From: Sphingobacteriales bacterium
GTDB taxonomy: Bacteria > Bacteroidota > Bacteroidia > Chitinophagales > Chitinophagaceae
Direction of reading: 5' to 3'
Length of the DNA: 64,000 bases
Assembly: GCA_003963365.1 (NCBI GenBank)
Contig: RXJG01000003.1
Span: 65,543 to 129,542 of the forward strand
Part shown: positions 1 through 64,000 of the stretch, piece by piece
How the letters are laid out: the number at the start of each line of letters is the position of its first letter
Position numbering within the stretch: position 1 is the first letter of the stretch
Program-made: the position numbers and the translations under genes
Notes under the pieces: generated by a model
What the model saw: the letters and a program-made list of their open reading frames with translations, nothing else
Databases searched by the model: none
Told to the model about the DNA's origin: nothing

Positions 1-1
1 C

Positions 2-145
2 AATGATAAATCTTACAAGGTATTTACTGATTATGATATAAAGCCTGTACGCAATAATAGTAAATCACTTACGCCAGATTATTTTGAAAACAAAAAAGTT
101 TATATCATAAAAAAAATAAACGGGCAGGCAATAAAAATTCAATAG
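2..145 (+). CDS. C-terminal end of an unidentified protein (5' end outside window)
   Basis: An open frame runs from the window edge to a TAG stop at 143-145, giving 47 residues that end NGQAIKIQ. The piece is rich in Lys, Asn and Tyr, with alternating hydrophobic residues near the end (KKVYIIKKI), as in a beta-strand-rich domain. I do not recognise the family. It does not look like the C-terminus of an ATP-dependent DNA ligase, which would be the expected neighbour of the helicase that follows. It could be a chance open frame at the edge. Confidence 0.4.
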   Translation, partial: NDKSYKVFTDYDIKPVRNNSKSLTPDYFENKKVYIIKKINGQAIKIQ

Positions 146-269
146 GCATTGCTATTTCAACTTTTTCAGGCGGTTTAACTGTCCAAACCAATTCAGTACG
201 GAGTGCATAACTGTCTGCCTTAGTAATACTTTATTTACCAATTTTTATCAGCAACTTGCAGGTGAATTA

Positions 270-2777
270 ATGGATACTACAAAAAGTACAGGTTATAAAA
301 CAATTTCAAAATGGATGGCCGGAAAAGGATTTAGCCCTTTCCAATTCCAGGAGGAGACCTGGCACCAAATAGCAAACAACAATAGCGGATTAGTGAACGC
401 ACCAACCGGCTGCGGAAAAACATTTTCTGTATTCCTGGGGGCTTTAATCAATTTTATCAATCAGTATCCCGGCAATTATCATTCTAAAAAAAATAATGGT
501 CTTCAGCTTTTATGGATTAGTCCGCTAAGAGCATTAGCCAAAGATATAGGCCGTGCCATGGAAGAAGTAATTGAAGAATTACAAATCCCCTGGAAAGTTG
601 GAATAAGAAATGGTGATACTGCTACAAAAGAAAGAGCCCGGCAAAAAAAACAAATGCCCGAAGTGCTGATCATAACACCAGAAAGCCTGCATTTACTTCT
701 TGCCCAAAAGAACTACGGAGAAATATTTGCCTCCCTAAAAATTATTGCTATTGATGAGTGGCATGAATTGCTGGGCAGTAAAAGAGGTGTACAGGTTGAA
801 CTGGCCATCAGCAGAATCATCCATGTTCAACATTCGTTATTTAATACTCAGAGTTCAATATGGGGTATCAGTGCTACTATTGGCAATTTAGAAGAAGCGA
901 AAGAAGTTTTATTAGCCCCTTTAAAACAACAGGGTGTAATAGTAAAAGCCTCGCTGGATAAAAACATCCGGATCGAATCCATTATTCCCGATGAAATTGA
1001 AAAGTATCCGTGGGCCGGACACCTGGGAATAAAACTTGCCAGCAAAATTATACCCATCATTCAGCAAAGCAGCACTACACTCGTCTTTATTAATACAAGA
1101 GGTATGAGTGAACTGTGGTACCAAAAACTGCTTGATGCATGTCCCGACTTAGCAGGCCTGATTGCTTTGCACCATGGATCAATTGATATGGACCTGCGCA
1201 TCTGGGTAGAAGAAGCATTACATGCCGGTAAACTAAAAGCCGTTGTTTGTACAGCCAGTCTCGACCTCGGCGTTGACTTCAGACCAGTAGAGACTGTAAT
1301 ACAAGTTGGCTCACCAAAAGGTGTAGCCCGTTTTTTACAAAGAGCTGGACGTAGTGGTCATCAACCAGGTGAAACAAGTACGATCTATTTTTTACCCACT
1401 CATTCACTGGAATTAGTAGAAGCAGCTGCATTGAAAAATGCCATGGAAGAAAAAATAGTGGAAAGCAGGGCACCTATGCTTTTATGCTATGATGTACTGA
1501 TACAGTTTTTAGGAACACTGGCCATTTCAGATGGATTTAATCCCGACATTATCTACGGAGAAATTAAATCAACCTATTGCTTTGGTGAGATTACAAAAGA
1601 TGAGTGGGATCAAATAGTTTATTTTGTTACGGAAGGTGGAAACGCATTACAACAATATGATGACTATAAAAAACTGGAGAAGGAAGGTGATGTTTACAAA
1701 ATAAAAAACCGGCGAATGGCGATGCGGCACCGTCTGCATATTGGAACTATTGTAAGTGACAATATGCTTAAAGTAAAATTCTTGAGCGGAGGTTTTATTG
1801 GTGTAATTGAAGAGTATTTTATATCACGATTAGAACCCGGCGATGTATTTACATTAGCCGGCCGTAATCTTGAGTTCGTGATGATAAAAGATATGACCGC
1901 TATTGTAAAAAAATCGAACGCAAAAAAATCAATTGTACCCAGCTGGCAGGGAGGTCGTATGCCTTTAAGTGCCAACCTTGGGTTTATGCTCCGGAAAACG
2001 TTAAACGAAGTTTCTTTACTGAATAACAAACAAAAAAAATCTTCAGTAAACAACGAGCTGATAGCATTAAGCCCATTGTTTGAATTACAGCAACAACTTT
2101 CACATGTGCCAAAAGAGAACGAATTGCTTATTGAGCATATTGAAACAAAGGATGGCTTTCATTTATTTGTTTATCCATTTGAAGGAAGATTAGTACATGA
2201 GGCTATGGCGGCCATCCTTGCTTACCGCATCAGCCGGATAACACCGATCACCTTTTCATTTGCCATGAATGATTATGGTTTTGAATTGCTAAGCGATAAA
2301 CCCATTCCGGTGGATGATAGTAATGTTTATGAATTATTTTCTCCCCAAAATTTACTGGAAGATATTCAGCGAAGTGTAAACTCTACTGAAATGGCAAAAA
2401 GAAAGTTTCGTGATATTGCTGTGATTGGAGGATTGATATTCCAGGGCTATCCGGGTGAATATAAAAAGGCAAGGCACCTGCAGTCAAGTGCGTCACTGCT
2501 GTTCAATGTATTTAACGAATATGATAAAGACAATTTATTGTTAAGACAGGCTTACCAGGAAGTAATGGATCAGCAAATGGAAGAGATAAGACTTCGTAGC
2601 ATGCTTCAGCGAATTCAGCAATCAAACATCATCATTAAATTTCCTCAACAACTTACACCTTTCTGTTTCCCGGTAAAAGTAGACAGCATGCGGGAAGATC
2701 TTTCTTCTGAAAAATTAGAGGAGCGGGTAAAGAAAATGACAGGACAGCTAGAAAAGTTTCAGCATCAATTAAGATGA
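270..2777 (+). CDS. Ligase-associated DNA damage response DEXH-box helicase (Lhr-like)
   Basis: This is an SF2 helicase of the Lhr-core type, 835 residues. A Walker A motif APTGCGKT lies at 44-51, a DEWH Walker B box at 162-165, and the motif VI arginine fingers QRAGRSGH at 357-364. The long C-terminal half fits the winged-helix and DUF4145-like region of Lhr-core proteins. In many bacteria this helicase is encoded with an ATP-dependent ligase, an MBL-fold exonuclease and PdeM, a set linked to repair. Here PdeM lies about 0.9 kb away on the opposite strand, and no ligase or exonuclease is visible. The gene overlaps the convergent histone-deacetylase-like gene by 13 bp. The ATG at 270 gives a normal family N-terminus. 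Confidence 0.9.
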   Translation: MDTTKSTGYKTISKWMAGKGFSPFQFQEETWHQIANNNSGLVNAPTGCGKTFSVFLGALINFINQYPGNYHSKKNNGLQLLWISPLRALAKDIGRAMEEVIEELQIPWKVGIRNGDTATKERARQKKQMPEVLIITPESLHLLLAQKNYGEIFASLKIIAIDEWHELLGSKRGVQVELAISRIIHVQHSLFNTQSSIWGISATIGNLEEAKEVLLAPLKQQGVIVKASLDKNIRIESIIPDEIEKYPWAGHLGIKLASKIIPIIQQSSTTLVFINTRGMSELWYQKLLDACPDLAGLIALHHGSIDMDLRIWVEEALHAGKLKAVVCTASLDLGVDFRPVETVIQVGSPKGVARFLQRAGRSGHQPGETSTIYFLPTHSLELVEAAALKNAMEEKIVESRAPMLLCYDVLIQFLGTLAISDGFNPDIIYGEIKSTYCFGEITKDEWDQIVYFVTEGGNALQQYDDYKKLEKEGDVYKIKNRRMAMRHRLHIGTIVSDNMLKVKFLSGGFIGVIEEYFISRLEPGDVFTLAGRNLEFVMIKDMTAIVKKSNAKKSIVPSWQGGRMPLSANLGFMLRKTLNEVSLLNNKQKKSSVNNELIALSPLFELQQQLSHVPKENELLIEHIETKDGFHLFVYPFEGRLVHEAMAAILAYRISRITPITFSFAMNDYGFELLSDKPIPVDDSNVYELFSPQNLLEDIQRSVNSTEMAKRKFRDIAVIGGLIFQGYPGEYKKARHLQSSASLLFNVFNEYDKDNLLLRQAYQEVMDQQMEEIRLRSMLQRIQQSNIIIKFPQQLTPFCFPVKVDSMREDLSSEKLEERVKKMTGQLEKFQHQLR

Positions 2778-3685
2778 TAAATGTCTTTTGCCAAACGAAA
2801 AGTATTACAATGTGCTTCTACAATTAATTTCACATCCTGAGAATAACCACCACCCATTGCAACAGTACAGGGAATATTATTTTGTTTCAAACAGGTAAAT
2901 ACCATTTCATCTCTTCTTTTACACCCTTCCAAACTGATCTTTAATTTACCAAACTTATCAGTAGCTAATATATCAACCCCCGATAAAAAGAAAGCAAAAG
3001 ATGGTTGTACTTTAGCGATTAGCATTTTTAAATTCCTGTCAAGCAAATTAAGATATTCATCATCCGCTATTCCATTTGGCAAAGCAATATCCAGGTCAGA
3101 TAATTCTTTATGAAACGGATAATTATCTTTCCCATGCATACTGAAAGTAAAAACATCCGGGTTGTTTTTAAAGATAGATGCCGTTCCGTTTCCCTGGTGC
3201 ACATCGAGATCGATAATCAAAATCCTGTCTGCCAGCTTCCTGCTTATTAAGTAATTGGCAGCCACAGCAAAATCATTCAGCAAACAAAAACCTTCTCCTT
3301 TATCAGCGTAGGCATGATGCGTTCCTCCGGCTACATTTAATGCTACTCCGTTTTGCATAGCATACAAACAACAATCTATGGTTCCCTGTGTAATTATAAT
3401 TTCCCTCATCGTCAACCCTGGTGACTGAGGAAATCCAATTCGTCTTTGTTCAGAGGCTGATAATGTTTGAAACTTAAGTTTATTCCAGTATTCTTTTGTA
3501 TGCGTCAGTAAAATAATTTCTTCGCTGCAGGGTTCAGGTGCAAAGAGATTATGTTGTTTGATTGTTCCTTCATGCAGCAACTGACCGGGAATCAATTCAT
3601 ATTTTACCATTGGGAAGCGATGACCTTCCGGTAATGGATGAGCATAAATAAAATCGTAAGCTATATACAAAGTTTTTTCACTCAT
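2765..3685 (-). CDS. Histone deacetylase family protein (class I/II-like deacetylase)
   Basis: An arginase/deacetylase-fold enzyme of about 306 residues, probably a zinc-dependent amidohydrolase acting on acetylated lysine or polyamines. Visible motifs are the paired His of GTHHAY, the zinc-binding DLDVH, a later GVDILATDKFG that supplies the third ligand, and the GGGYS glycine-rich end. The ATG at 3685 is preferred over one six codons upstream. It starts one base after the stop of the pdeM gene (3687), so the two are almost certainly co-transcribed and translationally coupled. The 3' end overlaps the convergent helicase gene. The substrate cannot be told from sequence. Confidence 0.88.
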   Translation of the reverse strand: MSEKTLYIAYDFIYAHPLPEGHRFPMVKYELIPGQLLHEGTIKQHNLFAPEPCSEEIILLTHTKEYWNKLKFQTLSASEQRRIGFPQSPGLTMREIIITQGTIDCCLYAMQNGVALNVAGGTHHAYADKGEGFCLLNDFAVAANYLISRKLADRILIIDLDVHQGNGTASIFKNNPDVFTFSMHGKDNYPFHKELSDLDIALPNGIADDEYLNLLDRNLKMLIAKVQPSFAFFLSGVDILATDKFGKLKISLEGCKRRDEMVFTCLKQNNIPCTVAMGGGYSQDVKLIVEAHCNTFRLAKDIYHLN

Positions 3686-3686
3686 A

Positions 3687-4331
3687 TTATATAGGCACCA
3701 CATTATTGTTCACAATGGCAAATACTTTATCCTGCCGGGTTGGTTCCACCGCAACAAAACCGGTAAAGCCTCCAAAAGCAGGCAATATTGCCTGGGAGGG
3801 AGTAAAATAAAAACAAGGAAACCTCAGTGATTGTTTGCCCAAACCACTTAGTCTCACACCGGGATGTATATGTCCGCTAAAAACATATGCCTCACTATTC
3901 TCAGTAGGATGATGGGCAAAAATAAAATCCCCTATACGCAATTCGTCTGGTATCAACTCTATCTGCATCTCGTCATACATACGTTCTTCTAAAATATCAT
4001 GATTGCCTTTGATCAGTTTAACTGAAGTATGTGTATTATCATTTCTCCAGCGTTTAAACAATTCTATTTCTTTATTCTCTTCACTATGAAACATATCACC
4101 CACAATCAGCAGTTGTTGTGGCTTAAAAAATTGTACCAGGTGAAATAATCGTTGCAAATCTTTTTTGTATACAGCCTGCGGAACAGCTATTCCTGATTTA
4201 CGAAAATGACCTGTTTTACCGAAATGAAGATCAGATATAATTAAAGCATTTTTATCTTCCCAGAAAATTGCCTTCTCGGATGATAACCAAAACACGTTCT
4301 CTTTCAGCACAAATTTTACAGGAGGAGTCAC
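3687..4331 (-). CDS. pdeM: Ligase-associated DNA damage response endonuclease PdeM (metallophosphoesterase)
   Basis: A calcineurin-like phosphoesterase of 214 residues with the full metal-binding set: DLHFG at 34-38, GDMF at 78-81, GNHD at 109-112 and GHIHPG at 153-158. The short length and the FGKTGHFRKSGIAVP stretch after the first motif are typical of PdeM, the nuclease encoded with Lhr-like helicases and ATP-dependent ligases. It is the fourth gene of a tight minus-strand operon, 2 bp after the haem-binding gene and 1 bp before the deacetylase-like gene. Its usual partner, the DEXH helicase, is transcribed towards it from the other side. Confidence 0.9.
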   Translation of the reverse strand: MTPPVKFVLKENVFWLSSEKAIFWEDKNALIISDLHFGKTGHFRKSGIAVPQAVYKKDLQRLFHLVQFFKPQQLLIVGDMFHSEENKEIELFKRWRNDNTHTSVKLIKGNHDILEERMYDEMQIELIPDELRIGDFIFAHHPTENSEAYVFSGHIHPGVRLSGLGKQSLRFPCFYFTPSQAILPAFGGFTGFVAVEPTRQDKVFAIVNNNVVPI

Positions 4332-4333
4332 AG

Positions 4334-4828
4334 TTACGGTCTTTCTTTTTGGTCTTCCTCTTCAGGAAGATTATACTTTGAAGCAATAGAATCCATTACC
4401 GACTGAGCCCAGTTGATCAGTGTGGACTTTTGTGCCTCTGATAATATTGCATTTTTATGAATCCAGGTATAACTTGGCAAAGGCATTCCACCTTCCTTTA
4501 CTTCGTCTATTAAATCGTCTAATTTATGATGTGCCCGTTGAGGAGTGTAACTGGTAAACTCATCAAAATTCAATTCTTTCTTTCCTCCATTTACATGATT
4601 ATTCATCCACCAGGCAACCGGCTGGATATTATTATACCAGGGGTAATGGGTATTGTTACTGTGGCAATCATTACAACTTACTTTTAAAATATCCGTCACT
4701 TCCTGCGGAACCGGGTAAGCTTTTGCTATTGCATTCGGCTGTTCACCTGCCGACTGATTCTTTTTTGGATGGATGAATTGAATTGTTACCAATATAACCA
4801 GCAATACAATGAGAATTTTCTTGATCAT
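4334..4828 (-). CDS. Membrane-anchored haem-binding domain protein (c-type)
   Basis: 164 residues. Residues 1-21 form a hydrophobic signal or anchor. A CNDCH motif at 52-56 gives the covalent c-type haem site. The following SNNTHYPWYNNIQPVAWW stretch is the hallmark of the Bacteroidota haem-binding domain family (Haem_bd), a periplasmic protein of unknown redox partner. Gaps of 10 bp upstream and 2 bp downstream place it in the same operon as the MurU-like and PdeM genes. Function beyond haem binding is not established. Confidence 0.85.
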   Translation of the reverse strand: MIKKILIVLLVILVTIQFIHPKKNQSAGEQPNAIAKAYPVPQEVTDILKVSCNDCHSNNTHYPWYNNIQPVAWWMNNHVNGGKKELNFDEFTSYTPQRAHHKLDDLIDEVKEGGMPLPSYTWIHKNAILSEAQKSTLINWAQSVMDSIASKYNLPEEEDQKERP

Positions 4829-4838
4829 AATCTTATAT

Positions 4839-5555
4839 TTAATTAAAATATTTTTCTGCTTCTGCTACTGCTTCCGGCTTACCAACATCTACCAGCAAAT
4901 CACCCGTATGATCATAAGCCATAATTTTATGTTCGGCCACCAGCGACAAATACACATCCACCAAAGAAAACTTACCAGTTTGTTTGATGAGTGAAAATAT
5001 TGATGGCTCAAATACTACGACACAACTATAAGCTTTTTCTAATAAGCCGGGCTTATTAACAGGTATTCTTTCTTCACCAGTTTTGGTATTTCTCCATCCA
5101 CATAAACGATTATTTTCATCAAATAAAAAGTAACGGGATGTTTTACGATTCGTTACTCCAAAACTGATCAAAGCTTTTTGTTCTTTATGATACTGCCGTA
5201 AATGATCAATATTAAGGTTCGTAAGAATGTCTGCATTGGTAGTTATAAAAGGTTCATCACCTTCTAACAACTTTCTTGCTTTTAATAACCCTCCACCCGT
5301 TTCTAATACTTCATCTGTTTCATCGCTGATGATAATGTTAGAGCCCCAGCCATTATTCTTTTTGATGGCATCAATTAACTGGTCAGCAAAATGATGCACA
5401 TTCACCACCACATCCTTAATTCCATATTGCTGCAGGTACTCTATATTTCTTTGCAATAATGATTTACCATTTACCGGCGCCAGTGCTTTTGGATGTTTAT
5501 CAGTAAAAGGTTTAAACCTTGTTCCCAATCCTGCTGCAAATATCATCGCCTTCAT
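4839..5555 (-). CDS. MurU-like sugar-1-phosphate nucleotidyltransferase
   Basis: A 238-residue nucleotidyltransferase with the N-terminal signature AGLGTRFKPFT (about 8-18), PKAL at 22-25 and an internal NADI that supplies metal ligands. Length and motif set match MurU/HddC-type enzymes that transfer UMP or GMP to a sugar 1-phosphate. In cell-wall recycling, MurU makes UDP-MurNAc from the MurNAc 1-phosphate formed by the anomeric kinase AmgK. The gene immediately upstream (3 bp gap) encodes an AmgK-like kinase domain, which supports this role. Mannose- or heptose-1-phosphate specificity cannot be excluded. Confidence 0.82.
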   Translation of the reverse strand: MKAMIFAAGLGTRFKPFTDKHPKALAPVNGKSLLQRNIEYLQQYGIKDVVVNVHHFADQLIDAIKKNNGWGSNIIISDETDEVLETGGGLLKARKLLEGDEPFITTNADILTNLNIDHLRQYHKEQKALISFGVTNRKTSRYFLFDENNRLCGWRNTKTGEERIPVNKPGLLEKAYSCVVVFEPSIFSLIKQTGKFSLVDVYLSLVAEHKIMAYDHTGDLLVDVGKPEAVAEAEKYFN

Positions 5556-5558
5556 ATA

Positions 5559-7010
5559 CTATCCGTTTATCCAGTTTTTTGATTCCTGCTCTATATGATT
5601 TACTACTACGTTCACTCCAAACTTTTCTTTAAGATGTTTAGCCAAACTATCGGCTGCGAATACAGAACGGTGCTGCCCGCCTGTACAACCAAAACTCACC
5701 ATCAAATTTTCAAATCCACGTTTGATATAATCCTGAACCGAAATATCCACCATACCATAAACATATTGCAGGAACGACGGCATCTCACTTTGATGCAATA
5801 AAAATTCCTGCACTTCCTTATCTCTGCCAGTAAGTTTTTTAAATTCATCAAATCTCCCGGGATTATAAATTCCCCTGCAATCAAAAACATAACCACCACC
5901 GTTGCCTCCTGTATCTTCAGGAATTCCTTTTTTATAGGAGAAGCTATTAATGTTAATCACCAGTTTACTATCTGGCCCGGCTTTAGCGATATCATATTTT
6001 TCAATGATCTTATCATCTACAATGGCCCACAACACTCTTTGCAGTTCGGGTACACGAATGGGTATATTTTTATTTTGTAAGAACCATCGCAGGTTACGCA
6101 GGGCAAATGGTATACTGGAGATGAAATACGGTTTGCGTTCAAACAAACCACGATAACCATAAGCTCCCAGTGTTTGCAACATACGTATCAGTACAAATCC
6201 ATAATAATTATCATTGAAGTATTCTTTATTAAGATGATTACCGAGCAAACTGTTTACATGACTAAAATAATATTGAAACAATTCATCCCGCCACGCATAA
6301 GGCAATGCTGCTCTTGCCTGCCATAACATGGAAGCCACATCATATTGCAATGCCCCCTGCATGCCGCCCTGGTAATCGATAAAATAAACACGATCATCTT
6401 TAACCATTACATTTCTGCTCTGGCAATCCCGGTGCATAAAGAATTTTAAATCTTCCTGCATCAGGAAACTGCTGAGCATATCAAAATCATTCAGCAACAA
6501 ATTTTTATCGTAAGGCAATTGCAATGCCCGGAGAAAATAATATTTGAAATATAACAGATCGGAATAGATAGCCTGTTTGTCAAATGATTTGGTGGCGATA
6601 CAATTGTTGTAATCTAAATTTTCCCCGCCTTCTACCTGCAATCTTGCTAACTGGGCAAACGTTTTTTTATAGAGTTCAAAAATATAATCGTTATATCCAT
6701 GCTTTTGTACCAGGTGAAACAATGAAACATCACCAAAATCGGTTTGTATGTATTTCTTCTTCTCCGCATCTGCATACAAAATCTCAGGTACCGGCAATTG
6801 TTTAGTGTTGAAGTGACGGCTAAATTCTATAAAGGCGTTGTTCTCCGGCACATTGGTTGGATTGAAAGTAACAATGTAAGAGTTGTTATTATGATGAACA
6901 CGAAAATACTGGCGGTTACTGCCAGCTTGTGGCAAAGTTTGAACGGTAATATCGGCTCCGGGTTTCCAACTTTCAAAAAAAGATTTTACCTGTTCGGGTA
7001 TTGAATTCAT
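5559..7010 (-). CDS. AmgK-like sugar kinase fused to a RapZ C-terminal domain
   Basis: 483 residues from the ATG at 7010. Residues about 20-320 are an aminoglycoside-phosphotransferase fold with catalytic loop HRDCQSRN at 193-200 and metal site IDYQGG at 211-216, as in AmgK, the anomeric MurNAc/GlcNAc kinase. Residues 349-483 match the RapZ C-terminal domain, with FDCRGIYNPG at 376-385 and GCTGGQHRS at 441-449. The RapZ N-terminal ATPase domain with its Walker A is absent. In E. coli the RapZ C-terminal domain senses glucosamine 6-phosphate and binds small RNA. The frame opens further upstream at 7094, but those codons lie in a terminator hairpin, so 7010 is chosen. First gene of a five-gene operon. 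Confidence 0.85.
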   Translation of the reverse strand: MNSIPEQVKSFFESWKPGADITVQTLPQAGSNRQYFRVHHNNNSYIVTFNPTNVPENNAFIEFSRHFNTKQLPVPEILYADAEKKKYIQTDFGDVSLFHLVQKHGYNDYIFELYKKTFAQLARLQVEGGENLDYNNCIATKSFDKQAIYSDLLYFKYYFLRALQLPYDKNLLLNDFDMLSSFLMQEDLKFFMHRDCQSRNVMVKDDRVYFIDYQGGMQGALQYDVASMLWQARAALPYAWRDELFQYYFSHVNSLLGNHLNKEYFNDNYYGFVLIRMLQTLGAYGYRGLFERKPYFISSIPFALRNLRWFLQNKNIPIRVPELQRVLWAIVDDKIIEKYDIAKAGPDSKLVININSFSYKKGIPEDTGGNGGGYVFDCRGIYNPGRFDEFKKLTGRDKEVQEFLLHQSEMPSFLQYVYGMVDISVQDYIKRGFENLMVSFGCTGGQHRSVFAADSLAKHLKEKFGVNVVVNHIEQESKNWING

Positions 7011-7057
7011 GAATGGTAATTGTGATTGTAAAAATACCTGAAAAAAATTCATCTGAC

Positions 7058-7089
7058 TAAAACAAAAAAGACCTCTTGCGAGGTCTTTT
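7058..7089 (-). terminator. Intrinsic terminator of the XRE/S24 regulator gene
   Basis: A perfect 10-bp stem (AAAAGACCTC 7066-7075, GAGGTCTTTT 7080-7089) with a 4-base loop. On the minus strand it is followed by a T-rich run ending near 7058. It lies 26 bp past the regulator stop codon and before the kinase-RapZ gene, so the two are separate transcription units. Confidence 0.85.
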
Positions 7090-7114
7090 ACCATCCAATA
7101 ATTATTCGCAAACT

Positions 7115-7867
7115 TTAATTCATTTTACGTTTTAGCATACTCACTTGCTCCTGCAGGTTACTTACCAAATTCCCCAGTGATGCTACATCCCATCTTTGCT
7201 GCGAACCCACTTTATTAATCACCACCTGCGCCTGCCATACTTCAATAATATCCTCTGCATTTACCTGGTAAGGCTGATATTGCGGGTTATCGCTCATCAA
7301 TGTGTATTTGTTCTTTGCTTTATTACTTTTTAGCATGCGTTTGTACACAATACCTTCATTACGGCTCACCACGATATAGGCAAAATTATTTTTCACATCA
7401 TCCAGACCTTCTACTTTTTCTCCCACAATTACTGAGCCGCTTGGTGTGGGCAACATTGAATCTCCTACAATTTCAAATGCACGGTAATTACCGGATGTGA
7501 GCATTGGCAAAGTGAAAGTATTAAGCTCATCAATAAATTCAGGATCAGCATAACCCGCCAAATAACCAGCGGCTGCTTTAATAGGAACAAAATGGATCAC
7601 ATTACTATCAGCCAGCATTTTTTGCTGTCGGCGCTTGGCTAAATAACTGCTACCTTTTGTTTCATTCAGATCTTTACGAAATAATTCATCTAATGTGAGC
7701 TTAAACATTTCACTTACTACTTCCAATACTTCCAGTCTTGGATCGGCCCTTTCTTCTTCATATGCTCCCACCAATGAACGCTTAATACCAAGCTTGTTGG
7801 CAAATTCTTCCTGTGTCCACCCACGCAACTTGCGCAGGTATTTTAAATTTTTTCCGGCTATCGACAT
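7115..7867 (-). CDS. XRE-type HTH regulator with S24 (LexA/CI-like) self-cleavage domain
   Basis: 250 residues. A helix-turn-helix of the Cro/CI type covers about 5-60. A peptidase S24 domain follows, with the serine in GDSMLPT (Ser137), the lysine in GIVYKRML (Lys176) and a candidate Ala100-Gly101 cleavage site in KAAAGY. The C-terminal 25 residues look like a short coiled coil (LVSNLQEQVSMLKRKM). Such proteins are stress-responsive repressors that lose dimerisation on RecA-stimulated cleavage, although many in Bacteroidota have unknown triggers. Regulation is visible: a long palindrome overlaps the predicted transcription start (7889-7911) and a second related dyad lies in the leader (7870-7884), pointing to autorepression. 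Confidence 0.88.
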   Translation of the reverse strand: MSIAGKNLKYLRKLRGWTQEEFANKLGIKRSLVGAYEEERADPRLEVLEVVSEMFKLTLDELFRKDLNETKGSSYLAKRRQQKMLADSNVIHFVPIKAAAGYLAGYADPEFIDELNTFTLPMLTSGNYRAFEIVGDSMLPTPSGSVIVGEKVEGLDDVKNNFAYIVVSRNEGIVYKRMLKSNKAKNKYTLMSDNPQYQPYQVNAEDIIEVWQAQVVINKVGSQQRWDVASLGNLVSNLQEQVSMLKRKMN

Positions 7868-7869
7868 AC

Positions 7870-7884
7870 GCTAATGGATTTAGC
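7870..7884. promoter_or_regulatory. Second CTAA-N5-TTAG dyad in the leader of the XRE/S24 gene
   Basis: GCTAA (7870-7874) and TTAGC (7880-7884) form a 5-bp inverted repeat with a 5-base spacer. It has the same CTAA-N5-TTAG core as the long palindrome 23 bp upstream and sits 3 bp before the start codon. It is probably a weaker operator for the same protein. Confidence 0.55.
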
Positions 7885-7888
7885 TGCA

Positions 7889-7911
7889 AAATACTAAATG
7901 ATTTAGTATTT
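7889..7911. promoter_or_regulatory. Operator palindrome upstream of the XRE/S24 regulator
   Basis: A perfect palindrome with 11-bp arms around a central G at 7900; the core arms are AATACTAAAT and ATTTAGTATT. It lies 22 bp before the regulator start and just downstream of a minus-strand TAAATTTG element (7920-7913), so it would cover the transcription start. This is the expected geometry for autorepression. It may also affect surE, whose start is about 85 bp to the right. Confidence 0.8.
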
Positions 7912-7912
7912 C

Positions 7913-7920
7913 CAAATTTA
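7913..7920 (-). promoter_or_regulatory. Predicted -7 element of the XRE/S24 gene promoter
   Basis: Read on the minus strand this is TAAATTTG, a full match to the Bacteroidota TAnnTTTG consensus, about 46 bp before the start codon. No clear TTTG element at -33 was seen. Confidence 0.5.
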
Positions 7921-7996
7921 TTTACCAGTTTTTTATTATTCTTTAAAAAGTGCTTTTGGGCAAACCATGATTATTACGGATTTTTACAACCGCATT

Positions 7997-8785
7997 ATGA
8001 CAACCAAAAAAAAGAAAGAACAACCAATTATCCTCATCACCAATGATGATGGTATCACTGCACCCGGTATCCGTAATTTAGTAGAAGCTGTAAAAGATTT
8101 AGGACGGGTAGTAGTGGTGGCCCCCGATAAACCGCAATCAGGAATGGGACATGCTATTACCATCGGCTCTCCCCTCCGCATGCATTCATCATCTATATAT
8201 GAAGGTGTAGAAGCATGGAGCACCAGCGGTACACCGGTAGATTGTGTAAAGCTGGCCGTAGATAAAATATTACACCGAAAACCGGATATCTGCCTCAGCG
8301 GAATTAATCATGGAGCCAATCATTCTATCAATGTTATTTACAGCGGAACAATGAGTGCAGCTATTGAAGCTTCTATTGAAAATATTCCTTCCATTGGTTT
8401 TTCATTGTTGGACCTGAGTGTGGAAGCTGATTTTTCTGCCGCAAAAAAATATGCCCGGCTGATAGTGGAAAAAGTTTTGTCAATGAAAAAGATTGACAAA
8501 CATTTTTGCCTGAATGTAAATTTTCCCAATGTAAGTGAATCATTGATCAAAGGAATTAAAGTGTGCAAACAGGCTTATGCCAAATACGAAGAAGATTTTG
8601 ATGAACGCCGTGATCCCGGTGGAAGAAAATATTACTGGCTTACCGGTGAGTTTGTCAATTTTGATAAAAGTAAAGATACCGATGTATGGGCGTTAAAAAA
8701 TAATTATGTAAGTGTGGTGCCGGTACAATTTGATCTCACCAATTACGTTTTAAAGCAACAATTAGAAAAAAACTGGAACCACTAA
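7997..8785 (+). CDS. surE: 5'-nucleotidase SurE
   Basis: About 262 residues from the ATG at 7997. The N-terminal TNDDG carries the metal-binding aspartates (Asp17, Asp18), followed by APDKPQSGMGHAIT, SGTPVDCV and SGINHGAN, all SurE signatures. It dephosphorylates nucleoside 5'- and 3'-monophosphates in the cytoplasm. An ATG at 7967 is also in frame, but the second start, followed by a basic stretch and the conserved strand, is the better family start. The TAA stop overlaps the ATG of the next gene by one base, so the two are translationally coupled. The gene is divergent from the S24 regulator. Confidence 0.92.
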   Translation: MTTKKKKEQPIILITNDDGITAPGIRNLVEAVKDLGRVVVVAPDKPQSGMGHAITIGSPLRMHSSSIYEGVEAWSTSGTPVDCVKLAVDKILHRKPDICLSGINHGANHSINVIYSGTMSAAIEASIENIPSIGFSLLDLSVEADFSAAKKYARLIVEKVLSMKKIDKHFCLNVNFPNVSESLIKGIKVCKQAYAKYEEDFDERRDPGGRKYYWLTGEFVNFDKSKDTDVWALKNNYVSVVPVQFDLTNYVLKQQLEKNWNH

Positions 8786-9084
8786 TGTTTAAAAGAGATA
8801 ACCTTAAACTTGGCATTGTATTAGGAATCCTCGCTCCTGTTCTTGGATTTTTTATTTATTACTTTGTCAAATTCTATCCGCTTTACAGCTTAAGTGATTT
8901 TTTAAGTTTCCTTAAAGCGAACAAAAGCCTGATTACAGTAGTGGTGAGTTTGTCTTTACTGGCTAATGCAGCCCTCTTTACACTCTATATCAACTGGCAA
9001 AAAGATCTTACCGCCAAAGGCATTTTTGTAGTGACGGTTATTTATGGAATAGCGGCTTTGCTATTTCGGTTACTGGTGCATTAA
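8785..9084 (+). CDS. Small three-helix inner-membrane protein of unknown function
   Basis: 99 residues with three predicted membrane helices (about 9-30, 49-69 and 78-97) and a cytoplasmic-looking MFKRDNLK start. The ATG overlaps the surE stop as TAATG, so translation is coupled. Small membrane proteins in this position after surE occur in other Bacteroidota, often followed by lpxB; here the next gene is sucD. No function is assigned. Confidence 0.75.
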   Translation: MFKRDNLKLGIVLGILAPVLGFFIYYFVKFYPLYSLSDFLSFLKANKSLITVVVSLSLLANAALFTLYINWQKDLTAKGIFVVTVIYGIAALLFRLLVH

Positions 9085-9142
9085 TACCAATTACATCAGT
9101 TAAAATCCCGTATCATTTTTATTTCCGGCGGTGCAAAACCCC

Positions 9143-9150
9143 TAATTTTG
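9143..9150 (+). promoter_or_regulatory. Predicted -7 element of the sucD promoter
   Basis: TAATTTTG matches TAnnTTTG and would start transcription near 9156. That excludes an in-frame ATG at 9148 as start codon and supports the ATG at 9172. No good -33 TTTG was seen at the usual spacing. Confidence 0.5.
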
Positions 9151-9171
9151 CGGCAATTTCAAACTTTCTCT

Positions 9172-10044
9172 ATGAGTGTACTCGTTAATAAAAATTCTAA
9201 AATAATTGTTCAGGGTTTTACCGGAACGGAAGGTACTTTTCACGCCACACAGATGATTGAATATGGTACGAATGTGGTAGGCGGTGTTACTCCGGGTAAA
9301 GGTGGCCAGACACATCTTGACAAACCAGTTTTCAATACCGTGGCTGATGCCGTTAAAGAAACCGGAGCTGATGTAAGTATCATCTTTGTTCCACCGGCTT
9401 TTGCAGCTGATGCAATTATGGAAGCAACTGATGCCGGCATTAAACTGGTGGTTTGTATTACAGAAGGTATTCCTGTACAGGATATGGTGAGAGTAAAAAA
9501 TTATTTACTTGGTAAACCAACCCGGTTGGTTGGACCTAACTGTCCCGGTGTAATTACTGCTGAAGAATGTAAAGTGGGTATTATGCCCGGCTTTATCTTC
9601 AAGAAAGGAAAGATTGGTATTGTTTCCAAAAGTGGAACATTGACATATGAAGCAGCTGACCAGGTTGCCAAAGCTGGTTTGGGTATTTCAACAGCTATTG
9701 GTATTGGTGGTGATCCAATCATCGGCACTACTACCAAAGAAGCATTAGAATTATTTATGAACGACCCTGAAACAGTTGGTGTGGTAATGATTGGTGAAAT
9801 TGGTGGTGGTATGGAAGCTGAAGCGGCCCGCTGGTATAAAGAAAATGGTAACAAGCCTGTGGTTGGTTTCATTGCGGGACAAACTGCTCCTCCCGGTCGC
9901 CGTATGGGACATGCCGGTGCTATTGTTGGTGGCGCTGATGATACGGCTGCTGCTAAAATGAAAATCATGACGGAATGTGGTATTCATGTAGTTGCCAGCC
10001 CTGCTGATATTGGAGTTACGATGGCGAAGGTGATGGGGAAATAA
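9172..10044 (+). CDS. sucD: Succinate-CoA ligase subunit alpha
   Basis: 290 residues from the ATG at 9172. It catalyses the substrate-level phosphorylation step of the TCA cycle together with the beta subunit SucC, which is not in this window. The CoA-binding Rossmann domain opens with [16 protein letters not shown]. The ligase domain contains the phosphorylated histidine in [10 protein letters not shown] (His247) and the GPNCPGVI signature. It has its own promoter element at 9143-9150 and a terminator at 10079-10103, so it is probably monocistronic. Confidence 0.95.
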
Positions 10045-10078
10045 ACAAAAGTTAAACAGGAACTAAAATATTATTTCG

Positions 10079-10103
10079 AAACCTCCTTTAGGGAGGTTTT
10101 TTT
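10079..10103 (+). terminator. Intrinsic terminator after sucD
   Basis: An 8-bp stem AAACCTCC (10079-10086) and GGAGGTTT (10092-10099) with a 5-base loop, followed by a run of T to 10103. It lies 34 bp past the sucD stop. Confidence 0.88.
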
Positions 10104-10180
10104 ATTATGCAATCATGTCATCTCCTGCATCTCAAAAGAGTATAATTCTTATTTAATAACTTGTACATAAATTCAACAGC

Positions 10181-13100
10181 ATGAGTTTGAAAAACACAGG
10201 CATAAAGACGAGAGTGGCCACCTTATTCATTTTCTCATTCATTTCTTTACTTTTCTTCTCACTCAATACTATGGCCCAGGCTAAACCGGACGAGTATAAA
10301 ACCCAATGGAAAAAGATTGATGAACTGGTTGAAAAGGGACTAACCAAATCTGCCATTGCCGAAGTAAAAAAGATCTACACCCTCGCCAAAAAAGATAATA
10401 ATGATGCCCAGCTCATCAAAAGCCTGATGTTTGAAAGCATGCTGAGCGAACAGGTAGATGAAAATGCCAGCATCAACAGCATTAAAAAAATAGAAGCAGA
10501 AGTTGCTACTGCCAAACAACCAACCAGATCATTATTACAAAGTATGACAGCGCAGTTATACTGGAATTATTTTCAAAACAACCGCTGGCAATTATATAAC
10601 AGAACGAATACAGACAATTTTAAGAAAGAAGATATTGCTACCTGGAATGCAGATGACTTTCATACTAAAATATCATCACTCTATTTAGCTTCCATCAGCG
10701 ATGTGAAATTGTTACAAGCTTCCAAACTGGAACCATTTGACGCTATCATTCAAACCTATGGTTACCGTTACCTGCGTTCCACTTTATATGATTTTTTGGC
10801 TCATCGTGCACTGGATTATTTCACCAATGATGAAAGAGACATCAACAAACCAGCCTATCAATTCACCATAAAACAGGAAGAAGCATTTGCTGAGGCTGCA
10901 ACCTTTAGCAAAGCATCTTTCAAAACAAAAGATACCGCCTCACTTTATTATAAAGCCATCACTATTTTTCAGCAACTCACCGGTTTTCATTTAAAAGATG
11001 CAAAACCAGGTGCATTGATTGATTTGGAAATAAACCGTTTGCAGTTTATGCACCGGCATGCTGTGATGGAAGAAAAAGAAAAACTGTATGAGCAATCACT
11101 GATCCGGCTTGCAAAAAAATATAACGAAGATTCAGCCGCAGCCCAGGCTTCTTTTTTACTGGCATCCATTTATAATGCAAGAGGCGAACAGTACAATCCT
11201 TTTAATAAAAAAGATGTGCAGAATGAAAAGAAAAGAGCCAAAGAAATTTGTGAAGCGGTTATTGCTAAATTTCCCAAAAGTGAAGGCGGGATCAACTGCA
11301 AAAACTTATTAAGCCAGATCACCGCCAAATCTTTTTCACTCACTACTGAAAAAGTAAATGTTTTAAATCAGCCATTCCGTATACTGGTGAATTATAAAAA
11401 TTTAAACAAACTTTATTTCCGTTTAATAAAAACCAGCAAAGAAGAATTAAAGCGCATTGATATCACAAATACAGAAGATGCCAATGTGTGGAAGAAAATT
11501 CTTTCTTTAAAATCGGTCCGTGACTGGAATGAATCACTACCTGATTTAAAAGACTACCAGCAGCATGCCACTGAAGCAAAAGTAGATGCATTACCCAATG
11601 GTCTGTACATTTTATTAGCCAGCGAAAATTCTGATTTCAGCAATAAAGAAAATATACTGGCACTGCATACAACTTATGTAAGCAATATCAGTTTTGTAAA
11701 AAATAATACCGGCGAATACTATGTACTCAACAGGGAAACGGGTTATCCATTAGCCAATGCCAAAGTGCAGGTATGGGAAAGAAGATACGATTACCAGCGG
11801 AGTGAATACAGCGAGGATAAAAAAGAATTACTGACTACGGATAAAAATGGTTACCTCAAAGTAAAATCTGATAATGATGGAAGAAATATTATGCTGGAGA
11901 TAAGTCACGATAAAGATTATTTGTTTTTAGATGACAACTACTATATCTCCCGTGAATTAAAACCACAACAGCAACCAACCATTACCCATGCCTTTTTATT
12001 TACCGACCGTTCAATCTATCGTCCCGGTCAAACGATGTACTTCAAAGGCATTGTGATGCAAACCATCACTGCTGAAAGAAGAACCATGGCGTTGGAAAAC
12101 TATAAATCCAAATTAATTCTTCGTGATGCCAATGGACAAAAAGCAGGTACGCTTGATTTAACTACCAATGAATTTGGTTCGTATAACGGAAGTTTCAAAT
12201 TACCGGAAGGAGTGCTGAACGGTAATTTCTCCATCTTAGATTCTAACACAAATGCTTACGCCTTTTTTAATGTGGAAGAATATAAACGTCCCAAGTTTTA
12301 TGTGGAAGTGAAAAAGCCGGATGGTAGTTACCGGGTGAATGAAGAGATAACCGTGAAAGGAAATGCTAAAGCTTATGCAGGCAATAATATAGATGGAGCA
12401 ACAGTAAAGTATCGTGTGGTGCGCAAAGTTCGTATGCCCATCTGGTGGGGTTATGGTTTTAGTTATGCAAAAATCAGGCAACCAAATGGCGGAAGAGAAG
12501 AAATGGAAATCACTAATGGAGAAACGACTACCGATGCGAATGGCGAATTTAAAATCACTTTCAAAGCGATACCGGATGAAAGCGTTGATAAAACCAGTCA
12601 GCCAACTTTTATTTATGAAGTGAGTGCAGATGTCACCGATATCAACGGTGAAACAAGAAGCACCAGTAATGATGTGGCCGTTGCTTACCAGGCATTGCAG
12701 CTCAATATTGATATGGCAGCAAGAATGCCGGCTGACAGTTTGAAATCAATTTTGATTTCATCTAAAAACATGAATGATATTTTTGAAGCTGCTAATGTGA
12801 ATGTGACCATTCATAAACTCCAAACTCCTAACCGTGTTTTTCGTGAAAGATTGTGGCAGCAGCCAGATCAATTCCTGATGAGCAAAGAAGCATACTATAC
12901 CAATTTCCCATACGATGTGTATGCTGATGAGAATGAAATAAAAAACTGGAATGTAACAGATAAAGTAGCTGACAAAAATTTCATCACAAAAGAAAATACT
13001 CCATTCACCATTGACCATTCACCATTCACCAGCGGGTGGTACGAAGTAGTTGTTACGACCAAAGACAAATATGGCGAAACAGTTACTGCAAGGAAGTATG

Positions 13101-16100
13101 TAGAATTATACAATAGTAATTCAACAACGTATTCTTCTGTTAAAGCTGGTGGCGTATCTGATGTAGTAAAAGGAGTGGTTGAACCGGGTGAAAAAGCCAG
13201 TTATCAAATAAGCACCGCAGATAAAGATGTGTGGATGGTACAGGAAATTTTAAGAAGCAATGAAAAGAATGAAAGAAACTATATCAACCTTAACAGCGAA
13301 ACAAAAAGCTTTGATATTGCTGCTACTGAAGACGACCGTGGTGGTATAAGTATGAACTGGTTTTATGTACAGCACAACCGGGTTTACACAGGCAGCAATC
13401 AAATTGAAGTACCATGGACAAACAAGGAATTAAAAATCAGTTACGAAAGTTTTAGAGATAAAACATTACCGGGCAGTGAAGTAAAATGGACGTTGAAGAT
13501 TAGTGGTATTAAAGGTGATAAAGTAGCTGCTGAAATGCTGGCATCAATGTACGATGCTTCACTTGATCAATTTAAACCGCATAGCTGGTTTGATTTTAAA
13601 AGTCAGTTGTATCCAAATTTTTATGGATTTAATCAGTGGAATAGTAATGTTTTTGGAACTGACGTGAGTGAAGGGATTGATAAATACAAACAAGCATCTA
13701 TTCAAAACTATATTAAGCAATATGATATTTTAGCCATAAAAAAAGAAAAAAATAGCATCCAATGGGGTGATGGTTATTATGGAAGATTAGATGAAGTAGT
13801 TGTAACAGGTATAGGAATAAGACGAAAAGGAGATGTTGTGTTAAGAGGAATGGTAAGTAATGCACCTGTTGCATCAGTTGGAATGCAAAAATTTTCACCA
13901 CCAAAAATTGTCGCAGATGATGAAGTAAAAATTGATAGCACAAGTTTCATTGCTAAAGAAAATAAATCCGAGAATATTCAAACCTCCATCCAAATCCGTA
14001 AAAACTTTAACGAAACAGCATTCTTCTTACCCGATTTAAAAACAGATGCAGAAGGAAATATTTCTTTCAGCTTTACTATACCTGAGGCACTAACAGAATG
14101 GAAGTTTTTGGGACTGGCACATACCAAAGATATGCGTACTGCCATCACTTCTAACAAAGTGGTCACACAAAAACAATTAATGGTGCAGCCCAATGCACCA
14201 CGTTTTATGCGGGAAGGTGATAATATGGAGTTCAGTGCCAAAGTGAGCAACCTTACTGGTAAAGCATTAAATGGTACAGCCATTTTACAATTGTTTGATG
14301 CCACTACTATGCAGCCGGTGGATGGATTGTTTAAGAATGGCAATCCTGTTCAGTCATTCACTGTACAGGCAGGACAAAGTGCTGCTGTAAAATTCAGCAT
14401 TGATATTCCGTTCAACTATAACAGTGCGTTGGTATATAGAGTAGTTGCCAAAGCAGATGAGGTGAGTGATGGTGAAGAAAATTCTTTACCTGTTCTTACC
14501 AATCGTATGCTGGTAACAGAAAGTATTACTTTACCCATGCGTGGCGAAGGAACAAAGAACTTCAGTTTTGAAAAATTACTCAACAATAAGAGTACTACTT
14601 TAAGCAATCATGCATTAACTGTAGAATATACTTCCAATCCCGCCTGGTATGCGGTGCAAGCATTACCTTATTTAATGGAGTATCCTTATGAATGTGCTGA
14701 ACAAACATTTAACCGCTATTATGCAAATGCATTGGCAGCAAAGATTGCCAATGCTTCTCCCAAAATAAAAGCGGTGTTTGAAAAATGGAAAACACTGGAT
14801 ACAGCTGCGTTACTCAGCAACCTGCAAAAGAATGAAGAATTAAAATCAGCTTTATTGCAGGAAACCCCCTGGGTGCTGGAAGCAAAGAACGAAGAACAGC
14901 AAAAGAAAAATATTGCACTGCTGTTTGACATGGTGAAGCTTAGCAAAGAACTGGAATCATCGCTCAACAAGCTCAAAGAAATGCAAAGTCCCAATGGTGG
15001 TTTTGTATGGTTTAAAGGCGGACCGGATGACCGTTACATTACTCAGTACATCGTAACAGGTATTGGTCATTTGCAAAAACTGGATGCTATTCCCGCTTCT
15101 AGCAAAGAAAAAATAAATATTATTTTAAAAACAGCAATTCCTTATTTAGATAAAAAGTTGAAAGAGGATTATGATTTCTTAATAAGGCAAAAGTCAAAAT
15201 TAAAAAGTCAAAATATAGGGTATATACAAACGCAGTGGTTGTACATGCGAAGCTTCTTCCCTGAATATAAAATAGCTGCTGCCTCGCAAAAAGCCTATGA
15301 TTATTATCGTGGTCAGTCGCAACAGTTCTGGTTAAAACAAAACCGTTATGCACAGGGAATGACCGCACTCTCCTTATTCCGCAGCGGAGATAAGAAAACA
15401 CCGGCTGCTATTCTCGCTTCCATCAAAGACAATTCCATTGTAAATGATGAAATGGGCATGTACTTTAAAGATATGAGCGGTGGTTATTACTGGCACCAGG
15501 CACCGGTAGAAACACAGGCTTTATTAATTGAAGCATTCAGTGAAGTGGCTAATGATAATAAAACAGTGGATGATCTGAAAACCTGGTTACTCAAACAAAA
15601 GCAAACACAAAACTGGAAAACAACCAAGGCAACCGCTGAAGCCTGTTATGCTTTATTATTAAAAGGCAGTGACTGGTTGAGTGAAGAACCAACCATCGCT
15701 ATTCAGTTAGGCGATAAAACAGTTTCCAGCACAACTTCAAAAACAGAAGCTGGCACAGGTTACTTTAAAGAAAAGATTGATGGTAATGAAATAAAAAACA
15801 ATATGGGTAATATAAAAGTTACCGTAACCAACCCTTCAACCATTAAACCATCGAACCCTTCAACGTCGTGGGGAGCCGTTTACTGGCAATACTTTGAAGA
15901 GTTGGATAAAATCACTTCAGCCGAAACACCCTTAAAGCTTTCTAAAAAATTATTTGTAGAAAAGAATACTGACAAAGGACCGGTATTGGTTCCGGTAAAT
16001 GATGGTGATGAAATAAAAATTGGTGATAAAGTAAAAGTAAGAATCGAACTCCGGGCCGACCGTGATATGGAATACATACACATGAAAGATATGCGGGCCG

Positions 16101-16348
16101 CCTGTATGGAACCGGTGAATGTATTGAGTGAATACAAATGGCAGGGAGGATTAGGTTATTACGAAAGCACCAAAGATGCTTCCACCAATTTCTTCTTTAA
16201 CTGGTTACCCAAAGGAACCTATGTATTTGAATATCCTTTATTCGTAACACACAGTGGCAATTTCAGTAATGGTGTTACAACTATTCAATGTATGTATGCA
16301 CCGGAATTTAGTGCACATAGTGAAGGGGTGAGGGTGAAAGTAAAATGA
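10181..16348 (+). CDS. Giant alpha-2-macroglobulin family protein with MG2 and thioester-type motif
   Basis: 2055 residues with a signal peptide (about 1-32, ending MAQA), so exported. The N-terminal 500 residues are helical and repeat-like. The MG2-type segment near 607-623 reads FTDRSIYRPGQTMYFKG. The A2M core near 1276 reads FNETAFFLPDL and leads to IPEALTEWKFLGLA. A CAEQ motif at 1505-1508 has the C-x-E-Q pattern of a thioester. Bacterial A2Ms trap proteases at the cell envelope. Odd points: a SusC-like LDEVVVTG at 1203-1210 just before the core, and three short-period DNA repeat arrays inside the reading frame (13001, 15190, 15831). It is convergent with hpt and shares a long inverted-repeat terminator with it. 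Confidence 0.9.
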   Translation: MSLKNTGIKTRVATLFIFSFISLLFFSLNTMAQAKPDEYKTQWKKIDELVEKGLTKSAIAEVKKIYTLAKKDNNDAQLIKSLMFESMLSEQVDENASINSIKKIEAEVATAKQPTRSLLQSMTAQLYWNYFQNNRWQLYNRTNTDNFKKEDIATWNADDFHTKISSLYLASISDVKLLQASKLEPFDAIIQTYGYRYLRSTLYDFLAHRALDYFTNDERDINKPAYQFTIKQEEAFAEAATFSKASFKTKDTASLYYKAITIFQQLTGFHLKDAKPGALIDLEINRLQFMHRHAVMEEKEKLYEQSLIRLAKKYNEDSAAAQASFLLASIYNARGEQYNPFNKKDVQNEKKRAKEICEAVIAKFPKSEGGINCKNLLSQITAKSFSLTTEKVNVLNQPFRILVNYKNLNKLYFRLIKTSKEELKRIDITNTEDANVWKKILSLKSVRDWNESLPDLKDYQQHATEAKVDALPNGLYILLASENSDFSNKENILALHTTYVSNISFVKNNTGEYYVLNRETGYPLANAKVQVWERRYDYQRSEYSEDKKELLTTDKNGYLKVKSDNDGRNIMLEISHDKDYLFLDDNYYISRELKPQQQPTITHAFLFTDRSIYRPGQTMYFKGIVMQTITAERRTMALENYKSKLILRDANGQKAGTLDLTTNEFGSYNGSFKLPEGVLNGNFSILDSNTNAYAFFNVEEYKRPKFYVEVKKPDGSYRVNEEITVKGNAKAYAGNNIDGATVKYRVVRKVRMPIWWGYGFSYAKIRQPNGGREEMEITNGETTTDANGEFKITFKAIPDESVDKTSQPTFIYEVSADVTDINGETRSTSNDVAVAYQALQLNIDMAARMPADSLKSILISSKNMNDIFEAANVNVTIHKLQTPNRVFRERLWQQPDQFLMSKEAYYTNFPYDVYADENEIKNWNVTDKVADKNFITKENTPFTIDHSPFTSGWYEVVVTTKDKYGETVTARKYVELYNSNSTTYSSVKAGGVSDVVKGVVEPGEKASYQISTADKDVWMVQEILRSNEKNERNYINLNSETKSFDIAATEDDRGGISMNWFYVQHNRVYTGSNQIEVPWTNKELKISYESFRDKTLPGSEVKWTLKISGIKGDKVAAEMLASMYDASLDQFKPHSWFDFKSQLYPNFYGFNQWNSNVFGTDVSEGIDKYKQASIQNYIKQYDILAIKKEKNSIQWGDGYYGRLDEVVVTGIGIRRKGDVVLRGMVSNAPVASVGMQKFSPPKIVADDEVKIDSTSFIAKENKSENIQTSIQIRKNFNETAFFLPDLKTDAEGNISFSFTIPEALTEWKFLGLAHTKDMRTAITSNKVVTQKQLMVQPNAPRFMREGDNMEFSAKVSNLTGKALNGTAILQLFDATTMQPVDGLFKNGNPVQSFTVQAGQSAAVKFSIDIPFNYNSALVYRVVAKADEVSDGEENSLPVLTNRMLVTESITLPMRGEGTKNFSFEKLLNNKSTTLSNHALTVEYTSNPAWYAVQALPYLMEYPYECAEQTFNRYYANALAAKIANASPKIKAVFEKWKTLDTAALLSNLQKNEELKSALLQETPWVLEAKNEEQQKKNIALLFDMVKLSKELESSLNKLKEMQSPNGGFVWFKGGPDDRYITQYIVTGIGHLQKLDAIPASSKEKINIILKTAIPYLDKKLKEDYDFLIRQKSKLKSQNIGYIQTQWLYMRSFFPEYKIAAASQKAYDYYRGQSQQFWLKQNRYAQGMTALSLFRSGDKKTPAAILASIKDNSIVNDEMGMYFKDMSGGYYWHQAPVETQALLIEAFSEVANDNKTVDDLKTWLLKQKQTQNWKTTKATAEACYALLLKGSDWLSEEPTIAIQLGDKTVSSTTSKTEAGTGYFKEKIDGNEIKNNMGNIKVTVTNPSTIKPSNPSTSWGAVYWQYFEELDKITSAETPLKLSKKLFVEKNTDKGPVLVPVNDGDEIKIGDKVKVRIELRADRDMEYIHMKDMRAACMEPVNVLSEYKWQGGLGYYESTKDASTNFFFNWLPKGTYVFEYPLFVTHSGNFSNGVTTIQCMYAPEFSAHSEGVRVKVK
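13001..13030 (+). repeat. In-frame 7-bp repeat array in the macroglobulin gene (four units)
   Basis: The units are CCATTCA, CCATTGA, CCATTCA and CCATTCA, followed by CC. They encode about residues 941-950 between two structured segments, just before SGWYEVVVTT. The exact 7-bp period is unrelated to the codon period, so this looks like an inserted DNA repeat and not a protein repeat. Confidence 0.8.
15190..15217 (+). repeat. In-frame 7-bp repeat array in the macroglobulin gene (A-rich type)
   Basis: The units are AAAGTCA, AAATTAA, AAAGTCA and AAATATA. The 16-mer ATTAAAAAGTCAAAAT at 15199-15214 is identical to 16356-16371 in the intergenic region after the gene, so the two are copies of one repeat family. 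It encodes a basic stretch near residues 1670-1679. Confidence 0.75.
15831..15862 (+). repeat. In-frame 8-bp repeat array in the macroglobulin gene
   Basis: The units are ACCCTTCA, ACCATTAA, ACCATCGA and ACCCTTCA, an exact 8-bp period. They encode a Pro/Ser/Thr-rich linker (NPSTIKPSNPST) near residues 1884-1894. Confidence 0.75.
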
Positions 16349-16358
16349 GTAAGTAATT

Positions 16359-16416
16359 AAAAAGTCAAAATTCAAAAGTAAAAATCATTGAAGGTCATTT
16401 TGAATTTTGACTTTTT
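16359..16416. terminator. Bidirectional terminator built from a 19-bp inverted repeat
   Basis: A perfect 19-bp inverted repeat: arms 16359-16377 (AAAAAGTCAAAATTCAAAA) and 16398-16416, with a 20-base loop. The A-rich and T-rich flanks serve both the macroglobulin gene (plus) and hpt (minus), which converge here. Each arm is also a 7-bp periodic array (AAAAGTC, AAAATTC, AAAAGTA, AAAATCA at 16360-16387; its mirror at 16402-16429). Confidence 0.75.
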
Positions 16417-16435
16417 GCTTTTGAATTTATGATAA

Positions 16436-16975
16436 CTATTCTTCCACCAATTGATATATTTCCGGAAGGTTTCTTCCCAGTCCATCATAATCCAATCCGT
16501 ATCCCAGTAAAAATTTATTGGGCACGGTGAAACCAAGATAGTCAATAGTGACAGGATACTCTGTGGCATCTGGCTTGTGCAGTAAGGCGCAAACTTTTAA
16601 TGACTGAGGTTGCTGATGTTTTAGCTGCTGGGAAAAGGTGGTGAGTGTTTTACCGGTATCAATAATATCTTCAATTACCACTACATCCCTGCCAAACAGG
16701 TCCATATCCAATCCTATAGCAGTAATTACCTGTCCGCTGGATTTAGTGCCTTTATAAGAAGCCAGTTTTATAAAACAAATCTCCGCATCCACGGTAAGGT
16801 GTTTAAATATATCGGAAGCAAACATAAAAGAGCCGTTGAGGATAGCTATGAACAATGGTTTGCGTCCGGCATAATCATTATTCAAACAGGCTGCAATACG
16901 GATAATTTCTTTTTCAACATCAGCAGCATTTATATAAGGTTTAAAATATTTGTCATGCACTTTAATGGTACTCAT
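16436..16975 (-). CDS. hpt: Hypoxanthine phosphoribosyltransferase
   Basis: 179 residues, the normal length for bacterial Hpt. The PRPP-binding motif VVVIEDIIDTGKT lies at 98-110 and the substrate-side aromatic stretch FTVPNKFLLGYGLDYDG near the C-terminus. It salvages hypoxanthine and guanine to IMP and GMP. It is the last gene of a minus-strand operon, 5 bp after the LysM glucosaminidase gene, and ends at the shared terminator. Confidence 0.93.
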   Translation of the reverse strand: MSTIKVHDKYFKPYINAADVEKEIIRIAACLNNDYAGRKPLFIAILNGSFMFASDIFKHLTVDAEICFIKLASYKGTKSSGQVITAIGLDMDLFGRDVVVIEDIIDTGKTLTTFSQQLKHQQPQSLKVCALLHKPDATEYPVTIDYLGFTVPNKFLLGYGLDYDGLGRNLPEIYQLVEE

Positions 16976-16980
16976 AAAAT

Positions 16981-18372
16981 TTATTTAGAAATAATTAATT
17001 CCTGTCCAATCTTAACATCATATCCTTTCAATTTGTTCCAGTCCATTAACAGGTTAACCGGCACATTGTATTTACGGGAAATACTGTAAATCGTTTCTTT
17101 CGGTTCCACCACATGTGTCTTTTGCTTACCCGATGAAGTTACAGCATTTGTGGCAACTGCCTGTGCAGTTTGTAATTTTGGCATTTGAGCAGCCATACCC
17201 TGTAAATTCAGCACTTCTCCTTCTGCAACCTGTTGCGAAGGATTTGCTAATAAGTTGTATTGTAATAATGCTTCGAGACGAATACCCTCAGCCTGTGCAA
17301 TATCATATAAAGATTCATTAGCCTTTACAATATGCGTAGAAATTGCTCCTTGTCTGCGTTTACGTTGCAGGTAAAGGAGCTGATCATTTTCCAGTACATT
17401 AGAATTCTTCAGGTCATTAAAGTCAAGCAGGTAATTTAAGGGAATGGCATTTTGTTCTGCGATCGCCAACAAAGAAGTTCCTTTAACCGCATATAAAACT
17501 TTTGTTTCATTGATTTTAAAAACACCTTCGGGATAGGCTGCTTTTTCTTCTTTTACTGTCGGTTTTATTCCTGCAATTGGTTCCGGTTTCTTTTCTGAGG
17601 GCATCATCACCGTAGCTTCTTTTTCCTTTGGCTCATTGATATTTACAGGTCCTTCTTTTGTCAATACAGTTTTCTCCTGTATAGTTCCTTTTTTATTAAC
17701 CGGTTTATTTTTTTCTTCTGTTAAAGTAACACCGGGTGCATTTTCAATTACTGCAATTCCATCTTTCTTTTCCTGTGTAATAACTGATGCAGCATTAGAT
17801 TCCGGTACCGTGGGCTGATCATTTTTTACAAACACTTCATCTTCTTTTTTCATTTTACCCATTGCAATTAATGAATACTGCTGCAGGTTATATGTTTCAA
17901 TATACTTAATGAGTTGCTGTGCATATTGCGGGTTGGTGGCGTAACCGGCTTTCTTTAAACCATAAGCCCATGCTTTATAATCCGTGGGATCAATATCAAA
18001 TAAAGAAGCATAATACTTTCTTGTACGAAGAAAATTGGAATGATCACGGTATGATTCTTCTGCTGATTCATATTTACGGAAACACTCCCATGGAGCATCA
18101 TCGGTATGACTAACGGTAGGCCCTTTCCAGTCTTCCTTACACTTGATACCAAAATGATTGTTTGATTTTTTTACGAGTTCGCTGTTACCGTTTTCTGTTT
18201 CCAGTATTCCCTGTGCTAAGGTGATAGAGGCAGGCACTCCTGTACGCTTCATTTCCTGCATAGCAATCTCCTTGTACTGATTAACGTACTCTTCAATGGT
18301 AATGCGCTGCGCTTTGGCGATATTGGATAAAATCAATACTACTGCAACAAAAACAACTTTCAGGTTCTGCAT
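16981..18372 (-). CDS. Secreted glucosaminidase with three LysM domains
   Basis: 463 residues with a signal peptide (about 1-21, ending KAQ). Residues about 25-170 are a FlgJ/AcmA-type glucosaminidase domain, with the catalytic glutamate in AQGILETENG (Glu58) and the SNNHFGIKC stretch. A low-complexity Lys/Glu/Pro linker (about 175-280) leads to three LysM modules at about 288-335, 347-392 and 415-461. It probably trims peptidoglycan in the periplasm. It lies 8 bp after the O-methyltransferase gene in the same operon. Confidence 0.88.
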   Translation of the reverse strand: MQNLKVVFVAVVLILSNIAKAQRITIEEYVNQYKEIAMQEMKRTGVPASITLAQGILETENGNSELVKKSNNHFGIKCKEDWKGPTVSHTDDAPWECFRKYESAEESYRDHSNFLRTRKYYASLFDIDPTDYKAWAYGLKKAGYATNPQYAQQLIKYIETYNLQQYSLIAMGKMKKEDEVFVKNDQPTVPESNAASVITQEKKDGIAVIENAPGVTLTEEKNKPVNKKGTIQEKTVLTKEGPVNINEPKEKEATVMMPSEKKPEPIAGIKPTVKEEKAAYPEGVFKINETKVLYAVKGTSLLAIAEQNAIPLNYLLDFNDLKNSNVLENDQLLYLQRKRRQGAISTHIVKANESLYDIAQAEGIRLEALLQYNLLANPSQQVAEGEVLNLQGMAAQMPKLQTAQAVATNAVTSSGKQKTHVVEPKETIYSISRKYNVPVNLLMDWNKLKGYDVKIGQELIISK

Positions 18373-18380
18373 GATTTTTT

Positions 18381-19043
18381 TTATTTTTTACGAATGAGCA
18401 TCAGCCCATCTCTTACCGTTAACAAAACTATTTCAACTTCCTCACAATTTTTCACATGCTCATTAAAAGCATGGATGGCGATGGCATTCTTTCCTTTTAA
18501 TTCTTCCTGTAACACTTCGCCATGAAACAACACATTATCTGCTAAAATAATTCCACCCTTTTTTAATTTTGGTAAAACGAGGTTAAAATAACTGATATAA
18601 CCGGGTTTATCTGCATCCAAAAAAACCAGGTCCCATTCCTCTTTAAGGGCAGGTATAATATCTAACGCATTTCCGGCATGGGAAATTATCTTATCATCCA
18701 GCCCGGATTTAATAAAATAGGCACGACTAATATCTGCATCTTCCTGTCTTAATTCAACGGTGTGCAACACACCATCCTCTGCCAAACCTTTTGCCAGGCA
18801 AATAGCACTGTAACCGGTGAATGTTCCTATTTCTAAAATGCGTTGCGGACGGATGATTTTGCTGATGAGTTCAAGAAATTTTCCCTGCACATGACCACTG
18901 AGCATATGTGCATGCTGGCTGCGGCTCTCCTGCGTTTGATTGCTGATGAGCTGCAATATTTCATCTTCGGGAGAAGTGAATTTTTCTGCGTATTCATTTG
19001 CCAGTTGGTGAATGATTTCCACAATATTGATTTTGCAGCGCAA
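18381..19043 (-). CDS. Class I SAM-dependent O-methyltransferase (catechol-type)
   Basis: 220 residues. The SAM site EIGTFTGYSA is near 71-80, the acidic VELRQEDA follows, the metal/substrate region is DLVFLDADKPGY, and ILADNVLFHGEV completes the YrrM/caffeoyl-CoA O-methyltransferase pattern. The substrate is unknown. It is separated from the upstream LOG gene by 57 bp that contains a 7-bp repeat array, and from the glucosaminidase gene by 8 bp. Confidence 0.85.
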   Translation of the reverse strand: MRCKINIVEIIHQLANEYAEKFTSPEDEILQLISNQTQESRSQHAHMLSGHVQGKFLELISKIIRPQRILEIGTFTGYSAICLAKGLAEDGVLHTVELRQEDADISRAYFIKSGLDDKIISHAGNALDIIPALKEEWDLVFLDADKPGYISYFNLVLPKLKKGGIILADNVLFHGEVLQEELKGKNAIAIHAFNEHVKNCEEVEIVLLTVRDGLMLIRKK

Positions 19044-19053
19044 AGATAGGCCT

Positions 19054-19095
19054 AAATGATGATGTCAGATGTACGAAGTACGATGTTAATTAATC
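19054..19095. repeat. Intergenic 7-bp repeat array of the GATGTAC/GAAGTAC type
   Basis: The units are AAATGAT, GATGTCA, GATGTAC, GAAGTAC, GATGTTA and ATTAATC, an exact 7-bp register. It fills most of the 57-bp gap between the LOG and O-methyltransferase genes. Confidence 0.75.
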
Positions 19096-19100
19096 ATATA

Positions 19101-19799
19101 TCAGAAGTTTGGCTGCAGCGGATGTTTATCAAAATAACTTACAATGTACTGCACAGCATCTTCGGGAGTATCAACAATCTTCAACAAATCCAAATCACCG
19201 GAACTGATATTTTTTTCCTGTTCCTGCATTACTTCATGCATCCAGCTGATTAACCCTGTCCAGTAAGATTTACCCACCAATACCATTGGTGAGTCTTCAA
19301 ATTTTCCCGTTTGAATTAACGTAGCTACTTCAAAAAATTCATCCATGGTGCCAAAGCCACCGGGCATCATTATAAAACCCTGCGCATACTTAGTAAACAT
19401 TACTTTGCGTACAAAGAAATAATCAAAGTGAACCATTTTGTCTTTGTCAATATAAGGATTGGATTGCTGTTCAAATGGCAGCTCAATACTTAATCCTACT
19501 GATTTTGCCCCGGCTAACTGTGCACCTTTATTGGCGGCTTCCATTATTCCGGGACCACCGCCGGTGATGATACCAAAACCTTGTTCACCTAATCGTTTGG
19601 CAATATCCACAGTCATTTCATAATACTTGTTGCCGGGCCTGGTCCTCGCTGATCCAAAGATGGAAACACATGGACCAATCTTTGCCATTTTTTCAAACCC
19701 TTCCACAAACTCCGCCATTATTTTAAATATCTGCCAGCTGCTGTGTGCTTTGGATTCTGTCCAGTTACGTTGTTTGGATTTTTTTACATTTTCATTCAT
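19101..19799 (-). CDS. LOG family protein (TIGR00730 Rossmann fold), long form
   Basis: 232 residues with the nucleotide-binding motifs GGGPGIMEAAN at 80-90 and PGGFGTMDE at 146-154. LOG proteins are nucleoside 5'-monophosphate phosphoribohydrolases that release the base from AMP or cytokinin nucleotides. The N-terminal extension of about 40 residues marks the longer bacterial subgroup. It follows the SSS symporter gene by 29 bp. A second, shorter LOG gene lies on the other side of that symporter. Confidence 0.85.
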   Translation of the reverse strand: MNENVKKSKQRNWTESKAHSSWQIFKIMAEFVEGFEKMAKIGPCVSIFGSARTRPGNKYYEMTVDIAKRLGEQGFGIITGGGPGIMEAANKGAQLAGAKSVGLSIELPFEQQSNPYIDKDKMVHFDYFFVRKVMFTKYAQGFIMMPGGFGTMDEFFEVATLIQTGKFEDSPMVLVGKSYWTGLISWMHEVMQEQEKNISSGDLDLLKIVDTPEDAVQYIVSYFDKHPLQPNF

Positions 19800-19828
19800 A
19801 TAGCAAGCATTAAGGTTTGAATAGAATA

Positions 19829-21343
19829 TTATTCAGTCTGAGTTGGTTTATAAGAGATCAACCATAAACCAATATAAGTAAGCAGTCCATTTATTACCAG
19901 TAATTCCAGTCCTATTTCAAAATTTCCGAAAATATTTTTCTGGTATTTATCAAGGAAGAAACAAATGACTGGAGAAGCAATAGCTATATATGGCACCAGC
20001 TTATCATTCACCATTCTTTTAGTAATAATACCAAAAGTAAACAAGCCTAATAGCGGACCATATGTATATCCCGCCACTTTTAATATCACACCAATCATAC
20101 TTGAATTATTGACCCATTTAAATACCAATACAAAAATTAGAAAGATGAATGCAAATCCAAGATGGATACGTTGTCGTAATTTCTTCTTGGCCGCATCATC
20201 CATATCGGTTCTTCTTTTCATTCCCAAAATATCAATACAGAAAGAAGAAGTTAATGCAGTGATAGCTCCATCTGCACTGGGGAATAATGCTGATATCAAT
20301 GCGATTATAAAGATGACAGAAACGATTGGTGGCATATGATGCAATGCCACTACAGGAAACAATTTATCTGCCGTAGCATTCTCCGACCCCAGCATAAACT
20401 TAGTTACTTCTTTGCCATCAACTAATGATGTTACATTCTGTCCACCTGATTGGTAAGCATATAAATAAAGTAGTCCGCCAAGGAACAAGAATAACAATAT
20501 CACTCCAGTCAGTGTAAATCCAAGCGTTACTACATTCTTTTGCGAATCCTTTAATGTCTTCACCGAAATATTCTTTTGCATCATTTCCTGGTCCATTCCC
20601 GTCATGGTAATGGTAATAAAGGCACCGGCAATTATTTGTTTAATAAAAAACAATTTACTCCCGGGGTCAGTAAAGAAAATTTTTGTCATTCCCTTGTCAC
20701 TCATAGCGGCAATGCTTTCACCAAAACCCATATCCATTTTATTCAGCATGTAAACAACACAAATGATCAATCCAGCCAGCATACAGGTAGTTTGCAGTGT
20801 ATCGGTATAAACAATTGTTTTTACCCCGCCTTCATAGGTATAAATTAAAATCATCAGCAGGATGGTTAATGTAGTAACCCAGAAGGGAATATTATAATTG
20901 GATAAAATTGCATCCTGTAAAATTTTCACTACCAGGTATAATCTTGCTGTGGCACCTAATGTTCTTGATAAAATAAAAAAGGATGCACCTGTTTTATAGG
21001 ATTGAAAACCCAGCCTGGTGCTGAGATAATTGTAAATAGAGGTAAGATTAAGTTTATAATACAATGGCAAAAGCACAAAAGCAATAATGATATAACCAAT
21101 AAGATAGCCAATGGTAACCTGGAAATAAGCAAAGGCTTCCGTTGAAACGGCGCCAGGCACACTTACAAACGTAATACCGCTGAGTGAAGTGCCGATCATA
21201 CCAAACGCCACCAGCATCCAGTTAGAATTACGGTTACCGATAAAAAAAGATTCATTAGTTGCATTACGGGAAGTATACCATGCCACAATCAGCAATAAAA
21301 CAAAATAGCCAATCACAAAAGAAAATAACAAGCCCGGGCTCAT
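19829..21343 (-). CDS. Sodium:solute symporter (SSS family)
   Basis: 504 residues with about 13 hydrophobic segments and the SSS core stretch GNRNSNWMLVAFGMIGTSLS near the N-terminus, where the sodium site lies. The closest recognisable group is the SSS transporters of Bacteroidota with unassigned substrates. It is the first gene of a minus-strand operon with LOG, O-methyltransferase, glucosaminidase and hpt, so nucleoside, base or cell-wall sugar uptake is possible but is inference. It is divergent from the second LOG gene across 82 bp. Confidence 0.85.
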   Translation of the reverse strand: MSPGLLFSFVIGYFVLLLIVAWYTSRNATNESFFIGNRNSNWMLVAFGMIGTSLSGITFVSVPGAVSTEAFAYFQVTIGYLIGYIIIAFVLLPLYYKLNLTSIYNYLSTRLGFQSYKTGASFFILSRTLGATARLYLVVKILQDAILSNYNIPFWVTTLTILLMILIYTYEGGVKTIVYTDTLQTTCMLAGLIICVVYMLNKMDMGFGESIAAMSDKGMTKIFFTDPGSKLFFIKQIIAGAFITITMTGMDQEMMQKNISVKTLKDSQKNVVTLGFTLTGVILLFLFLGGLLYLYAYQSGGQNVTSLVDGKEVTKFMLGSENATADKLFPVVALHHMPPIVSVIFIIALISALFPSADGAITALTSSFCIDILGMKRRTDMDDAAKKKLRQRIHLGFAFIFLIFVLVFKWVNNSSMIGVILKVAGYTYGPLLGLFTFGIITKRMVNDKLVPYIAIASPVICFFLDKYQKNIFGNFEIGLELLVINGLLTYIGLWLISYKPTQTE

Positions 21344-21425
21344 AGATATTAATTTATAATGAAGATAAATAAATTATCAGGTGTGCAAGATAGAATGTTT
21401 TACTTTGCAAACTCAATTACACTAC

Positions 21426-21956
21426 ATGAACTATAAATCTGTTGCTGTTTTTTGCGGATCAAAGTTTGGCAATCATCCATTGTACAAAACACATGCTATT
21501 GAACTGGGAAGATTAATAGCCTTCAATAAGCAAACATTGGTTTATGGTGGCGGCAGTGTTGGTTTAATGGGTGCAGTATCGGATGCGGTATTAGAAAGCA
21601 ATGGAAAAGTAATCGGTGTTATTCCTGATTTATTAAAGAACAGGGAAATACATCATCCTCATTTAAATGAACTGATTGTTGTTCCTGATATGCATACCCG
21701 TAAAAAGAAAATGTATGAGTTGTGTGATGCTGCTATCATTTTACCCGGAGGCTTTGGCACATTAGATGAGCTATTTGAAATGCTCACCTGGAATCAATTA
21801 AATATTCACGATAAAAAAATAATCCTCCTTAATTCAGGAGGATTTTATGATCATTTAATTGCTCACTTACTTCAGATGCAGAACGAGGGGTTTTTATACG
21901 AGGCAGTTGAAAGTCGTATCACCATCTGCTCAACACCATTGGAAATTTACCGGTAA
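21426..21956 (+). CDS. LOG family protein (TIGR00730 Rossmann fold), short form
   Basis: 176 residues from the ATG at 21426, with GGGSVGLMGAVSD at 41-53 and PGGFGTLDE at 107-115, the classic cytokinin-riboside monophosphate phosphoribohydrolase pattern. An earlier in-frame ATG at 21381 would add 15 residues that precede the conserved first strand (YKSVAVFCGS), so it is rejected. The weak -7-like TACTTTGC near 21402 also supports the later start. The 3' end overlaps the convergent outer-membrane protein gene by 10 bp. Confidence 0.88.
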   Translation: MNYKSVAVFCGSKFGNHPLYKTHAIELGRLIAFNKQTLVYGGGSVGLMGAVSDAVLESNGKVIGVIPDLLKNREIHHPHLNELIVVPDMHTRKKKMYELCDAAIILPGGFGTLDELFEMLTWNQLNIHDKKIILLNSGGFYDHLIAHLLQMQNEGFLYEAVESRITICSTPLEIYR

Positions 21957-22594
21957 CGGCCTCCTCTTCCATAACCACCTTCAAACAAACCGATATTAAC
22001 GCCGGCTTTTATTATGGGATTAGCCCTAGTCGTTCCATTATTATCTAACACATTTACATAAGGTGATTCTGGAAGTTTTAATACATCCCACAAAATTGCA
22101 AAATAAAAAAACGTATTTGAACCTGGCGCCCTTCCTTGTGCGATACCCGCACCGACTAATAATGAGTTAGCGTCAGTTTTATATTGTTGGTTAGTACCCA
22201 CTGAGGGAATAAATTTTTCACTGGTAAAATTGTGTTCAAACTGGGCCTGGGCAAACAAAAAGCGAACAGGATATATCCTTGTAAAAGCACCTCCACCATA
22301 AACTGATCGTCTTAATTTATCATTCAGATTGGGATAATCCCTCCTGCTGTCATGCGTATAGTTAACTACCACACCAGCATCAACCCAATTGGCAATCCGG
22401 TAACCAAATACCGGGCTTGCCCCCAATGTTGATCCACCGCTATAAAACGCCAGTGCGATACTACCTCCAGTAAACAGGTTTTCTTTTTTAAACCCTTTTT
22501 CTTTTTCATCATTCTTTTTGTCTTCTGATTGTGATTGTGCATTCACGATAATACCAACTGATAACAGCACAAATGATAACATTACTTTTTTCAT
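21947..22594 (-). CDS. Putative outer-membrane beta-barrel protein
   Basis: 215 residues with a clear signal peptide (MKKVMLSFVLLSVGIIVNAQ). A charged linker (about 22-37) is followed by alternating amphipathic strands with many Gly, Tyr and Phe residues, as in small eight-stranded outer-membrane barrels. It ends GYGRGGRYR. It lies 7 bp after the glcD-type gene. No specific family is recognised. Confidence 0.7.
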   Translation of the reverse strand: MKKVMLSFVLLSVGIIVNAQSQSEDKKNDEKEKGFKKENLFTGGSIALAFYSGGSTLGASPVFGYRIANWVDAGVVVNYTHDSRRDYPNLNDKLRRSVYGGGAFTRIYPVRFLFAQAQFEHNFTSEKFIPSVGTNQQYKTDANSLLVGAGIAQGRAPGSNTFFYFAILWDVLKLPESPYVNVLDNNGTTRANPIIKAGVNIGLFEGGYGRGGRYR

Positions 22595-22601
22595 GGTTAC
22601 T

Positions 22602-24020
22602 TTAGTTTAAATCAAAAATTTTTCCTGCGTTTAAAATATTATTCGGATCAAATGATCTTTTTATTTCTTTCATCAGCCGCAATTGTGTTTTATTAAACAC
22701 AATATCCAAATATCCTTTCTGTATCAATCCTATTCCGTGTTCACCACTGATCGTTCCGCCCAGCTTATGTACTAATTCAAACATAGCTCTCAAACTTTCA
22801 ATCATCGCCGGATCATCCAAACTATTCTGCACACCTTCCTTCTTTATACGGATATGAAGATTACCATCTCCCGCATGACCATAACACACGGCATGATAAT
22901 TATATTGTTCACCCAATTGCTTAACGCCTCTTATTAAGGCCGGTAACTCTGCTCTTGGTACCACTGTATCTTCTTCAATAGTATAACCTGCAATCTTTAC
23001 TGCCTCGGCCACTCTTCTTCTTAACTTCCACAACTCAGCTTTTTGCTGCGCATCGTCTGCAAAATAAATCTCTCCAATATTATATTGTGTTAAAAGGTTG
23101 CCAATAGCTTCCATTTCCTGCATCAGCACTTCTATATTATTGCCATCCACTTCAATAATAAGATGTGCTGCTGTATCATCCGTAATGGGTATGGCTGAAC
23201 TGTCAACCATTTTACTTACTATTTTCAGTGCATCTATTTCTACTAACTCCATTGCACTCGGAATAAATCCTGCATTAAATATGGCACTAACGGCCTGGCC
23301 TGCCTGTTCCAATTGCTTAAACGGAACAAGCATCAACAGATCATATTTTGGCAACGGAATTAACTTTAATACAATCTTCGTTACAATACCTAATGTACCT
23401 TCACTGCCAACCACTAATTGTGTTAAATTATAACCGGTAGAATTTTTTCTCACATTAGCACCTGTCCATATAATTTCACCATCAGGTAAAACCATTTGAA
23501 GATTCATCACATAATCTCTCACCACTCCATACTTTACTGCTTTTGGTCCTCCGCTGTTTTCAGCAATATTTCCTCCTATAAAACAACTGCCACGGCTGCT
23601 TGGATCAGGAGGATAAAACAACCCTTTTTCTTTTACAGCATCCATCAGTACTTCAGTTATTACACCAGGCTCGGTTGTTACCTGCAAGTTTCTTTCATCA
23701 ATATGCAGGATTGTATTCATTCTTTCTGTACTCAGCAACACACCTCCTAAATGTGGTAAAGCACCACCACTTAAACCTGTCCCTGCTCCTCTTGGTGTAA
23801 CGGGTATCAAACCTTCATTACATATTTTCATAACCGCACTAATCTCTTCTGCAGTTCTTGGTTTTATCACTACTTCCGGCGGATAGTTCAATATTTCTGT
23901 CTCATCATGCCCGTAATGATGTAATGATTCTTCATCTGCCAGCACATATTCATTGCCCACTATTTGCCTGAATTGTTCTATATGCTTAGCCGTAAGTTTT
24001 TGTTTTATGCTTTCGCTCAT
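22602..24020 (-). CDS. FAD-linked oxidase (GlcD / D-lactate dehydrogenase type)
   Basis: About 472 residues. The PCMH FAD-binding domain is marked by VTPRGAGTGLSGGALP and GGNIAENSGGPKAVKYG. The C-terminal cap holds YGHAGDGNLHIRI and SGEHGIGLIQKGYL. These enzymes oxidise D-lactate or glycolate, usually passing electrons to quinone or an Fe-S partner not seen here. The ATG at 24020 is preceded by GGAAAG at ribosome-binding distance, while the in-frame ATG at 24053 has none, so 24020 is used. Confidence 0.88.
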   Translation of the reverse strand: MSESIKQKLTAKHIEQFRQIVGNEYVLADEESLHHYGHDETEILNYPPEVVIKPRTAEEISAVMKICNEGLIPVTPRGAGTGLSGGALPHLGGVLLSTERMNTILHIDERNLQVTTEPGVITEVLMDAVKEKGLFYPPDPSSRGSCFIGGNIAENSGGPKAVKYGVVRDYVMNLQMVLPDGEIIWTGANVRKNSTGYNLTQLVVGSEGTLGIVTKIVLKLIPLPKYDLLMLVPFKQLEQAGQAVSAIFNAGFIPSAMELVEIDALKIVSKMVDSSAIPITDDTAAHLIIEVDGNNIEVLMQEMEAIGNLLTQYNIGEIYFADDAQQKAELWKLRRRVAEAVKIAGYTIEEDTVVPRAELPALIRGVKQLGEQYNYHAVCYGHAGDGNLHIRIKKEGVQNSLDDPAMIESLRAMFELVHKLGGTISGEHGIGLIQKGYLDIVFNKTQLRLMKEIKRSFDPNNILNAGKIFDLN

Positions 24021-24128
24021 CTGTTTTCTTTCCGTAAAAATCGGTAAAGCCATCCATTTATTAAAACTCTCATTGTTTGTCCTTCGCTTTCCTGCCTATG
24101 TTAAAATTTCTGTTAAAGAGAAACAGGA

Positions 24129-24159
24129 TTTGGTTATTACGAAAACAGTCGTATATTTG
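24129..24159 (+). promoter_or_regulatory. Strong Bacteroidota promoter (TTTG-N19-TATATTTG)
   Basis: TTTG at 24129-24132 and TATATTTG at 24152-24159 are separated by 19 bases, matching both the -33 and -7 consensus and the usual spacing. It lies 45 bp before the start codon at 24205. Two dyads flank the -7 element. Confidence 0.8.
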
Positions 24160-24177
24160 ATTACGAAATAAATCGTA
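24138..24177. promoter_or_regulatory. Two tandem TACGA-N6-TCGTA operators over the promoter
   Basis: Dyad 1 is 24138-24153 (TACGA, AAACAG, TCGTA) and overlaps the left end of the -7 element. Dyad 2 is 24162-24177 (TACGA, AATAAA, TCGTA) and covers the expected transcription start. Their centres are 24 bp apart. The arrangement is typical of a dimeric repressor such as a BlaI/MecI-type winged-helix protein; no such gene is in the window. Confidence 0.7.
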
Positions 24178-24204
24178 TAACATTAACCTCTAAAAAGAAT
24201 AGTC

Positions 24205-25029
24205 ATGAACAAGCATTGGATTAACCGTTACTGGTGGCTGCCAGTATTATTTGCAGGAATAGGATTGAGCTCTTTTACGCTATTTAATTTTGCAGATCCT
24301 GGTTCTGTTGCTCCCCCACAGCCAAATTTCAAAATAACGCTTACCCAATTAAAAGATACTCTCCCTTCAGACGAAGAGGATGATTGGCAATTCCACCTCA
24401 AAACTAAAGAACTGGATAAAGCAATTGCTGAAATGGAAAAACAAATTGTGAAAGCGAAAACCGAGCTCAAAAACAAAGACTGGAAAAAGATTGATGAAGA
24501 AATGGAAAAAGCAATGAAGGAAATAGATAAGATTGATTTGAGCAAAATGAAATCAGACCTGGAACAGCAAATGAAAAATATAGATTTCGAAAAGATGGAG
24601 AAGGAGTTGAAAGAGTCTTTGAAAAAGCTGGAAGAAGTTGATCTGCCGAAAATGAAAAAAGAAATGCAGGAGCAGTTAACCAAAGAGCTGGCTGCTTCAG
24701 AAAAAGAATTAGCCAACTCAAAAAAAGAGTTGCAGTTACAGAAAGAAAAAATGAAAGGCCAGATAGGTAAAAATCTTGCTGAAACCATGCAAAATTTAGA
24801 TAAAACTTTTTCTGATGCGAAAGAACAATTAAAAGAGTTTAAGAAAATGACAGAAGAAATGGAAAAAGATGGATTGATTAAAAAAGGAGAAAATGCGGAT
24901 GTAACTTTTAAGAAGGGTGAACTATATATCAACGGAAAAAAACAATCAAAGGAAGTAAGCGATAAGTATAAGCACTATTTTAAGAAAGGCAGTTTTCATT
25001 TTGAAGGGAAAGATGATGATTGGTTATGA
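24205..25029 (+). CDS. Secreted or anchored coiled-coil protein of unknown function
   Basis: 274 residues. An N-terminal hydrophobic helix (about 10-30) serves as signal or anchor. Residues about 68-225 are one long charged coiled coil rich in Lys and Glu (repeated KMEKELKE-type heptads). The C-terminal 45 residues form a small globular end with VTFKKGELYINGKKQ. Similar tails occur in Bacteroidota proteins encoded near BlaR1-type M56 peptidases, but I cannot assign a family. It has the best promoter in the window with two operator dyads, and a strong terminator follows, so it is a tightly regulated single-gene unit. Confidence 0.75.
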   Translation: MNKHWINRYWWLPVLFAGIGLSSFTLFNFADPGSVAPPQPNFKITLTQLKDTLPSDEEDDWQFHLKTKELDKAIAEMEKQIVKAKTELKNKDWKKIDEEMEKAMKEIDKIDLSKMKSDLEQQMKNIDFEKMEKELKESLKKLEEVDLPKMKKEMQEQLTKELAASEKELANSKKELQLQKEKMKGQIGKNLAETMQNLDKTFSDAKEQLKEFKKMTEEMEKDGLIKKGENADVTFKKGELYINGKKQSKEVSDKYKHYFKKGSFHFEGKDDDWL

Positions 25030-25048
25030 TCAATCAAAAGCAATCGAC

Positions 25049-25081
25049 AAAAAAGCGATACTCAAATTGTATCGCTTTTTT
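25049..25081. terminator. Bidirectional terminator with 13-bp stem
   Basis: AAAAAAGCGATAC (25049-25061) and GTATCGCTTTTTT (25069-25081) form a perfect stem with a 7-base loop. It serves the coiled-coil gene on the plus strand and the PorP/SprF gene on the minus strand, whose stop codon overlaps the hairpin edge. Confidence 0.9.
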
Positions 25082-26105
25082 AATATTTGAAAGAAGGACA
25101 AAGCGATTGTCGCTTATTACCGAAGTATTCGTTATAAAAACCTTCTTTAATTACAGAGAATTCAACAGCACCTTTTGATCCATTATACTGGCGAAGACTG
25201 GAAACTGTTGCATCATAAGTAAAATTAAATGTCATGGTTTTTAACTGGAACCCTGCCATTCCTATTGCCGCATCACCCACACGGTAGTAAATGCCTCCAA
25301 TTAACTGCTTATCCCCATCGCCGCTTAAATTGTAATGAACATTTCCACCCGCCACAATTTCCCTGGTTTTTGCCTGGAAGGATGCATATGCATTGGGATT
25401 AATAATAACACTTTCATTTAATTTGAAACTACCGTTGACGAAAGCAGTATATCTCCGTGGAATTACATTGCTGCCATCTGCAAAAAAAGTTTCTTTAGGA
25501 GTATTTACATGCAGAATTGAAAAGCCTGCGTTAAAGTAAGCGTTTTCCGAAGGGAAGTATGCATAATTAATACCTGCCTGCAGGTCTAAATAGGTTGCGG
25601 TAGCAGAATTAAAGTTATCAGCCGTTGGAAGAGAAGCCTCGAAAAATTTTCCATTCCAAACATACTGATCACCTAAATGCAAAGAATTGGGATCAACCCG
25701 TTTGTTAGCAAAACCTATATTAAAACCGGCGCTGAGTAAACTGCTTAGTCCCAGCATTTGATGATACGCAACAGATGCATAAGCTTTGGTTGAGGTGAGA
25801 TTTCCACTGCCAGCTATATCCCGTAATAAAACACCACCCAAACCCATCCAACCACTCTCTAATTTATTTCGAAACACTTGTGCATCGCCAAAAACACTGT
25901 ATGTTTTATAAGGAACCGGAATAGATGCCCACTGATTACGAAAATTAGCACCGAGGCGAAAATCTGCAGCAGGTATAAAACCTGTATTGGCAGGATTAGT
26001 TAATAATGGTGCGTTGATGAATTGTGAAAAATGAAAATCCTGTGCTTTCAGTTTTACCTGGGTCACTAAGATTAACAACAATAATATCGGCACCTTTATC
26101 TTCAT
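25080..26105 (-). CDS. PorP/SprF family type IX secretion system membrane protein
   Basis: 341 residues with a signal peptide (about 1-21, ending KAQ). Immediately after it comes the family start DFHFSQFINAPLLTNPANTGF. The rest is an outer-membrane barrel ending YEYFGNKRQSLCPSFKY in style. Proteins of this family sit with large substrates carrying a type B C-terminal domain and help secrete or anchor them. It starts 1 bp after the stop of the 1204-residue type B protein, an arrangement seen in many Bacteroidota. Confidence 0.9.
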   Translation of the reverse strand: MKIKVPILLLLILVTQVKLKAQDFHFSQFINAPLLTNPANTGFIPAADFRLGANFRNQWASIPVPYKTYSVFGDAQVFRNKLESGWMGLGGVLLRDIAGSGNLTSTKAYASVAYHQMLGLSSLLSAGFNIGFANKRVDPNSLHLGDQYVWNGKFFEASLPTADNFNSATATYLDLQAGINYAYFPSENAYFNAGFSILHVNTPKETFFADGSNVIPRRYTAFVNGSFKLNESVIINPNAYASFQAKTREIVAGGNVHYNLSGDGDKQLIGGIYYRVGDAAIGMAGFQLKTMTFNFTYDATVSSLRQYNGSKGAVEFSVIKEGFYNEYFGNKRQSLCPSFKY

Positions 26106-26106
26106 A

Positions 26107-29100
26107 TTATCGTATTAGTGTTATATCGCCTTTTAATCGTTGTTTTTTCCCGTCATAAAATTCAACATCCAGTACATAAGCATAAGCATCGGTTGGCTGC
26201 ATCACTCCTTTATATGTACCATCCCACCCGGCTTCTATACTATTGGATTCAAATATTTTTTGCCCTAACCTGTTATATATCCGGAAAGTCATTTTATTAA
26301 CGCCAAACGCTTTTATATATAAAACATCGTTTTTACCATCATTGTTTGGAGTAAAAGCATTTGGAACAGCCACGCCTATTATAATCCTGGCTTCAACCTT
26401 TTGAGAAACAGAATCAACACATCCAAATTGATTATATGCTTTAAGCCAAACAACAAAAACACCACTCGCCTTATATTGATGTATTGGGTTTTTATCTTCA
26501 GATTTTGTTCCGTCTCCAAAGTCCCAGGTAAACTTAATAGCATCGGGAGATGAATTATTGATAAAAGTAGTAGGTACATTGTCCTTTGATGGATTGGGTG
26601 TATAAGAGAAGGCAGCGGTAGGCAACGGGCTTATGGTTACCTGTTTTGATATTACAGCCGTAAGGTTACAGGAATTAGAATTACTAATTGTTTGGGTAAT
26701 GGTATAATTACCGGGTGTAGTATAAGTATGAATGGGCTTACTGTCAGTAGAGGTTGTTCCATCACCAAAGTCCCACAAATAAGTGGCAGCACCAACCGAT
26801 TTATCAACAATGCCAATATCCTGGTTTATACATAAGTTGGAAACAGCAAAATCAGCAACGATAGTACTTGCCACGGTAAAATTGACGGCGTGCAGCACCT
26901 CGTAACTGTTACAATAATTGCTATCAACTAAAACCAGTTGCACATCATAGGTACCTGGTCCCGGAAAAGTATGGGTAGCATTAAACGAAGTATCCGGAGC
27001 TGATCCGTCATTCCAAACCCAGGCAAATGATTTAGGGCCGGGGGGTAGAGTTGGTGGCAAGATTGAGGACGTATTATTAAAGTCAAAAGTTAGACTGTTA
27101 CAAGGCGGTCTCCGGGTATAGTTAAATCCTAATTTAACCGAATCAGTTGTAACCTTAATCTTTAAATATGCCGTATCTGCCACATTGCAGGTATTAGAGT
27201 CAATACCGATGATCATTACATTAAAATTCCCGGATTTATTAAAGACATGCTGAACAGTTGAATGAGCTGTGTCAATTCTTGGAGTACCATCACCAAAGTC
27301 CCATATATATTGTTTGGCTAAACGCAAGGTATCCGTAAATTCAACGGTTGCCGGCAAACAAAAATTAAGCTGCTTTGCGCCAACTGCCTTTAGTCCTACA
27401 GCTACCCCTGCAAAATTCATGGCAACCTTCAATGCGCCGAAATTACAGCCGTCACCTGCATTATTTGTTGTTGACCACGATCCAAATGTTGCCGGCCAGG
27501 CTGGTTTAGGTCTCAAACCACAATTGGCACATATACCCTGGTAAATAACTCCCCGCCGGTCGAAGCGGCTGGTACCCCCGTCCACATGCTCACCAAATGA
27601 GTTCGCATTTCCATTCTCACCAAAGTAACTGCCGAATAACTGGGAAGCAGCATTTTTTTGCAGAATAAAGAAATAAAAGTCACTCCCATCAGTTGTTTTT
27701 TGAAAAGCATCAGGTGTGATGGGCAGACCTAACGTTCCGGACATGGAATAGCCCATATTACGCCCAATTTCGGCGCTGCCCCAGCCGGATACATATACAT
27801 TTTCACATTTATCAACAAGGAAAGCAACCGGGGAAATATTAGCCCCCACCGAGCCCGGTGTACCGAAACAAGTTGAATAAACAAACCCGGAAAGGTCAGG
27901 TTTTAATTTGCTGATAAATTGTCTTGAATCCGGCACACTGTAACCGGCATTTATAATTGGCCAGGAGCCGCCGGTTTGCCCCATTACATACGGGAACCCC
28001 TTTGCGTCAAATTGAATTCCATATATCTGGTCGGTGGCAGGTGTTCCTAAATAAGTTGTTTTTACAAGAGAAACGGTAGCACCATTATCGGTTAACTGAG
28101 TTATAAATCCGTCTGCTATCCCGCCTGCAAAACTTGGCTGTAATACTGCGCCACCGGTGCCTGGAAAGTCGCTGCTTCCTGTGCCCCCTGCTACATAAAT
28201 AGCTCTTGTTAAAGGATTAACTGATAAAACATAGGCGGCATCATCATCGGTTCCTCCTAAAAAACTTCCCCAAATGATGGCGGTAGCATTAGCATTTAAT
28301 TTAAGTACCACACCATCCTGGTTACCTTTTAGTGATGGTTGAAACCCGGCTGGAAAACTGAGATCTGTTGACTTAGATGCTGATGCCAGTAAAATGTTAC
28401 CTGATAAATCAATAATCACTTCACTGCGGGCATCGTCACCATAATTTTGTTTGAGCGACCTTGCGTTAGCATGAACCGGCTCAATATTAATACCATCATC
28501 ATTTGTACCACCTATCCGCATCGAACCTATCAGTGCAGATCCGGCAGCATTAATTTTAGTAACTACAATATCATAACCGCCTAATGGCCCGTACTTACTT
28601 GTTGCCGGGTAACTGCTTAAACCGGTATCGGGAGAGTTTGTTCGTCCGGCAATGATTAAGTTACCGTTTCCATCCGCTATTAAACTGTGTGGTTCTTCAT
28701 CGCCGGAACCTCCTATATAAGTTGCCCATAATAACGATTTACCATCCGGAGAAAACTTCATGATACCCATGTCGGAAGGTGGATTTTCACTGCCACCACT
28801 ATACACCTGATCATACGCTCCGGGTGTTACAGGAAACCCGGTTGCCATAGCTATACTACCACCAAAAAAACTGCCATCGGGACCGTAAGTTGCTGCCATT
28901 CCCCAATTATCTGCCCGGCTTCCACTTAATGTTGCAAAGACAATAGTTGGGTCAATTACCAGTGGTTCGTCTTTGGAATAATTACGAACATCAAAACTTA
29001 CCACATTGCCATTAATTACAAATTTACAATCAACCGATTCACGGGCATTACTGCGGTACTGGTAAGCGTATGGATACAATTCTGCGGATTCACCAACAGA

Positions 29101-29721
29101 GGTTGGAATGATCAGCTGATTTTCCCGAATGCTTAATTTATCCACCCCATCATATTTCAATTTAATTTTTCTGGTATCTGCACCGGGAGAAACTATAAGA
29201 TCATATTTTAACTGGCCACCCTCAGAATAATAACGGGCATCGATACCCTTATAAATATTTTTAGCTGTAATACCTAAATATATACGACAATTACCGGCCC
29301 ATTTAGATGGGTCATTGCCATAAAAATAGTTGTTATAATTCGGCAGTACCTTATCAGCTACCAGTTGTATATCGTCATTACCTTCCTGGAAAGTAACTTT
29401 ATATAAGTGTGAACGCAAATGTTTATTTCCCCTGCGCAAATTTGCTGCAGAAGAATCTTTATGAGCATGCACACTTTCCAGCAGTTTTTGATAATCTTCC
29501 GGATGATGAACTAAAACAGAAAAACCTTTTTTATGAATGTAAAAAGCGGCATTACCCACATCTCCTTTGTATAAAATAGAAGGATCCCACTGACCTTTAT
29601 TTTCTATGTACTGAACCGGTAAACCATTTTGCGAAAAAACAGCAGTAGTGACAAGCACTAATAATAGCGTCCATATAATACGGCAGGAATGCAAGTGAAA
29701 CTTTGGTACCAATTTAATCAA
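26107..29721 (-). CDS. Large PKD-repeat type IX secretion substrate with type B C-terminal domain
   Basis: 1204 residues with a signal peptide (about 1-31, ending VFSQ). The N-terminal IENKGQWDPSILYKGDVGNA region is a conserved module of such surface proteins. Residues about 255-640 contain SBBP-type beta-propeller repeats (GGSGDEEPHSL, GGTDDDAAYVL). Four PKD-like domains follow from about 770 to 1110, each with the WDFGDGT motif or a variant (the second reads WVWNDGS). The final 85 residues (VAVPNAFTPNNDGKND onwards) are the gliding-motility-associated type B sorting domain. It is likely a surface adhesin-like protein. It is coupled to the PorP/SprF gene downstream. Confidence 0.9.
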   Translation of the reverse strand: MIKLVPKFHLHSCRIIWTLLLVLVTTAVFSQNGLPVQYIENKGQWDPSILYKGDVGNAAFYIHKKGFSVLVHHPEDYQKLLESVHAHKDSSAANLRRGNKHLRSHLYKVTFQEGNDDIQLVADKVLPNYNNYFYGNDPSKWAGNCRIYLGITAKNIYKGIDARYYSEGGQLKYDLIVSPGADTRKIKLKYDGVDKLSIRENQLIIPTSVGESAELYPYAYQYRSNARESVDCKFVINGNVVSFDVRNYSKDEPLVIDPTIVFATLSGSRADNWGMAATYGPDGSFFGGSIAMATGFPVTPGAYDQVYSGGSENPPSDMGIMKFSPDGKSLLWATYIGGSGDEEPHSLIADGNGNLIIAGRTNSPDTGLSSYPATSKYGPLGGYDIVVTKINAAGSALIGSMRIGGTNDDGINIEPVHANARSLKQNYGDDARSEVIIDLSGNILLASASKSTDLSFPAGFQPSLKGNQDGVVLKLNANATAIIWGSFLGGTDDDAAYVLSVNPLTRAIYVAGGTGSSDFPGTGGAVLQPSFAGGIADGFITQLTDNGATVSLVKTTYLGTPATDQIYGIQFDAKGFPYVMGQTGGSWPIINAGYSVPDSRQFISKLKPDLSGFVYSTCFGTPGSVGANISPVAFLVDKCENVYVSGWGSAEIGRNMGYSMSGTLGLPITPDAFQKTTDGSDFYFFILQKNAASQLFGSYFGENGNANSFGEHVDGGTSRFDRRGVIYQGICANCGLRPKPAWPATFGSWSTTNNAGDGCNFGALKVAMNFAGVAVGLKAVGAKQLNFCLPATVEFTDTLRLAKQYIWDFGDGTPRIDTAHSTVQHVFNKSGNFNVMIIGIDSNTCNVADTAYLKIKVTTDSVKLGFNYTRRPPCNSLTFDFNNTSSILPPTLPPGPKSFAWVWNDGSAPDTSFNATHTFPGPGTYDVQLVLVDSNYCNSYEVLHAVNFTVASTIVADFAVSNLCINQDIGIVDKSVGAATYLWDFGDGTTSTDSKPIHTYTTPGNYTITQTISNSNSCNLTAVISKQVTISPLPTAAFSYTPNPSKDNVPTTFINNSSPDAIKFTWDFGDGTKSEDKNPIHQYKASGVFVVWLKAYNQFGCVDSVSQKVEARIIIGVAVPNAFTPNNDGKNDVLYIKAFGVNKMTFRIYNRLGQKIFESNSIEAGWDGTYKGVMQPTDAYAYVLDVEFYDGKKQRLKGDITLIR

Positions 29722-29750
29722 ATTTATCAGCTTTATGCAGTTATTTAATA

Positions 29751-31877
29751 CTACGAAATTTTACTCCACACAGTTTTACCTTTTTGTGACAGGAGGTAGC
29801 TCTTTAATAGCAAATTTTCGGCCGAACTGATTTCCTGATCCTCCTCTAACAGACGCTCCACTTCGTTTCTTGCCACTTCTAATATCGGCTTATCAGCAAC
29901 AACACTTGCCAGTTTGAAATTGAGTACCCCGCTTTGTTTTGTTCCTTCAATCTCACCCGGGCCACGGAGTTCCAGATCCTTTTCTGCAATTTCAAAACCA
30001 TTATTTGTAGCGGTCATTATCTTCAAACGCTCCCTCGCATCATTGGTTAATTTTGATCCTGTTAACAGAATGCAAAAACTTTGTTCGCTACCTCTTCCAA
30101 CTCTTCCACGTAACTGGTGTAATTGAGATAAACCAAATTTCTCTGCACTTTCAATTACCATTACCGATGCGTTAGGAACATTTACCCCCACTTCAATTAC
30201 GGTGGTGGAAACCATTATTTGTGTATCGCCTGTTACAAAGCGGCGCATGTTTTCATCTTTCACTTGCTGTGTTTGTTTCCCGTGCACCATACTGATCCAG
30301 TATTTTGGTTCAGGGAAAAATGCTTTTACTTCTTCATATCCTTTCATCAGGTTTTCATAATTCAATTTTTCTGATTCTTCAATCAACGGAAAAATGATAT
30401 ATGCCTGCCTGCCTTTGGCAATTTCTTCTTTAATAAAATCCATCACCTGCGGACGGTTACGGTCAAACCGGTGAACCGTTTTAACTGGTTTTCTGCCCGG
30501 TGGCATTTCATCCATCACACTATAATCTAAATCCCCATAGGCAGTCATTGCCAATGTGCGGGGAATAGGTGTGGCCGTCATTACTAATACATGCGGCAAC
30601 ACTTCATTCTTTTTCCAAAGCCTGCTTCGTTGTTCTACCCCAAAGCGATGCTGTTCATCAATAATAGCCAATCCCAGGTTTTTAAACTTTACCTCTTCTT
30701 CAATCAATGCATGGGTGCCAATTAAAATGTTGATCTCCCCTTCTGCCAGTTGCATCAAAGTTTTTTTTCGCTCTGCTGATTTAGATGAGCCGGTCAGTAA
30801 TTTTACATTTACCGGCAGCCCTTTTATTAATTCACTAATACTTTGATAATGTTGTTGTGCTAAAATTTCTGTTGGCGCCATCATGCAACACTGGTATCCA
30901 TTATCTATTGCCAGCAGCATAGCCAGTAATGCTACAATGGTTTTACCGCTGCCCACATCACCTTGTAAGAGACGATTCATTTGCCGGCCGCTGCCCGTAT
31001 CCTTTCTTATCTCTTTCAGTACTCTTTTTTGGGCATTGGTGAGTTGAAACGGGAGGTGATGATTATAAAATTCATTGAAAGTATTCCCTACTTTTTCAAA
31101 AATAACTCCTCTTGAAAAATGATGCCGTTCGCTTCGCAGCATACCTAATCTTAATTGTGAAAGAAACAGTTCTTCAAACTTAAGCCGGCGTACTGCCTGC
31201 AGGTATAATTCATTATTTTCAGGGAAATGAATTTGCCGGTAGGATAAATAGCGGTTTAATAAACGATATTTTTCTATGATAGATGCCGGTAAAATTTCTG
31301 GTATATCTTTTTCAGAAAGAAGTTCAAAAAGTTTAATGGAAAGTTTGCCTATAGCCCGGCCGCTTAACCCTCTTGCTTTTAATTTTTCTGTAGTGGGATA
31401 AACGGGCTCTAAAAAGTTTTTTCCTTTTGCTTCGTTGGCATCTATTAATTCAATTTCCGGGTGAGTGATTTGGGCACGGCCCATAAAAAAACTCACCCGC
31501 CCATAAACTAAATACCGTTCTCCCTCCTTTAATATTTTTTGCACCCAGTTAATTCCCTGGAACCATACCAGTTCCACATCACCTGTTTCATCTTCCAGGC
31601 TGGCAACCAATCTTTTGCCTTTCTTCTCGCCCATTAAAGATGTTTCACTTAATCGTCCGGCTATTTGAACAAATTCTGTTTGCGGGGTAATATCTTTAAT
31701 TTTTAAAACCTGTGTTTTATCAATATGCCGGTAGGGGAAATGATTAAGCAAATCATTAAAGGTAAAAATGGCAAGTTCTTTACGCAGCATATCCCCCCGC
31801 TGCGGCCCCACTCCTTTTAAATACTCAATAGGATTACTTAATATGGAAGAGAATGTTGTGATAGAAGTTTTGTACAA
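29751..31877 (-). CDS. recG: ATP-dependent DNA helicase RecG
   Basis: 708 residues, close to the usual length. The wedge domain with an OB fold covers about 15-160. The SF2 core has GDVGSGKT at 306-313, DEQH at 407-410, then MTATPIPRTLAMT and QLRGRVGRG, the full RecG set including the TRG-like end. It regresses stalled replication forks and processes Holliday junctions. It lies 32 bp after the glycosyltransferase gene and 29 bp before the type IX substrate gene, all on the minus strand. Confidence 0.95.
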   Translation of the reverse strand: MYKTSITTFSSILSNPIEYLKGVGPQRGDMLRKELAIFTFNDLLNHFPYRHIDKTQVLKIKDITPQTEFVQIAGRLSETSLMGEKKGKRLVASLEDETGDVELVWFQGINWVQKILKEGERYLVYGRVSFFMGRAQITHPEIELIDANEAKGKNFLEPVYPTTEKLKARGLSGRAIGKLSIKLFELLSEKDIPEILPASIIEKYRLLNRYLSYRQIHFPENNELYLQAVRRLKFEELFLSQLRLGMLRSERHHFSRGVIFEKVGNTFNEFYNHHLPFQLTNAQKRVLKEIRKDTGSGRQMNRLLQGDVGSGKTIVALLAMLLAIDNGYQCCMMAPTEILAQQHYQSISELIKGLPVNVKLLTGSSKSAERKKTLMQLAEGEINILIGTHALIEEEVKFKNLGLAIIDEQHRFGVEQRSRLWKKNEVLPHVLVMTATPIPRTLAMTAYGDLDYSVMDEMPPGRKPVKTVHRFDRNRPQVMDFIKEEIAKGRQAYIIFPLIEESEKLNYENLMKGYEEVKAFFPEPKYWISMVHGKQTQQVKDENMRRFVTGDTQIMVSTTVIEVGVNVPNASVMVIESAEKFGLSQLHQLRGRVGRGSEQSFCILLTGSKLTNDARERLKIMTATNNGFEIAEKDLELRGPGEIEGTKQSGVLNFKLASVVADKPILEVARNEVERLLEEDQEISSAENLLLKSYLLSQKGKTVWSKIS

Positions 31878-31909
31878 ATATAATGAGGAGAAAACAAGGA
31901 ATAAGTTTA

Positions 31910-33100
31910 TTAGTTCATCGGTTTACTGGTCTGCATTTCCCTTTTTGATTTTTCCCACAACACATTTTGTTTGCCGGATAAATAACGAAACCATCCCAGT
32001 ACTGTGCAATAATTCATAAACAGGAAATAATAAGGAACGAATAAAACCTGTATCACTAATTTAATTTTTTGTAATAACCATCCAATAATGGCCGCAATAT
32101 AAAACACCCATTGTGTATACCAAATCCATTGGTATATATTGTCATTAGCGGTAAGAAAATAATTACTCACCAATAACAGGATGATACATAACGGAGCCAG
32201 GTACCACCTTAAAATTTTATGGGAAAAAAACTGGAATGCAAAAAGCGGATGTTTAAAAAAATTGAGCAGCCCGGCAAACAAAGAACAAACCTGGAAAGCG
32301 CCTGCCGCAATCCTTACTTTACGCTTAAGTTCATCTGCTAATGAAGCAGAAGGCGATTCCGTTGCTAACGCTCCCTGTTCATAAACAATTTTATATCCCT
32401 GTTTATTAATACTAAGGGCTGTATAAAAATCATCCAGCAAAATATGAGTTGGGATGGGTTTGAATAAGTTTGTGCGAACAGAAAATAACTCACCGGCCGA
32501 ACCAACAACAGAATAAAATTGTGATTCGAGTGTTTTTAAAAATGATTCATACTTCCAATAAAGCCCTTCACCTATGCCCTGCTTATTTTTTTTGCTTAAT
32601 AATTCAACTTTCTTTTCTCCCGAAACACCACCAATTTTCTCATGGGTATACTGGTGGGCAATTTTTACCAGGGCATCTTTATTTAAAAATGTATTAGCAT
32701 CACTAAAAACCACTACGGGTGTGGTAACTGTTTCCATAGCCCTGTTTATTGCTGCTGATTTTCCTTTGCGCTGCGGCAGGTGCATACAGTTTACCCGGGA
32801 ATAGTTTTTAACGACCAAATCAGTACCGTCATCTGAGCCATCTGTAATAAAGATCAATTCCAGTTTATCCTCCGGGTAATCTAATGAGAGGGTGTTTTGA
32901 ACTTTTGCTTTGATAATTTCTTTTTCATTGTATGCAGCCACAATAAAAGTTATGGCAGGTAAGTCAATTCTTCCGGTATCATTATTACTGATAAAAAAAT
33001 TTTTAATGAGAACCAATAGCCAAAGCAGTAAAGTATACCCGATAAAACAATAAAAGAGTATACCTAAAGAAACCCAGAATATGAGCTTAGCCCAAAACAT
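31910..33100 (-). CDS. Membrane-bound family 2 glycosyltransferase
   Basis: 396 residues. One membrane helix at the N-terminus (about 6-35) precedes the GT-A domain, with ITFIVAAYNEKEII, the ITDGSDDGTD nucleotide site, VFSDANTFL (the DxD-like position) and the LDDFYTALSINKQGYKI acceptor region. Three or four helices follow at the C-terminus. This is the layout of processive or lipid-linked glycosyltransferases of the cellulose/hyaluronan synthase class, although the QxxRW motif is not obvious (KRKVRIAAG lies in that position). The product is unknown. It is divergent from a GNAT-fold gene. Confidence 0.85.
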   Translation of the reverse strand: MFWAKLIFWVSLGILFYCFIGYTLLLWLLVLIKNFFISNNDTGRIDLPAITFIVAAYNEKEIIKAKVQNTLSLDYPEDKLELIFITDGSDDGTDLVVKNYSRVNCMHLPQRKGKSAAINRAMETVTTPVVVFSDANTFLNKDALVKIAHQYTHEKIGGVSGEKKVELLSKKNKQGIGEGLYWKYESFLKTLESQFYSVVGSAGELFSVRTNLFKPIPTHILLDDFYTALSINKQGYKIVYEQGALATESPSASLADELKRKVRIAAGAFQVCSLFAGLLNFFKHPLFAFQFFSHKILRWYLAPLCIILLLVSNYFLTANDNIYQWIWYTQWVFYIAAIIGWLLQKIKLVIQVLFVPYYFLFMNYCTVLGWFRYLSGKQNVLWEKSKREMQTSKPMN

Positions 33101-33310
33101 TGCAGCAAAATAGTGGATAATAAAAAATTAAGCAATTATTGTTGCCTGGTTAAAAACCCGGAAAGCCGAAGTTGGCCTTATCCTTACATGAAGAATGTTT
33201 AAAGAGGCCTTTCAATTATTTAAACAGTATTTTATAGTCCGCATATGTAACCCGGTAAATACCACTGCGTATTTGCGAAAACAGTGGAAAAAATGTAGCT
33301 TAGACCAACC

Positions 33311-34429
33311 ATGTTTGAAGTACTCATTGATACCTTTTCTGGCGACTCAGGTTTTTGGGAAGCCTATTCCACCCTTTGGCAGGAAAGTGAATATAAAACC
33401 GCTTTCCAGGCTCCATATTTTCTCCAGGCACTAATCGGTATGGTAAGTGTTGGTAAAATAATGGTAGTAAAAGGGATGAAGAATGGAAAATTAGCCGCGG
33501 CTACATTATTTTATAATAAGGATGGTGTTTATCATTTCCTGAGTGATTTGAAAACTGATCATAACTACTTTGTACTGCACAAAGATTTATCAAAAGAAGA
33601 AACACATCAATACTTTCAGGAGTTTTTAAGTGAAGTTGAAAAACGAAAACTGGCTTTTCGTATCAATAGTGTGCCATCATGGGCTTATTATAACGATACC
33701 TTAAAACAAAGCTTATCTGAAAGAGATATTTATTATAAAGTTATTGAGTCTAACCCTTGTGTTATACTGGAAACTCCCACACCGGACGAGTTATTCAAGG
33801 CCACAGATAAAAAGAAATTCAGACAGAAACTAAATCGTTTGAAAGATAAGGGCACTGTAGAATTTGAAGTATTTACCGGTACAGAGGACCTTGACAACTG
33901 GCTGAACGGGCTATTTGAATTACATATTAAAAGATGGGCTACCACCAGTACACCTTCTATTTACCGGGATGACTCTGTAAAAGAATTTTATCGTTCCTGT
34001 ATCAAATCGTGGATTGAACAGGGATTACTGATACGCTTTTCAATCAAACTAAACGATAAAAGAATTTCCTATGTAACGGCCCTTTTTGAACATGGCTACC
34101 TGCTTCATCATACCTGTACATTTGATACAGATTATGAAAAACAAAGCCCCGGCCTTTTAATCATCAATATGATTGCTAAATGGATGGCTGACAGAGGTAT
34201 GACCAAAATGGAATTTGGTGATGGTGGTGAAACGTATAAATACCAGTTCACAAACTATGAACTGCCCCAGGAAACCATTTTTATTTCAGGCAAAAGAAAC
34301 CTGAAGTTTATATTAAAAACCAACCTTGTTCATTTATTTAAGGAAAATAAAAAACTGAGACAATTCTATAGTACCAGCATACGACCTTTGATGCTAAAAT
34401 CTGGCTTTCTTAAAAAGAAGATTACTTAA
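33311..34429 (+). CDS. GNAT / FemAB-like acyltransferase
   Basis: 372 residues of the BioF2-like double-GNAT type. The central FKATDKKKFRQKLNRLKDKG stretch (KxxRxxLKR type) and the later FEHGYLLHHTCTFDTDYEKQSPGLLIINMIAKW are the family signature, followed by MEFGDGGETYKYQF. Such proteins act in cell-envelope polysaccharide modification or on lipid-linked sugars, and often lie near glycosyltransferases, as here. It is the last gene before the mnmE-linked island. The ATG at 33311 is used; a longer opposite-frame start is not supported. Confidence 0.8.
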   Translation: MFEVLIDTFSGDSGFWEAYSTLWQESEYKTAFQAPYFLQALIGMVSVGKIMVVKGMKNGKLAAATLFYNKDGVYHFLSDLKTDHNYFVLHKDLSKEETHQYFQEFLSEVEKRKLAFRINSVPSWAYYNDTLKQSLSERDIYYKVIESNPCVILETPTPDELFKATDKKKFRQKLNRLKDKGTVEFEVFTGTEDLDNWLNGLFELHIKRWATTSTPSIYRDDSVKEFYRSCIKSWIEQGLLIRFSIKLNDKRISYVTALFEHGYLLHHTCTFDTDYEKQSPGLLIINMIAKWMADRGMTKMEFGDGGETYKYQFTNYELPQETIFISGKRNLKFILKTNLVHLFKENKKLRQFYSTSIRPLMLKSGFLKKKIT

Positions 34430-34456
34430 GTTAAGTGAAATAAGTTTGCACGTTAC

Positions 34457-34472
34457 TTTCCCGATACAGAAT
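34457..34472 (+). repeat. Left att-like copy of the mnmE 3' end
   Basis: TTTCCCGATACAGAAT is identical to 38000-38015 inside the last codons of mnmE and in the same orientation. The outer bases TTAC on its left resemble the original stop-codon side. It marks the outer edge of the island opposite mnmE. Confidence 0.7.
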
Positions 34473-34931
34473 ATATCAACTTTCGATTGTGAATCAAATT
34501 GAATTTATTAGTAACACTTAAGAAACAAGTCTGGGGATAATATCGGATAGTATATGAAAGTATAGTTCTTTTTAGCTCATAGCCCATGACTGTATGCCAG
34601 AAACGAATATACCGATACCGAAAACCAGCTCAACGGAATCTTTATAAAATCTTCATATAATACAGGGTTTCTTATATGAATTGTATAAAGGGAGTAAATT
34701 TTGCGTACAATTCGGGGCAATTCCATGGACGAACCCTTCTTAAATAAATTCAGCATACCAAAACAGTATATTTAAATTTGGTATTATCGGTGTTATATAT
34801 GTTTGGCACCGGGGAAAATAAAATAGAATTTATTGTTTAAGTTCCATCATATTCATATCAAGTTTCTGTTTTGTTTGTATTAATTTATTATCAACTGTTT
34901 GTCTGAAATAATCCTTAGCGATCTCCTCCTT

Positions 34932-34939
34932 TACATTTG
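34932..34939 (+). promoter_or_regulatory. Predicted -7 element of the TonB receptor gene
   Basis: TACATTTG matches TAnnTTTG. It lies 18 bp before the ATG at 34958, which would leave a leader of only about a dozen bases. There is no TTTG at the usual -33 spacing. Confidence 0.45.
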
Positions 34940-34957
34940 TGCCCTTAAATAGTGATT

Positions 34958-37318
34958 ATGAAACTGGCACGACGGTTTAGGTATCTGATTTATGGGCTCA
35001 TGTTCAGTAATTGGATTGCTGCCCAGTCTGTTACCGGATTGCTGAAGGGTAAAGTGATTCTGGCAGATGGGAATCCGGCTGTTATTACGCTGACGCTTCA
35101 AGTTCGCAGGTTAGCTGTCGTAACAGATAATAAAGGTTTTTTTTCAATGGAGCTGGCTGGTCTTGAACCGGATACATTATTAATCCATACGGCAGAATCG
35201 CGGTGGGTGCGTGTACCCATAGCACCGGATGGCAGGCATTTAATTGATTTAGGCATTATCCGGCTGGACATGAATATTACACAATTGCAGGATATTGAAA
35301 TTATAGGACGACGCACACATTCATACAAAAGTGATTATTCTTATCTCGGTACAAAATTTCAATCGGATATGCTGGGTATCCCGCAATCCATTTCTTCCAT
35401 TACCAAGGAACTCATTCAGGATAAGATGCAGCTCTCGCTGAAGGAAGCAGCCGAAGATGCAGCCGGCGTGAATGCCTATTCAGGGTTTGAAGAGTATTCG
35501 ATACGTGGATTCAAAGCGGAAAATGCACACCTGATTAATGGGCTCCGGGGATACAATTCAAAATATACCAGTCCGATGCTGGTGAATATTGAAAGAATTG
35601 AAGTTGTGAAAGGACCTTCCGCCACCCTCTATGGCAATTGTGATCCGGGCGGAACCATCAATCTCATTACCAAAAAGCCGCTTGATAAAACAGAGGGAAC
35701 TTTTTCTGTGGGAGGCGGAAGCTGGAATCATTTCAGATCCCAGGTAGATGTAACAGGGCCGCTTGTGAAGAATAAAAAATGGCTGTACCGGATCAATGCG
35801 GGATATGACGATACCAAATCTTACCGGTCTCGCCTTTTCGCCAAATCTTACGAGGTTGCCCCTTCACTCTCTTTTATCCCCAATGAGCATTTTAAACTAA
35901 ATGTGGATTATTCCGTTTCCCACATAAAAACCGTGCTGGACCGGGGTCAGCCGGGTTTTGATAATGATTTTAATCTGAATGCAACACCCATCAGCCTGAT
36001 GATGAATCAGGCAAATGATGAACTAAAAGAAACCGTTCGGGCGATGAACATGCTGCTGACCTATAGACCGCAGAAACGGTTCAGCTTTAACAGCGGTTTT
36101 TTGCACTATGTCATTAAGCAGGATAATGAAGAACACGGGATACACAGTTATATCACTCCGGATTCGGTGAACCTCTATTTTACAAAATGGTCTTACCATA
36201 CCATTACAAATACCTTCACGAATTATTTCACATTCCGGTTTAATACCGGTAAGCCGGATCACCACCTGGTAGGCGGATATGATATTACCCGCAGTAAGGT
36301 TGAACTGCAACAGGAATATTATGAAAGAGCCGACCTCTTTGGCATCGACCGCGGCGTGGCAACGACCCTGAGCCTGAAGAACCCCCGCTATCCCGTTCTG
36401 GATAAATCCAGATATACAGGGTCAGATTATGATTCAGATTATTCCGATGTTGAACCTACCCGTTATACCACGCAGGGTATTTATTTGCAGGATCAGATTC
36501 ATTGGAATAAACTGCAATTTCTGCTGGGCCTGAAAGAAGAAATATATGAAGCAGATGAAAAAAAGAGTACTGCGAAAGATGATAAAGAATATGTATTTCT
36601 TCCCCGGATCGGGATTGTATATCAACCCCGGGCAAATTATAGCCTGTATGCCACCTGGAATAACGGGTTTGATCCGTTTGAGGCTTCGGCTTCCACCCAG
36701 GTGTTCCGGGATCCGTTTAAGCCTGTAACCAGTGAAGTGCTTGAAACGGGTATCAAAGCAAACCTGTTTAAAAATAAATTAACAGCTTCCCTGTCTGTTT
36801 ACCGCTTAACGCTGCATCATGTGGCGGTGAATGCGAATGATATTGCTAACCCGGATCTGTTTATTCAGCAGGGGGTGGCCCGTTCAGCCGGTGTGGAAGC
36901 GGAAGCGAATGGGAAACTCTTGCCGGATTTAAGTATAGCGGTTTCGTATGCTTTCTGCAATGCAAAACTGGTAGAAGCAATCGATCCTTCCCAATCAGGC
37001 AAACCACTGGAAAACGCACCGAAACACAGCAGCAATACCTGGATGAAATATACATTCAGCAAAGGACCACTTAAAGGGTTTAGTATTTCGGCAGGACATA
37101 CACAGGTCAGTTCAAGAAATACGCTCACAGCAGGTCTGCGGTTACCGGGATACCTGCTGCTGCATGTCGGAATTCAGTTTACCCGGAAGAAGTTTACACT
37201 ATCGGTGATCCTGAATAACCTGACGGATAAAACATATTGGTTGTCGGCCTACAATAATGTCAGCAAATGGCCGGGGGCTCCCCGGAATGTAATGACGGGT
37301 CTGACCTTTCGTTTTTAA
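34958..37318 (+). CDS. TonB-dependent siderophore receptor with N-terminal carboxypeptidase-like domain
   Basis: 786 residues from the ATG at 34958 (an upstream GTG at 34952 is less likely). A signal peptide is followed by a carboxypeptidase-regulatory-like domain (about 25-100), a plug domain (about 115-225, with IPQSISSITKELI, VNAYSGFEEYSIRGF and IERIEVVKGPSATLYGN) and a 22-strand barrel ending VMTGLTFRF. The pattern is that of ferric-siderophore receptors (FpvA/FhuE-like). Two sampled lines hold 45 and 48 percent G+C (27 of 60 at 36901-36960, 29 of 60 at 37141-37200), against 19 and 23 of 60 in samples from flanking genes. No siderophore genes accompany it. Confidence 0.9.
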   Translation: MKLARRFRYLIYGLMFSNWIAAQSVTGLLKGKVILADGNPAVITLTLQVRRLAVVTDNKGFFSMELAGLEPDTLLIHTAESRWVRVPIAPDGRHLIDLGIIRLDMNITQLQDIEIIGRRTHSYKSDYSYLGTKFQSDMLGIPQSISSITKELIQDKMQLSLKEAAEDAAGVNAYSGFEEYSIRGFKAENAHLINGLRGYNSKYTSPMLVNIERIEVVKGPSATLYGNCDPGGTINLITKKPLDKTEGTFSVGGGSWNHFRSQVDVTGPLVKNKKWLYRINAGYDDTKSYRSRLFAKSYEVAPSLSFIPNEHFKLNVDYSVSHIKTVLDRGQPGFDNDFNLNATPISLMMNQANDELKETVRAMNMLLTYRPQKRFSFNSGFLHYVIKQDNEEHGIHSYITPDSVNLYFTKWSYHTITNTFTNYFTFRFNTGKPDHHLVGGYDITRSKVELQQEYYERADLFGIDRGVATTLSLKNPRYPVLDKSRYTGSDYDSDYSDVEPTRYTTQGIYLQDQIHWNKLQFLLGLKEEIYEADEKKSTAKDDKEYVFLPRIGIVYQPRANYSLYATWNNGFDPFEASASTQVFRDPFKPVTSEVLETGIKANLFKNKLTASLSVYRLTLHHVAVNANDIANPDLFIQQGVARSAGVEAEANGKLLPDLSIAVSYAFCNAKLVEAIDPSQSGKPLENAPKHSSNTWMKYTFSKGPLKGFSISAGHTQVSSRNTLTAGLRLPGYLLLHVGIQFTRKKFTLSVILNNLTDKTYWLSAYNNVSKWPGAPRNVMTGLTFRF

Positions 37319-37996
37319 CCGTAAATGTGTGACGATGTTGACCGTTCCTGTTTTTCTTTTTTAGAAATTGGTTTTAGTATTGCTGCATTTTCCCAATGTA
37401 CGGGTATGAAATATATCAGATATCTGTGAACGGCTGCATAACAGAAAAATCACCCAACAGCGATCAGATAATGGATACCCGGAATATTTACCTGGCCTGC
37501 TGGTTGGAATACCAGAAAGGGTTACCCAATATCTAAAATAAAATGGTTGTCAATTTTCCAATCAGGAACAAATCCGCCATCAGGAAATCTCCGTAAAACG
37601 TGAAGGGATTATACTTCATTTAAATAGAAGACTTAATAATACAGGCGCAAAAATAAATTCGAATCCCTGGTTGTGTACTTTACAATACCCTATTTTGTAC
37701 TTAGTTGATGTCTAGTTGATGTCGTCATGTTTGTATGAGGTCCAGGTAATGGTCCTGCACTTCCGGCAATTACTTTTAATTTTTCTTTTTTGTTTTAGTC
37801 GTTGCATTTCCACCTATGCAATACTTTCCCTGCCGGGTAGTAAGCTATTCATTCGGATGTTTGAGTTTTCCCGTACTGATATGGAAACTGAAGTTGTCGG
37901 TAACAGGTTTGCATCTAACCTTGGAGGTACACAGTTGTTTAACCTATCAATAATTATAATTGAATAATTCAGTTATAAAAAAGCTAAGATGTTCAT
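37319..37996. other. Non-coding right part of the island, with possible gene remnants
   Basis: About 680 bp between the receptor gene and mnmE. Only short open frames are present, including one from 37716 that I do not trust. It contains a perfect tandem 11-mer TAGTTGATGTC at 37702-37712 and 37713-37723 and an 8-bp periodic stretch (GATGTCGT, CATGTTTG, TATGAGGT at 37718-37741). It looks like degraded DNA; no integrase is recognisable. Confidence 0.55.
37702..37741 (+). repeat. Tandem 11-mer followed by 8-bp periodic repeat
   Basis: TAGTTGATGTC occurs twice back to back (37702, 37713). It runs into octads GATGTCGT, CATGTTTG and TATGAGGT. The ATGTTTGTATG core also occurs at 50306-50316 in the array at the start of the epimerase gene. 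Confidence 0.65.
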
Positions 37997-39376
37997 TTAT
38001 TTCCCGATACAGAATTTAGAGAAAATATAGTCAAGTCTGTCTTCATTAGTGATCTCACCGGTAATATCTCCAAGATAATGCAGGCAACGGCGGATATCCA
38101 ATGACAATAAATCTCCGGGCAAATGATTATCTAATCCATTCTTAATATCCTGTAATGATTTTGCAACTTCCTGTAATGCTTCGTAATGACGGGCATTGGT
38201 TACAATAGTACTTTCAGTATTTACTTGTCCCTGTATTACTTTATCCACTAATCTTTCTTTTAGTACATCTACATGCCCGTGTGTTTTAGCAGAAAGAAAT
38301 AAAATATCTTTTCCTGCAAATTTCTTTGCTGCCGTAGCTTCACCACTTATATCTGTTTTATTTCCCAGTAAAATATAATTGCCTCTTTGTTCTTGTAATA
38401 GTGCAATAGCAGCATCCAGTTCGCCGGTAGATTCTGTATTCACATCAAAAAGATACAATACAACATCAGCCGTACGCAATTTTTCCAAACTCTTTTCCAC
38501 TCCTATCGTTTCAATTACATCGCTGCTTTCTCTTATACCCGCTGTATCGATCAAGCGAAAAAGAATACCATCAATATTTATTATTTCTTCAATAGTATCC
38601 CTTGTGGTACCGGCGATCTCACTTACTATGGCTCTATTCTCATTTAATAAAGTGTTTAATAATGTTGATTTGCCTGCATTAGGCTTACCAACAATTGCCA
38701 CTTTCACACCATTCTTAATAACATTTCCAAGTCTGAAGGAATGTAAAAGATCTGTAGTGGTTCGTTGTGCTTCGTTGATGAGATCATAGAACTTTGTACG
38801 ATCTGCAAACTCCACATCTTCTGTTGCAAAATCCAGTTCCAGTTCAATCAATGCAGAAAATTGTATTAACCGTTCTCTTAAATTACTCAATACATGAGAA
38901 AAACCTCCACGAATATTATGCAAAGCTGTTTTATGTGATGCTTCTGTATTAGAAGCAATCAAATCAGCCACTGCTTCAGCTTGTGTAAGATCTAATTTAC
39001 CTTTTAGGAAAGCTCTTTGTGTAAACTCACCGGGTTTAGCTAATCTTGCTCCGGCATTTACACAAACATTAATAATTTGCTCCTGTATAAATGGCGAACC
39101 ATGACAGGATATTTCTACTACATTTTCACCTGTATAAGACCTGGGACCTTTGAATAATGAAATCACTACTTCATCGAGGCTCCTGTCTCCTTCTTTTAAA
39201 AAACCAACATGAATAGTATGTGAAGGTTGTTGCGTTAAATCTTTAGAAGGAAAAAGTTTATTGACAATTTCAATAGCATTTTCACCACTCAACCTGATAA
39301 CACCAATGGCCCCAATACCATGAGGTGTGGCCAATGCAACAATAGTATCATCCCAACCGGAAAGCTTTCCCAGCAT
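37997..39376 (-). CDS. mnmE: tRNA uridine-5-carboxymethylaminomethyl(34) synthesis GTPase MnmE
   Basis: 459 residues with an N-terminal folate-binding domain (ATPHGIGAIGVIRLSG), then the inserted G domain with G1 GKPNAGKS at 230-237, switch II DTAG at 277-280 and NKTD. It ends in the invariant FCIGK, whose cysteine is needed for the tRNA wobble modification done with MnmG. The last codons TTC TGT ATC GGG AAA are repeated at 34457-34472. The gene is intact because the repeat restores the end, as expected for insertion at an att site in a gene's 3' end. Confidence 0.97.
   Translation of the reverse strand: MLGKLSGWDDTIVALATPHGIGAIGVIRLSGENAIEIVNKLFPSKDLTQQPSHTIHVGFLKEGDRSLDEVVISLFKGPRSYTGENVVEISCHGSPFIQEQIINVCVNAGARLAKPGEFTQRAFLKGKLDLTQAEAVADLIASNTEASHKTALHNIRGGFSHVLSNLRERLIQFSALIELELDFATEDVEFADRTKFYDLINEAQRTTTDLLHSFRLGNVIKNGVKVAIVGKPNAGKSTLLNTLLNENRAIVSEIAGTTRDTIEEIINIDGILFRLIDTAGIRESSDVIETIGVEKSLEKLRTADVVLYLFDVNTESTGELDAAIALLQEQRGNYILLGNKTDISGEATAAKKFAGKDILFLSAKTHGHVDVLKERLVDKVIQGQVNTESTIVTNARHYEALQEVAKSLQDIKNGLDNHLPGDLLSLDIRRCLHYLGDITGEITNEDRLDYIFSKFCIGK
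38000..38015 (+). repeat. Right att-like site in the last codons of mnmE
   Basis: TTTCCCGATACAGAAT, the reverse complement of the codons for the final Phe-Cys-Ile-Gly-Lys. It is a direct repeat of 34457-34472. The last 18 bp of this gene (trmE/thdF) are the known chromosomal attachment site of SGI1-type islands. Confidence 0.7.
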
Positions 39377-39390
39377 ATCAATTCTTTCGT

Positions 39391-39398
39391 CAAAAATA
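39391..39398 (-). promoter_or_regulatory. Predicted -7 element of the mnmE promoter
   Basis: Minus strand TATTTTTG matches TAnnTTTG and lies 15 bp before the mnmE start, so the leader would be very short. No clear -33 element is present. Confidence 0.4.
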
Positions 39399-39433
39399 AC
39401 TGATTTACACTGAATGCCGGGAAAGCGTTTACG

Positions 39434-39955
39434 TTACAATAAGGCTTTCGTTATTGCCTGTTCATCGCCAGGCGAACGTTTTACCACGGCGTATTTTTTT
39501 ACTCCTGTTATCTGCATTTCATCCAATACATCAATAAGATTTTTATAAGTACTCTTTATACCGGGCTTAATAATTACGACCATATCTTTTATCTCTTTCT
39601 TCTCTGATAAAATCTTTTGCTGTTTTTGAATGATAAGGTTTCTTAATGAAGTGGAATTGTTTAAATCTGCTTTGTTGATAAACGGATCATCTTTTAAATC
39701 ACCTTCAAACACTACCGCTTTATTATTCGTATCCGGTAGAATGGTTAGCACTAAACTCTTTGGCGCCAAAGAAGAATCAATCACATCATTATCATCTGGC
39801 ATATTCAGTTTCATAGCAGCTGGCTCACTCATGGTTGTTGTAAAGATGAAAAAAGTAATGAGCAGAAAACCTAAGTCAACCATTGGAGTAAGATCAACAC
39901 TTGTACTTCTGTGGGTACTTTTCTTATTATGGTTTGAGATTTCTAATTGTGCCAT
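39434..39955 (-). CDS. ExbD/TolR-type biopolymer transport protein
   Basis: 173 residues. After a 20-residue cytoplasmic tail comes one membrane helix with the functional aspartate in DLTPMVDLGFLLITFF, then a periplasmic domain ending in the SPGDEQAITKAL type of tail. ExbD works with ExbB and TonB to energise outer-membrane receptors. No exbB or tonB lies nearby. It sits 57 bp upstream of mnmE on the same strand and is outside the island. Confidence 0.88.
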   Translation of the reverse strand: MAQLEISNHNKKSTHRSTSVDLTPMVDLGFLLITFFIFTTTMSEPAAMKLNMPDDNDVIDSSLAPKSLVLTILPDTNNKAVVFEGDLKDDPFINKADLNNSTSLRNLIIQKQQKILSEKKEIKDMVVIIKPGIKSTYKNLIDVLDEMQITGVKKYAVVKRSPGDEQAITKALL

Positions 39956-40049
39956 AACAGTAAGTTTAACTATCAGACACTAAACACAATAAAATCCACA
40001 AAAATTTTATTAATGATTCAAATCGCAGAGAAAATATTTGTGGAAGGAG

Positions 40050-40997
40050 TTAATGATTATAGCGATACAGCCATGCTTTTATTTTTAAACCGGATTCTTT
40101 TAAATCCTTGTCGCTCCAGTTACCATCAGAAGAAGCAGAGGGATTTAAAACAGAACAGGTCTCATTTTTATCAGAAACTGACCAGGTAAGCCAGCTTATT
40201 TTTCTTGCTTCCATCCATTCAATAAACTTTTTCCATTCAGCATCATCTATTGGACCATCACCCGTTGCCTCCATACCTGCACATTCGGAAACAAATATGG
40301 GTAATCCATTTTTAATTGCTTCATCTGTTCTGTCACGCAGCCATTGCTTATGAGTTCCTGCATAAAAATGCATGGTGTACATCAGGTTTTTATACCCTTT
40401 GACCGGATCAGCTGCAGGAAGCTGAACCTCCTGGTCCCATCGTGGACTTCCAATTAAAATAATATTATCCGGATCTTCTTCACGTATTACTTTTATAATT
40501 TCCTCCGCATATGCTTTCACTTCAGGCCATGTTTCATAATCCGGTTCATTAAAAACTTCATAAATAATATTGGGGTATTTTCCATAGTCATGAGCCATCA
40601 TTTTAAAAAACCCTTTAGCTTCTTCTAAATTTATATTGTGACTATGCCAGTCGATGATCACATAAACATCTTCTTTTATGGCTGCATCCACCACTGTTTG
40701 AATTAATTTTAATTGTGTGGCAGAATCCTGTTTATAACCATTTTTGGGTTCAACCCCCAATGCGGCCCTGATGACATTACATTTCCAGTCTTTGACTAAA
40801 GTATGCACTACTCCCCGGGTATAAAACCTGGGATGAAAACAACTCCATCCAAAACTCATTCCCCGCAATACAATTGGTTCACCTTTGCTATTAACAAGCT
40901 GTGTTCCACTCACACTAAGTTGTCCTTGTTGTTTTACAAACTGTCCTTTAATAGTCACAGCGTAGAATAATAAAATGAAAAAACTTATTTGTTTCAT
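40050..40997 (-). CDS. GH5 family endo-glycanase (cellulase/mannanase type)
   Basis: 315 residues from the ATG at 40997, which starts a signal peptide (MKQISFFILLFYAVTIKGQF); an in-frame ATG at 41081 gives a poor N-terminus and overlaps the ThuA gene. The (beta/alpha)8 barrel has its acid/base in EVFNEPDYE (Glu151) and its nucleophile in FVSECAG (Glu238). The pattern is near GH5_2 endoglucanases, so beta-glucan or glucomannan backbones are likely substrates. It is the last gene of the minus-strand sugar operon, 16 bp after the ThuA gene. Confidence 0.88.
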   Translation of the reverse strand: MKQISFFILLFYAVTIKGQFVKQQGQLSVSGTQLVNSKGEPIVLRGMSFGWSCFHPRFYTRGVVHTLVKDWKCNVIRAALGVEPKNGYKQDSATQLKLIQTVVDAAIKEDVYVIIDWHSHNINLEEAKGFFKMMAHDYGKYPNIIYEVFNEPDYETWPEVKAYAEEIIKVIREEDPDNIILIGSPRWDQEVQLPAADPVKGYKNLMYTMHFYAGTHKQWLRDRTDEAIKNGLPIFVSECAGMEATGDGPIDDAEWKKFIEWMEARKISWLTWSVSDKNETCSVLNPSASSDGNWSDKDLKESGLKIKAWLYRYNH

Positions 40998-41013
40998 TTG
41001 AAATTTACCAGTA

Positions 41014-41766
41014 TTATTTCTTGCCGGTAGCTGCCCAATAAATGCCACCGTACAAATGATTGAGGAAAGATGCATTCTCAAAATCAGTTGGCATATGACC
41101 TAATGCAGTATAAAAAGAACGGCCACCATCAAACTCGTGGTACCAGCTGATTGGATGAAGTGCTCCCATTCCATTTCCTTTTTTAACACCCCAATTGGTA
41201 ACAGGGTTATAACTTTTTTCATCAACTGCCATCAGGTAGTTTAAACCGCTTATTTTTTCAGGACCAAATTCATACCATTCCTCCGTCCAGAGTTGATTAT
41301 TGGTGAAGGATGTCATTCCCGGAAAACTGCTGTTCAGCACCTGTAACCTTGCTGTTTGAATAGATGGATGTATATGAAACATTCGCCCAACCAGTTTATT
41401 ATACCATTCCCAGTCATATTCTGTATCAGATGCGCTGTGCACACCCACATAACCTTTACCAGATTGAATATATCGTTCAAATACTTTCTGCTGAGCTGAA
41501 TCGAAAATATCACCGGTGGTGCAAAGAAAAATCACCACCTGGAAATCTGCCAGGTATTTATCGTTAATACTATTGGGATCCTGCATCAGCACTAAATCAA
41601 AATTATTTTGAGTTGCCAGTTTATTCAACGCAACCACACCATAATGTAACGATTCATGATGCCAGCCTCTTGTTGTTGTAACGAGCAGTGCTTTAAATTG
41701 TTTTTGTGCATTAACTGAAGAAACAACAAAAAACAGCACGATAACAGAAGTGATAATTTTTTTCAT
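41014..41766 (-). CDS. Secreted ThuA domain protein
   Basis: 250 residues with a signal peptide (ending VNAQ). The body is the glutamine-amidotransferase-like ThuA fold (ALLVTTTRGWHHESLHYG, FLCTTGDIF, GYVGVHSASDTEYDWEW). ThuA proteins are linked to trehalose and other sugars through 3-keto derivatives; the enzymology in Bacteroidota is largely unassigned. It lies between the TolB-propeller gene (11 bp) and the GH5 gene (16 bp), consistent with one transcript. Confidence 0.85.
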   Translation of the reverse strand: MKKIITSVIVLFFVVSSVNAQKQFKALLVTTTRGWHHESLHYGVVALNKLATQNNFDLVLMQDPNSINDKYLADFQVVIFLCTTGDIFDSAQQKVFERYIQSGKGYVGVHSASDTEYDWEWYNKLVGRMFHIHPSIQTARLQVLNSSFPGMTSFTNNQLWTEEWYEFGPEKISGLNYLMAVDEKSYNPVTNWGVKKGNGMGALHPISWYHEFDGGRSFYTALGHMPTDFENASFLNHLYGGIYWAATGKK

Positions 41767-41777
41767 TGATCGAATTT

Positions 41778-43310
41778 TTATTTGTTTACAGGACCTGTAT
41801 TACTTACAAATGCAATATACTTACTATCGGGGCTCCAGCTGGGTGTGTTAATTGTTCCCTGCCCGCCGAATAAATAAGCGATAACTCTTGGCGCAGCAGT
41901 TCCATTGATTGGCATTATCCGCAGCATCACTCTCTTATAAAACGGATGATCACCAGCATCAACTGTATTGGGAAAAGAAAGAAAAGCGATCCATTTATTA
42001 TCGGGTGACACATGGGCAAACCAGTTATTGTATTCATCGAAAGTTAGTTGTGTTTGTTCCGATCCATCCGGTTTCATCCGCCACAATTGCATATTGCCGC
42101 TGGCGGTGCTGTTGAAATAAATATATTTTCCATCAGGAGAATATTCAGGTCCATCTGCTAAACCTTTATCTAAAAACGTCAGTTGTGTTTCTGTACCACC
42201 ACTAACAGGCTTCCTGTAAATATTATAAACAGGGCTCTTACTGATACGCTGTGCTGTATAAACTATCTCCTTGCCATTCACACTCCAACCATGCAAATAA
42301 GATGGTGTACTATCAGTGATCAAAGTTGGTTCTCCACCAGTAATAGGTAAATAATAAATAGTGCTGCCTCCCCCCGGCATTCCGTCACGGTGTGAAGAGA
42401 TGGCTAACCATTTGCCATCAAAAGAAATAACATGATCGTTATTATTGCGTTTGGCGTTTCCTGTATTAAGTTGAACTGGTGTTCCCCCTTCTGCCGGTAA
42501 TTGCCAGATCAATCCATCTTTATTAAACAATAAACTTTTTCCATCTTTCATCCAGTTAGGAGCTTCAAACCTCCCTTTGTCTTCATGAATAATTTTTCTT
42601 TTGCCATCAAACACATTTACAATTTCCAGTTTGCTTCCCAGTACACCATCCTGGTAACCATTGTGTGAATCCGGTACAATTAATTCCTGTCGCACATTCC
42701 ATGCAATCGCTTCTTCTGTTACATCAGCATTATGACTGCATAAAATAATTCCTCCCAACACTTCATCAGGCATATCAACAGCATCTGTTCTTCCAACTTC
42801 CTGTAAAGGTTCACCGGCATTGGCCACTCTCATAATAAAAATCTTACCCGATCTTTCCAACTGAACTATCTCACAAGCTTTCTTCTTTGTAAACAATTCA
42901 TCCTGTGGGTCCCGCATATAAGCTCCTTTCATTCTTCGCCATTGCATTGCCACCAGCCCATCGCCATGTACAGTGGCTGTCATATGTGCTGCATTGTCCT
43001 CTTCACTGGCTCTTATCATCCAACCATACTTTCTGTGCGGATCTGCTCCTTTTCCAATCAATTTAAAATTTGCTGTAAGAATAAAATCACCTTTCAATTT
43101 ATTAAAAGCATAATGAAACTCATCTCTGCCAAACCAAATATTGTAGCCACCGGCTTTTAATTGGTATGACTGATCTGTTGCATTATATACAACATCACCT
43201 TTAAGTTTTGGATTGCCAATATCTTTATGATCGGCAAAAATGCCAACTGGATTTTGTGCCAGCGCAGTAAAAACAAAAACAGAAAATGCAATCGTCAAAA
43301 GCTTTTTCAT
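41778..43310 (-). CDS. Secreted protein with lectin-like domain and TolB-type beta-propeller
   Basis: 510 residues with a signal peptide (ending ALAQ). Residues about 20-210 are a concanavalin-like jelly-roll (YNIWFGRDEFHYAF, KYGWMIRASEEDNAAH). Residues about 230-505 are a TolB-like propeller of WD40-type repeats (SPDGKYIYFNST, SPDNKWIAFLSF, SPDSKYIAFVSN). Homologues accompany sugar-oxidising genes, and it probably binds or processes an oxidised glycan in the periplasm; the catalytic role is unknown. Confidence 0.78.
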   Translation of the reverse strand: MKKLLTIAFSVFVFTALAQNPVGIFADHKDIGNPKLKGDVVYNATDQSYQLKAGGYNIWFGRDEFHYAFNKLKGDFILTANFKLIGKGADPHRKYGWMIRASEEDNAAHMTATVHGDGLVAMQWRRMKGAYMRDPQDELFTKKKACEIVQLERSGKIFIMRVANAGEPLQEVGRTDAVDMPDEVLGGIILCSHNADVTEEAIAWNVRQELIVPDSHNGYQDGVLGSKLEIVNVFDGKRKIIHEDKGRFEAPNWMKDGKSLLFNKDGLIWQLPAEGGTPVQLNTGNAKRNNNDHVISFDGKWLAISSHRDGMPGGGSTIYYLPITGGEPTLITDSTPSYLHGWSVNGKEIVYTAQRISKSPVYNIYRKPVSGGTETQLTFLDKGLADGPEYSPDGKYIYFNSTASGNMQLWRMKPDGSEQTQLTFDEYNNWFAHVSPDNKWIAFLSFPNTVDAGDHPFYKRVMLRIMPINGTAAPRVIAYLFGGQGTINTPSWSPDSKYIAFVSNTGPVNK

Positions 43311-43380
43311 ACCGAGTGATTTATAGTTAACAGATTTAATCGTCTGTATTTATCTGAGAAATCAGGAGCAACAGCAAAAA

Positions 43381-45084
43381 TCAAATGTCCCCTTTTTTAA
43401 GCGCCTCAACTGCAAGGTTTGCCGCTCTTGCCGCTAGAGCCATATAGGTTAACGATGGGTTTTGTGTAGAGGTTGATGTCATACAAGCTCCATCGCTAAC
43501 AATAAGGTTTTTGCAGGCATGCAACTGATTGCTGCTATTTAGTAAAGATGTTTTTGGATCTTTCCCCATTCGTACACCACCCATTTCATGAATATCCAGT
43601 CCGGGTGCTTGTTTACTGTCCGTGACTTTAATATCAGTAAAACCTGCTTTTTCAAACATCTCCGTATATTGTTCTGTAAAATCCTTAATCAACTTTTCGT
43701 CATTATCATCATAGCTCACATTGAATTTTATCTGAGGTATTCCCCAGGCATCTTTCAAATGGCTGTCCAGTGACAGGTAGTTTGTTTCTTTAGGAATGGT
43801 TTCACCCATGCACTGACTTCCCACATACCATGGACCCAATGCATCTCCATTTGCTAATAATTTCGATTTTAATTCTTCTCCATATAATCCATTCGTATCA
43901 ACCCATGCTCCATAGCGGCCGGCATTAAATGTAGCGGCATAACCACGAAGAAAATCTGTTTCCTGCTTATATACATTTCTGAAACGTGGAATATAAGCAC
44001 CACTGGCTCTTCCATTTTCCGTTTTAAAGTCAAGCATACCATCGTACTTAGCCGATATCCTTGCACGGTAATTATGAAAGGCAAAATATTTCCCCAGTAA
44101 TCCATTATCATTTCCCAGGCCATTGGGGAAACGTTTAGAAGTTGAATTAAGTAAAACCAGGTTACTATTAATTGCACCGGCATTTAAGAAGATAACATCG
44201 GCAAAAAATTCTGTCGCTTCTTTTGTCTTTTCATCAATCACTCTTACACCTGTTGCTTTTTGTTTTTGTTCATCGTAAATAATAGAATGAACTACTGAAT
44301 GCGGCCGCAAAGTGAGATTGCCGGTTTTATCAGCCCAGGGAATGGTAGTAGAGTTCGCATTAAAATATCCGCCGAATGGGCAACCCCTTTGGCAAAGGTT
44401 TCTTGCCTGGCATTGACCCCGTCCCTGGTCTAAATGTATTTGCTGAGGCTGTGTAAGGTGAGCACATCTTGCAAAAATTACATGACGGTTTTTAAAATTC
44501 TTTGCAACGCTTTCTTTAAAATGATTCTCCACACAGCTTAATTCCCATGGTGGTAAAAATTCTCCATCCGGCAATGTGTCTAATCCATCTTTGTTACCGG
44601 CAATACCGGCAAACTTTTCTACATAACTGTACCATGGTGCTAAATCTTTATATCGAATGGGCCAGTCAACGGCAAAACCATCACGGGCAGGGCCTTCAAA
44701 ATCGAAATCACTCCAGCGTTGTGTTTGTCTTGCCCACATGATACTTTTACCACCTACATGATAACCTCGTATCCAGTCAAAAGGTTTTTCCTGAACATAT
44801 GGGTGCTCAGTATCCTTGCAAAAGAAATGCATAGCATCTTCCCTGAATGCATAACACCGGCTTACTACGGGATTATCTTTCTGTATTTCGTATGGTATTT
44901 CTCCACGATGCTCAAACTCCCAGGGCAACATATTTGTTGTAGGATAATCCTTAAGATGTTTTACATCTCTGCCCCTTTCAAGCAATAAAGTCTTCAACCC
45001 TTTCTCACATAACTCTTTTGCACTCCAGCCTCCGCTCATTCCGGCACCTATTACAATAGCATCAAATTTATTTTTATCTGGCAT
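43381..45084 (-). CDS. GMC family oxidoreductase (periplasmic sugar dehydrogenase type)
   Basis: 567 residues. The FAD-binding start is DAIVIGAGMSGGWSAKELCE. A cysteine cluster CQARNLCQRGCPFGG lies mid-protein. The C-terminal catalytic region holds HEMGGVRMG and the TQNPSLTYMALA motif with the active-site His and Asn. The pattern matches the catalytic subunit of membrane-bound gluconate or 3-keto-glucoside-type dehydrogenases, which work with a small subunit 3 and a cytochrome c. The subunit-3-like gene lies directly upstream; a cytochrome gene was not seen. The 136-bp gap between them carries a direct repeat. Confidence 0.87.
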   Translation of the reverse strand: MPDKNKFDAIVIGAGMSGGWSAKELCEKGLKTLLLERGRDVKHLKDYPTTNMLPWEFEHRGEIPYEIQKDNPVVSRCYAFREDAMHFFCKDTEHPYVQEKPFDWIRGYHVGGKSIMWARQTQRWSDFDFEGPARDGFAVDWPIRYKDLAPWYSYVEKFAGIAGNKDGLDTLPDGEFLPPWELSCVENHFKESVAKNFKNRHVIFARCAHLTQPQQIHLDQGRGQCQARNLCQRGCPFGGYFNANSTTIPWADKTGNLTLRPHSVVHSIIYDEQKQKATGVRVIDEKTKEATEFFADVIFLNAGAINSNLVLLNSTSKRFPNGLGNDNGLLGKYFAFHNYRARISAKYDGMLDFKTENGRASGAYIPRFRNVYKQETDFLRGYAATFNAGRYGAWVDTNGLYGEELKSKLLANGDALGPWYVGSQCMGETIPKETNYLSLDSHLKDAWGIPQIKFNVSYDDNDEKLIKDFTEQYTEMFEKAGFTDIKVTDSKQAPGLDIHEMGGVRMGKDPKTSLLNSSNQLHACKNLIVSDGACMTSTSTQNPSLTYMALAARAANLAVEALKKGDI

Positions 45085-45153
45085 GTTTTAGTTTTAAAAA
45101 AATTTATACTGATATTGACCCTGGCATTATTACTGCTATTAAACTTTTGTTGT

Positions 45154-45188
45154 GTCACTCACTTCATCTGTTGTCACTCTATTCATCT
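45154..45188. repeat. Direct repeat upstream of the GMC oxidoreductase gene
   Basis: GTCACTCACTTCATCT (45154-45169) and GTCACTCTATTCATCT (45173-45188) agree at 14 of 16 positions with a 19-bp pitch. They lie 70-104 bp before the GMC start codon and could be tandem regulator sites. Confidence 0.5.
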
Positions 45189-45220
45189 TCTGATTATAGT
45201 TTCCTGGTATTTCTTACAGC

Positions 45221-45754
45221 TTAAATCTTTACACAACCCTTAAAATTACTACCGGGCACCATCTTATATTTTTTAATACCAATCATATATTTTTCACTTC
45301 CCGTAAAACTCTGTAAAGTATATCGTTTGGTAAATGCATAAAATTGTGCTGCCGTGTTTTTCTCATCTTTTATTCCACTCTCCATTTCTTTTAATAAAGC
45401 TTTGCGTTGTGAGGCATCCATTTTATCGAAGGACGCATTAAATTTTTTATCACACACTTCTTTAAATGCTTTTAAACCATCCGTAAACAATTGCTGCTTT
45501 TCGGGTGGCTGGCAATCATCCATCATCTTCAATACAAATTCATGACTTTTCAGATCTTCAGCCCCAATAAAATCTTTTGTTCTGGGAATGATAGTTTTAC
45601 TTAGTTCATCAATCAAATGCTGATCGCCGCCATTGATCTTTAACTTTTTTAATGGAACAGCCACTGAGGCCGACTCATTGTTGTTACAAGAAGGCAATAC
45701 AGCTATCCCGGCGCCAATGATCGCTAATGTCTTTATTGCATCTCTTCTTTTCAT
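45221..45754 (-). CDS. Gluconate 2-dehydrogenase subunit 3 family lipoprotein
   Basis: 177 residues. The start KRRDAIKTLAIIGAGIAVLPSC combines a twin-arginine-type signal with a lipobox cysteine (Cys23). The body is the subunit 3 domain (LKSHEFVLKMMDDCQPPEKQ, FYAFTKRYTLQSFTGSEKYM). This small subunit chaperones and exports the GMC flavoprotein encoded next, so the pair acts in the periplasm. It starts 71 bp after the aldo/keto reductase gene. Confidence 0.88.
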   Translation of the reverse strand: MKRRDAIKTLAIIGAGIAVLPSCNNNESASVAVPLKKLKINGGDQHLIDELSKTIIPRTKDFIGAEDLKSHEFVLKMMDDCQPPEKQQLFTDGLKAFKEVCDKKFNASFDKMDASQRKALLKEMESGIKDEKNTAAQFYAFTKRYTLQSFTGSEKYMIGIKKYKMVPGSNFKGCVKI

Positions 45755-45825
45755 TTTATATTTATTTTATACTACTGCAAAGATTTAAAATATCAATATG
45801 AGCAGCACTTAAATTTATATTGTTC

Positions 45826-46842
45826 TCACTTTTCAAGTATCTGTTCAATATGCAGCAATTCTTTTTCACTGAACTCAAGATTATTTATTGCTGCCAGGTT
45901 ATCATCCAGTTGTTTTACTGAGCTGGCACCTATCAATACAGAAGTTACTCTGCTGTCTTTCATCAGCCAGGCAATCGCCATTTGTGCCAATGATTGACCA
46001 CGTTTTACAGCCATTTCATTTAACTCTTTGATCTTATCAATAACTTCCGGCGAAATATTTTCCTGTGTAATGGCTCCATTAGACAATCCTCTGCCCACTC
46101 TTGAATCGGCAGGAATGCCATTAAGATATTTATTGGTGAGTAACCCCTGTGCTAATGGAGAGAAAGGAATGCATCCAACGCCATGTTCACCTAATACATC
46201 CAGCAGGCTTTTATGAGTGGCGTTGTTTTTATCTTCTACCCAACGAACAAACATGGAATATTTTGGCTGATGAATTAAACAGGGAGTTCCTAATTGTTTC
46301 AAAATATGAAGAGCCTGCCTTGTTTGTTCTGCATCATAACTGGAGATACCTACATACAAAGCTTTACCACTTCTCACTATTGAATCTAACGCCATCATCG
46401 TTTCTTCCATCGGTGTGTCAGGATCTGGACGGTGCGAATAAAATATATCCACATAATCTAATCCCATTCTTTTCAAACTCTGATCTAAACTTGCTATCAA
46501 ATATTTCCGGCTTCCCCATTCGCCATAAGGGCCGGGCCACATATAATATCCTGCTTTAGTTGAAATGATGATCTCATCCCGGTAATTATCCAATCCTTCA
46601 TTCAATATCTTTCCAAAATTCTTTTCTGCTTCACCTGCCGGTGGTCCATAGTTATTAGCGAGGTCAAAATGTGTAATGCCTTTATCAAATGCATGAAAGA
46701 TGATGGACTTCATCGTTGCATAATCATCTACATTACCGAAGTTATGCCATAAGCCCAATGAAATAGCAGGCAGCATTAATCCGCTTTTACCACATCGGTT
46801 GTATTTCATTGAATCATATCGCATCGGGTATGCTGTGTACAT
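45826..46842 (-). CDS. Aldo/keto reductase (YghZ / L-glyceraldehyde-3-phosphate reductase type)
   Basis: 338 residues. The N-terminus MRYDSMKYNRCGKSGLMLP followed by ISLGLWHNFG is the YghZ family hallmark. HFDLANNYGP and DIFYSHRPDP carry the catalytic Asp, Tyr and His of the aldo/keto reductase tetrad. It reduces sugar aldehydes or ketones with NADPH. Its position between GH3 and the dehydrogenase pair suggests handling of oxidised or keto sugars. Gap to GH3: 15 bp. Confidence 0.88.
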   Translation of the reverse strand: MYTAYPMRYDSMKYNRCGKSGLMLPAISLGLWHNFGNVDDYATMKSIIFHAFDKGITHFDLANNYGPPAGEAEKNFGKILNEGLDNYRDEIIISTKAGYYMWPGPYGEWGSRKYLIASLDQSLKRMGLDYVDIFYSHRPDPDTPMEETMMALDSIVRSGKALYVGISSYDAEQTRQALHILKQLGTPCLIHQPKYSMFVRWVEDKNNATHKSLLDVLGEHGVGCIPFSPLAQGLLTNKYLNGIPADSRVGRGLSNGAITQENISPEVIDKIKELNEMAVKRGQSLAQMAIAWLMKDSRVTSVLIGASSVKQLDDNLAAINNLEFSEKELLHIEQILEK

Positions 46843-46857
46843 AAATTAAATTTGTTA

Positions 46858-49098
46858 TTACTGATAAATGAATGTTGCTTTCTTATCACCTATCATTAGT
46901 TCAAAATCCCCCGGTTCAGTTACGGTTTTGAGCTGCCTGTTTACGAAAGCCAGGTCATTTTTATCAATAGTAAAAGTTACAACTTTACTTTCACCTGCAT
47001 CCAATTCTATTTTTTGAAAAGCACGGAGGCGTTTCATACTTGGAGTAATACTGGCATACATATCTCTTGTATATAACTCAACGGAGTGTTTACCAGCTCT
47101 GCTGCCTGTATTTTTCACTGTAACAGAAACGGTAAGTTTAGCATCGCCACTCAATGTATTACTGCTCAGTTGAAGATTGCTGTATTCAAAGCTGGTATAA
47201 CTCAACCCGTAACCAAACTCAAACAACGGATCGTATCCTTTGCCTGCATTATCATTAAACACTTCTCTTACTTCTTCAGTTGGTTTGCGGTCATACAACA
47301 CTATTTCTCCCATACTTTTTGGATAGCTAAACGGTAATCTTCCGTTGGGATTATAATCACCAAACAAAACATCAGCCACAGCTTCTGCTGTTTTCTTTCC
47401 ACTCCAGTAAGTCATCAATATTCCGCTGGCAGCGGGTTCAATATTAGTGATAAATCTTGGTCTTCCTTCTGTTAATACTAATATCACTGGCTTACCTGTC
47501 ATCTCCGCTGCTTTCACTAATTCCTGCTGATCTTCTGCCAATGCTAAATCTCTTGTATTACCCGGACTTTCCGCATACGCATCTTCTCCAATACACATCA
47601 CAATCACATCCACATTATCTGCTGCTCTCTTCAAAGCAGTTACATTATAGTTTAACGGGTTATTAAATCCTTTGCCTGTAGTAGTAACAACATTAGCAGC
47701 ACCTGCTTTGTCTGTAATAGTTTGTAAAATAGTTTTGCTGTCTGCAGGATACCATTGCTCATTATTACCCTGCCAGGTATAACTCCAGCAACCATTTAAT
47801 GCAGTAATGCTTTGAGCAGAGGGACCGGCTACTAATACTTTGGTGTTTTTTGAAAGCGGCAGAACATTATTCTTATTTTTTAATAATGTCATTGCTTCAT
47901 GTGCTGCATCTAATGCCAATGTTTGATATTCTGATTTTCCAAAGTTTGATTTAGCTGCAGCTTCAGGATAAGGGTTATCAAATAAACCTAATTTGAATTT
48001 TAATGTCAGGATTCTTTTTACTGCATCATCAATCCTGCTCATTGGCACCTCTTTCAGTTTTACTGCCTCAAGTAATAAATCATAAAAAGAAAAATCAGAA
48101 GGAACCATGCTCATATCAATACCGGCATTGATAGCCATTGCAACTGCCTGTCTCGGGGTGGCGGCTACATTATGACGGGTATGCAAGCGAATAATATCTT
48201 CCCAATCAGTTACAATCACTCCCTGGAAACCGAGTTCCGTTCTCAATACATCTGTCAATAAATATTTATCAGCATGCACAGGCACTCCATTTATTTCACC
48301 GGAATTGATCATGATGGTAGATGAACCTGCTTTTACTGCTTCACGAAACTGTGGCAGATAATATTCCCGCATTTCAATCTCGGGCATATAGATCGGTGTT
48401 CTGTCTTTACCATTTCTTGAATTAGAATAACCCAGGTAGTGCTTCATGCAACTGGCAACTGCCGTTGGATTTTTTAATCCATCTTCTTCATATGCCTTGA
48501 TAGCAGCAGCACCCATTGTTTTTCCAATGTAAACATCTTCACCATATGTTTCAGGAAAGCGACTCCACAATGGTTGACGGCCGCAATCCAATACCGGTGC
48601 AAAATTCCATCTTACACCGGATGCCCGTTGTTCTTTGGCAGTTACTTTAGCCGCTGCAATGGGAAGATTAATATTTCTGGTTGCAGCCATTGCCAGGTTT
48701 TGAGGAAATAATGTTGAGTTAAGCGTATATGTTTGTCCGTGCATTCCATCCAATCCATATACTACCGGAATTTTTAATCTTGTATTCTTTGCTTCGTCCT
48801 GTATTTTAGTAATGATCTCATTCCATTTGTCTACCGTAAAACCATGTGCATTTACATTGAGAATTGACCCTACACCATGATTTACTACGGCATTCTTTAA
48901 CGCAACAGGATCGATATTGCCCTCGGTATCGCCCCAGCCTCCCTGTGCAATTACCGCAATGGTTACCTGTGTCATTTGTCCTACTTTTTCTTCCAGTGTC
49001 ATTTTCTTTACTAAGGCTGCAGCTTTTTGTTCATCGGTTTGTGCCCGGGCAATTTGATAAACAGCCATCAGCATCAGAATAGCAGTAAACTTTTTCAT
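46858..49098 (-). CDS. GH3 family beta-glycosidase (BglX type)
   Basis: 746 residues with a signal peptide (ending ARAQ). The GH3 N-terminal barrel has its nucleophile in GVIVTDWED (Asp298). The (alpha/beta)6 sandwich domain and the fibronectin-like FnIII domain follow, with ELYTRDMYASITP near the end. It removes terminal beta-glucose or related residues from oligosaccharides in the periplasm. The start overlaps the end of the epimerase gene by 4 bp, so the two are co-translated. Confidence 0.92.
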   Translation of the reverse strand: MKKFTAILMLMAVYQIARAQTDEQKAAALVKKMTLEEKVGQMTQVTIAVIAQGGWGDTEGNIDPVALKNAVVNHGVGSILNVNAHGFTVDKWNEIITKIQDEAKNTRLKIPVVYGLDGMHGQTYTLNSTLFPQNLAMAATRNINLPIAAAKVTAKEQRASGVRWNFAPVLDCGRQPLWSRFPETYGEDVYIGKTMGAAAIKAYEEDGLKNPTAVASCMKHYLGYSNSRNGKDRTPIYMPEIEMREYYLPQFREAVKAGSSTIMINSGEINGVPVHADKYLLTDVLRTELGFQGVIVTDWEDIIRLHTRHNVAATPRQAVAMAINAGIDMSMVPSDFSFYDLLLEAVKLKEVPMSRIDDAVKRILTLKFKLGLFDNPYPEAAAKSNFGKSEYQTLALDAAHEAMTLLKNKNNVLPLSKNTKVLVAGPSAQSITALNGCWSYTWQGNNEQWYPADSKTILQTITDKAGAANVVTTTGKGFNNPLNYNVTALKRAADNVDVIVMCIGEDAYAESPGNTRDLALAEDQQELVKAAEMTGKPVILVLTEGRPRFITNIEPAASGILMTYWSGKKTAEAVADVLFGDYNPNGRLPFSYPKSMGEIVLYDRKPTEEVREVFNDNAGKGYDPLFEFGYGLSYTSFEYSNLQLSSNTLSGDAKLTVSVTVKNTGSRAGKHSVELYTRDMYASITPSMKRLRAFQKIELDAGESKVVTFTIDKNDLAFVNRQLKTVTEPGDFELMIGDKKATFIYQ

Positions 49099-50324
49099 AT
49101 TGATGATATTAATGTATTATGATTGATACCAACTAATTTGTTGATACGATTAACGATTTCAATACAGGCACGGCTGTTGTGATAAGGACATTTCCAGAAA
49201 CCGGTCTTATCCTGTCCTTTCATAGGTGATCCATCTGCTTCTACACCCCAATACCATTCACCACCTTGTTGATCTTTGATGTATTGTTTTACAAACTTCC
49301 AGCCCTGATACGATAACTCAAGATATTTTTGATCACTGGTCAGCTCATATGCATTCATAAAACCAACCATTGCTTCAGCCTGTGGCCATGAATGTTTTTC
49401 TTTTATTAAGTGATTATTGGCTGATTCATATTCATACCATAATCCCCCATCTTTATCTAATCCTTCCATTGAAGCCTGAGTAATTTTCAATGCCCATTCA
49501 TTCATTTTGCTTTTCCATTCCTCCTTTTGAATGACTGATGCAGCTTCACATAATAACCATGCTGCTTCTATATCATGTCCATAGGAAATCAAATCTGATT
49601 TCACCTCCCAGTTTTCATCCATAAAAAGATTAAGGTGATGATGCTGATGATTGATAATATATTGATCAAATACGGACAAAAGATTCTCAATCTGAAGTTT
49701 TAAAAACACTTCGGGATAGATACGGTAAAAATTAGTATATGCCTCTATAATGTGCAGGTGAGTATTCATCGTCTTCTTTTCATTGTTATCTTTTGCACTC
49801 AGCCGCATATCTTCCAGCAGTTTCCATTCTCTTGTAGTCGCCTCCAAATATCCGAGATTCTTTTTATCAAAACTGTGTATTTCCAGTAATTGAAAAAGTT
49901 CTTTGCAAAAATTCAAAGCTCTTTCATCTTGTGTTGCTTTATAATATTCACTCATTCCATATATACAAAAAGCAAGAGCATACATTTGTTTTCTTGTCTG
50001 CAATGGTTTTCCTTCTGCAGTTAAAGACCAATAAATACCTCCATATTCTTTATCATGAAAATGGTCAGATATATATTTAAAAGCCCGGCTGGCTGTTTTT
50101 AAATATTCATCATTATTGGTCATTAAATATCCTGCCGAAAAAGCCCATAGAATACGACTGTTTAGTACACTTCCTTTAGGAGCCAGTTCATCAACAGTAC
50201 CATGTTCATCTATCCGTCCATAAAAACCGCCATGCTTTACATCGATGGTATGTGTTAACCAGTAGTTTAGAACCTGGCTTAGTTCATCCATCATTTCATG
50301 TCGGTATGTTTGTATGTCGGTCAT
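49095..50324 (-). CDS. AGE family epimerase, probable cellobiose 2-epimerase
   Basis: 409 residues of the N-acylglucosamine 2-epimerase superfamily. The histidines typical of cellobiose 2-epimerases are present: NTHLHIIEAY (near 188-191), YGHDIEAAW (His250) and CPYHNSRA (His382). In the Bacteroides fragilis mannan pathway, this enzyme turns beta-1,4-mannobiose into mannosyl-glucose for the GH130 phosphorylase, which is encoded 80 bp upstream here. An 8-bp repeat array overlaps the start codon and the first nine codons; the conserved part begins near residue 10, so a downstream ATG at codon 11 or 12 is an alternative start. Confidence 0.88.
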   Translation of the reverse strand: MTDIQTYRHEMMDELSQVLNYWLTHTIDVKHGGFYGRIDEHGTVDELAPKGSVLNSRILWAFSAGYLMTNNDEYLKTASRAFKYISDHFHDKEYGGIYWSLTAEGKPLQTRKQMYALAFCIYGMSEYYKATQDERALNFCKELFQLLEIHSFDKKNLGYLEATTREWKLLEDMRLSAKDNNEKKTMNTHLHIIEAYTNFYRIYPEVFLKLQIENLLSVFDQYIINHQHHHLNLFMDENWEVKSDLISYGHDIEAAWLLCEAASVIQKEEWKSKMNEWALKITQASMEGLDKDGGLWYEYESANNHLIKEKHSWPQAEAMVGFMNAYELTSDQKYLELSYQGWKFVKQYIKDQQGGEWYWGVEADGSPMKGQDKTGFWKCPYHNSRACIEIVNRINKLVGINHNTLISSI

Positions 50325-50328
50325 GTCG
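50297..50328. repeat. 8-bp repeat array over the start of the epimerase gene
   Basis: Plus-strand units CATGTCGG, TATGTTTG and TATGTCGG (50297-50320), then TCATGTCG. The array covers the start codon at 50322-50324 and codons 2 to 9. The ATGTTTGTATG core is shared with 37727-37737. Confidence 0.7.
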
Positions 50329-50404
50329 TCGTTTGAGAATAAAAGCCTGTTAAGAATAACAGGCTGCCAAAACTAACTGTATGAGAATAAATAAATAAAT
50401 AATA

Positions 50405-51625
50405 CTAAACCTTAACTGCATCCATTTGCATCCGCACATTGCCATCCTTATCTATAAACTGTCTGTTTTTGTCAATAATTTTATTGATTGTTTCAACTGA
50501 TTTTAAAGAACGAAAACCATCAGGGGCGGTATTCATCACATAATCAGTTAACCAATCAATGGTTGTAGTAGCCACATGCATGCGGCTGTCAGAAGAAGCA
50601 TAATAGATAAATACAGTACCATCTTCATCTGCAATCCACCCGTTACTAAATACCACATTGCTTACATCACCAATTCTTTCTTCGCCTTCCGGTGCAATAA
50701 AATACCCGGCAGGTTTATAAATTGTTTTTGTCAGGTCTTTCAAATCAGTCATAAACAAATACAAAACATAACGCATGCCTGCCGCTGTATTTCTTACCCC
50801 ATGTGCCAAATGCAACCATCCATATTTTGTTTTAATTGGTGCCGGACCTGCTCCGTTTTTTAATTCCGAAATCGTATGATAAACTCTTTTATCTATAATT
50901 ACTTCCTCATTTACCTGTGCATTGATCATCGAATCACTTAATCCAAAACCTATACCACTTCCACTGCCCGCTGTAATAAAACTATCCTGTGGCCTTGTAT
51001 AAAAAGCGTATTTGCCATTGACAAATTCAGGATGCAACACTACATTGCGTTGCTGTGGCGATTTTGTTTTTAAATCAGCTAAACGTTCCCAGTTTTTTAA
51101 ATCTTTTGTTCTTACTATACCACACTGAGCAATGGCAGATGATTGATCGCCGGGCGCTGCAGCGGGATCTTTTCGTTCTGTACAAAACAATCCATATATC
51201 CACCCATCTTCATGCTGCACCAGCCGCATATCATATATGTTTGTATCGGGAATTTCTGTTTCCGGAATCGTCACTGGTTGTGGCCAGCATTTAAAGTTGT
51301 CAATACCAGTAGAACTTTCAGCAATAGCAAAAAAGGATTTACGGTCTGCCCCTTCAACTCTTGCAATTAAAAGATACCGGTTGTTCCATTTTATTGCACC
51401 GGCATTCATTACCGCATTAATGCCAAACCGCTCCATTAAAAACGGGTTGGTTTGAATATTTAAATCATATCGCCAGTATAAAGGAATATGCGCCGCTGTT
51501 AAAACGGGATATTTATAACGATTAAAAATACCGTTGCCATTGCGCAACTTTTCATTTTTACGCTGAATGAGTAACTGCTGCTCCTTATCCAGCTCTTTTA
51601 ATCGTTTATAAAATGATTTTTCCAT
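50405..51625 (-). CDS. GH130 mannosyl-glucose phosphorylase
   Basis: 406 residues of the five-bladed GH130 fold. The catalytic aspartate lies in NIYDMRL (Asp132), the phosphate-binding region includes GRNVVLHPEF-type residues (QRNVVLHPEF here), and GAGPAPIKTKYGWLHLAHG is typical of GH130_1. It phosphorolyses 4-O-beta-D-mannosyl-D-glucose to alpha-mannose 1-phosphate and glucose in the cytoplasm. It is adjacent to the symporter (21 bp) and the 2-epimerase (80 bp), as in the characterised B. fragilis mannan cluster. Confidence 0.92.
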   Translation of the reverse strand: MEKSFYKRLKELDKEQQLLIQRKNEKLRNGNGIFNRYKYPVLTAAHIPLYWRYDLNIQTNPFLMERFGINAVMNAGAIKWNNRYLLIARVEGADRKSFFAIAESSTGIDNFKCWPQPVTIPETEIPDTNIYDMRLVQHEDGWIYGLFCTERKDPAAAPGDQSSAIAQCGIVRTKDLKNWERLADLKTKSPQQRNVVLHPEFVNGKYAFYTRPQDSFITAGSGSGIGFGLSDSMINAQVNEEVIIDKRVYHTISELKNGAGPAPIKTKYGWLHLAHGVRNTAAGMRYVLYLFMTDLKDLTKTIYKPAGYFIAPEGEERIGDVSNVVFSNGWIADEDGTVFIYYASSDSRMHVATTTIDWLTDYVMNTAPDGFRSLKSVETINKIIDKNRQFIDKDGNVRMQMDAVKV

Positions 51626-51646
51626 GTTTGCTTGTTTTAATAGTTA

Positions 51647-53482
51647 CTAATCCAGTTTATCCCACCATGTTTTTTTCAATATCATTATTATAATAACCAG
51701 TACAGCAATAGTAATCACCAACGGTAGCTTCATCCATAATACCACGTACATTGGCAAAATGGTAAGACATAATTGCGCAATAATTCCCAGCACTACATTA
51801 AACATATCCAGCTTAAATCTTTTATTGGGGATAAATGACGGATCATCAGCCATTACTTTTTCTCTTACTGGTTTCCAGAAACCCCATGGCCGCACTGTTT
51901 TGTAAAATTCTTTTAACACATTTTCATCAGTTGGAGGAGCTGCGTATGTTCCGATGATACAACCTGCAATTGATATAATAAATAACAATGGCCAGGTATA
52001 AAGCGGTAATGTATCCGGAAAAATATATGGGAACGTTAAAGCCGCCGCCACACCAGTAAACATTCCCCAGAAAAAACCATTCGCATTAAAACGCCACCAG
52101 TACCATTTGAACATATTAGCAGCAATATAACCACCGTATAAAGCACCTACTATCCATTGCAGTACACTATTTACATTCTTAACAAAAAAACCAAGTATTA
52201 CCCCTGTTGCAACCACCAATACTCCTACTATATAATTTAAACGGATAACACTCTTATTGTTTGCAGTTGGATTTACATACTTAAGATAAATGTCATTAAC
52301 GATATAAGCCTGTGCCGCATTAAGTGTGCCGGAAAAAGTTCCCATGAAAGCTCCAAGCAAACCAGTTAATACCAACCCTAAAATTCCTGCAGGTAAAAAA
52401 TTATTGATAGCTGATGGAAGAATTTTTTCAAAATCAGTTCCATTGGCGGATGAAAGATTTAGTTGATTGTAGTATAATATTGCCAGAACAGTTAATCCAA
52501 TAATCATTGAATAACGAACAGGTAGTAAGATGATTGAAACAAAACCTGTCATCTTTGATGCTTCCTTCGGCGAACGGGTGGAAAGAATTTTCTGCATATC
52601 GTAATTAGGAGCAGGACCTGCCAGGCTGGCGAACACTCCTTTAAACAACATCATCATAAAAAATATACCAAACACACCATAGGCATCGTCAGTAATTTTC
52701 CTTGTTACATCAGGGTTGATACTGCTCCAGTTCAATCCTAATTCCCATTTGAAAAATGGCGTATTCCATCCCCCCGGTACGTTCAATGTTTCGCTGCCTC
52801 CATTATTGCGTAAATGAATAGCTGCAATTATTCCAATAGATAAACAAGCTATCGTCATCACGGCATATTTTATCACATCACCTAATACTATACTATGCAT
52901 CCCCCCTAGTACAGAATAAAAAGTTGCAATAGCGGTAACCACTATACCATAAAAATGGGGAACATATTGCGGTGGGATTTCAAAAGGAACATATTCTTTA
53001 ACTGATTGCCAGGGAAGAAATATTTCAACAAACTTTCCCAGGCCAACAAAGCCATAAGCTAAAAAACCGAAACAACTTAACAAAGCAAATGCAACCACCA
53101 CCTGGTGCGATAAGCCAACGCTTTTACCTGTTTTCCCAAACCTTGTCTGCAGCCATTCCGCTCCTGTTGTCGCATTGGATCTGCGCAACCATCTTGATAA
53201 AAACATCATTAAAAATACCTGGTTAAACACGGGCCACAACCAGGGAATCCAGATGCTTTTTAACCCATACACAAAACACAAGGCTACCATCCACATAGTA
53301 CCGCTTATATCAAACATATCACTGGCATCACTTAAACCCAGCATATACCACGGCAATGATTTGCCGCCCATGAGGTAACTGAGTTTATTCTGCTTCGCCT
53401 TTTTTCTGAACCAAAAGCCCAGCAGGATCATCACAAAAAAATAAAGAAAAATAATGGTAATATCTATGGCATGCAGGTTCAT
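51647..53482 (-). CDS. SSS family sodium:sugar symporter, probable mannobiose uptake
   Basis: 611 residues with about 14 membrane helices. The N-terminal KLSYLMGGKSLPWYMLGLSD stretch and SDMFDISGTMWM are the SSS sodium-site region. The length and the loop with YDMQKILSTRSPKEASK place it with large Bacteroidota sugar symporters. In the B. fragilis mannan cluster, a symporter of this type lies between the phosphorylase and the epimerase genes. It follows the GH26 gene after 145 bp, a gap without a recognisable terminator. Confidence 0.88.
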   Translation of the reverse strand: MNLHAIDITIIFLYFFVMILLGFWFRKKAKQNKLSYLMGGKSLPWYMLGLSDASDMFDISGTMWMVALCFVYGLKSIWIPWLWPVFNQVFLMMFLSRWLRRSNATTGAEWLQTRFGKTGKSVGLSHQVVVAFALLSCFGFLAYGFVGLGKFVEIFLPWQSVKEYVPFEIPPQYVPHFYGIVVTAIATFYSVLGGMHSIVLGDVIKYAVMTIACLSIGIIAAIHLRNNGGSETLNVPGGWNTPFFKWELGLNWSSINPDVTRKITDDAYGVFGIFFMMMLFKGVFASLAGPAPNYDMQKILSTRSPKEASKMTGFVSIILLPVRYSMIIGLTVLAILYYNQLNLSSANGTDFEKILPSAINNFLPAGILGLVLTGLLGAFMGTFSGTLNAAQAYIVNDIYLKYVNPTANNKSVIRLNYIVGVLVVATGVILGFFVKNVNSVLQWIVGALYGGYIAANMFKWYWWRFNANGFFWGMFTGVAAALTFPYIFPDTLPLYTWPLLFIISIAGCIIGTYAAPPTDENVLKEFYKTVRPWGFWKPVREKVMADDPSFIPNKRFKLDMFNVVLGIIAQLCLTILPMYVVLWMKLPLVITIAVLVIIIMILKKTWWDKLD

Positions 53483-53627
53483 TTACTTCTATAGCAAACT
53501 TTGTTTTAAGAGTTAAAAATGGCGAACTATCCGCTATGAGAACAAAGCGGATAGCGCCATATTGCTTTCGTAATTCCAAAACTGTCTTGAATTAACTGCG
53601 ATTATGACCATTCAAGCAGTGCTTTTG

Positions 53628-54770
53628 TTATAAGCCGGTTGGTTTATAAATATGTTTACCTTTAATATCGTTACCAAACAATGTTTTTTTCAGCCGGTAA
53701 AAACTTTTAAAATCATTTTCCGATAAATGCCCTTTATAAGGCATATAAAACTCCATTTCACCGCCTGCCTCTTTACCGGCATTTCTCCACGCCAGTGCAT
53801 AGGATATTTTATGATTTCTTAATCCCTGCCACAAAGTTTTTGTCCACCAGCTACTGTCGGGAACAGTACCATAACCAAACTCAGTTAATGCAGGTATCTT
53901 CTTCTTTGCATCAGCAATGGATTCCAGTGTGGTTAATGTTTTATCCAATTCGTCAATGAATTTTTTATTGCCTTCATTGCGCTGGTAAATATCAAACCCC
54001 ATTACATCCACATATTCGTCTCCCGGGTATCTTTCCAGGTATTCTTCCTTGGTTGCAAACCTGTCAGTATTATAAGCAAAGAGCAAGTGATGAATGTTCT
54101 TTTCATTGCGCAGATAATCCACAGTAAACCGGTATAATTGTTTTAATTGATCCGGTGTGCAATGATTTTTTCCCCACCAAAACCAGCTTCCGTTCAGTTC
54201 ATGAAAGGGACGGAAGATTACCGGTATAAATTCACCCTTTTTCCCTTTTAAACTATTTAAAAAACCAGCTACCTTATCTAACCAGTTTTTATACAAATTA
54301 TTTTTTTCGCCACCGGGTAATACTGATGCCACTGTTCCGGCTGCGGGTTCCCAGGCTGATTTACCTGTTAACGGGTTGTTCAAATGCCAGCTAACGGTGA
54401 TAACAGCTCCCATTTCATATCCCTCTTTAATAAACTCCAGCATTTTGTCAAACGGCACACTATCTAAATTTACTTTACTATCCAGCTCAATATGTCCCAA
54501 TTCCCATCCAAACACTGCTGGAAAATCGCCGGTAACGTCTTTTACATCACTTCGCCCCTTTTCATATTTCCAATTAACACCATAGGCCATATCATCCTGG
54601 TGACCTATCATAATTCCAGCAGTAAGCAGTTTTTTCAGATTGCGATACAGATTAACTGTTGCTGGAGTAGCCTTACCATCACTTGGGAAATCGTTTTGAC
54701 ACATGGCCGGATGAGTGCTACAAAATAATAACAGCAAAGCACAACATCTTTTATTCCAACTGTTATTCAT
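53628..54770 (-). CDS. GH26 beta-mannanase / mannobiohydrolase
   Basis: 380 residues with a signal peptide (ending AMCQ). The GH26 barrel has acid/base Glu191 in FRPFHELNGSWFWWG and nucleophile Glu297 in PALTEFGY. The short single-domain form resembles ManA of Bacteroides, which releases mannobiose from beta-1,4-mannan. It is the first gene of the minus-strand mannan operon. A minus-strand -7 element TAAGTTTG lies about 110 bp upstream, and an AraC gene is divergent. Confidence 0.92.
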   Translation of the reverse strand: MNNSWNKRCCALLLLFCSTHPAMCQNDFPSDGKATPATVNLYRNLKKLLTAGIMIGHQDDMAYGVNWKYEKGRSDVKDVTGDFPAVFGWELGHIELDSKVNLDSVPFDKMLEFIKEGYEMGAVITVSWHLNNPLTGKSAWEPAAGTVASVLPGGEKNNLYKNWLDKVAGFLNSLKGKKGEFIPVIFRPFHELNGSWFWWGKNHCTPDQLKQLYRFTVDYLRNEKNIHHLLFAYNTDRFATKEEYLERYPGDEYVDVMGFDIYQRNEGNKKFIDELDKTLTTLESIADAKKKIPALTEFGYGTVPDSSWWTKTLWQGLRNHKISYALAWRNAGKEAGGEMEFYMPYKGHLSENDFKSFYRLKKTLFGNDIKGKHIYKPTGL

Positions 54771-55078
54771 TATGCTTTAATACAATCTTGTTTAATTATC
54801 AAATAACTCTTTTAAAATCAGAAAACTCATCCTTTAAAATAAACTTTCTTGATTACCAGTTAAAATTATTTTAGAGGCAAACTTAGGCCTAATACTATTT
54901 TGCCTATAGCTTATATTTTTTAGACTTTAAAAAAGATTATTAAACACACAGCAATTAAACTAACAACTGTATGGGTTAAAATGATATGGGTGCAAAAAAA
55001 AATTGGAGCTCAGGATGGTACTTTTTATGCATTTTCGGTATTATTGTAACCCGATTAATTGCTTATTCGTAATAACAA
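54771..55078. promoter_or_regulatory. Divergent regulatory region between GH26 and the AraC gene
   Basis: 308 bp, strongly A+T-rich. Minus-strand TAAGTTTG (54885-54878) is a good -7 element for the GH26 operon, leaving a leader of about 100 bases. In that leader AACTC occurs at 54805 and 54824, and TTTAAAAT at 54811-54818 and 54833-54840, an imperfect direct repeat with about 20-bp pitch. No open frame or RNA gene was recognised. Confidence 0.5.
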
Positions 55079-55960
55079 GTGAAAGAAAATTTGCTTAAAG
55101 AAATTATACCGCTTACTACGGAGGATTGCTACACTATTTTTACCCGTGTAAAAAAAGATTTCAACTTCCCGTTGCATTACCATGAGGAGTTTGAACTTAA
55201 CCTCATATTAAATGGTACAGGAGCCAGGAGAGTAATTGGTGACCATATAGGTGAGATTGATGAGTATGAATTAGTATTGGTAGGCCCTAACCTGCAACAT
55301 GCCTGGTTTACCCATAATTTTAAAGGTAAAGAACTAACTGAGGTAACCATACAGTTTCCATTAGATTTTTTAGATGAAAAATTTCTGCGGCGTAACCAGT
55401 TAAGTTTTATCCGCAATATGTTCGAAAAATCGGTAAGGGGTATTTTGTTTTCTGCCGAAACAGCAAAAAAAATAGCCCCTGTTATGTTGCAACTGGGGAA
55501 AAAACAGGGATTTGATGGCGTATTGGAAGTATTGTCCATCCTTCATGACCTCTCCATTTCCCGAAATATGAAGTTGCTGTCAGATGCTACTTTTAATAAC
55601 GCAGAGAATTTTACCTACAACAGTCGCCGTATTGAAAAAGTAATGGGATACCTTAACCAGCATTTTGATAAACAAATTTCATTGAACGATGTGGCTCAGC
55701 AGGCAAATATGACCCAGGCGGCTTTTAGTCGGTTCTTTAAAACGAAAACCGGCAATAATTATATTGACAGTCTGAATGAAATCAGGCTGGGTCATGCTGC
55801 CCGTTTGCTAATAGATACCAACCGTTCCATTGCGGAGATTGCTTATCACTGCGGTTTTAATAATATTTCCAACTTCAACCGCTTATTTAAAAAGAAAAAA
55901 GGAGTTACGCCAAAAGTATTCCGGGAAGATTTTGCTTACGGAGCAAGAGTATTTGTTTAA
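55079..55960 (+). CDS. AraC family transcriptional regulator
   Basis: 293 residues from a GTG start (no nearby ATG fits). The N-terminal cupin sensor (about 20-130) opens FPLHYHEEFELNLILNGTG and has ELVLVGPNLQHAW. The C-terminal double helix-turn-helix (about 190-288) has LNDVAQQANMTQAAFSRFFK and IAEIAYHCGFNNISNFNRLF. It is divergent from the GH26 operon, so it is the likely sugar-responsive activator of the mannan genes. It overlaps the convergent esterase gene by 4 bp. Confidence 0.88.
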   Translation: MKENLLKEIIPLTTEDCYTIFTRVKKDFNFPLHYHEEFELNLILNGTGARRVIGDHIGEIDEYELVLVGPNLQHAWFTHNFKGKELTEVTIQFPLDFLDEKFLRRNQLSFIRNMFEKSVRGILFSAETAKKIAPVMLQLGKKQGFDGVLEVLSILHDLSISRNMKLLSDATFNNAENFTYNSRRIEKVMGYLNQHFDKQISLNDVAQQANMTQAAFSRFFKTKTGNNYIDSLNEIRLGHAARLLIDTNRSIAEIAYHCGFNNISNFNRLFKKKKGVTPKVFREDFAYGARVFV

Positions 55961-56829
55961 TTTTTTACCGCAAGCCATCGGTTATCAATCAGCCATTCTT
56001 TCATCCTGGCAGGCCATGCTTTTATACTTAGCAGCGTTGATCTTTTACCCATATTAAACGCATGATTACCCTGTGCATAGATATGAACTTCCACCGGCAC
56101 TTTTGACTGGCGATGCATTTGCAACAATTTTACTACCGGTTCCGAACAACATACATCGTCATTTGCTGCCAATAAAAAAGTTGGCGACGCATTAGCCGCA
56201 ACGGAATCAGGAACAACTAAAGGACCCGGGTAGATTAATATTTGAAAAGCCGGTTTAGCATTTAGCTGATCAACCATATCAGGATTAATATAATTTTTAT
56301 CTGAAAAATGATACGATAACCACCCGGCCACTTCGCCTCCGGCTGAAAAACCCATTATTCCAATTTTATTACTGTCCACTTCATATTGTGCTGCAAGGCA
56401 TTTCACCAGTCGCATGGCCCGGAAAACATCCTGTTTAACATGCGATGGATTGTACAAAGCACTATCCCGTCTGAATAAGCGGTATTTTAAAATAAAAGCT
56501 GTAATACCTATGCTGTTGAAATATTTAGCAACTTCTACTCCTTCTGAATTAAAAACCAAATTTTGAAAACCGCCACCGGGACAAATTAAAACGGCTGTAC
56601 CACTATTATTTTCTTTAGATGCAGGATATACAGTTACAGAAGGATTATGAATATTTCTTACCCACCAGTCTTTTGCCTGCTCGGGTTCATCTTTTTTATT
56701 TTCAAAACCAGGTGCACCATTTTTCCATAAATGAATTACTATGGAGTCCTGTGCCAAAACCCTGTCATCTATCATTAGCAGTAACAGTAGAATATGTAAT
56801 GCCCAATATATTTTATTCAATTGCATCAA
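55957..56829 (-). CDS. Secreted alpha/beta-hydrolase, probable carbohydrate esterase
   Basis: 290 residues with a signal peptide (ending VLAQ). The oxyanion region is VLICPGGGFQ. The nucleophile is in GFSAGGEVA (Ser162), the acid in LAANDDVCC (near 224-225) and the histidine in QGNHAFNMG (His256). It is of the BD-FAE/acetylxylan-esterase-like type. In a mannan locus, removal of acetyl groups is the likely task. It lies 12 bp after the GH16 gene on the same strand. Confidence 0.85.
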   Translation of the reverse strand: MMQLNKIYWALHILLLLLMIDDRVLAQDSIVIHLWKNGAPGFENKKDEPEQAKDWWVRNIHNPSVTVYPASKENNSGTAVLICPGGGFQNLVFNSEGVEVAKYFNSIGITAFILKYRLFRRDSALYNPSHVKQDVFRAMRLVKCLAAQYEVDSNKIGIMGFSAGGEVAGWLSYHFSDKNYINPDMVDQLNAKPAFQILIYPGPLVVPDSVAANASPTFLLAANDDVCCSEPVVKLLQMHRQSKVPVEVHIYAQGNHAFNMGKRSTLLSIKAWPARMKEWLIDNRWLAVKN

Positions 56830-56841
56830 TCAGTTTCTGAG

Positions 56842-58041
56842 TTATTGAAATACCCGTACATAATCTACTATCATCCTTTGAGGAAAACTCGTTGTACCAT
56901 CAGGAGAACCTGGCCATCCGCCGCCCACAGCAACATTAAATATAAAAAAGAAATCACTGTTAAACGGATAGGATGAACCTATATTGGAAGCATTCGCTGA
57001 AAGATATTCAATATCATCTACTAAAATTTTAACACTATCCTGTGCCCACACCAGGCTGTAAACATGAAACTGCTGATCAAAACTCCCGGAAGACAAAACG
57101 TAACTGTTACCTTTTGACGCATGTGTCGCTAGCGTTGGGCCGTAATGCACCGTTCCATAAATTTTATTGGGCTCCTGTCCCAGCAATTCCATAATGTCAA
57201 TTTCGCCACAGGCAGGCCAACCAACAGCATCAATATTATTTCCAAGCATCCATAATGCCGGCCAAATACCTTTTCCTTTTGGAAGAATGGCTCTTATGTC
57301 AATACGTCCGTATTTAAATTTCTGTTTATTCTTGGTAATCATTCTGGTTGAAGTATAGGCAAACCCGCTGAAATTTTCCTGTCTTGCTTCTATAATTAAA
57401 TTACCGGCTGATTGAAAAACATTCTCCAGACGGCCAGTGTAATATTCCAACTCATTATTGCCCCAGCCATTGTTATTACCATTTTCAAATGTCCAATCGG
57501 AAGTATTGACTTGGTTAGCATTAAATTCATCACTCCAAACCATTGTCATCCCGGGGTAAGTGGCTGGTGTGGTATAACCTGTGTTAGGCACTGGAAAATA
57601 AGTTCCATTTTCATTGATGATATTACCAGCAGCTTTATTAGTTTTTATTGTACAATTGGATGGGTTATCAATCTGCACATAAAAATATTTATTTGTGGTA
57701 CGTAAACTATCCGCTTTAACGGTTACATTAATGGTTGTTTCCAGTTGGTTAGCCGGTATTGTAATTGTTCCCGATGCAGGAATAAAATCTTTATTTGACA
57801 AAGCTGTTCCTTCTAAAGTGGAATAGGTCACGGATACAGTGCCTGAAAACGCTTTATCTAAAGTTAGTTTAAACTTAAATACATTATCACTGGTAGTACG
57901 CTGTTGTTCAACACCTGCAATACTAATACCGGGCAAAGGCGTCTCGGATGATTTCTTTTTCCCACAGGACAAAAGCGTTATGCCAAAAGCAAAAAATATA
58001 AATAAATGCGACTTGATGGTCAGGAAGTGATTAGTTTGCAT
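56842..58041 (-). CDS. Lipoprotein GH16 endo-beta-glucanase with Calx-beta domain
   Basis: 399 residues. The signal ends in a lipobox (LLSCGKKK, Cys26). A Calx-beta-like domain covers about 38-145. The GH16 jelly-roll covers about 160-399, with the catalytic signature EIDIME (Glu280, Asp282, Glu285) and flanking GIWPALWMLG. It hydrolyses beta-1,3- or mixed-linkage glucans such as laminarin or lichenan. The 121 bp before it separate it from the redoxin gene. Confidence 0.9.
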   Translation of the reverse strand: MQTNHFLTIKSHLFIFFAFGITLLSCGKKKSSETPLPGISIAGVEQQRTTSDNVFKFKLTLDKAFSGTVSVTYSTLEGTALSNKDFIPASGTITIPANQLETTINVTVKADSLRTTNKYFYVQIDNPSNCTIKTNKAAGNIINENGTYFPVPNTGYTTPATYPGMTMVWSDEFNANQVNTSDWTFENGNNNGWGNNELEYYTGRLENVFQSAGNLIIEARQENFSGFAYTSTRMITKNKQKFKYGRIDIRAILPKGKGIWPALWMLGNNIDAVGWPACGEIDIMELLGQEPNKIYGTVHYGPTLATHASKGNSYVLSSGSFDQQFHVYSLVWAQDSVKILVDDIEYLSANASNIGSSYPFNSDFFFIFNVAVGGGWPGSPDGTTSFPQRMIVDYVRVFQ

Positions 58042-58162
58042 GTTTTAATTGTTTATCAAAGAAAATGCTTTTTGTTTACCAATCAAAGGTTATGTTAATC
58101 TACATATACCATCCCCACAGTTGGAGGAATAAACTAAGATAAAATCAATGTACCATTCACTG

Positions 58163-58657
58163 CTAAAGTCTTTTCATACGGTTAATAAGATCATCCACAT
58201 ACGTCTCTTTTTTGTATACATAATTAAGGTTGCCTTTTTTATCGTATAACGCTGTAAATGGCATAAGCATTATTTTATAATAGTTTCTTAAATAAAAAAT
58301 ATTTCCCTCGGTTCCCGCTTTGATATTACCATAAGAAGCTATGTTATATTTTTTTTCAAACACCGCTAATTCCTCAACGGGTTTGTATGTCACCAGAATG
58401 ATTTGTGCTTTTTTTAAGTTGACCATTTTGGGAAATAACTCATTCATTAATTTTTGACAATGGTCACAGTCGGGGTCAAAATAAATCAGTACTACAGGTT
58501 TTCCCTTTGGTAAATCTTTTTCAATGTCAAAAATTTTACGGGTTGAAAGCGTCATTTTAAACGCCGGAATTTTTTGTGAAAACGTATCAAGCCCTTTTAA
58601 CAAAAAAAGAGATAAACATAAAACGGTAATTAAAGCAGAATCTATTTTTTGTTTCAT
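58163..58657 (-). CDS. Thioredoxin-fold protein with CxxC motif
   Basis: 164 residues with an N-terminal signal anchor (about 7-27). The fold is AhpC/TSA-redoxin-like, with CDHC at 64-67 in YFDPDCDHCQKLMNELFP. The later EGNIFYLRNYYKIMLMPFTAL carries the cis-Pro strand. It is probably a periplasmic disulfide reductase or ResA-like protein. It follows the 1192-residue FG-GAP lipoprotein gene by 19 bp, so the two may function together. Confidence 0.82.
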   Translation of the reverse strand: MKQKIDSALITVLCLSLFLLKGLDTFSQKIPAFKMTLSTRKIFDIEKDLPKGKPVVLIYFDPDCDHCQKLMNELFPKMVNLKKAQIILVTYKPVEELAVFEKKYNIASYGNIKAGTEGNIFYLRNYYKIMLMPFTALYDKKGNLNYVYKKETYVDDLINRMKRL

Positions 58658-58676
58658 TTTACCTGTTGCAGATTAA

Positions 58677-61600
58677 TTAAAAAGGTGAGTTGATTCTTCT
58701 TTTTCTTCCTTTAGAGTCAGTTATTTCAATATATGCCACCGATTCATCCGTATTCAAGAAACGTCCGGATTGGGAAAGTAAGGAAGCCCCATAGCCAACT
58801 TCCCATTTTCGTTTTGTTCCGTTCTTATACACAATCAAACCATTCTCATCAGTAGGTTGCAATGGAATACTTTTAATCTTTCTTTTTAGTTCAAATAGTT
58901 TTAAAGGTCCTTTATTTTGACTCGCAGCCAGAACACATTTTCCTGTTTTGTTTCGTAATTCAACCAGGGCCTTACCATCGCCGGGGATATAAACTCCACT
59001 CTGAAGAATTGATAACGTTTTGAAATTACCTTTTCCGTCACCTTTCAGTACAAGGCCATTAAAAGCATCGTATCTCCCGGTAGAAACTTCCGTACCGTAA
59101 TCATTTCCATTTAAAGCTATATCCAGGTTACCATCTCCATCAAAATCATCCGCAACCATTCCATTGATAATAGAGAATTGTGCCGCTACAGGCAAAGGTT
59201 CTACAGAAAATGTTCCGTTACCATTATTTCTAATAAAGGAACTTTTAAAATAATTTGAAGAATATTTTGTAATCCCCTGCATTTGTTCAGGTGTAAGCAT
59301 TTGGTCAAATGTGGCATTGGCAAATGCATTATAGGTTAAAAACCTTCTTTTAATAAATGGCATCTGATCTACAATATCATCACGGGTGTTAACAGAAAAC
59401 TCCTGAAGCTTTCCTCCCACTTTATCTTTTATATACTTTGTAAGTATACATTCAGTACTTCCATTGTTATCAAAATCCTTTGAATAAACTGAAACCGGGT
59501 ATTGATCACTGGCTTTATAAAATGAATTTTCACCCAGGTTTCCAGCTATATAATCTATATAACCATCATTATTAAAGTCACCGGAAATAATGCTGTTCCA
59601 CCAGCCTGAGTAATTGCTGATCCCGGTTGAAGCGGTCACATTTTTAAAAACACCTTTATTGTTTTTGAAAAATTGTAATGGTTTCCATTCTCCGGCTAAA
59701 ATCAAATCCTGCCAACCATCATTATCAAAATCAGTCCATATGGCATCGCAAGTTATTCCGATATTAATAAGATCTGGTGCAATTGATTTGGTTACATCTG
59801 TAAACTTGATTAAGGAACCTTTGGAATCATTTCTATAAATAAAGCAGGATACCGGTTGAGGATAATTCCAGGGTTTTACCCGCCCGGTAATAAACAAGTC
59901 CAGATCACCATCTTTATCATAATCACATGCCCTTACACAAATTTTGCTCGTAGTATTTATTGGAAGAGCAGTAGAGTCTAGTGTAAAATCTCCCTTGCCA
60001 TTATTTATGTATAAAAGGTCCTGGTATTTTTGATCACCCTCTCTATAAGCATATCCGCCGGCTGATATATAAAGGTCCAAATCACCATCACCATCAGCAT
60101 CAAATAAAAGTAATCCCCGATCATCTGTCCACTTATCCGCTACCTGGTCAGTTAGTAACAGATAAGAAGTTAAAAATTTACCGTCTGGCTGTTGTGTAAA
60201 AATTACCGGACTGTGATTGGGTGATCCACCTGCAATCAAATCGTCCATTCCATCTCCATTTATATCACCCACAGCCAACCCGGGTGAAAATTCAGAAAAT
60301 TTATGTGGCAATAATTTTTGAATATTAAAATCGATAAAATCTTTCTGTGCATGAGTATAGTTAATGCCTGTTTGGCTGGTAACTGTTGTGAATAAACTAT
60401 TCTCTGCTAATAACGGTGGATTTTGCAGTTGGATGGGTGAAGCATCTTTAATATTAACATTCATTCTTTTATTGATAGCAGGTTTAATTATTACTTGTTT
60501 TAAATTTCCCGGCCACAATATTTCAACGGAATCAACGTCATCTTCCCCAAGTCCAAAATGCATAACAGGAGAAACAGAAGAGAGATAACCACGGAAAGGA
60601 TTGTTAGTATAAGCCTGAATAAAACTTTTTTGATGCACAATCACTCTTGTTCCAATACCATTTATATTTTTCTCAGCGCCGGTAAATTGAAAGTCTAAAA
60701 ACTTATTTTGATGCGAATCTTCATGCGAACTTTCATTCTGAAAAATCATCGCCGGATCCCCAATATTATTAATCACCACATCCAGATCGCCATCATTATC
60801 CAGGTCAGCAAAAATTGCACCGTTGGAAAAAGATGGATTTTCAAAACCCCAATCACTGGTTTTATCAGTGAATTTTAATCCATCTTCGTTTTTGAAAATA
60901 TAATTGTGAATCTTTACTGATGGAATCTGATCAAGCATTTCTTTTTTTGACATCAGGTTAGAAGCTTTAGCCCTGAACGCCACAAAGTCATGATCCGTTA
61001 TATCCTTGGGAAAACCGTTGGTATACAAAATATCTTTTTTACCATCATTATCATAATCTGCTACCAATGGTGTCCAGCTCCAGTCAGTTTCTGCAATGCC
61101 TGCGTAAAAACCGATATCGGAAAAAACAGGATGTTTAATGGAGTCTAATTCACCGATGGTGGGCCCCTGATTCAATTGCAGCATGTTTCGCACATACTGG
61201 TATTGATAACCATAATAATCACTGTTCTGATACATAAAATAATTATTCGCATTCAGAAACATTTTCTTTCTATAGTTATCCTCAGGTGACATATCCACTT
61301 CCACCACATCATCCAGGCCATCATTATTAATATCCACTGCGTCACTACCCATTGAATTGGCAGCGGTATGTTTAAAATACTGCATTACACTATCGGTAAA
61401 GGTTCCATTATGATTATTAATGTATAGTACATTACTGGAGAGATAATCATTGGTTACTAAAATATCCGGCCATCCATCATTGTTGGCATCAAATATATCG
61501 GCTGCATGACTGTACCCTTCCACTAATATTCCGGCCTGACGGGAAACGTCAGTAAATACAGGATGTTTTAAAGAATCATTCCAGTCATTTCGATAGAGTT

Positions 61601-62255
61601 TTCCAGTACTGGGATGCTCACCGTTTATGTTTCTTTTTCTGAAACGATTAGGATAGTCATTTAACAAAATATGATTTACCGCTATAAAAACATCAAGGTC
61701 TCCGTCATTATCATAATCAAAAAAGTAAGCCATGGTACTTTGTGTGGTATCGGCTAAACCATATTCTTCCGCCATATCTTTGAATATGGGCACATTATTG
61801 GCATCATTCCCCTGGTTCACATACAAAATATTTTTTCGGTCTGCTGGATTTTTTTTTGCTGTTGCGCAAACATAAATATCCAGCTTACCATCATTATTTA
61901 TATCAATAACGGAAACACCCCTGCACCATTCTTTGTTTCCTTCTGTATGTGATATATTTGTCACATCCCTGAATTTCAATTTTCCTTCATTTAAATACAG
62001 CTTATTTGAAACCATATTTCCGGTAAAATATAAATCCAGTAAACCATCTCCATTAAAATCTCCCGTACCCACTCCACCACCATTATAAATATTGGGGAAG
62101 TCAAGAACATTGATAGAATCGTTTTCAAATATTTGGTTATCGAAAGTGACTTGTGTTTGTTCCGGCGTGAGCTGGCGAAACAAATTTTTATGTTTTGAAC
62201 AGGAAATAAATAAAAGCAAAAAACAGCAGTAAAAAAACCGGTTACAATCTCTCAC
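58677..62255 (-). CDS. Large FG-GAP/VCBS-repeat lipoprotein with ASPIC/UnbV domain
   Basis: 1192 residues. The signal ends in a lipobox (FISCSKHK). Many FG-GAP repeats (DFNGDGLLDLYFTGN, DYDNDGDLDVFIAV, DADGDGDLDLYISAG) form integrin-like beta-propellers with calcium-binding DxDxDG loops, in two blocks of about 60-550 and 680-1110. An ASPIC/UnbV-type domain covers about 560-650 (GIGTRVIVHQ, FGLGEDDVDSVEILWPG). Homologues are frequent next to SusC/SusD genes in Chitinophagaceae, and a SusD gene lies 83 bp upstream. A surface glycan-binding role is inference. Confidence 0.88.
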   Translation of the reverse strand: MRDCNRFFYCCFLLLFISCSKHKNLFRQLTPEQTQVTFDNQIFENDSINVLDFPNIYNGGGVGTGDFNGDGLLDLYFTGNMVSNKLYLNEGKLKFRDVTNISHTEGNKEWCRGVSVIDINNDGKLDIYVCATAKKNPADRKNILYVNQGNDANNVPIFKDMAEEYGLADTTQSTMAYFFDYDNDGDLDVFIAVNHILLNDYPNRFRKRNINGEHPSTGKLYRNDWNDSLKHPVFTDVSRQAGILVEGYSHAADIFDANNDGWPDILVTNDYLSSNVLYINNHNGTFTDSVMQYFKHTAANSMGSDAVDINNDGLDDVVEVDMSPEDNYRKKMFLNANNYFMYQNSDYYGYQYQYVRNMLQLNQGPTIGELDSIKHPVFSDIGFYAGIAETDWSWTPLVADYDNDGKKDILYTNGFPKDITDHDFVAFRAKASNLMSKKEMLDQIPSVKIHNYIFKNEDGLKFTDKTSDWGFENPSFSNGAIFADLDNDGDLDVVINNIGDPAMIFQNESSHEDSHQNKFLDFQFTGAEKNINGIGTRVIVHQKSFIQAYTNNPFRGYLSSVSPVMHFGLGEDDVDSVEILWPGNLKQVIIKPAINKRMNVNIKDASPIQLQNPPLLAENSLFTTVTSQTGINYTHAQKDFIDFNIQKLLPHKFSEFSPGLAVGDINGDGMDDLIAGGSPNHSPVIFTQQPDGKFLTSYLLLTDQVADKWTDDRGLLLFDADGDGDLDLYISAGGYAYREGDQKYQDLLYINNGKGDFTLDSTALPINTTSKICVRACDYDKDGDLDLFITGRVKPWNYPQPVSCFIYRNDSKGSLIKFTDVTKSIAPDLINIGITCDAIWTDFDNDGWQDLILAGEWKPLQFFKNNKGVFKNVTASTGISNYSGWWNSIISGDFNNDGYIDYIAGNLGENSFYKASDQYPVSVYSKDFDNNGSTECILTKYIKDKVGGKLQEFSVNTRDDIVDQMPFIKRRFLTYNAFANATFDQMLTPEQMQGITKYSSNYFKSSFIRNNGNGTFSVEPLPVAAQFSIINGMVADDFDGDGNLDIALNGNDYGTEVSTGRYDAFNGLVLKGDGKGNFKTLSILQSGVYIPGDGKALVELRNKTGKCVLAASQNKGPLKLFELKRKIKSIPLQPTDENGLIVYKNGTKRKWEVGYGASLLSQSGRFLNTDESVAYIEITDSKGRKRRINSPF

Positions 62256-62288
62256 AATTCTAGTGTTTTTAGATAGTTTAAAAATAAA

Positions 62289-62320
62289 GAAAAGAGGCGG
62301 TAAAACCTGCCTCTTTTCAC
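62289..62320 (-). terminator. Terminator after the SusD gene
   Basis: GAAAAGAGGC (62289-62298) pairs with GCCTCTTTTC (62309-62318). Inside, a GG/CC pair closes a short A-rich loop with one bulged base. On the minus strand T-rich sequence follows. It separates the SusD unit from the FG-GAP gene, although read-through is possible. Confidence 0.75.
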
Positions 62321-62338
62321 TATGAAGAAATATAATTG

Positions 62339-64000
62339 TTAATACCCGGGGTTTTGAACCATTTTTTTGTTGCTCTTATCAATTTCAGTTTGAGGAATCG
62401 GGAAGTACTCATTTTTATTGGCAGTAAAGGTAGCGGTGGCCAGGTAACTAATGGGAATGGTAACTTTTTCCTTACTCAGATACCTGTTGATTTCAGTGGC
62501 CGCAATACCCCATCTTACCAAATCAAAGAAACGATGACCTTCCATACCAAGTTCAAGCAGTCTTTCATAACGAACAGCTTTACGGGCAGTGGCCTGATCA
62601 GGGAAAGTTGAGTAGTTTCCTATTTTATAATTGGCAGCTGGTATGTTAGTAAAACCGCCCTGGGGATTTGCATTATTAATATAAGTATGAACAAACCCAG
62701 CGGGGTTGGCAGCTCTTGTTCTTACCTGGTTAACCAATGACGTTGCTCTAGATAAACTACCAACTTCCGTTTCGCACTCTGCCGCCCATAAAAGCACATC
62801 GGCATAGCGGATTAAGTTGGTGTTCATAGCAGTAGATCCACTCGACCAAAATGATGCATCAGTATATTTACTCTCTAATGCGTTAGGGTAAACATTCTTA
62901 ATAGGAGAATAGGGACCGCCGTCTGTTTGGGCCCTTACCCAGTCATTACCCGGGTTAACACCCCAGTCAAGGTAGGGAATACCACGGCGTCCAACTGTCC
63001 AGTCCAATCTTGGGTCTAATGTTCCGGCATAAGGTGTAAAAGGTTGTGAGGACAATTTACCCATATCGTTGGTAACATTAGTAGCGTCAAAATTATCCAA
63101 ATCAGGTAATCCTGTAACAGCATTAGTTTTAAAATGATCAACGAACCATTGAGTAGGTTGATTGAATCCACAACAAGTACCAGGAGAACCTCCATAAGGG
63201 AAATTCAATACATCACCCCAGTTTCCATTATTTCCACCAGAACCATCATTTACAGATGACTGTGCGGCTAATATAGATTCAGAGCTGTTTTTTGTTAAGA
63301 TGTTAAAATTATCATGGTAGTTCGCAACAAGCTGGTAATTATCGCTATTGATAATATCGTTCAGCAGTGGCAGGGCAGATGAATATTTTCCCTCGAACAT
63401 ATATGCTTTAGCCAAAATAGCTTCTGCAGCATATTTATTAATTCTTCCGGGATCCCCAAAATGCGTGGGAAGATTAGCTATTGCAAAAGTAAGGTCTTGT
63501 TCTATTTTGGGCCAGGCGTCATCTGTATTTGCCAAAAAGTAATTATTAGCTCCGTAGGTAATTGTTTCATCCACAAAAGGAATTTTGTTCCATACCTTCT
63601 TAGCATCCATATGGTACCATGCCCTTAATGCCCTGGCTTGACCTAATATCTGTGACAGTTCTGTTGCCGATATGTCATTTGCCAATGCTGCTGTTCTGAT
63701 CACATCATTACAACGGGATATAGCATCATAAACAACAGCCCATTTTGCCTGAAAATAACCATTGGTTGCCTGAGGAGTAAAATTCTCAATAGGCACTGCG
63801 TCAGGTTGGTCACCGGCACTGGAACCTTTGTGTGATTCAGTACCAGCCACACTTCCATAAACCCAGTTACTTCCTGCTGAAGCCCAATATCCACCTGCGT
63901 TACTTCCAAAGCCGTCAAGTAGAGCATAAGCACCTATAAGCAGCCCCCGAACCCCATTCTTGTTAGCCAGGGCTGATGGGTCAGTTGCTCCAATGGGAGC
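62339..64000 (-). CDS. RagB/SusD family nutrient-uptake lipoprotein (5' end outside window)
   Basis: 553 residues are visible; the frame continues to the window edge, so the signal peptide and start are missing. The GTG at 63850 is internal: LLIGAYALLDGFG upstream is part of the SusD fold. Typical SusD parts are QARALRAWYHMDA, AEAILAKAYMFEGKY (TPR helices), DPRLDWTVGRRG, LIRYADVLLWAAECE and RYERLLELGMEGHRFFDLVRWG. It binds glycans at the cell surface and works with a SusC porin, which should lie just beyond the right edge. Confidence 0.93.
   Translation of the reverse strand, partial: APIGATDPSALANKNGVRGLLIGAYALLDGFGSNAGGYWASAGSNWVYGSVAGTESHKGSSAGDQPDAVPIENFTPQATNGYFQAKWAVVYDAISRCNDVIRTAALANDISATELSQILGQARALRAWYHMDAKKVWNKIPFVDETITYGANNYFLANTDDAWPKIEQDLTFAIANLPTHFGDPGRINKYAAEAILAKAYMFEGKYSSALPLLNDIINSDNYQLVANYHDNFNILTKNSSESILAAQSSVNDGSGGNNGNWGDVLNFPYGGSPGTCCGFNQPTQWFVDHFKTNAVTGLPDLDNFDATNVTNDMGKLSSQPFTPYAGTLDPRLDWTVGRRGIPYLDWGVNPGNDWVRAQTDGGPYSPIKNVYPNALESKYTDASFWSSGSTAMNTNLIRYADVLLWAAECETEVGSLSRATSLVNQVRTRAANPAGFVHTYINNANPQGGFTNIPAANYKIGNYSTFPDQATARKAVRYERLLELGMEGHRFFDLVRWGIAATEINRYLSKEKVTIPISYLATATFTANKNEYFPIPQTEIDKSNKKMVQNPGY

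Follow-up and report, generated by a model that had tools for sequence, protein, structure and literature searches.

A RapZ C-terminal domain allied with an AmgK-like kinase and a MurU-like nucleotidyltransferase in Bacteroidota suggests action on a sugar 6-phosphate, perhaps as a missing phosphatase

We found that the fusion of a sugar kinase with a RapZ C-terminal domain (RapZ_C) represents one version of a conserved module with three parts: a kinase, RapZ_C, and a nucleotidyltransferase. The fusion is encoded in the window, by which we mean the whole 64,000-nucleotide stretch of Sphingobacteriales bacterium DNA analyzed here. The kinase and uridylyltransferase of the module appear to recycle cell-wall MurNAc, and the association of RapZ_C with them suggests that a sugar 6-phosphate is what the domain acts on and that it might be the phosphatase missing from the pathway. 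We favor RapZ_C as the MurNAc-6P-handling part of the module, most likely a phosphatase, with an allosteric sensor as the main rival; to the specific proposal that it is the MurNAc-6P phosphatase of a three-part MurNAc salvage module we assign a probability of roughly 0.4. If this is true, a missing step of MurNAc salvage would be filled in a large phylum that includes the gut commensals Parabacteroides distasonis and Bacteroides finegoldii, RapZ_C would gain a metabolic function, and the catalytic-looking cysteine of Escherichia coli RapZ would be explained. What the domain does to a sugar phosphate is testable with one small, naturally free-standing protein. The features are as follows.

4839–5555, minus strand: MurU-like nucleotidyltransferase, 238 residues, 3 bp downstream of the fusion; MurU (NF045761) is its best NCBIfam model
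5559–7010, minus strand: kinase–RapZ_C fusion gene, 483 residues, a single open frame with Pfam APH and PF22740 and an AlphaFold model
6021–7010, minus strand: kinase half, residues 1–330, APH fold (PF01636, Foldseek match 3csv, invariant catalytic residues)
6411–6434, minus strand: kinase catalytic loop HRDCQSRN, residues 193–200, with R194, D195, R199, and N200 invariant
5961–6020, minus strand: variable linker, approximately residues 331–350, of low conservation between the domains
5589–5960, minus strand: RapZ C-terminal domain, residues 351–474 (PF22740), whose model fits E. coli RapZ-CTD 5o5s
5874–5903, minus strand: glycine-rich loop NGGG plus FDCR, residues 370–379; [NHS]GGG in 70 of 70 module members
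5856–5864, minus strand: NPG, residues 383–385, with Gly at the position of E. coli H190
5664–5690, minus strand: pocket motif GCTGGQHRS, residues 441–449, of CX5R form, equivalent to E. coli C247, T248, G249, H252, and R253

Translation from the ATG at 7010 gives 483 residues and from an in-frame upstream ATG at 7094 gives 511; we prefer the 483-residue start because close relatives agree with it. Pfam places APH (PF01636) at residues 23–249 (E 7e-17) and PF22740 at residues 351–474 (E 4e-34), the motifs HRDCQSRN, IDYQGG, FDCRGIYNPG, and GCTGGQHRS are all found in the 483-residue protein, and the full-chain AlphaFold model has a mean pLDDT of 90.8. No RapZ ATPase (N-terminal P-loop) domain was found in the fusion protein by Pfam and NCBIfam scans, and the RapZ model NF003828 matches at 104 of 244 bits over model positions 154–275 only. 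The Pfam result and the uninterrupted frame thus agree with the initial annotation, which described one 483-residue chain joining a kinase to RapZ_C with the ATPase domain absent. Mean pairwise identity is 28% in the linker (residues 315–348), 47.5% in the kinase, and 57% in RapZ_C, the best conserved of the three. The host genome has a single PF22740 domain and therefore encodes no separate full-length RapZ. The survey of APH plus RapZ_C architectures that the initial annotation proposed, run across Bacteroidota, showed the fusion to be widespread: it recurs in 61 non-redundant loci and is therefore not a sequencing error or chimera, and the same recurrence excludes a frameshift joining two genes, the artifact about which the annotation had warned.

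Both enzymes of the pair diverge widely from the curated models of AmgK and MurU. The closest solved structure to the kinase half, compared as a predicted model, is 3csv (Foldseek TMt 0.77), and R194, D195, R199, N200, and D212 are invariant in 33 aligned fusions. The top NCBIfam kinase models for the fusion are two AmgK equivalogs; against the better of these, NF045759, it scores 51.5 bits (E 7.7e-14), far under the curated cut-off of 550 bits. The nucleotidyltransferase scores 134 bits against MurU (NF045761), the highest among nucleotidyltransferase models and below the curated cut-off of 250 bits; two other module nucleotidyltransferases score 143–145 bits, and MurU is the top nucleotidyltransferase model in all three scanned. 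Because these scores lie far under the equivalog cut-offs, we call the enzymes AmgK-like and MurU-like rather than certified members. Judged by its likeness to AmgK and its intact catalytic residues, the kinase would phosphorylate the sugar C1, and the nucleotidyltransferase, judged by its likeness to MurU and its pairing with the kinase, would make UDP-MurNAc. As the initial annotation reported, the MurU-like gene lies 3 bp from the fusion, on the same strand, and the two genes probably share an operon. The nucleotidyltransferase adjoins the kinase in most loci and lies elsewhere in the genome in 8 others checked. Clustering of approximately 12–19 kb around 30 loci and the window revealed no other conserved neighbor, that is, no gene family common to three or more families, and only RapZ_C was seen traveling with the kinase–nucleotidyltransferase pair in the neighborhoods and genomes examined. 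Elsewhere in the window (270–2777, 2765–3703, and 3687–4331), a histone-deacetylase-like gene (2765–3703) lies between those for a ligase-associated DEXH helicase (TIGR04121) and a PdeM endonuclease (TIGR04123).

A search for relatives in named genomes returned 36 loci, nearly all full-length fusions, ranging from Chitinophagaceae to Prolixibacteraceae and from 97% to 43% (~40%) identity. P. distasonis (WP_005858754.1, L135) and B. finegoldii (WP_237923178.1, L136) each carry a 476-residue fusion at 3507–4937 under the NCBI name “RNase adapter RapZ,” with a “nucleotidyltransferase family protein” encoded immediately after it; given that the ATPase domain is absent, this name is probably misleading across Bacteroidota and would be corrected for these kinases. 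RapZ_C was present in 36 of 296 Bacteroidota genomes, every one with the module kinase, in open frames of 478–524 codons in 27 genomes and 134–155 codons in 9. A strong kinase ortholog (>250 bits) was found in 37 of the 296, these same 36 and one further small genome (G009), in which the kinase overlaps the nucleotidyltransferase directly and RapZ_C is absent (L131, 6090–7801). In six genomes of family f4 and in G031, the three parts are neighboring genes, with the kinase first, RapZ_C second, and the nucleotidyltransferase third; in G180 and G271 they occupy three separate genomic places. On a kinase tree, which was built quickly and contains several long branches, the split and unlinked forms are scattered among the fused ones and well-supported branches require at least two changes; their several positions imply repeated fusion or fission, with no part lost. 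The G009 genome, a natural loss experiment for RapZ_C, lacks AnmK, MurQ, and a MurK-family (PF01869) kinase. Many genomes of family f17 have a more distant AmgK-like kinase and no RapZ_C; in two of three loci examined this kinase adjoins a nucleotidyltransferase, here of 313–324 residues (L132, 6880–8900; L133, 5768–7710). In G271 (L099, 7273–8993), the free-standing RapZ_C gene lies directly before an MFS transporter, a possible importer of cell-wall fragments; checked for AmpG, it gave no NCBIfam match at 1e-5.

AnmK makes MurNAc-6P, and MurQ removes MurNAc-6P by etherase cleavage. We tabulated AnmK, MurQ, and RapZ_C in the 296 genomes (lists transcribed by hand, with an E-value under 1e-15 required to count MurQ as present). 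RapZ_C is found in every one of the 12 genomes that have AnmK but not MurQ, a set spanning six families, compared to 14 of 196 genomes with both AnmK and MurQ (Fisher p ~1e-12, a descriptive value given that the genomes are related by descent). Because of this difference, RapZ_C probably stands in for MurQ, replacing it in MurNAc-6P salvage, and this complementarity ties the module to MurNAc-6P. Outside f17, all 64 genomes of which lack both AnmK and MurQ, RapZ_C is present in 19 of 20 MurQ-less genomes; the twentieth is G009, with the kinase–nucleotidyltransferase pair alone. Pairs without RapZ_C (G009, f17) were seen only in genomes without AnmK. Together, the presence of the kinase wherever RapZ_C occurs in the 296 genomes and the complementarity with MurQ bear out the view, put forward in the initial annotation, of an AmgK/MurU-type pathway tightly linked to RapZ_C. 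A simple complementarity fails, as 17 module genomes, the window's own included, also have MurQ; in these the module would act as a side route. AnmK as the sole source of the 6-phosphate also fails, since 10 module genomes lack it. Nine of the 10 genomes with RapZ_C and without AnmK have a PF01869 (MurK-family) protein, a co-occurrence that is no more than suggestive, as PF01869 is a broad family that takes in more than MurK; the characterized MurNAc 6-kinase of Tannerella forsythia belongs to this family (PMC5790795). Neither AnmK nor MurQ is present in seven of the module genomes, and G230 has MurQ and lacks both AnmK and a MurK-family protein.

The nearest known counterpart is AmgK–MurU–MupP of Pseudomonas putida and Pseudomonas aeruginosa, likewise an APH-type kinase with a MurU-type nucleotidyltransferase, present where MurQ is missing (PMC5371407). 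The Pseudomonas AnmK–MupP–AmgK–MurU route needs a MurNAc-6P phosphatase, and phyletic reasoning of this same kind led to the discovery of MupP (PMC5371407). The Bacteroidota module differs in that RapZ_C replaces or accompanies the HAD protein MupP and the kinase is fused to RapZ_C. No protein exceeded the MupP model cut-off in 15 Bacteroidota genomes, 11 of which have the module and AnmK without MurQ (best 101 of 359 bits); weak matches to the model were present in all 15. HAD proteins of unassigned specificity were present in both genomes searched for them, and with HAD phosphatases so plentiful, one of them could fill the MupP role even though the MupP model identifies none.

We propose the following route. 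AnmK supplies MurNAc-6P; in some genomes a MurK-like kinase may do so instead. RapZ_C would then take MurNAc-6P and remove the 6-phosphate, performing the job of MupP, whose place in the pathway it is predicted to share, with the unrelated RapZ-CTD fold. Hydrolysis would proceed via the invariant cysteine, with the arginine and backbone amides holding the phosphate. The AmgK-like kinase would convert the MurNAc so released to MurNAc-1-phosphate, and the MurU-like enzyme would convert this to UDP-MurNAc. Genomes with AnmK and without MurQ would need the RapZ_C step because MurNAc-6P would otherwise be a dead end. RapZ_C also persists as an unlinked gene (G180, G271) or as a separate one (f4, G031), indicating that it works untethered, as an enzyme can.

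The pocket of the domain bears on its chemistry. The isolated RapZ_C model (pLDDT 92.1) superimposes on E. coli RapZ-CTD 5o5s with Z 19.9 and an rmsd of 1.6 over 123 residues; after RapZ, its next structural matches among those listed are phosphofructokinases, at Z ~6.5. None of 70 sequences departs from the Cys, Thr, two Gly, His, Arg, and Ser of the pocket, and the C-TGGQH-R-S motif otherwise varies at one position. RapZ of E. coli and YvcJ of Bacillus subtilis share this C-terminal fold and the pocket residues C247, T248, G249, H252, and R253 (E. coli numbering); unlike them, the module protein has no ATPase domain, has an attached sugar kinase, has Gly at the H190 position in 70 of 70 RapZ_C sequences (a position occupied by His or Tyr in aligned full-length RapZ), and has an added GGG loop, before FDCR, that is missing from aligned full-length RapZ sequences of other phyla. 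These changes might open the pocket to larger sugars, MurNAc-6P for example. In E. coli, the RapZ pocket holds sulphate or malonate, the C247A and C247S substitutions abolish RapZ function, the authors suggest for the thiol possibly “a specialised catalytic function,” and the ligand in a crystal with GlcN6P was “likely a chemically transformed product” (PMC9841335). These hints from C247 and the transformed product would fit an enzyme, and with the invariant pocket cysteine they put an enzymatic role on at least an equal footing with a sensor. Our literature search did not find RapZ and AmgK treated together, and the titles and abstracts of papers joining RapZ and MurNAc concern other subjects.

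Several observations count against the phosphatase. The domain has the RapZ-CTD fold and then resembles phosphofructokinases, and no protein tyrosine phosphatase fold was among the matches listed by Foldseek and VIA-align, so that the likeness to CX5R (PTP-like) phosphatases, a Cys-x5-Arg-Ser at the oxyanion site that is local only, may be due to chance or convergence. MurQ is kept in the 17 module genomes noted above, the seven genomes without AnmK and MurQ and G230 fit the route poorly, and the genomes are not independent samples. Finally, a MurNAc-6P sensor would give the same phyletic pattern.

A sensor, the main rival, which we consider somewhat less likely than the phosphatase, would bind GlcN6P, GlcNAc-6P, or MurNAc-6P and switch the kinase on or off, binding it as a subunit where RapZ_C is a separate gene. 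It fits the co-occurrence as well as the phosphatase does. E. coli RapZ-CTD is a known metabolite sensor that binds GlcN6P at nanomolar affinity (PMC7073468), fusion and strict co-occurrence suit an obligate regulator, and RapZ_C is lost in G009, where no 6-phosphate source was seen. It explains the unlinked forms and the cysteine less well. A subunit role is less natural for the unlinked genes of G180 and G271, and the invariant cysteine is left unexplained. If RapZ_C were a sensor, the 12 genomes with AnmK and without MurQ would have no clear enzyme for converting MurNAc-6P to MurNAc (11 searched, no MupP over cut-off). E. coli H190, which is required for function, is replaced by Gly in every module member, and the pocket gains the GGG loop. 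The initial annotation had suggested an allosteric link within one protein: the tight functional link stands, whereas GlcN6P sensing directed onto an attached kinase sits less easily with dispensable tethering, the loss of H190, and the GGG loop.

It is unlikely, in our estimate, that the module serves a sugar other than MurNAc, that RapZ_C processes or senses the phosphate of this other sugar, and that the MurQ pattern is a lineage coincidence. The low scores against the AmgK and MurU cut-offs and the seven module genomes without AnmK and MurQ would suit this reading, but MurU is the top-scoring nucleotidyltransferase model in the three members scanned (the window and two more), and genomes with AnmK and without MurQ have the module in six separate families and lack it in none. 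Less probable still is a purely structural or channeling domain that dimerizes the kinase and brings MurU close with no ligand of its own. In its favor, RapZ-CTD dimerizes in E. coli and requires F181 and D182 for this (PMC5737377), the equivalents of which are invariant in RapZ_C, but conservation concentrates in the ligand pocket and RapZ_C is kept as an unlinked gene.

Returning to RapZ_C as phosphatase, we tentatively extend the proposal to the origin of the domain, which might have been a small CX5R-type cysteine phosphatase of amino-sugar 6-phosphates, later recruited for GlcN6P sensing in E. coli RapZ; we regard this step as rather speculative. A small free-standing copy also occurs outside Bacteroidota. 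A Streptomyces conjugative plasmid (L142, 1486–1869) encodes a free-standing 127-residue RapZ_C with the motif GCVGGRHRS; a NUDIX gene follows two genes later. One free-standing Streptomyces RapZ_C has Phe at the position of E. coli H190. The E. coli RapZ domain matched 85 plasmid records, 30 of them from Streptomyces.
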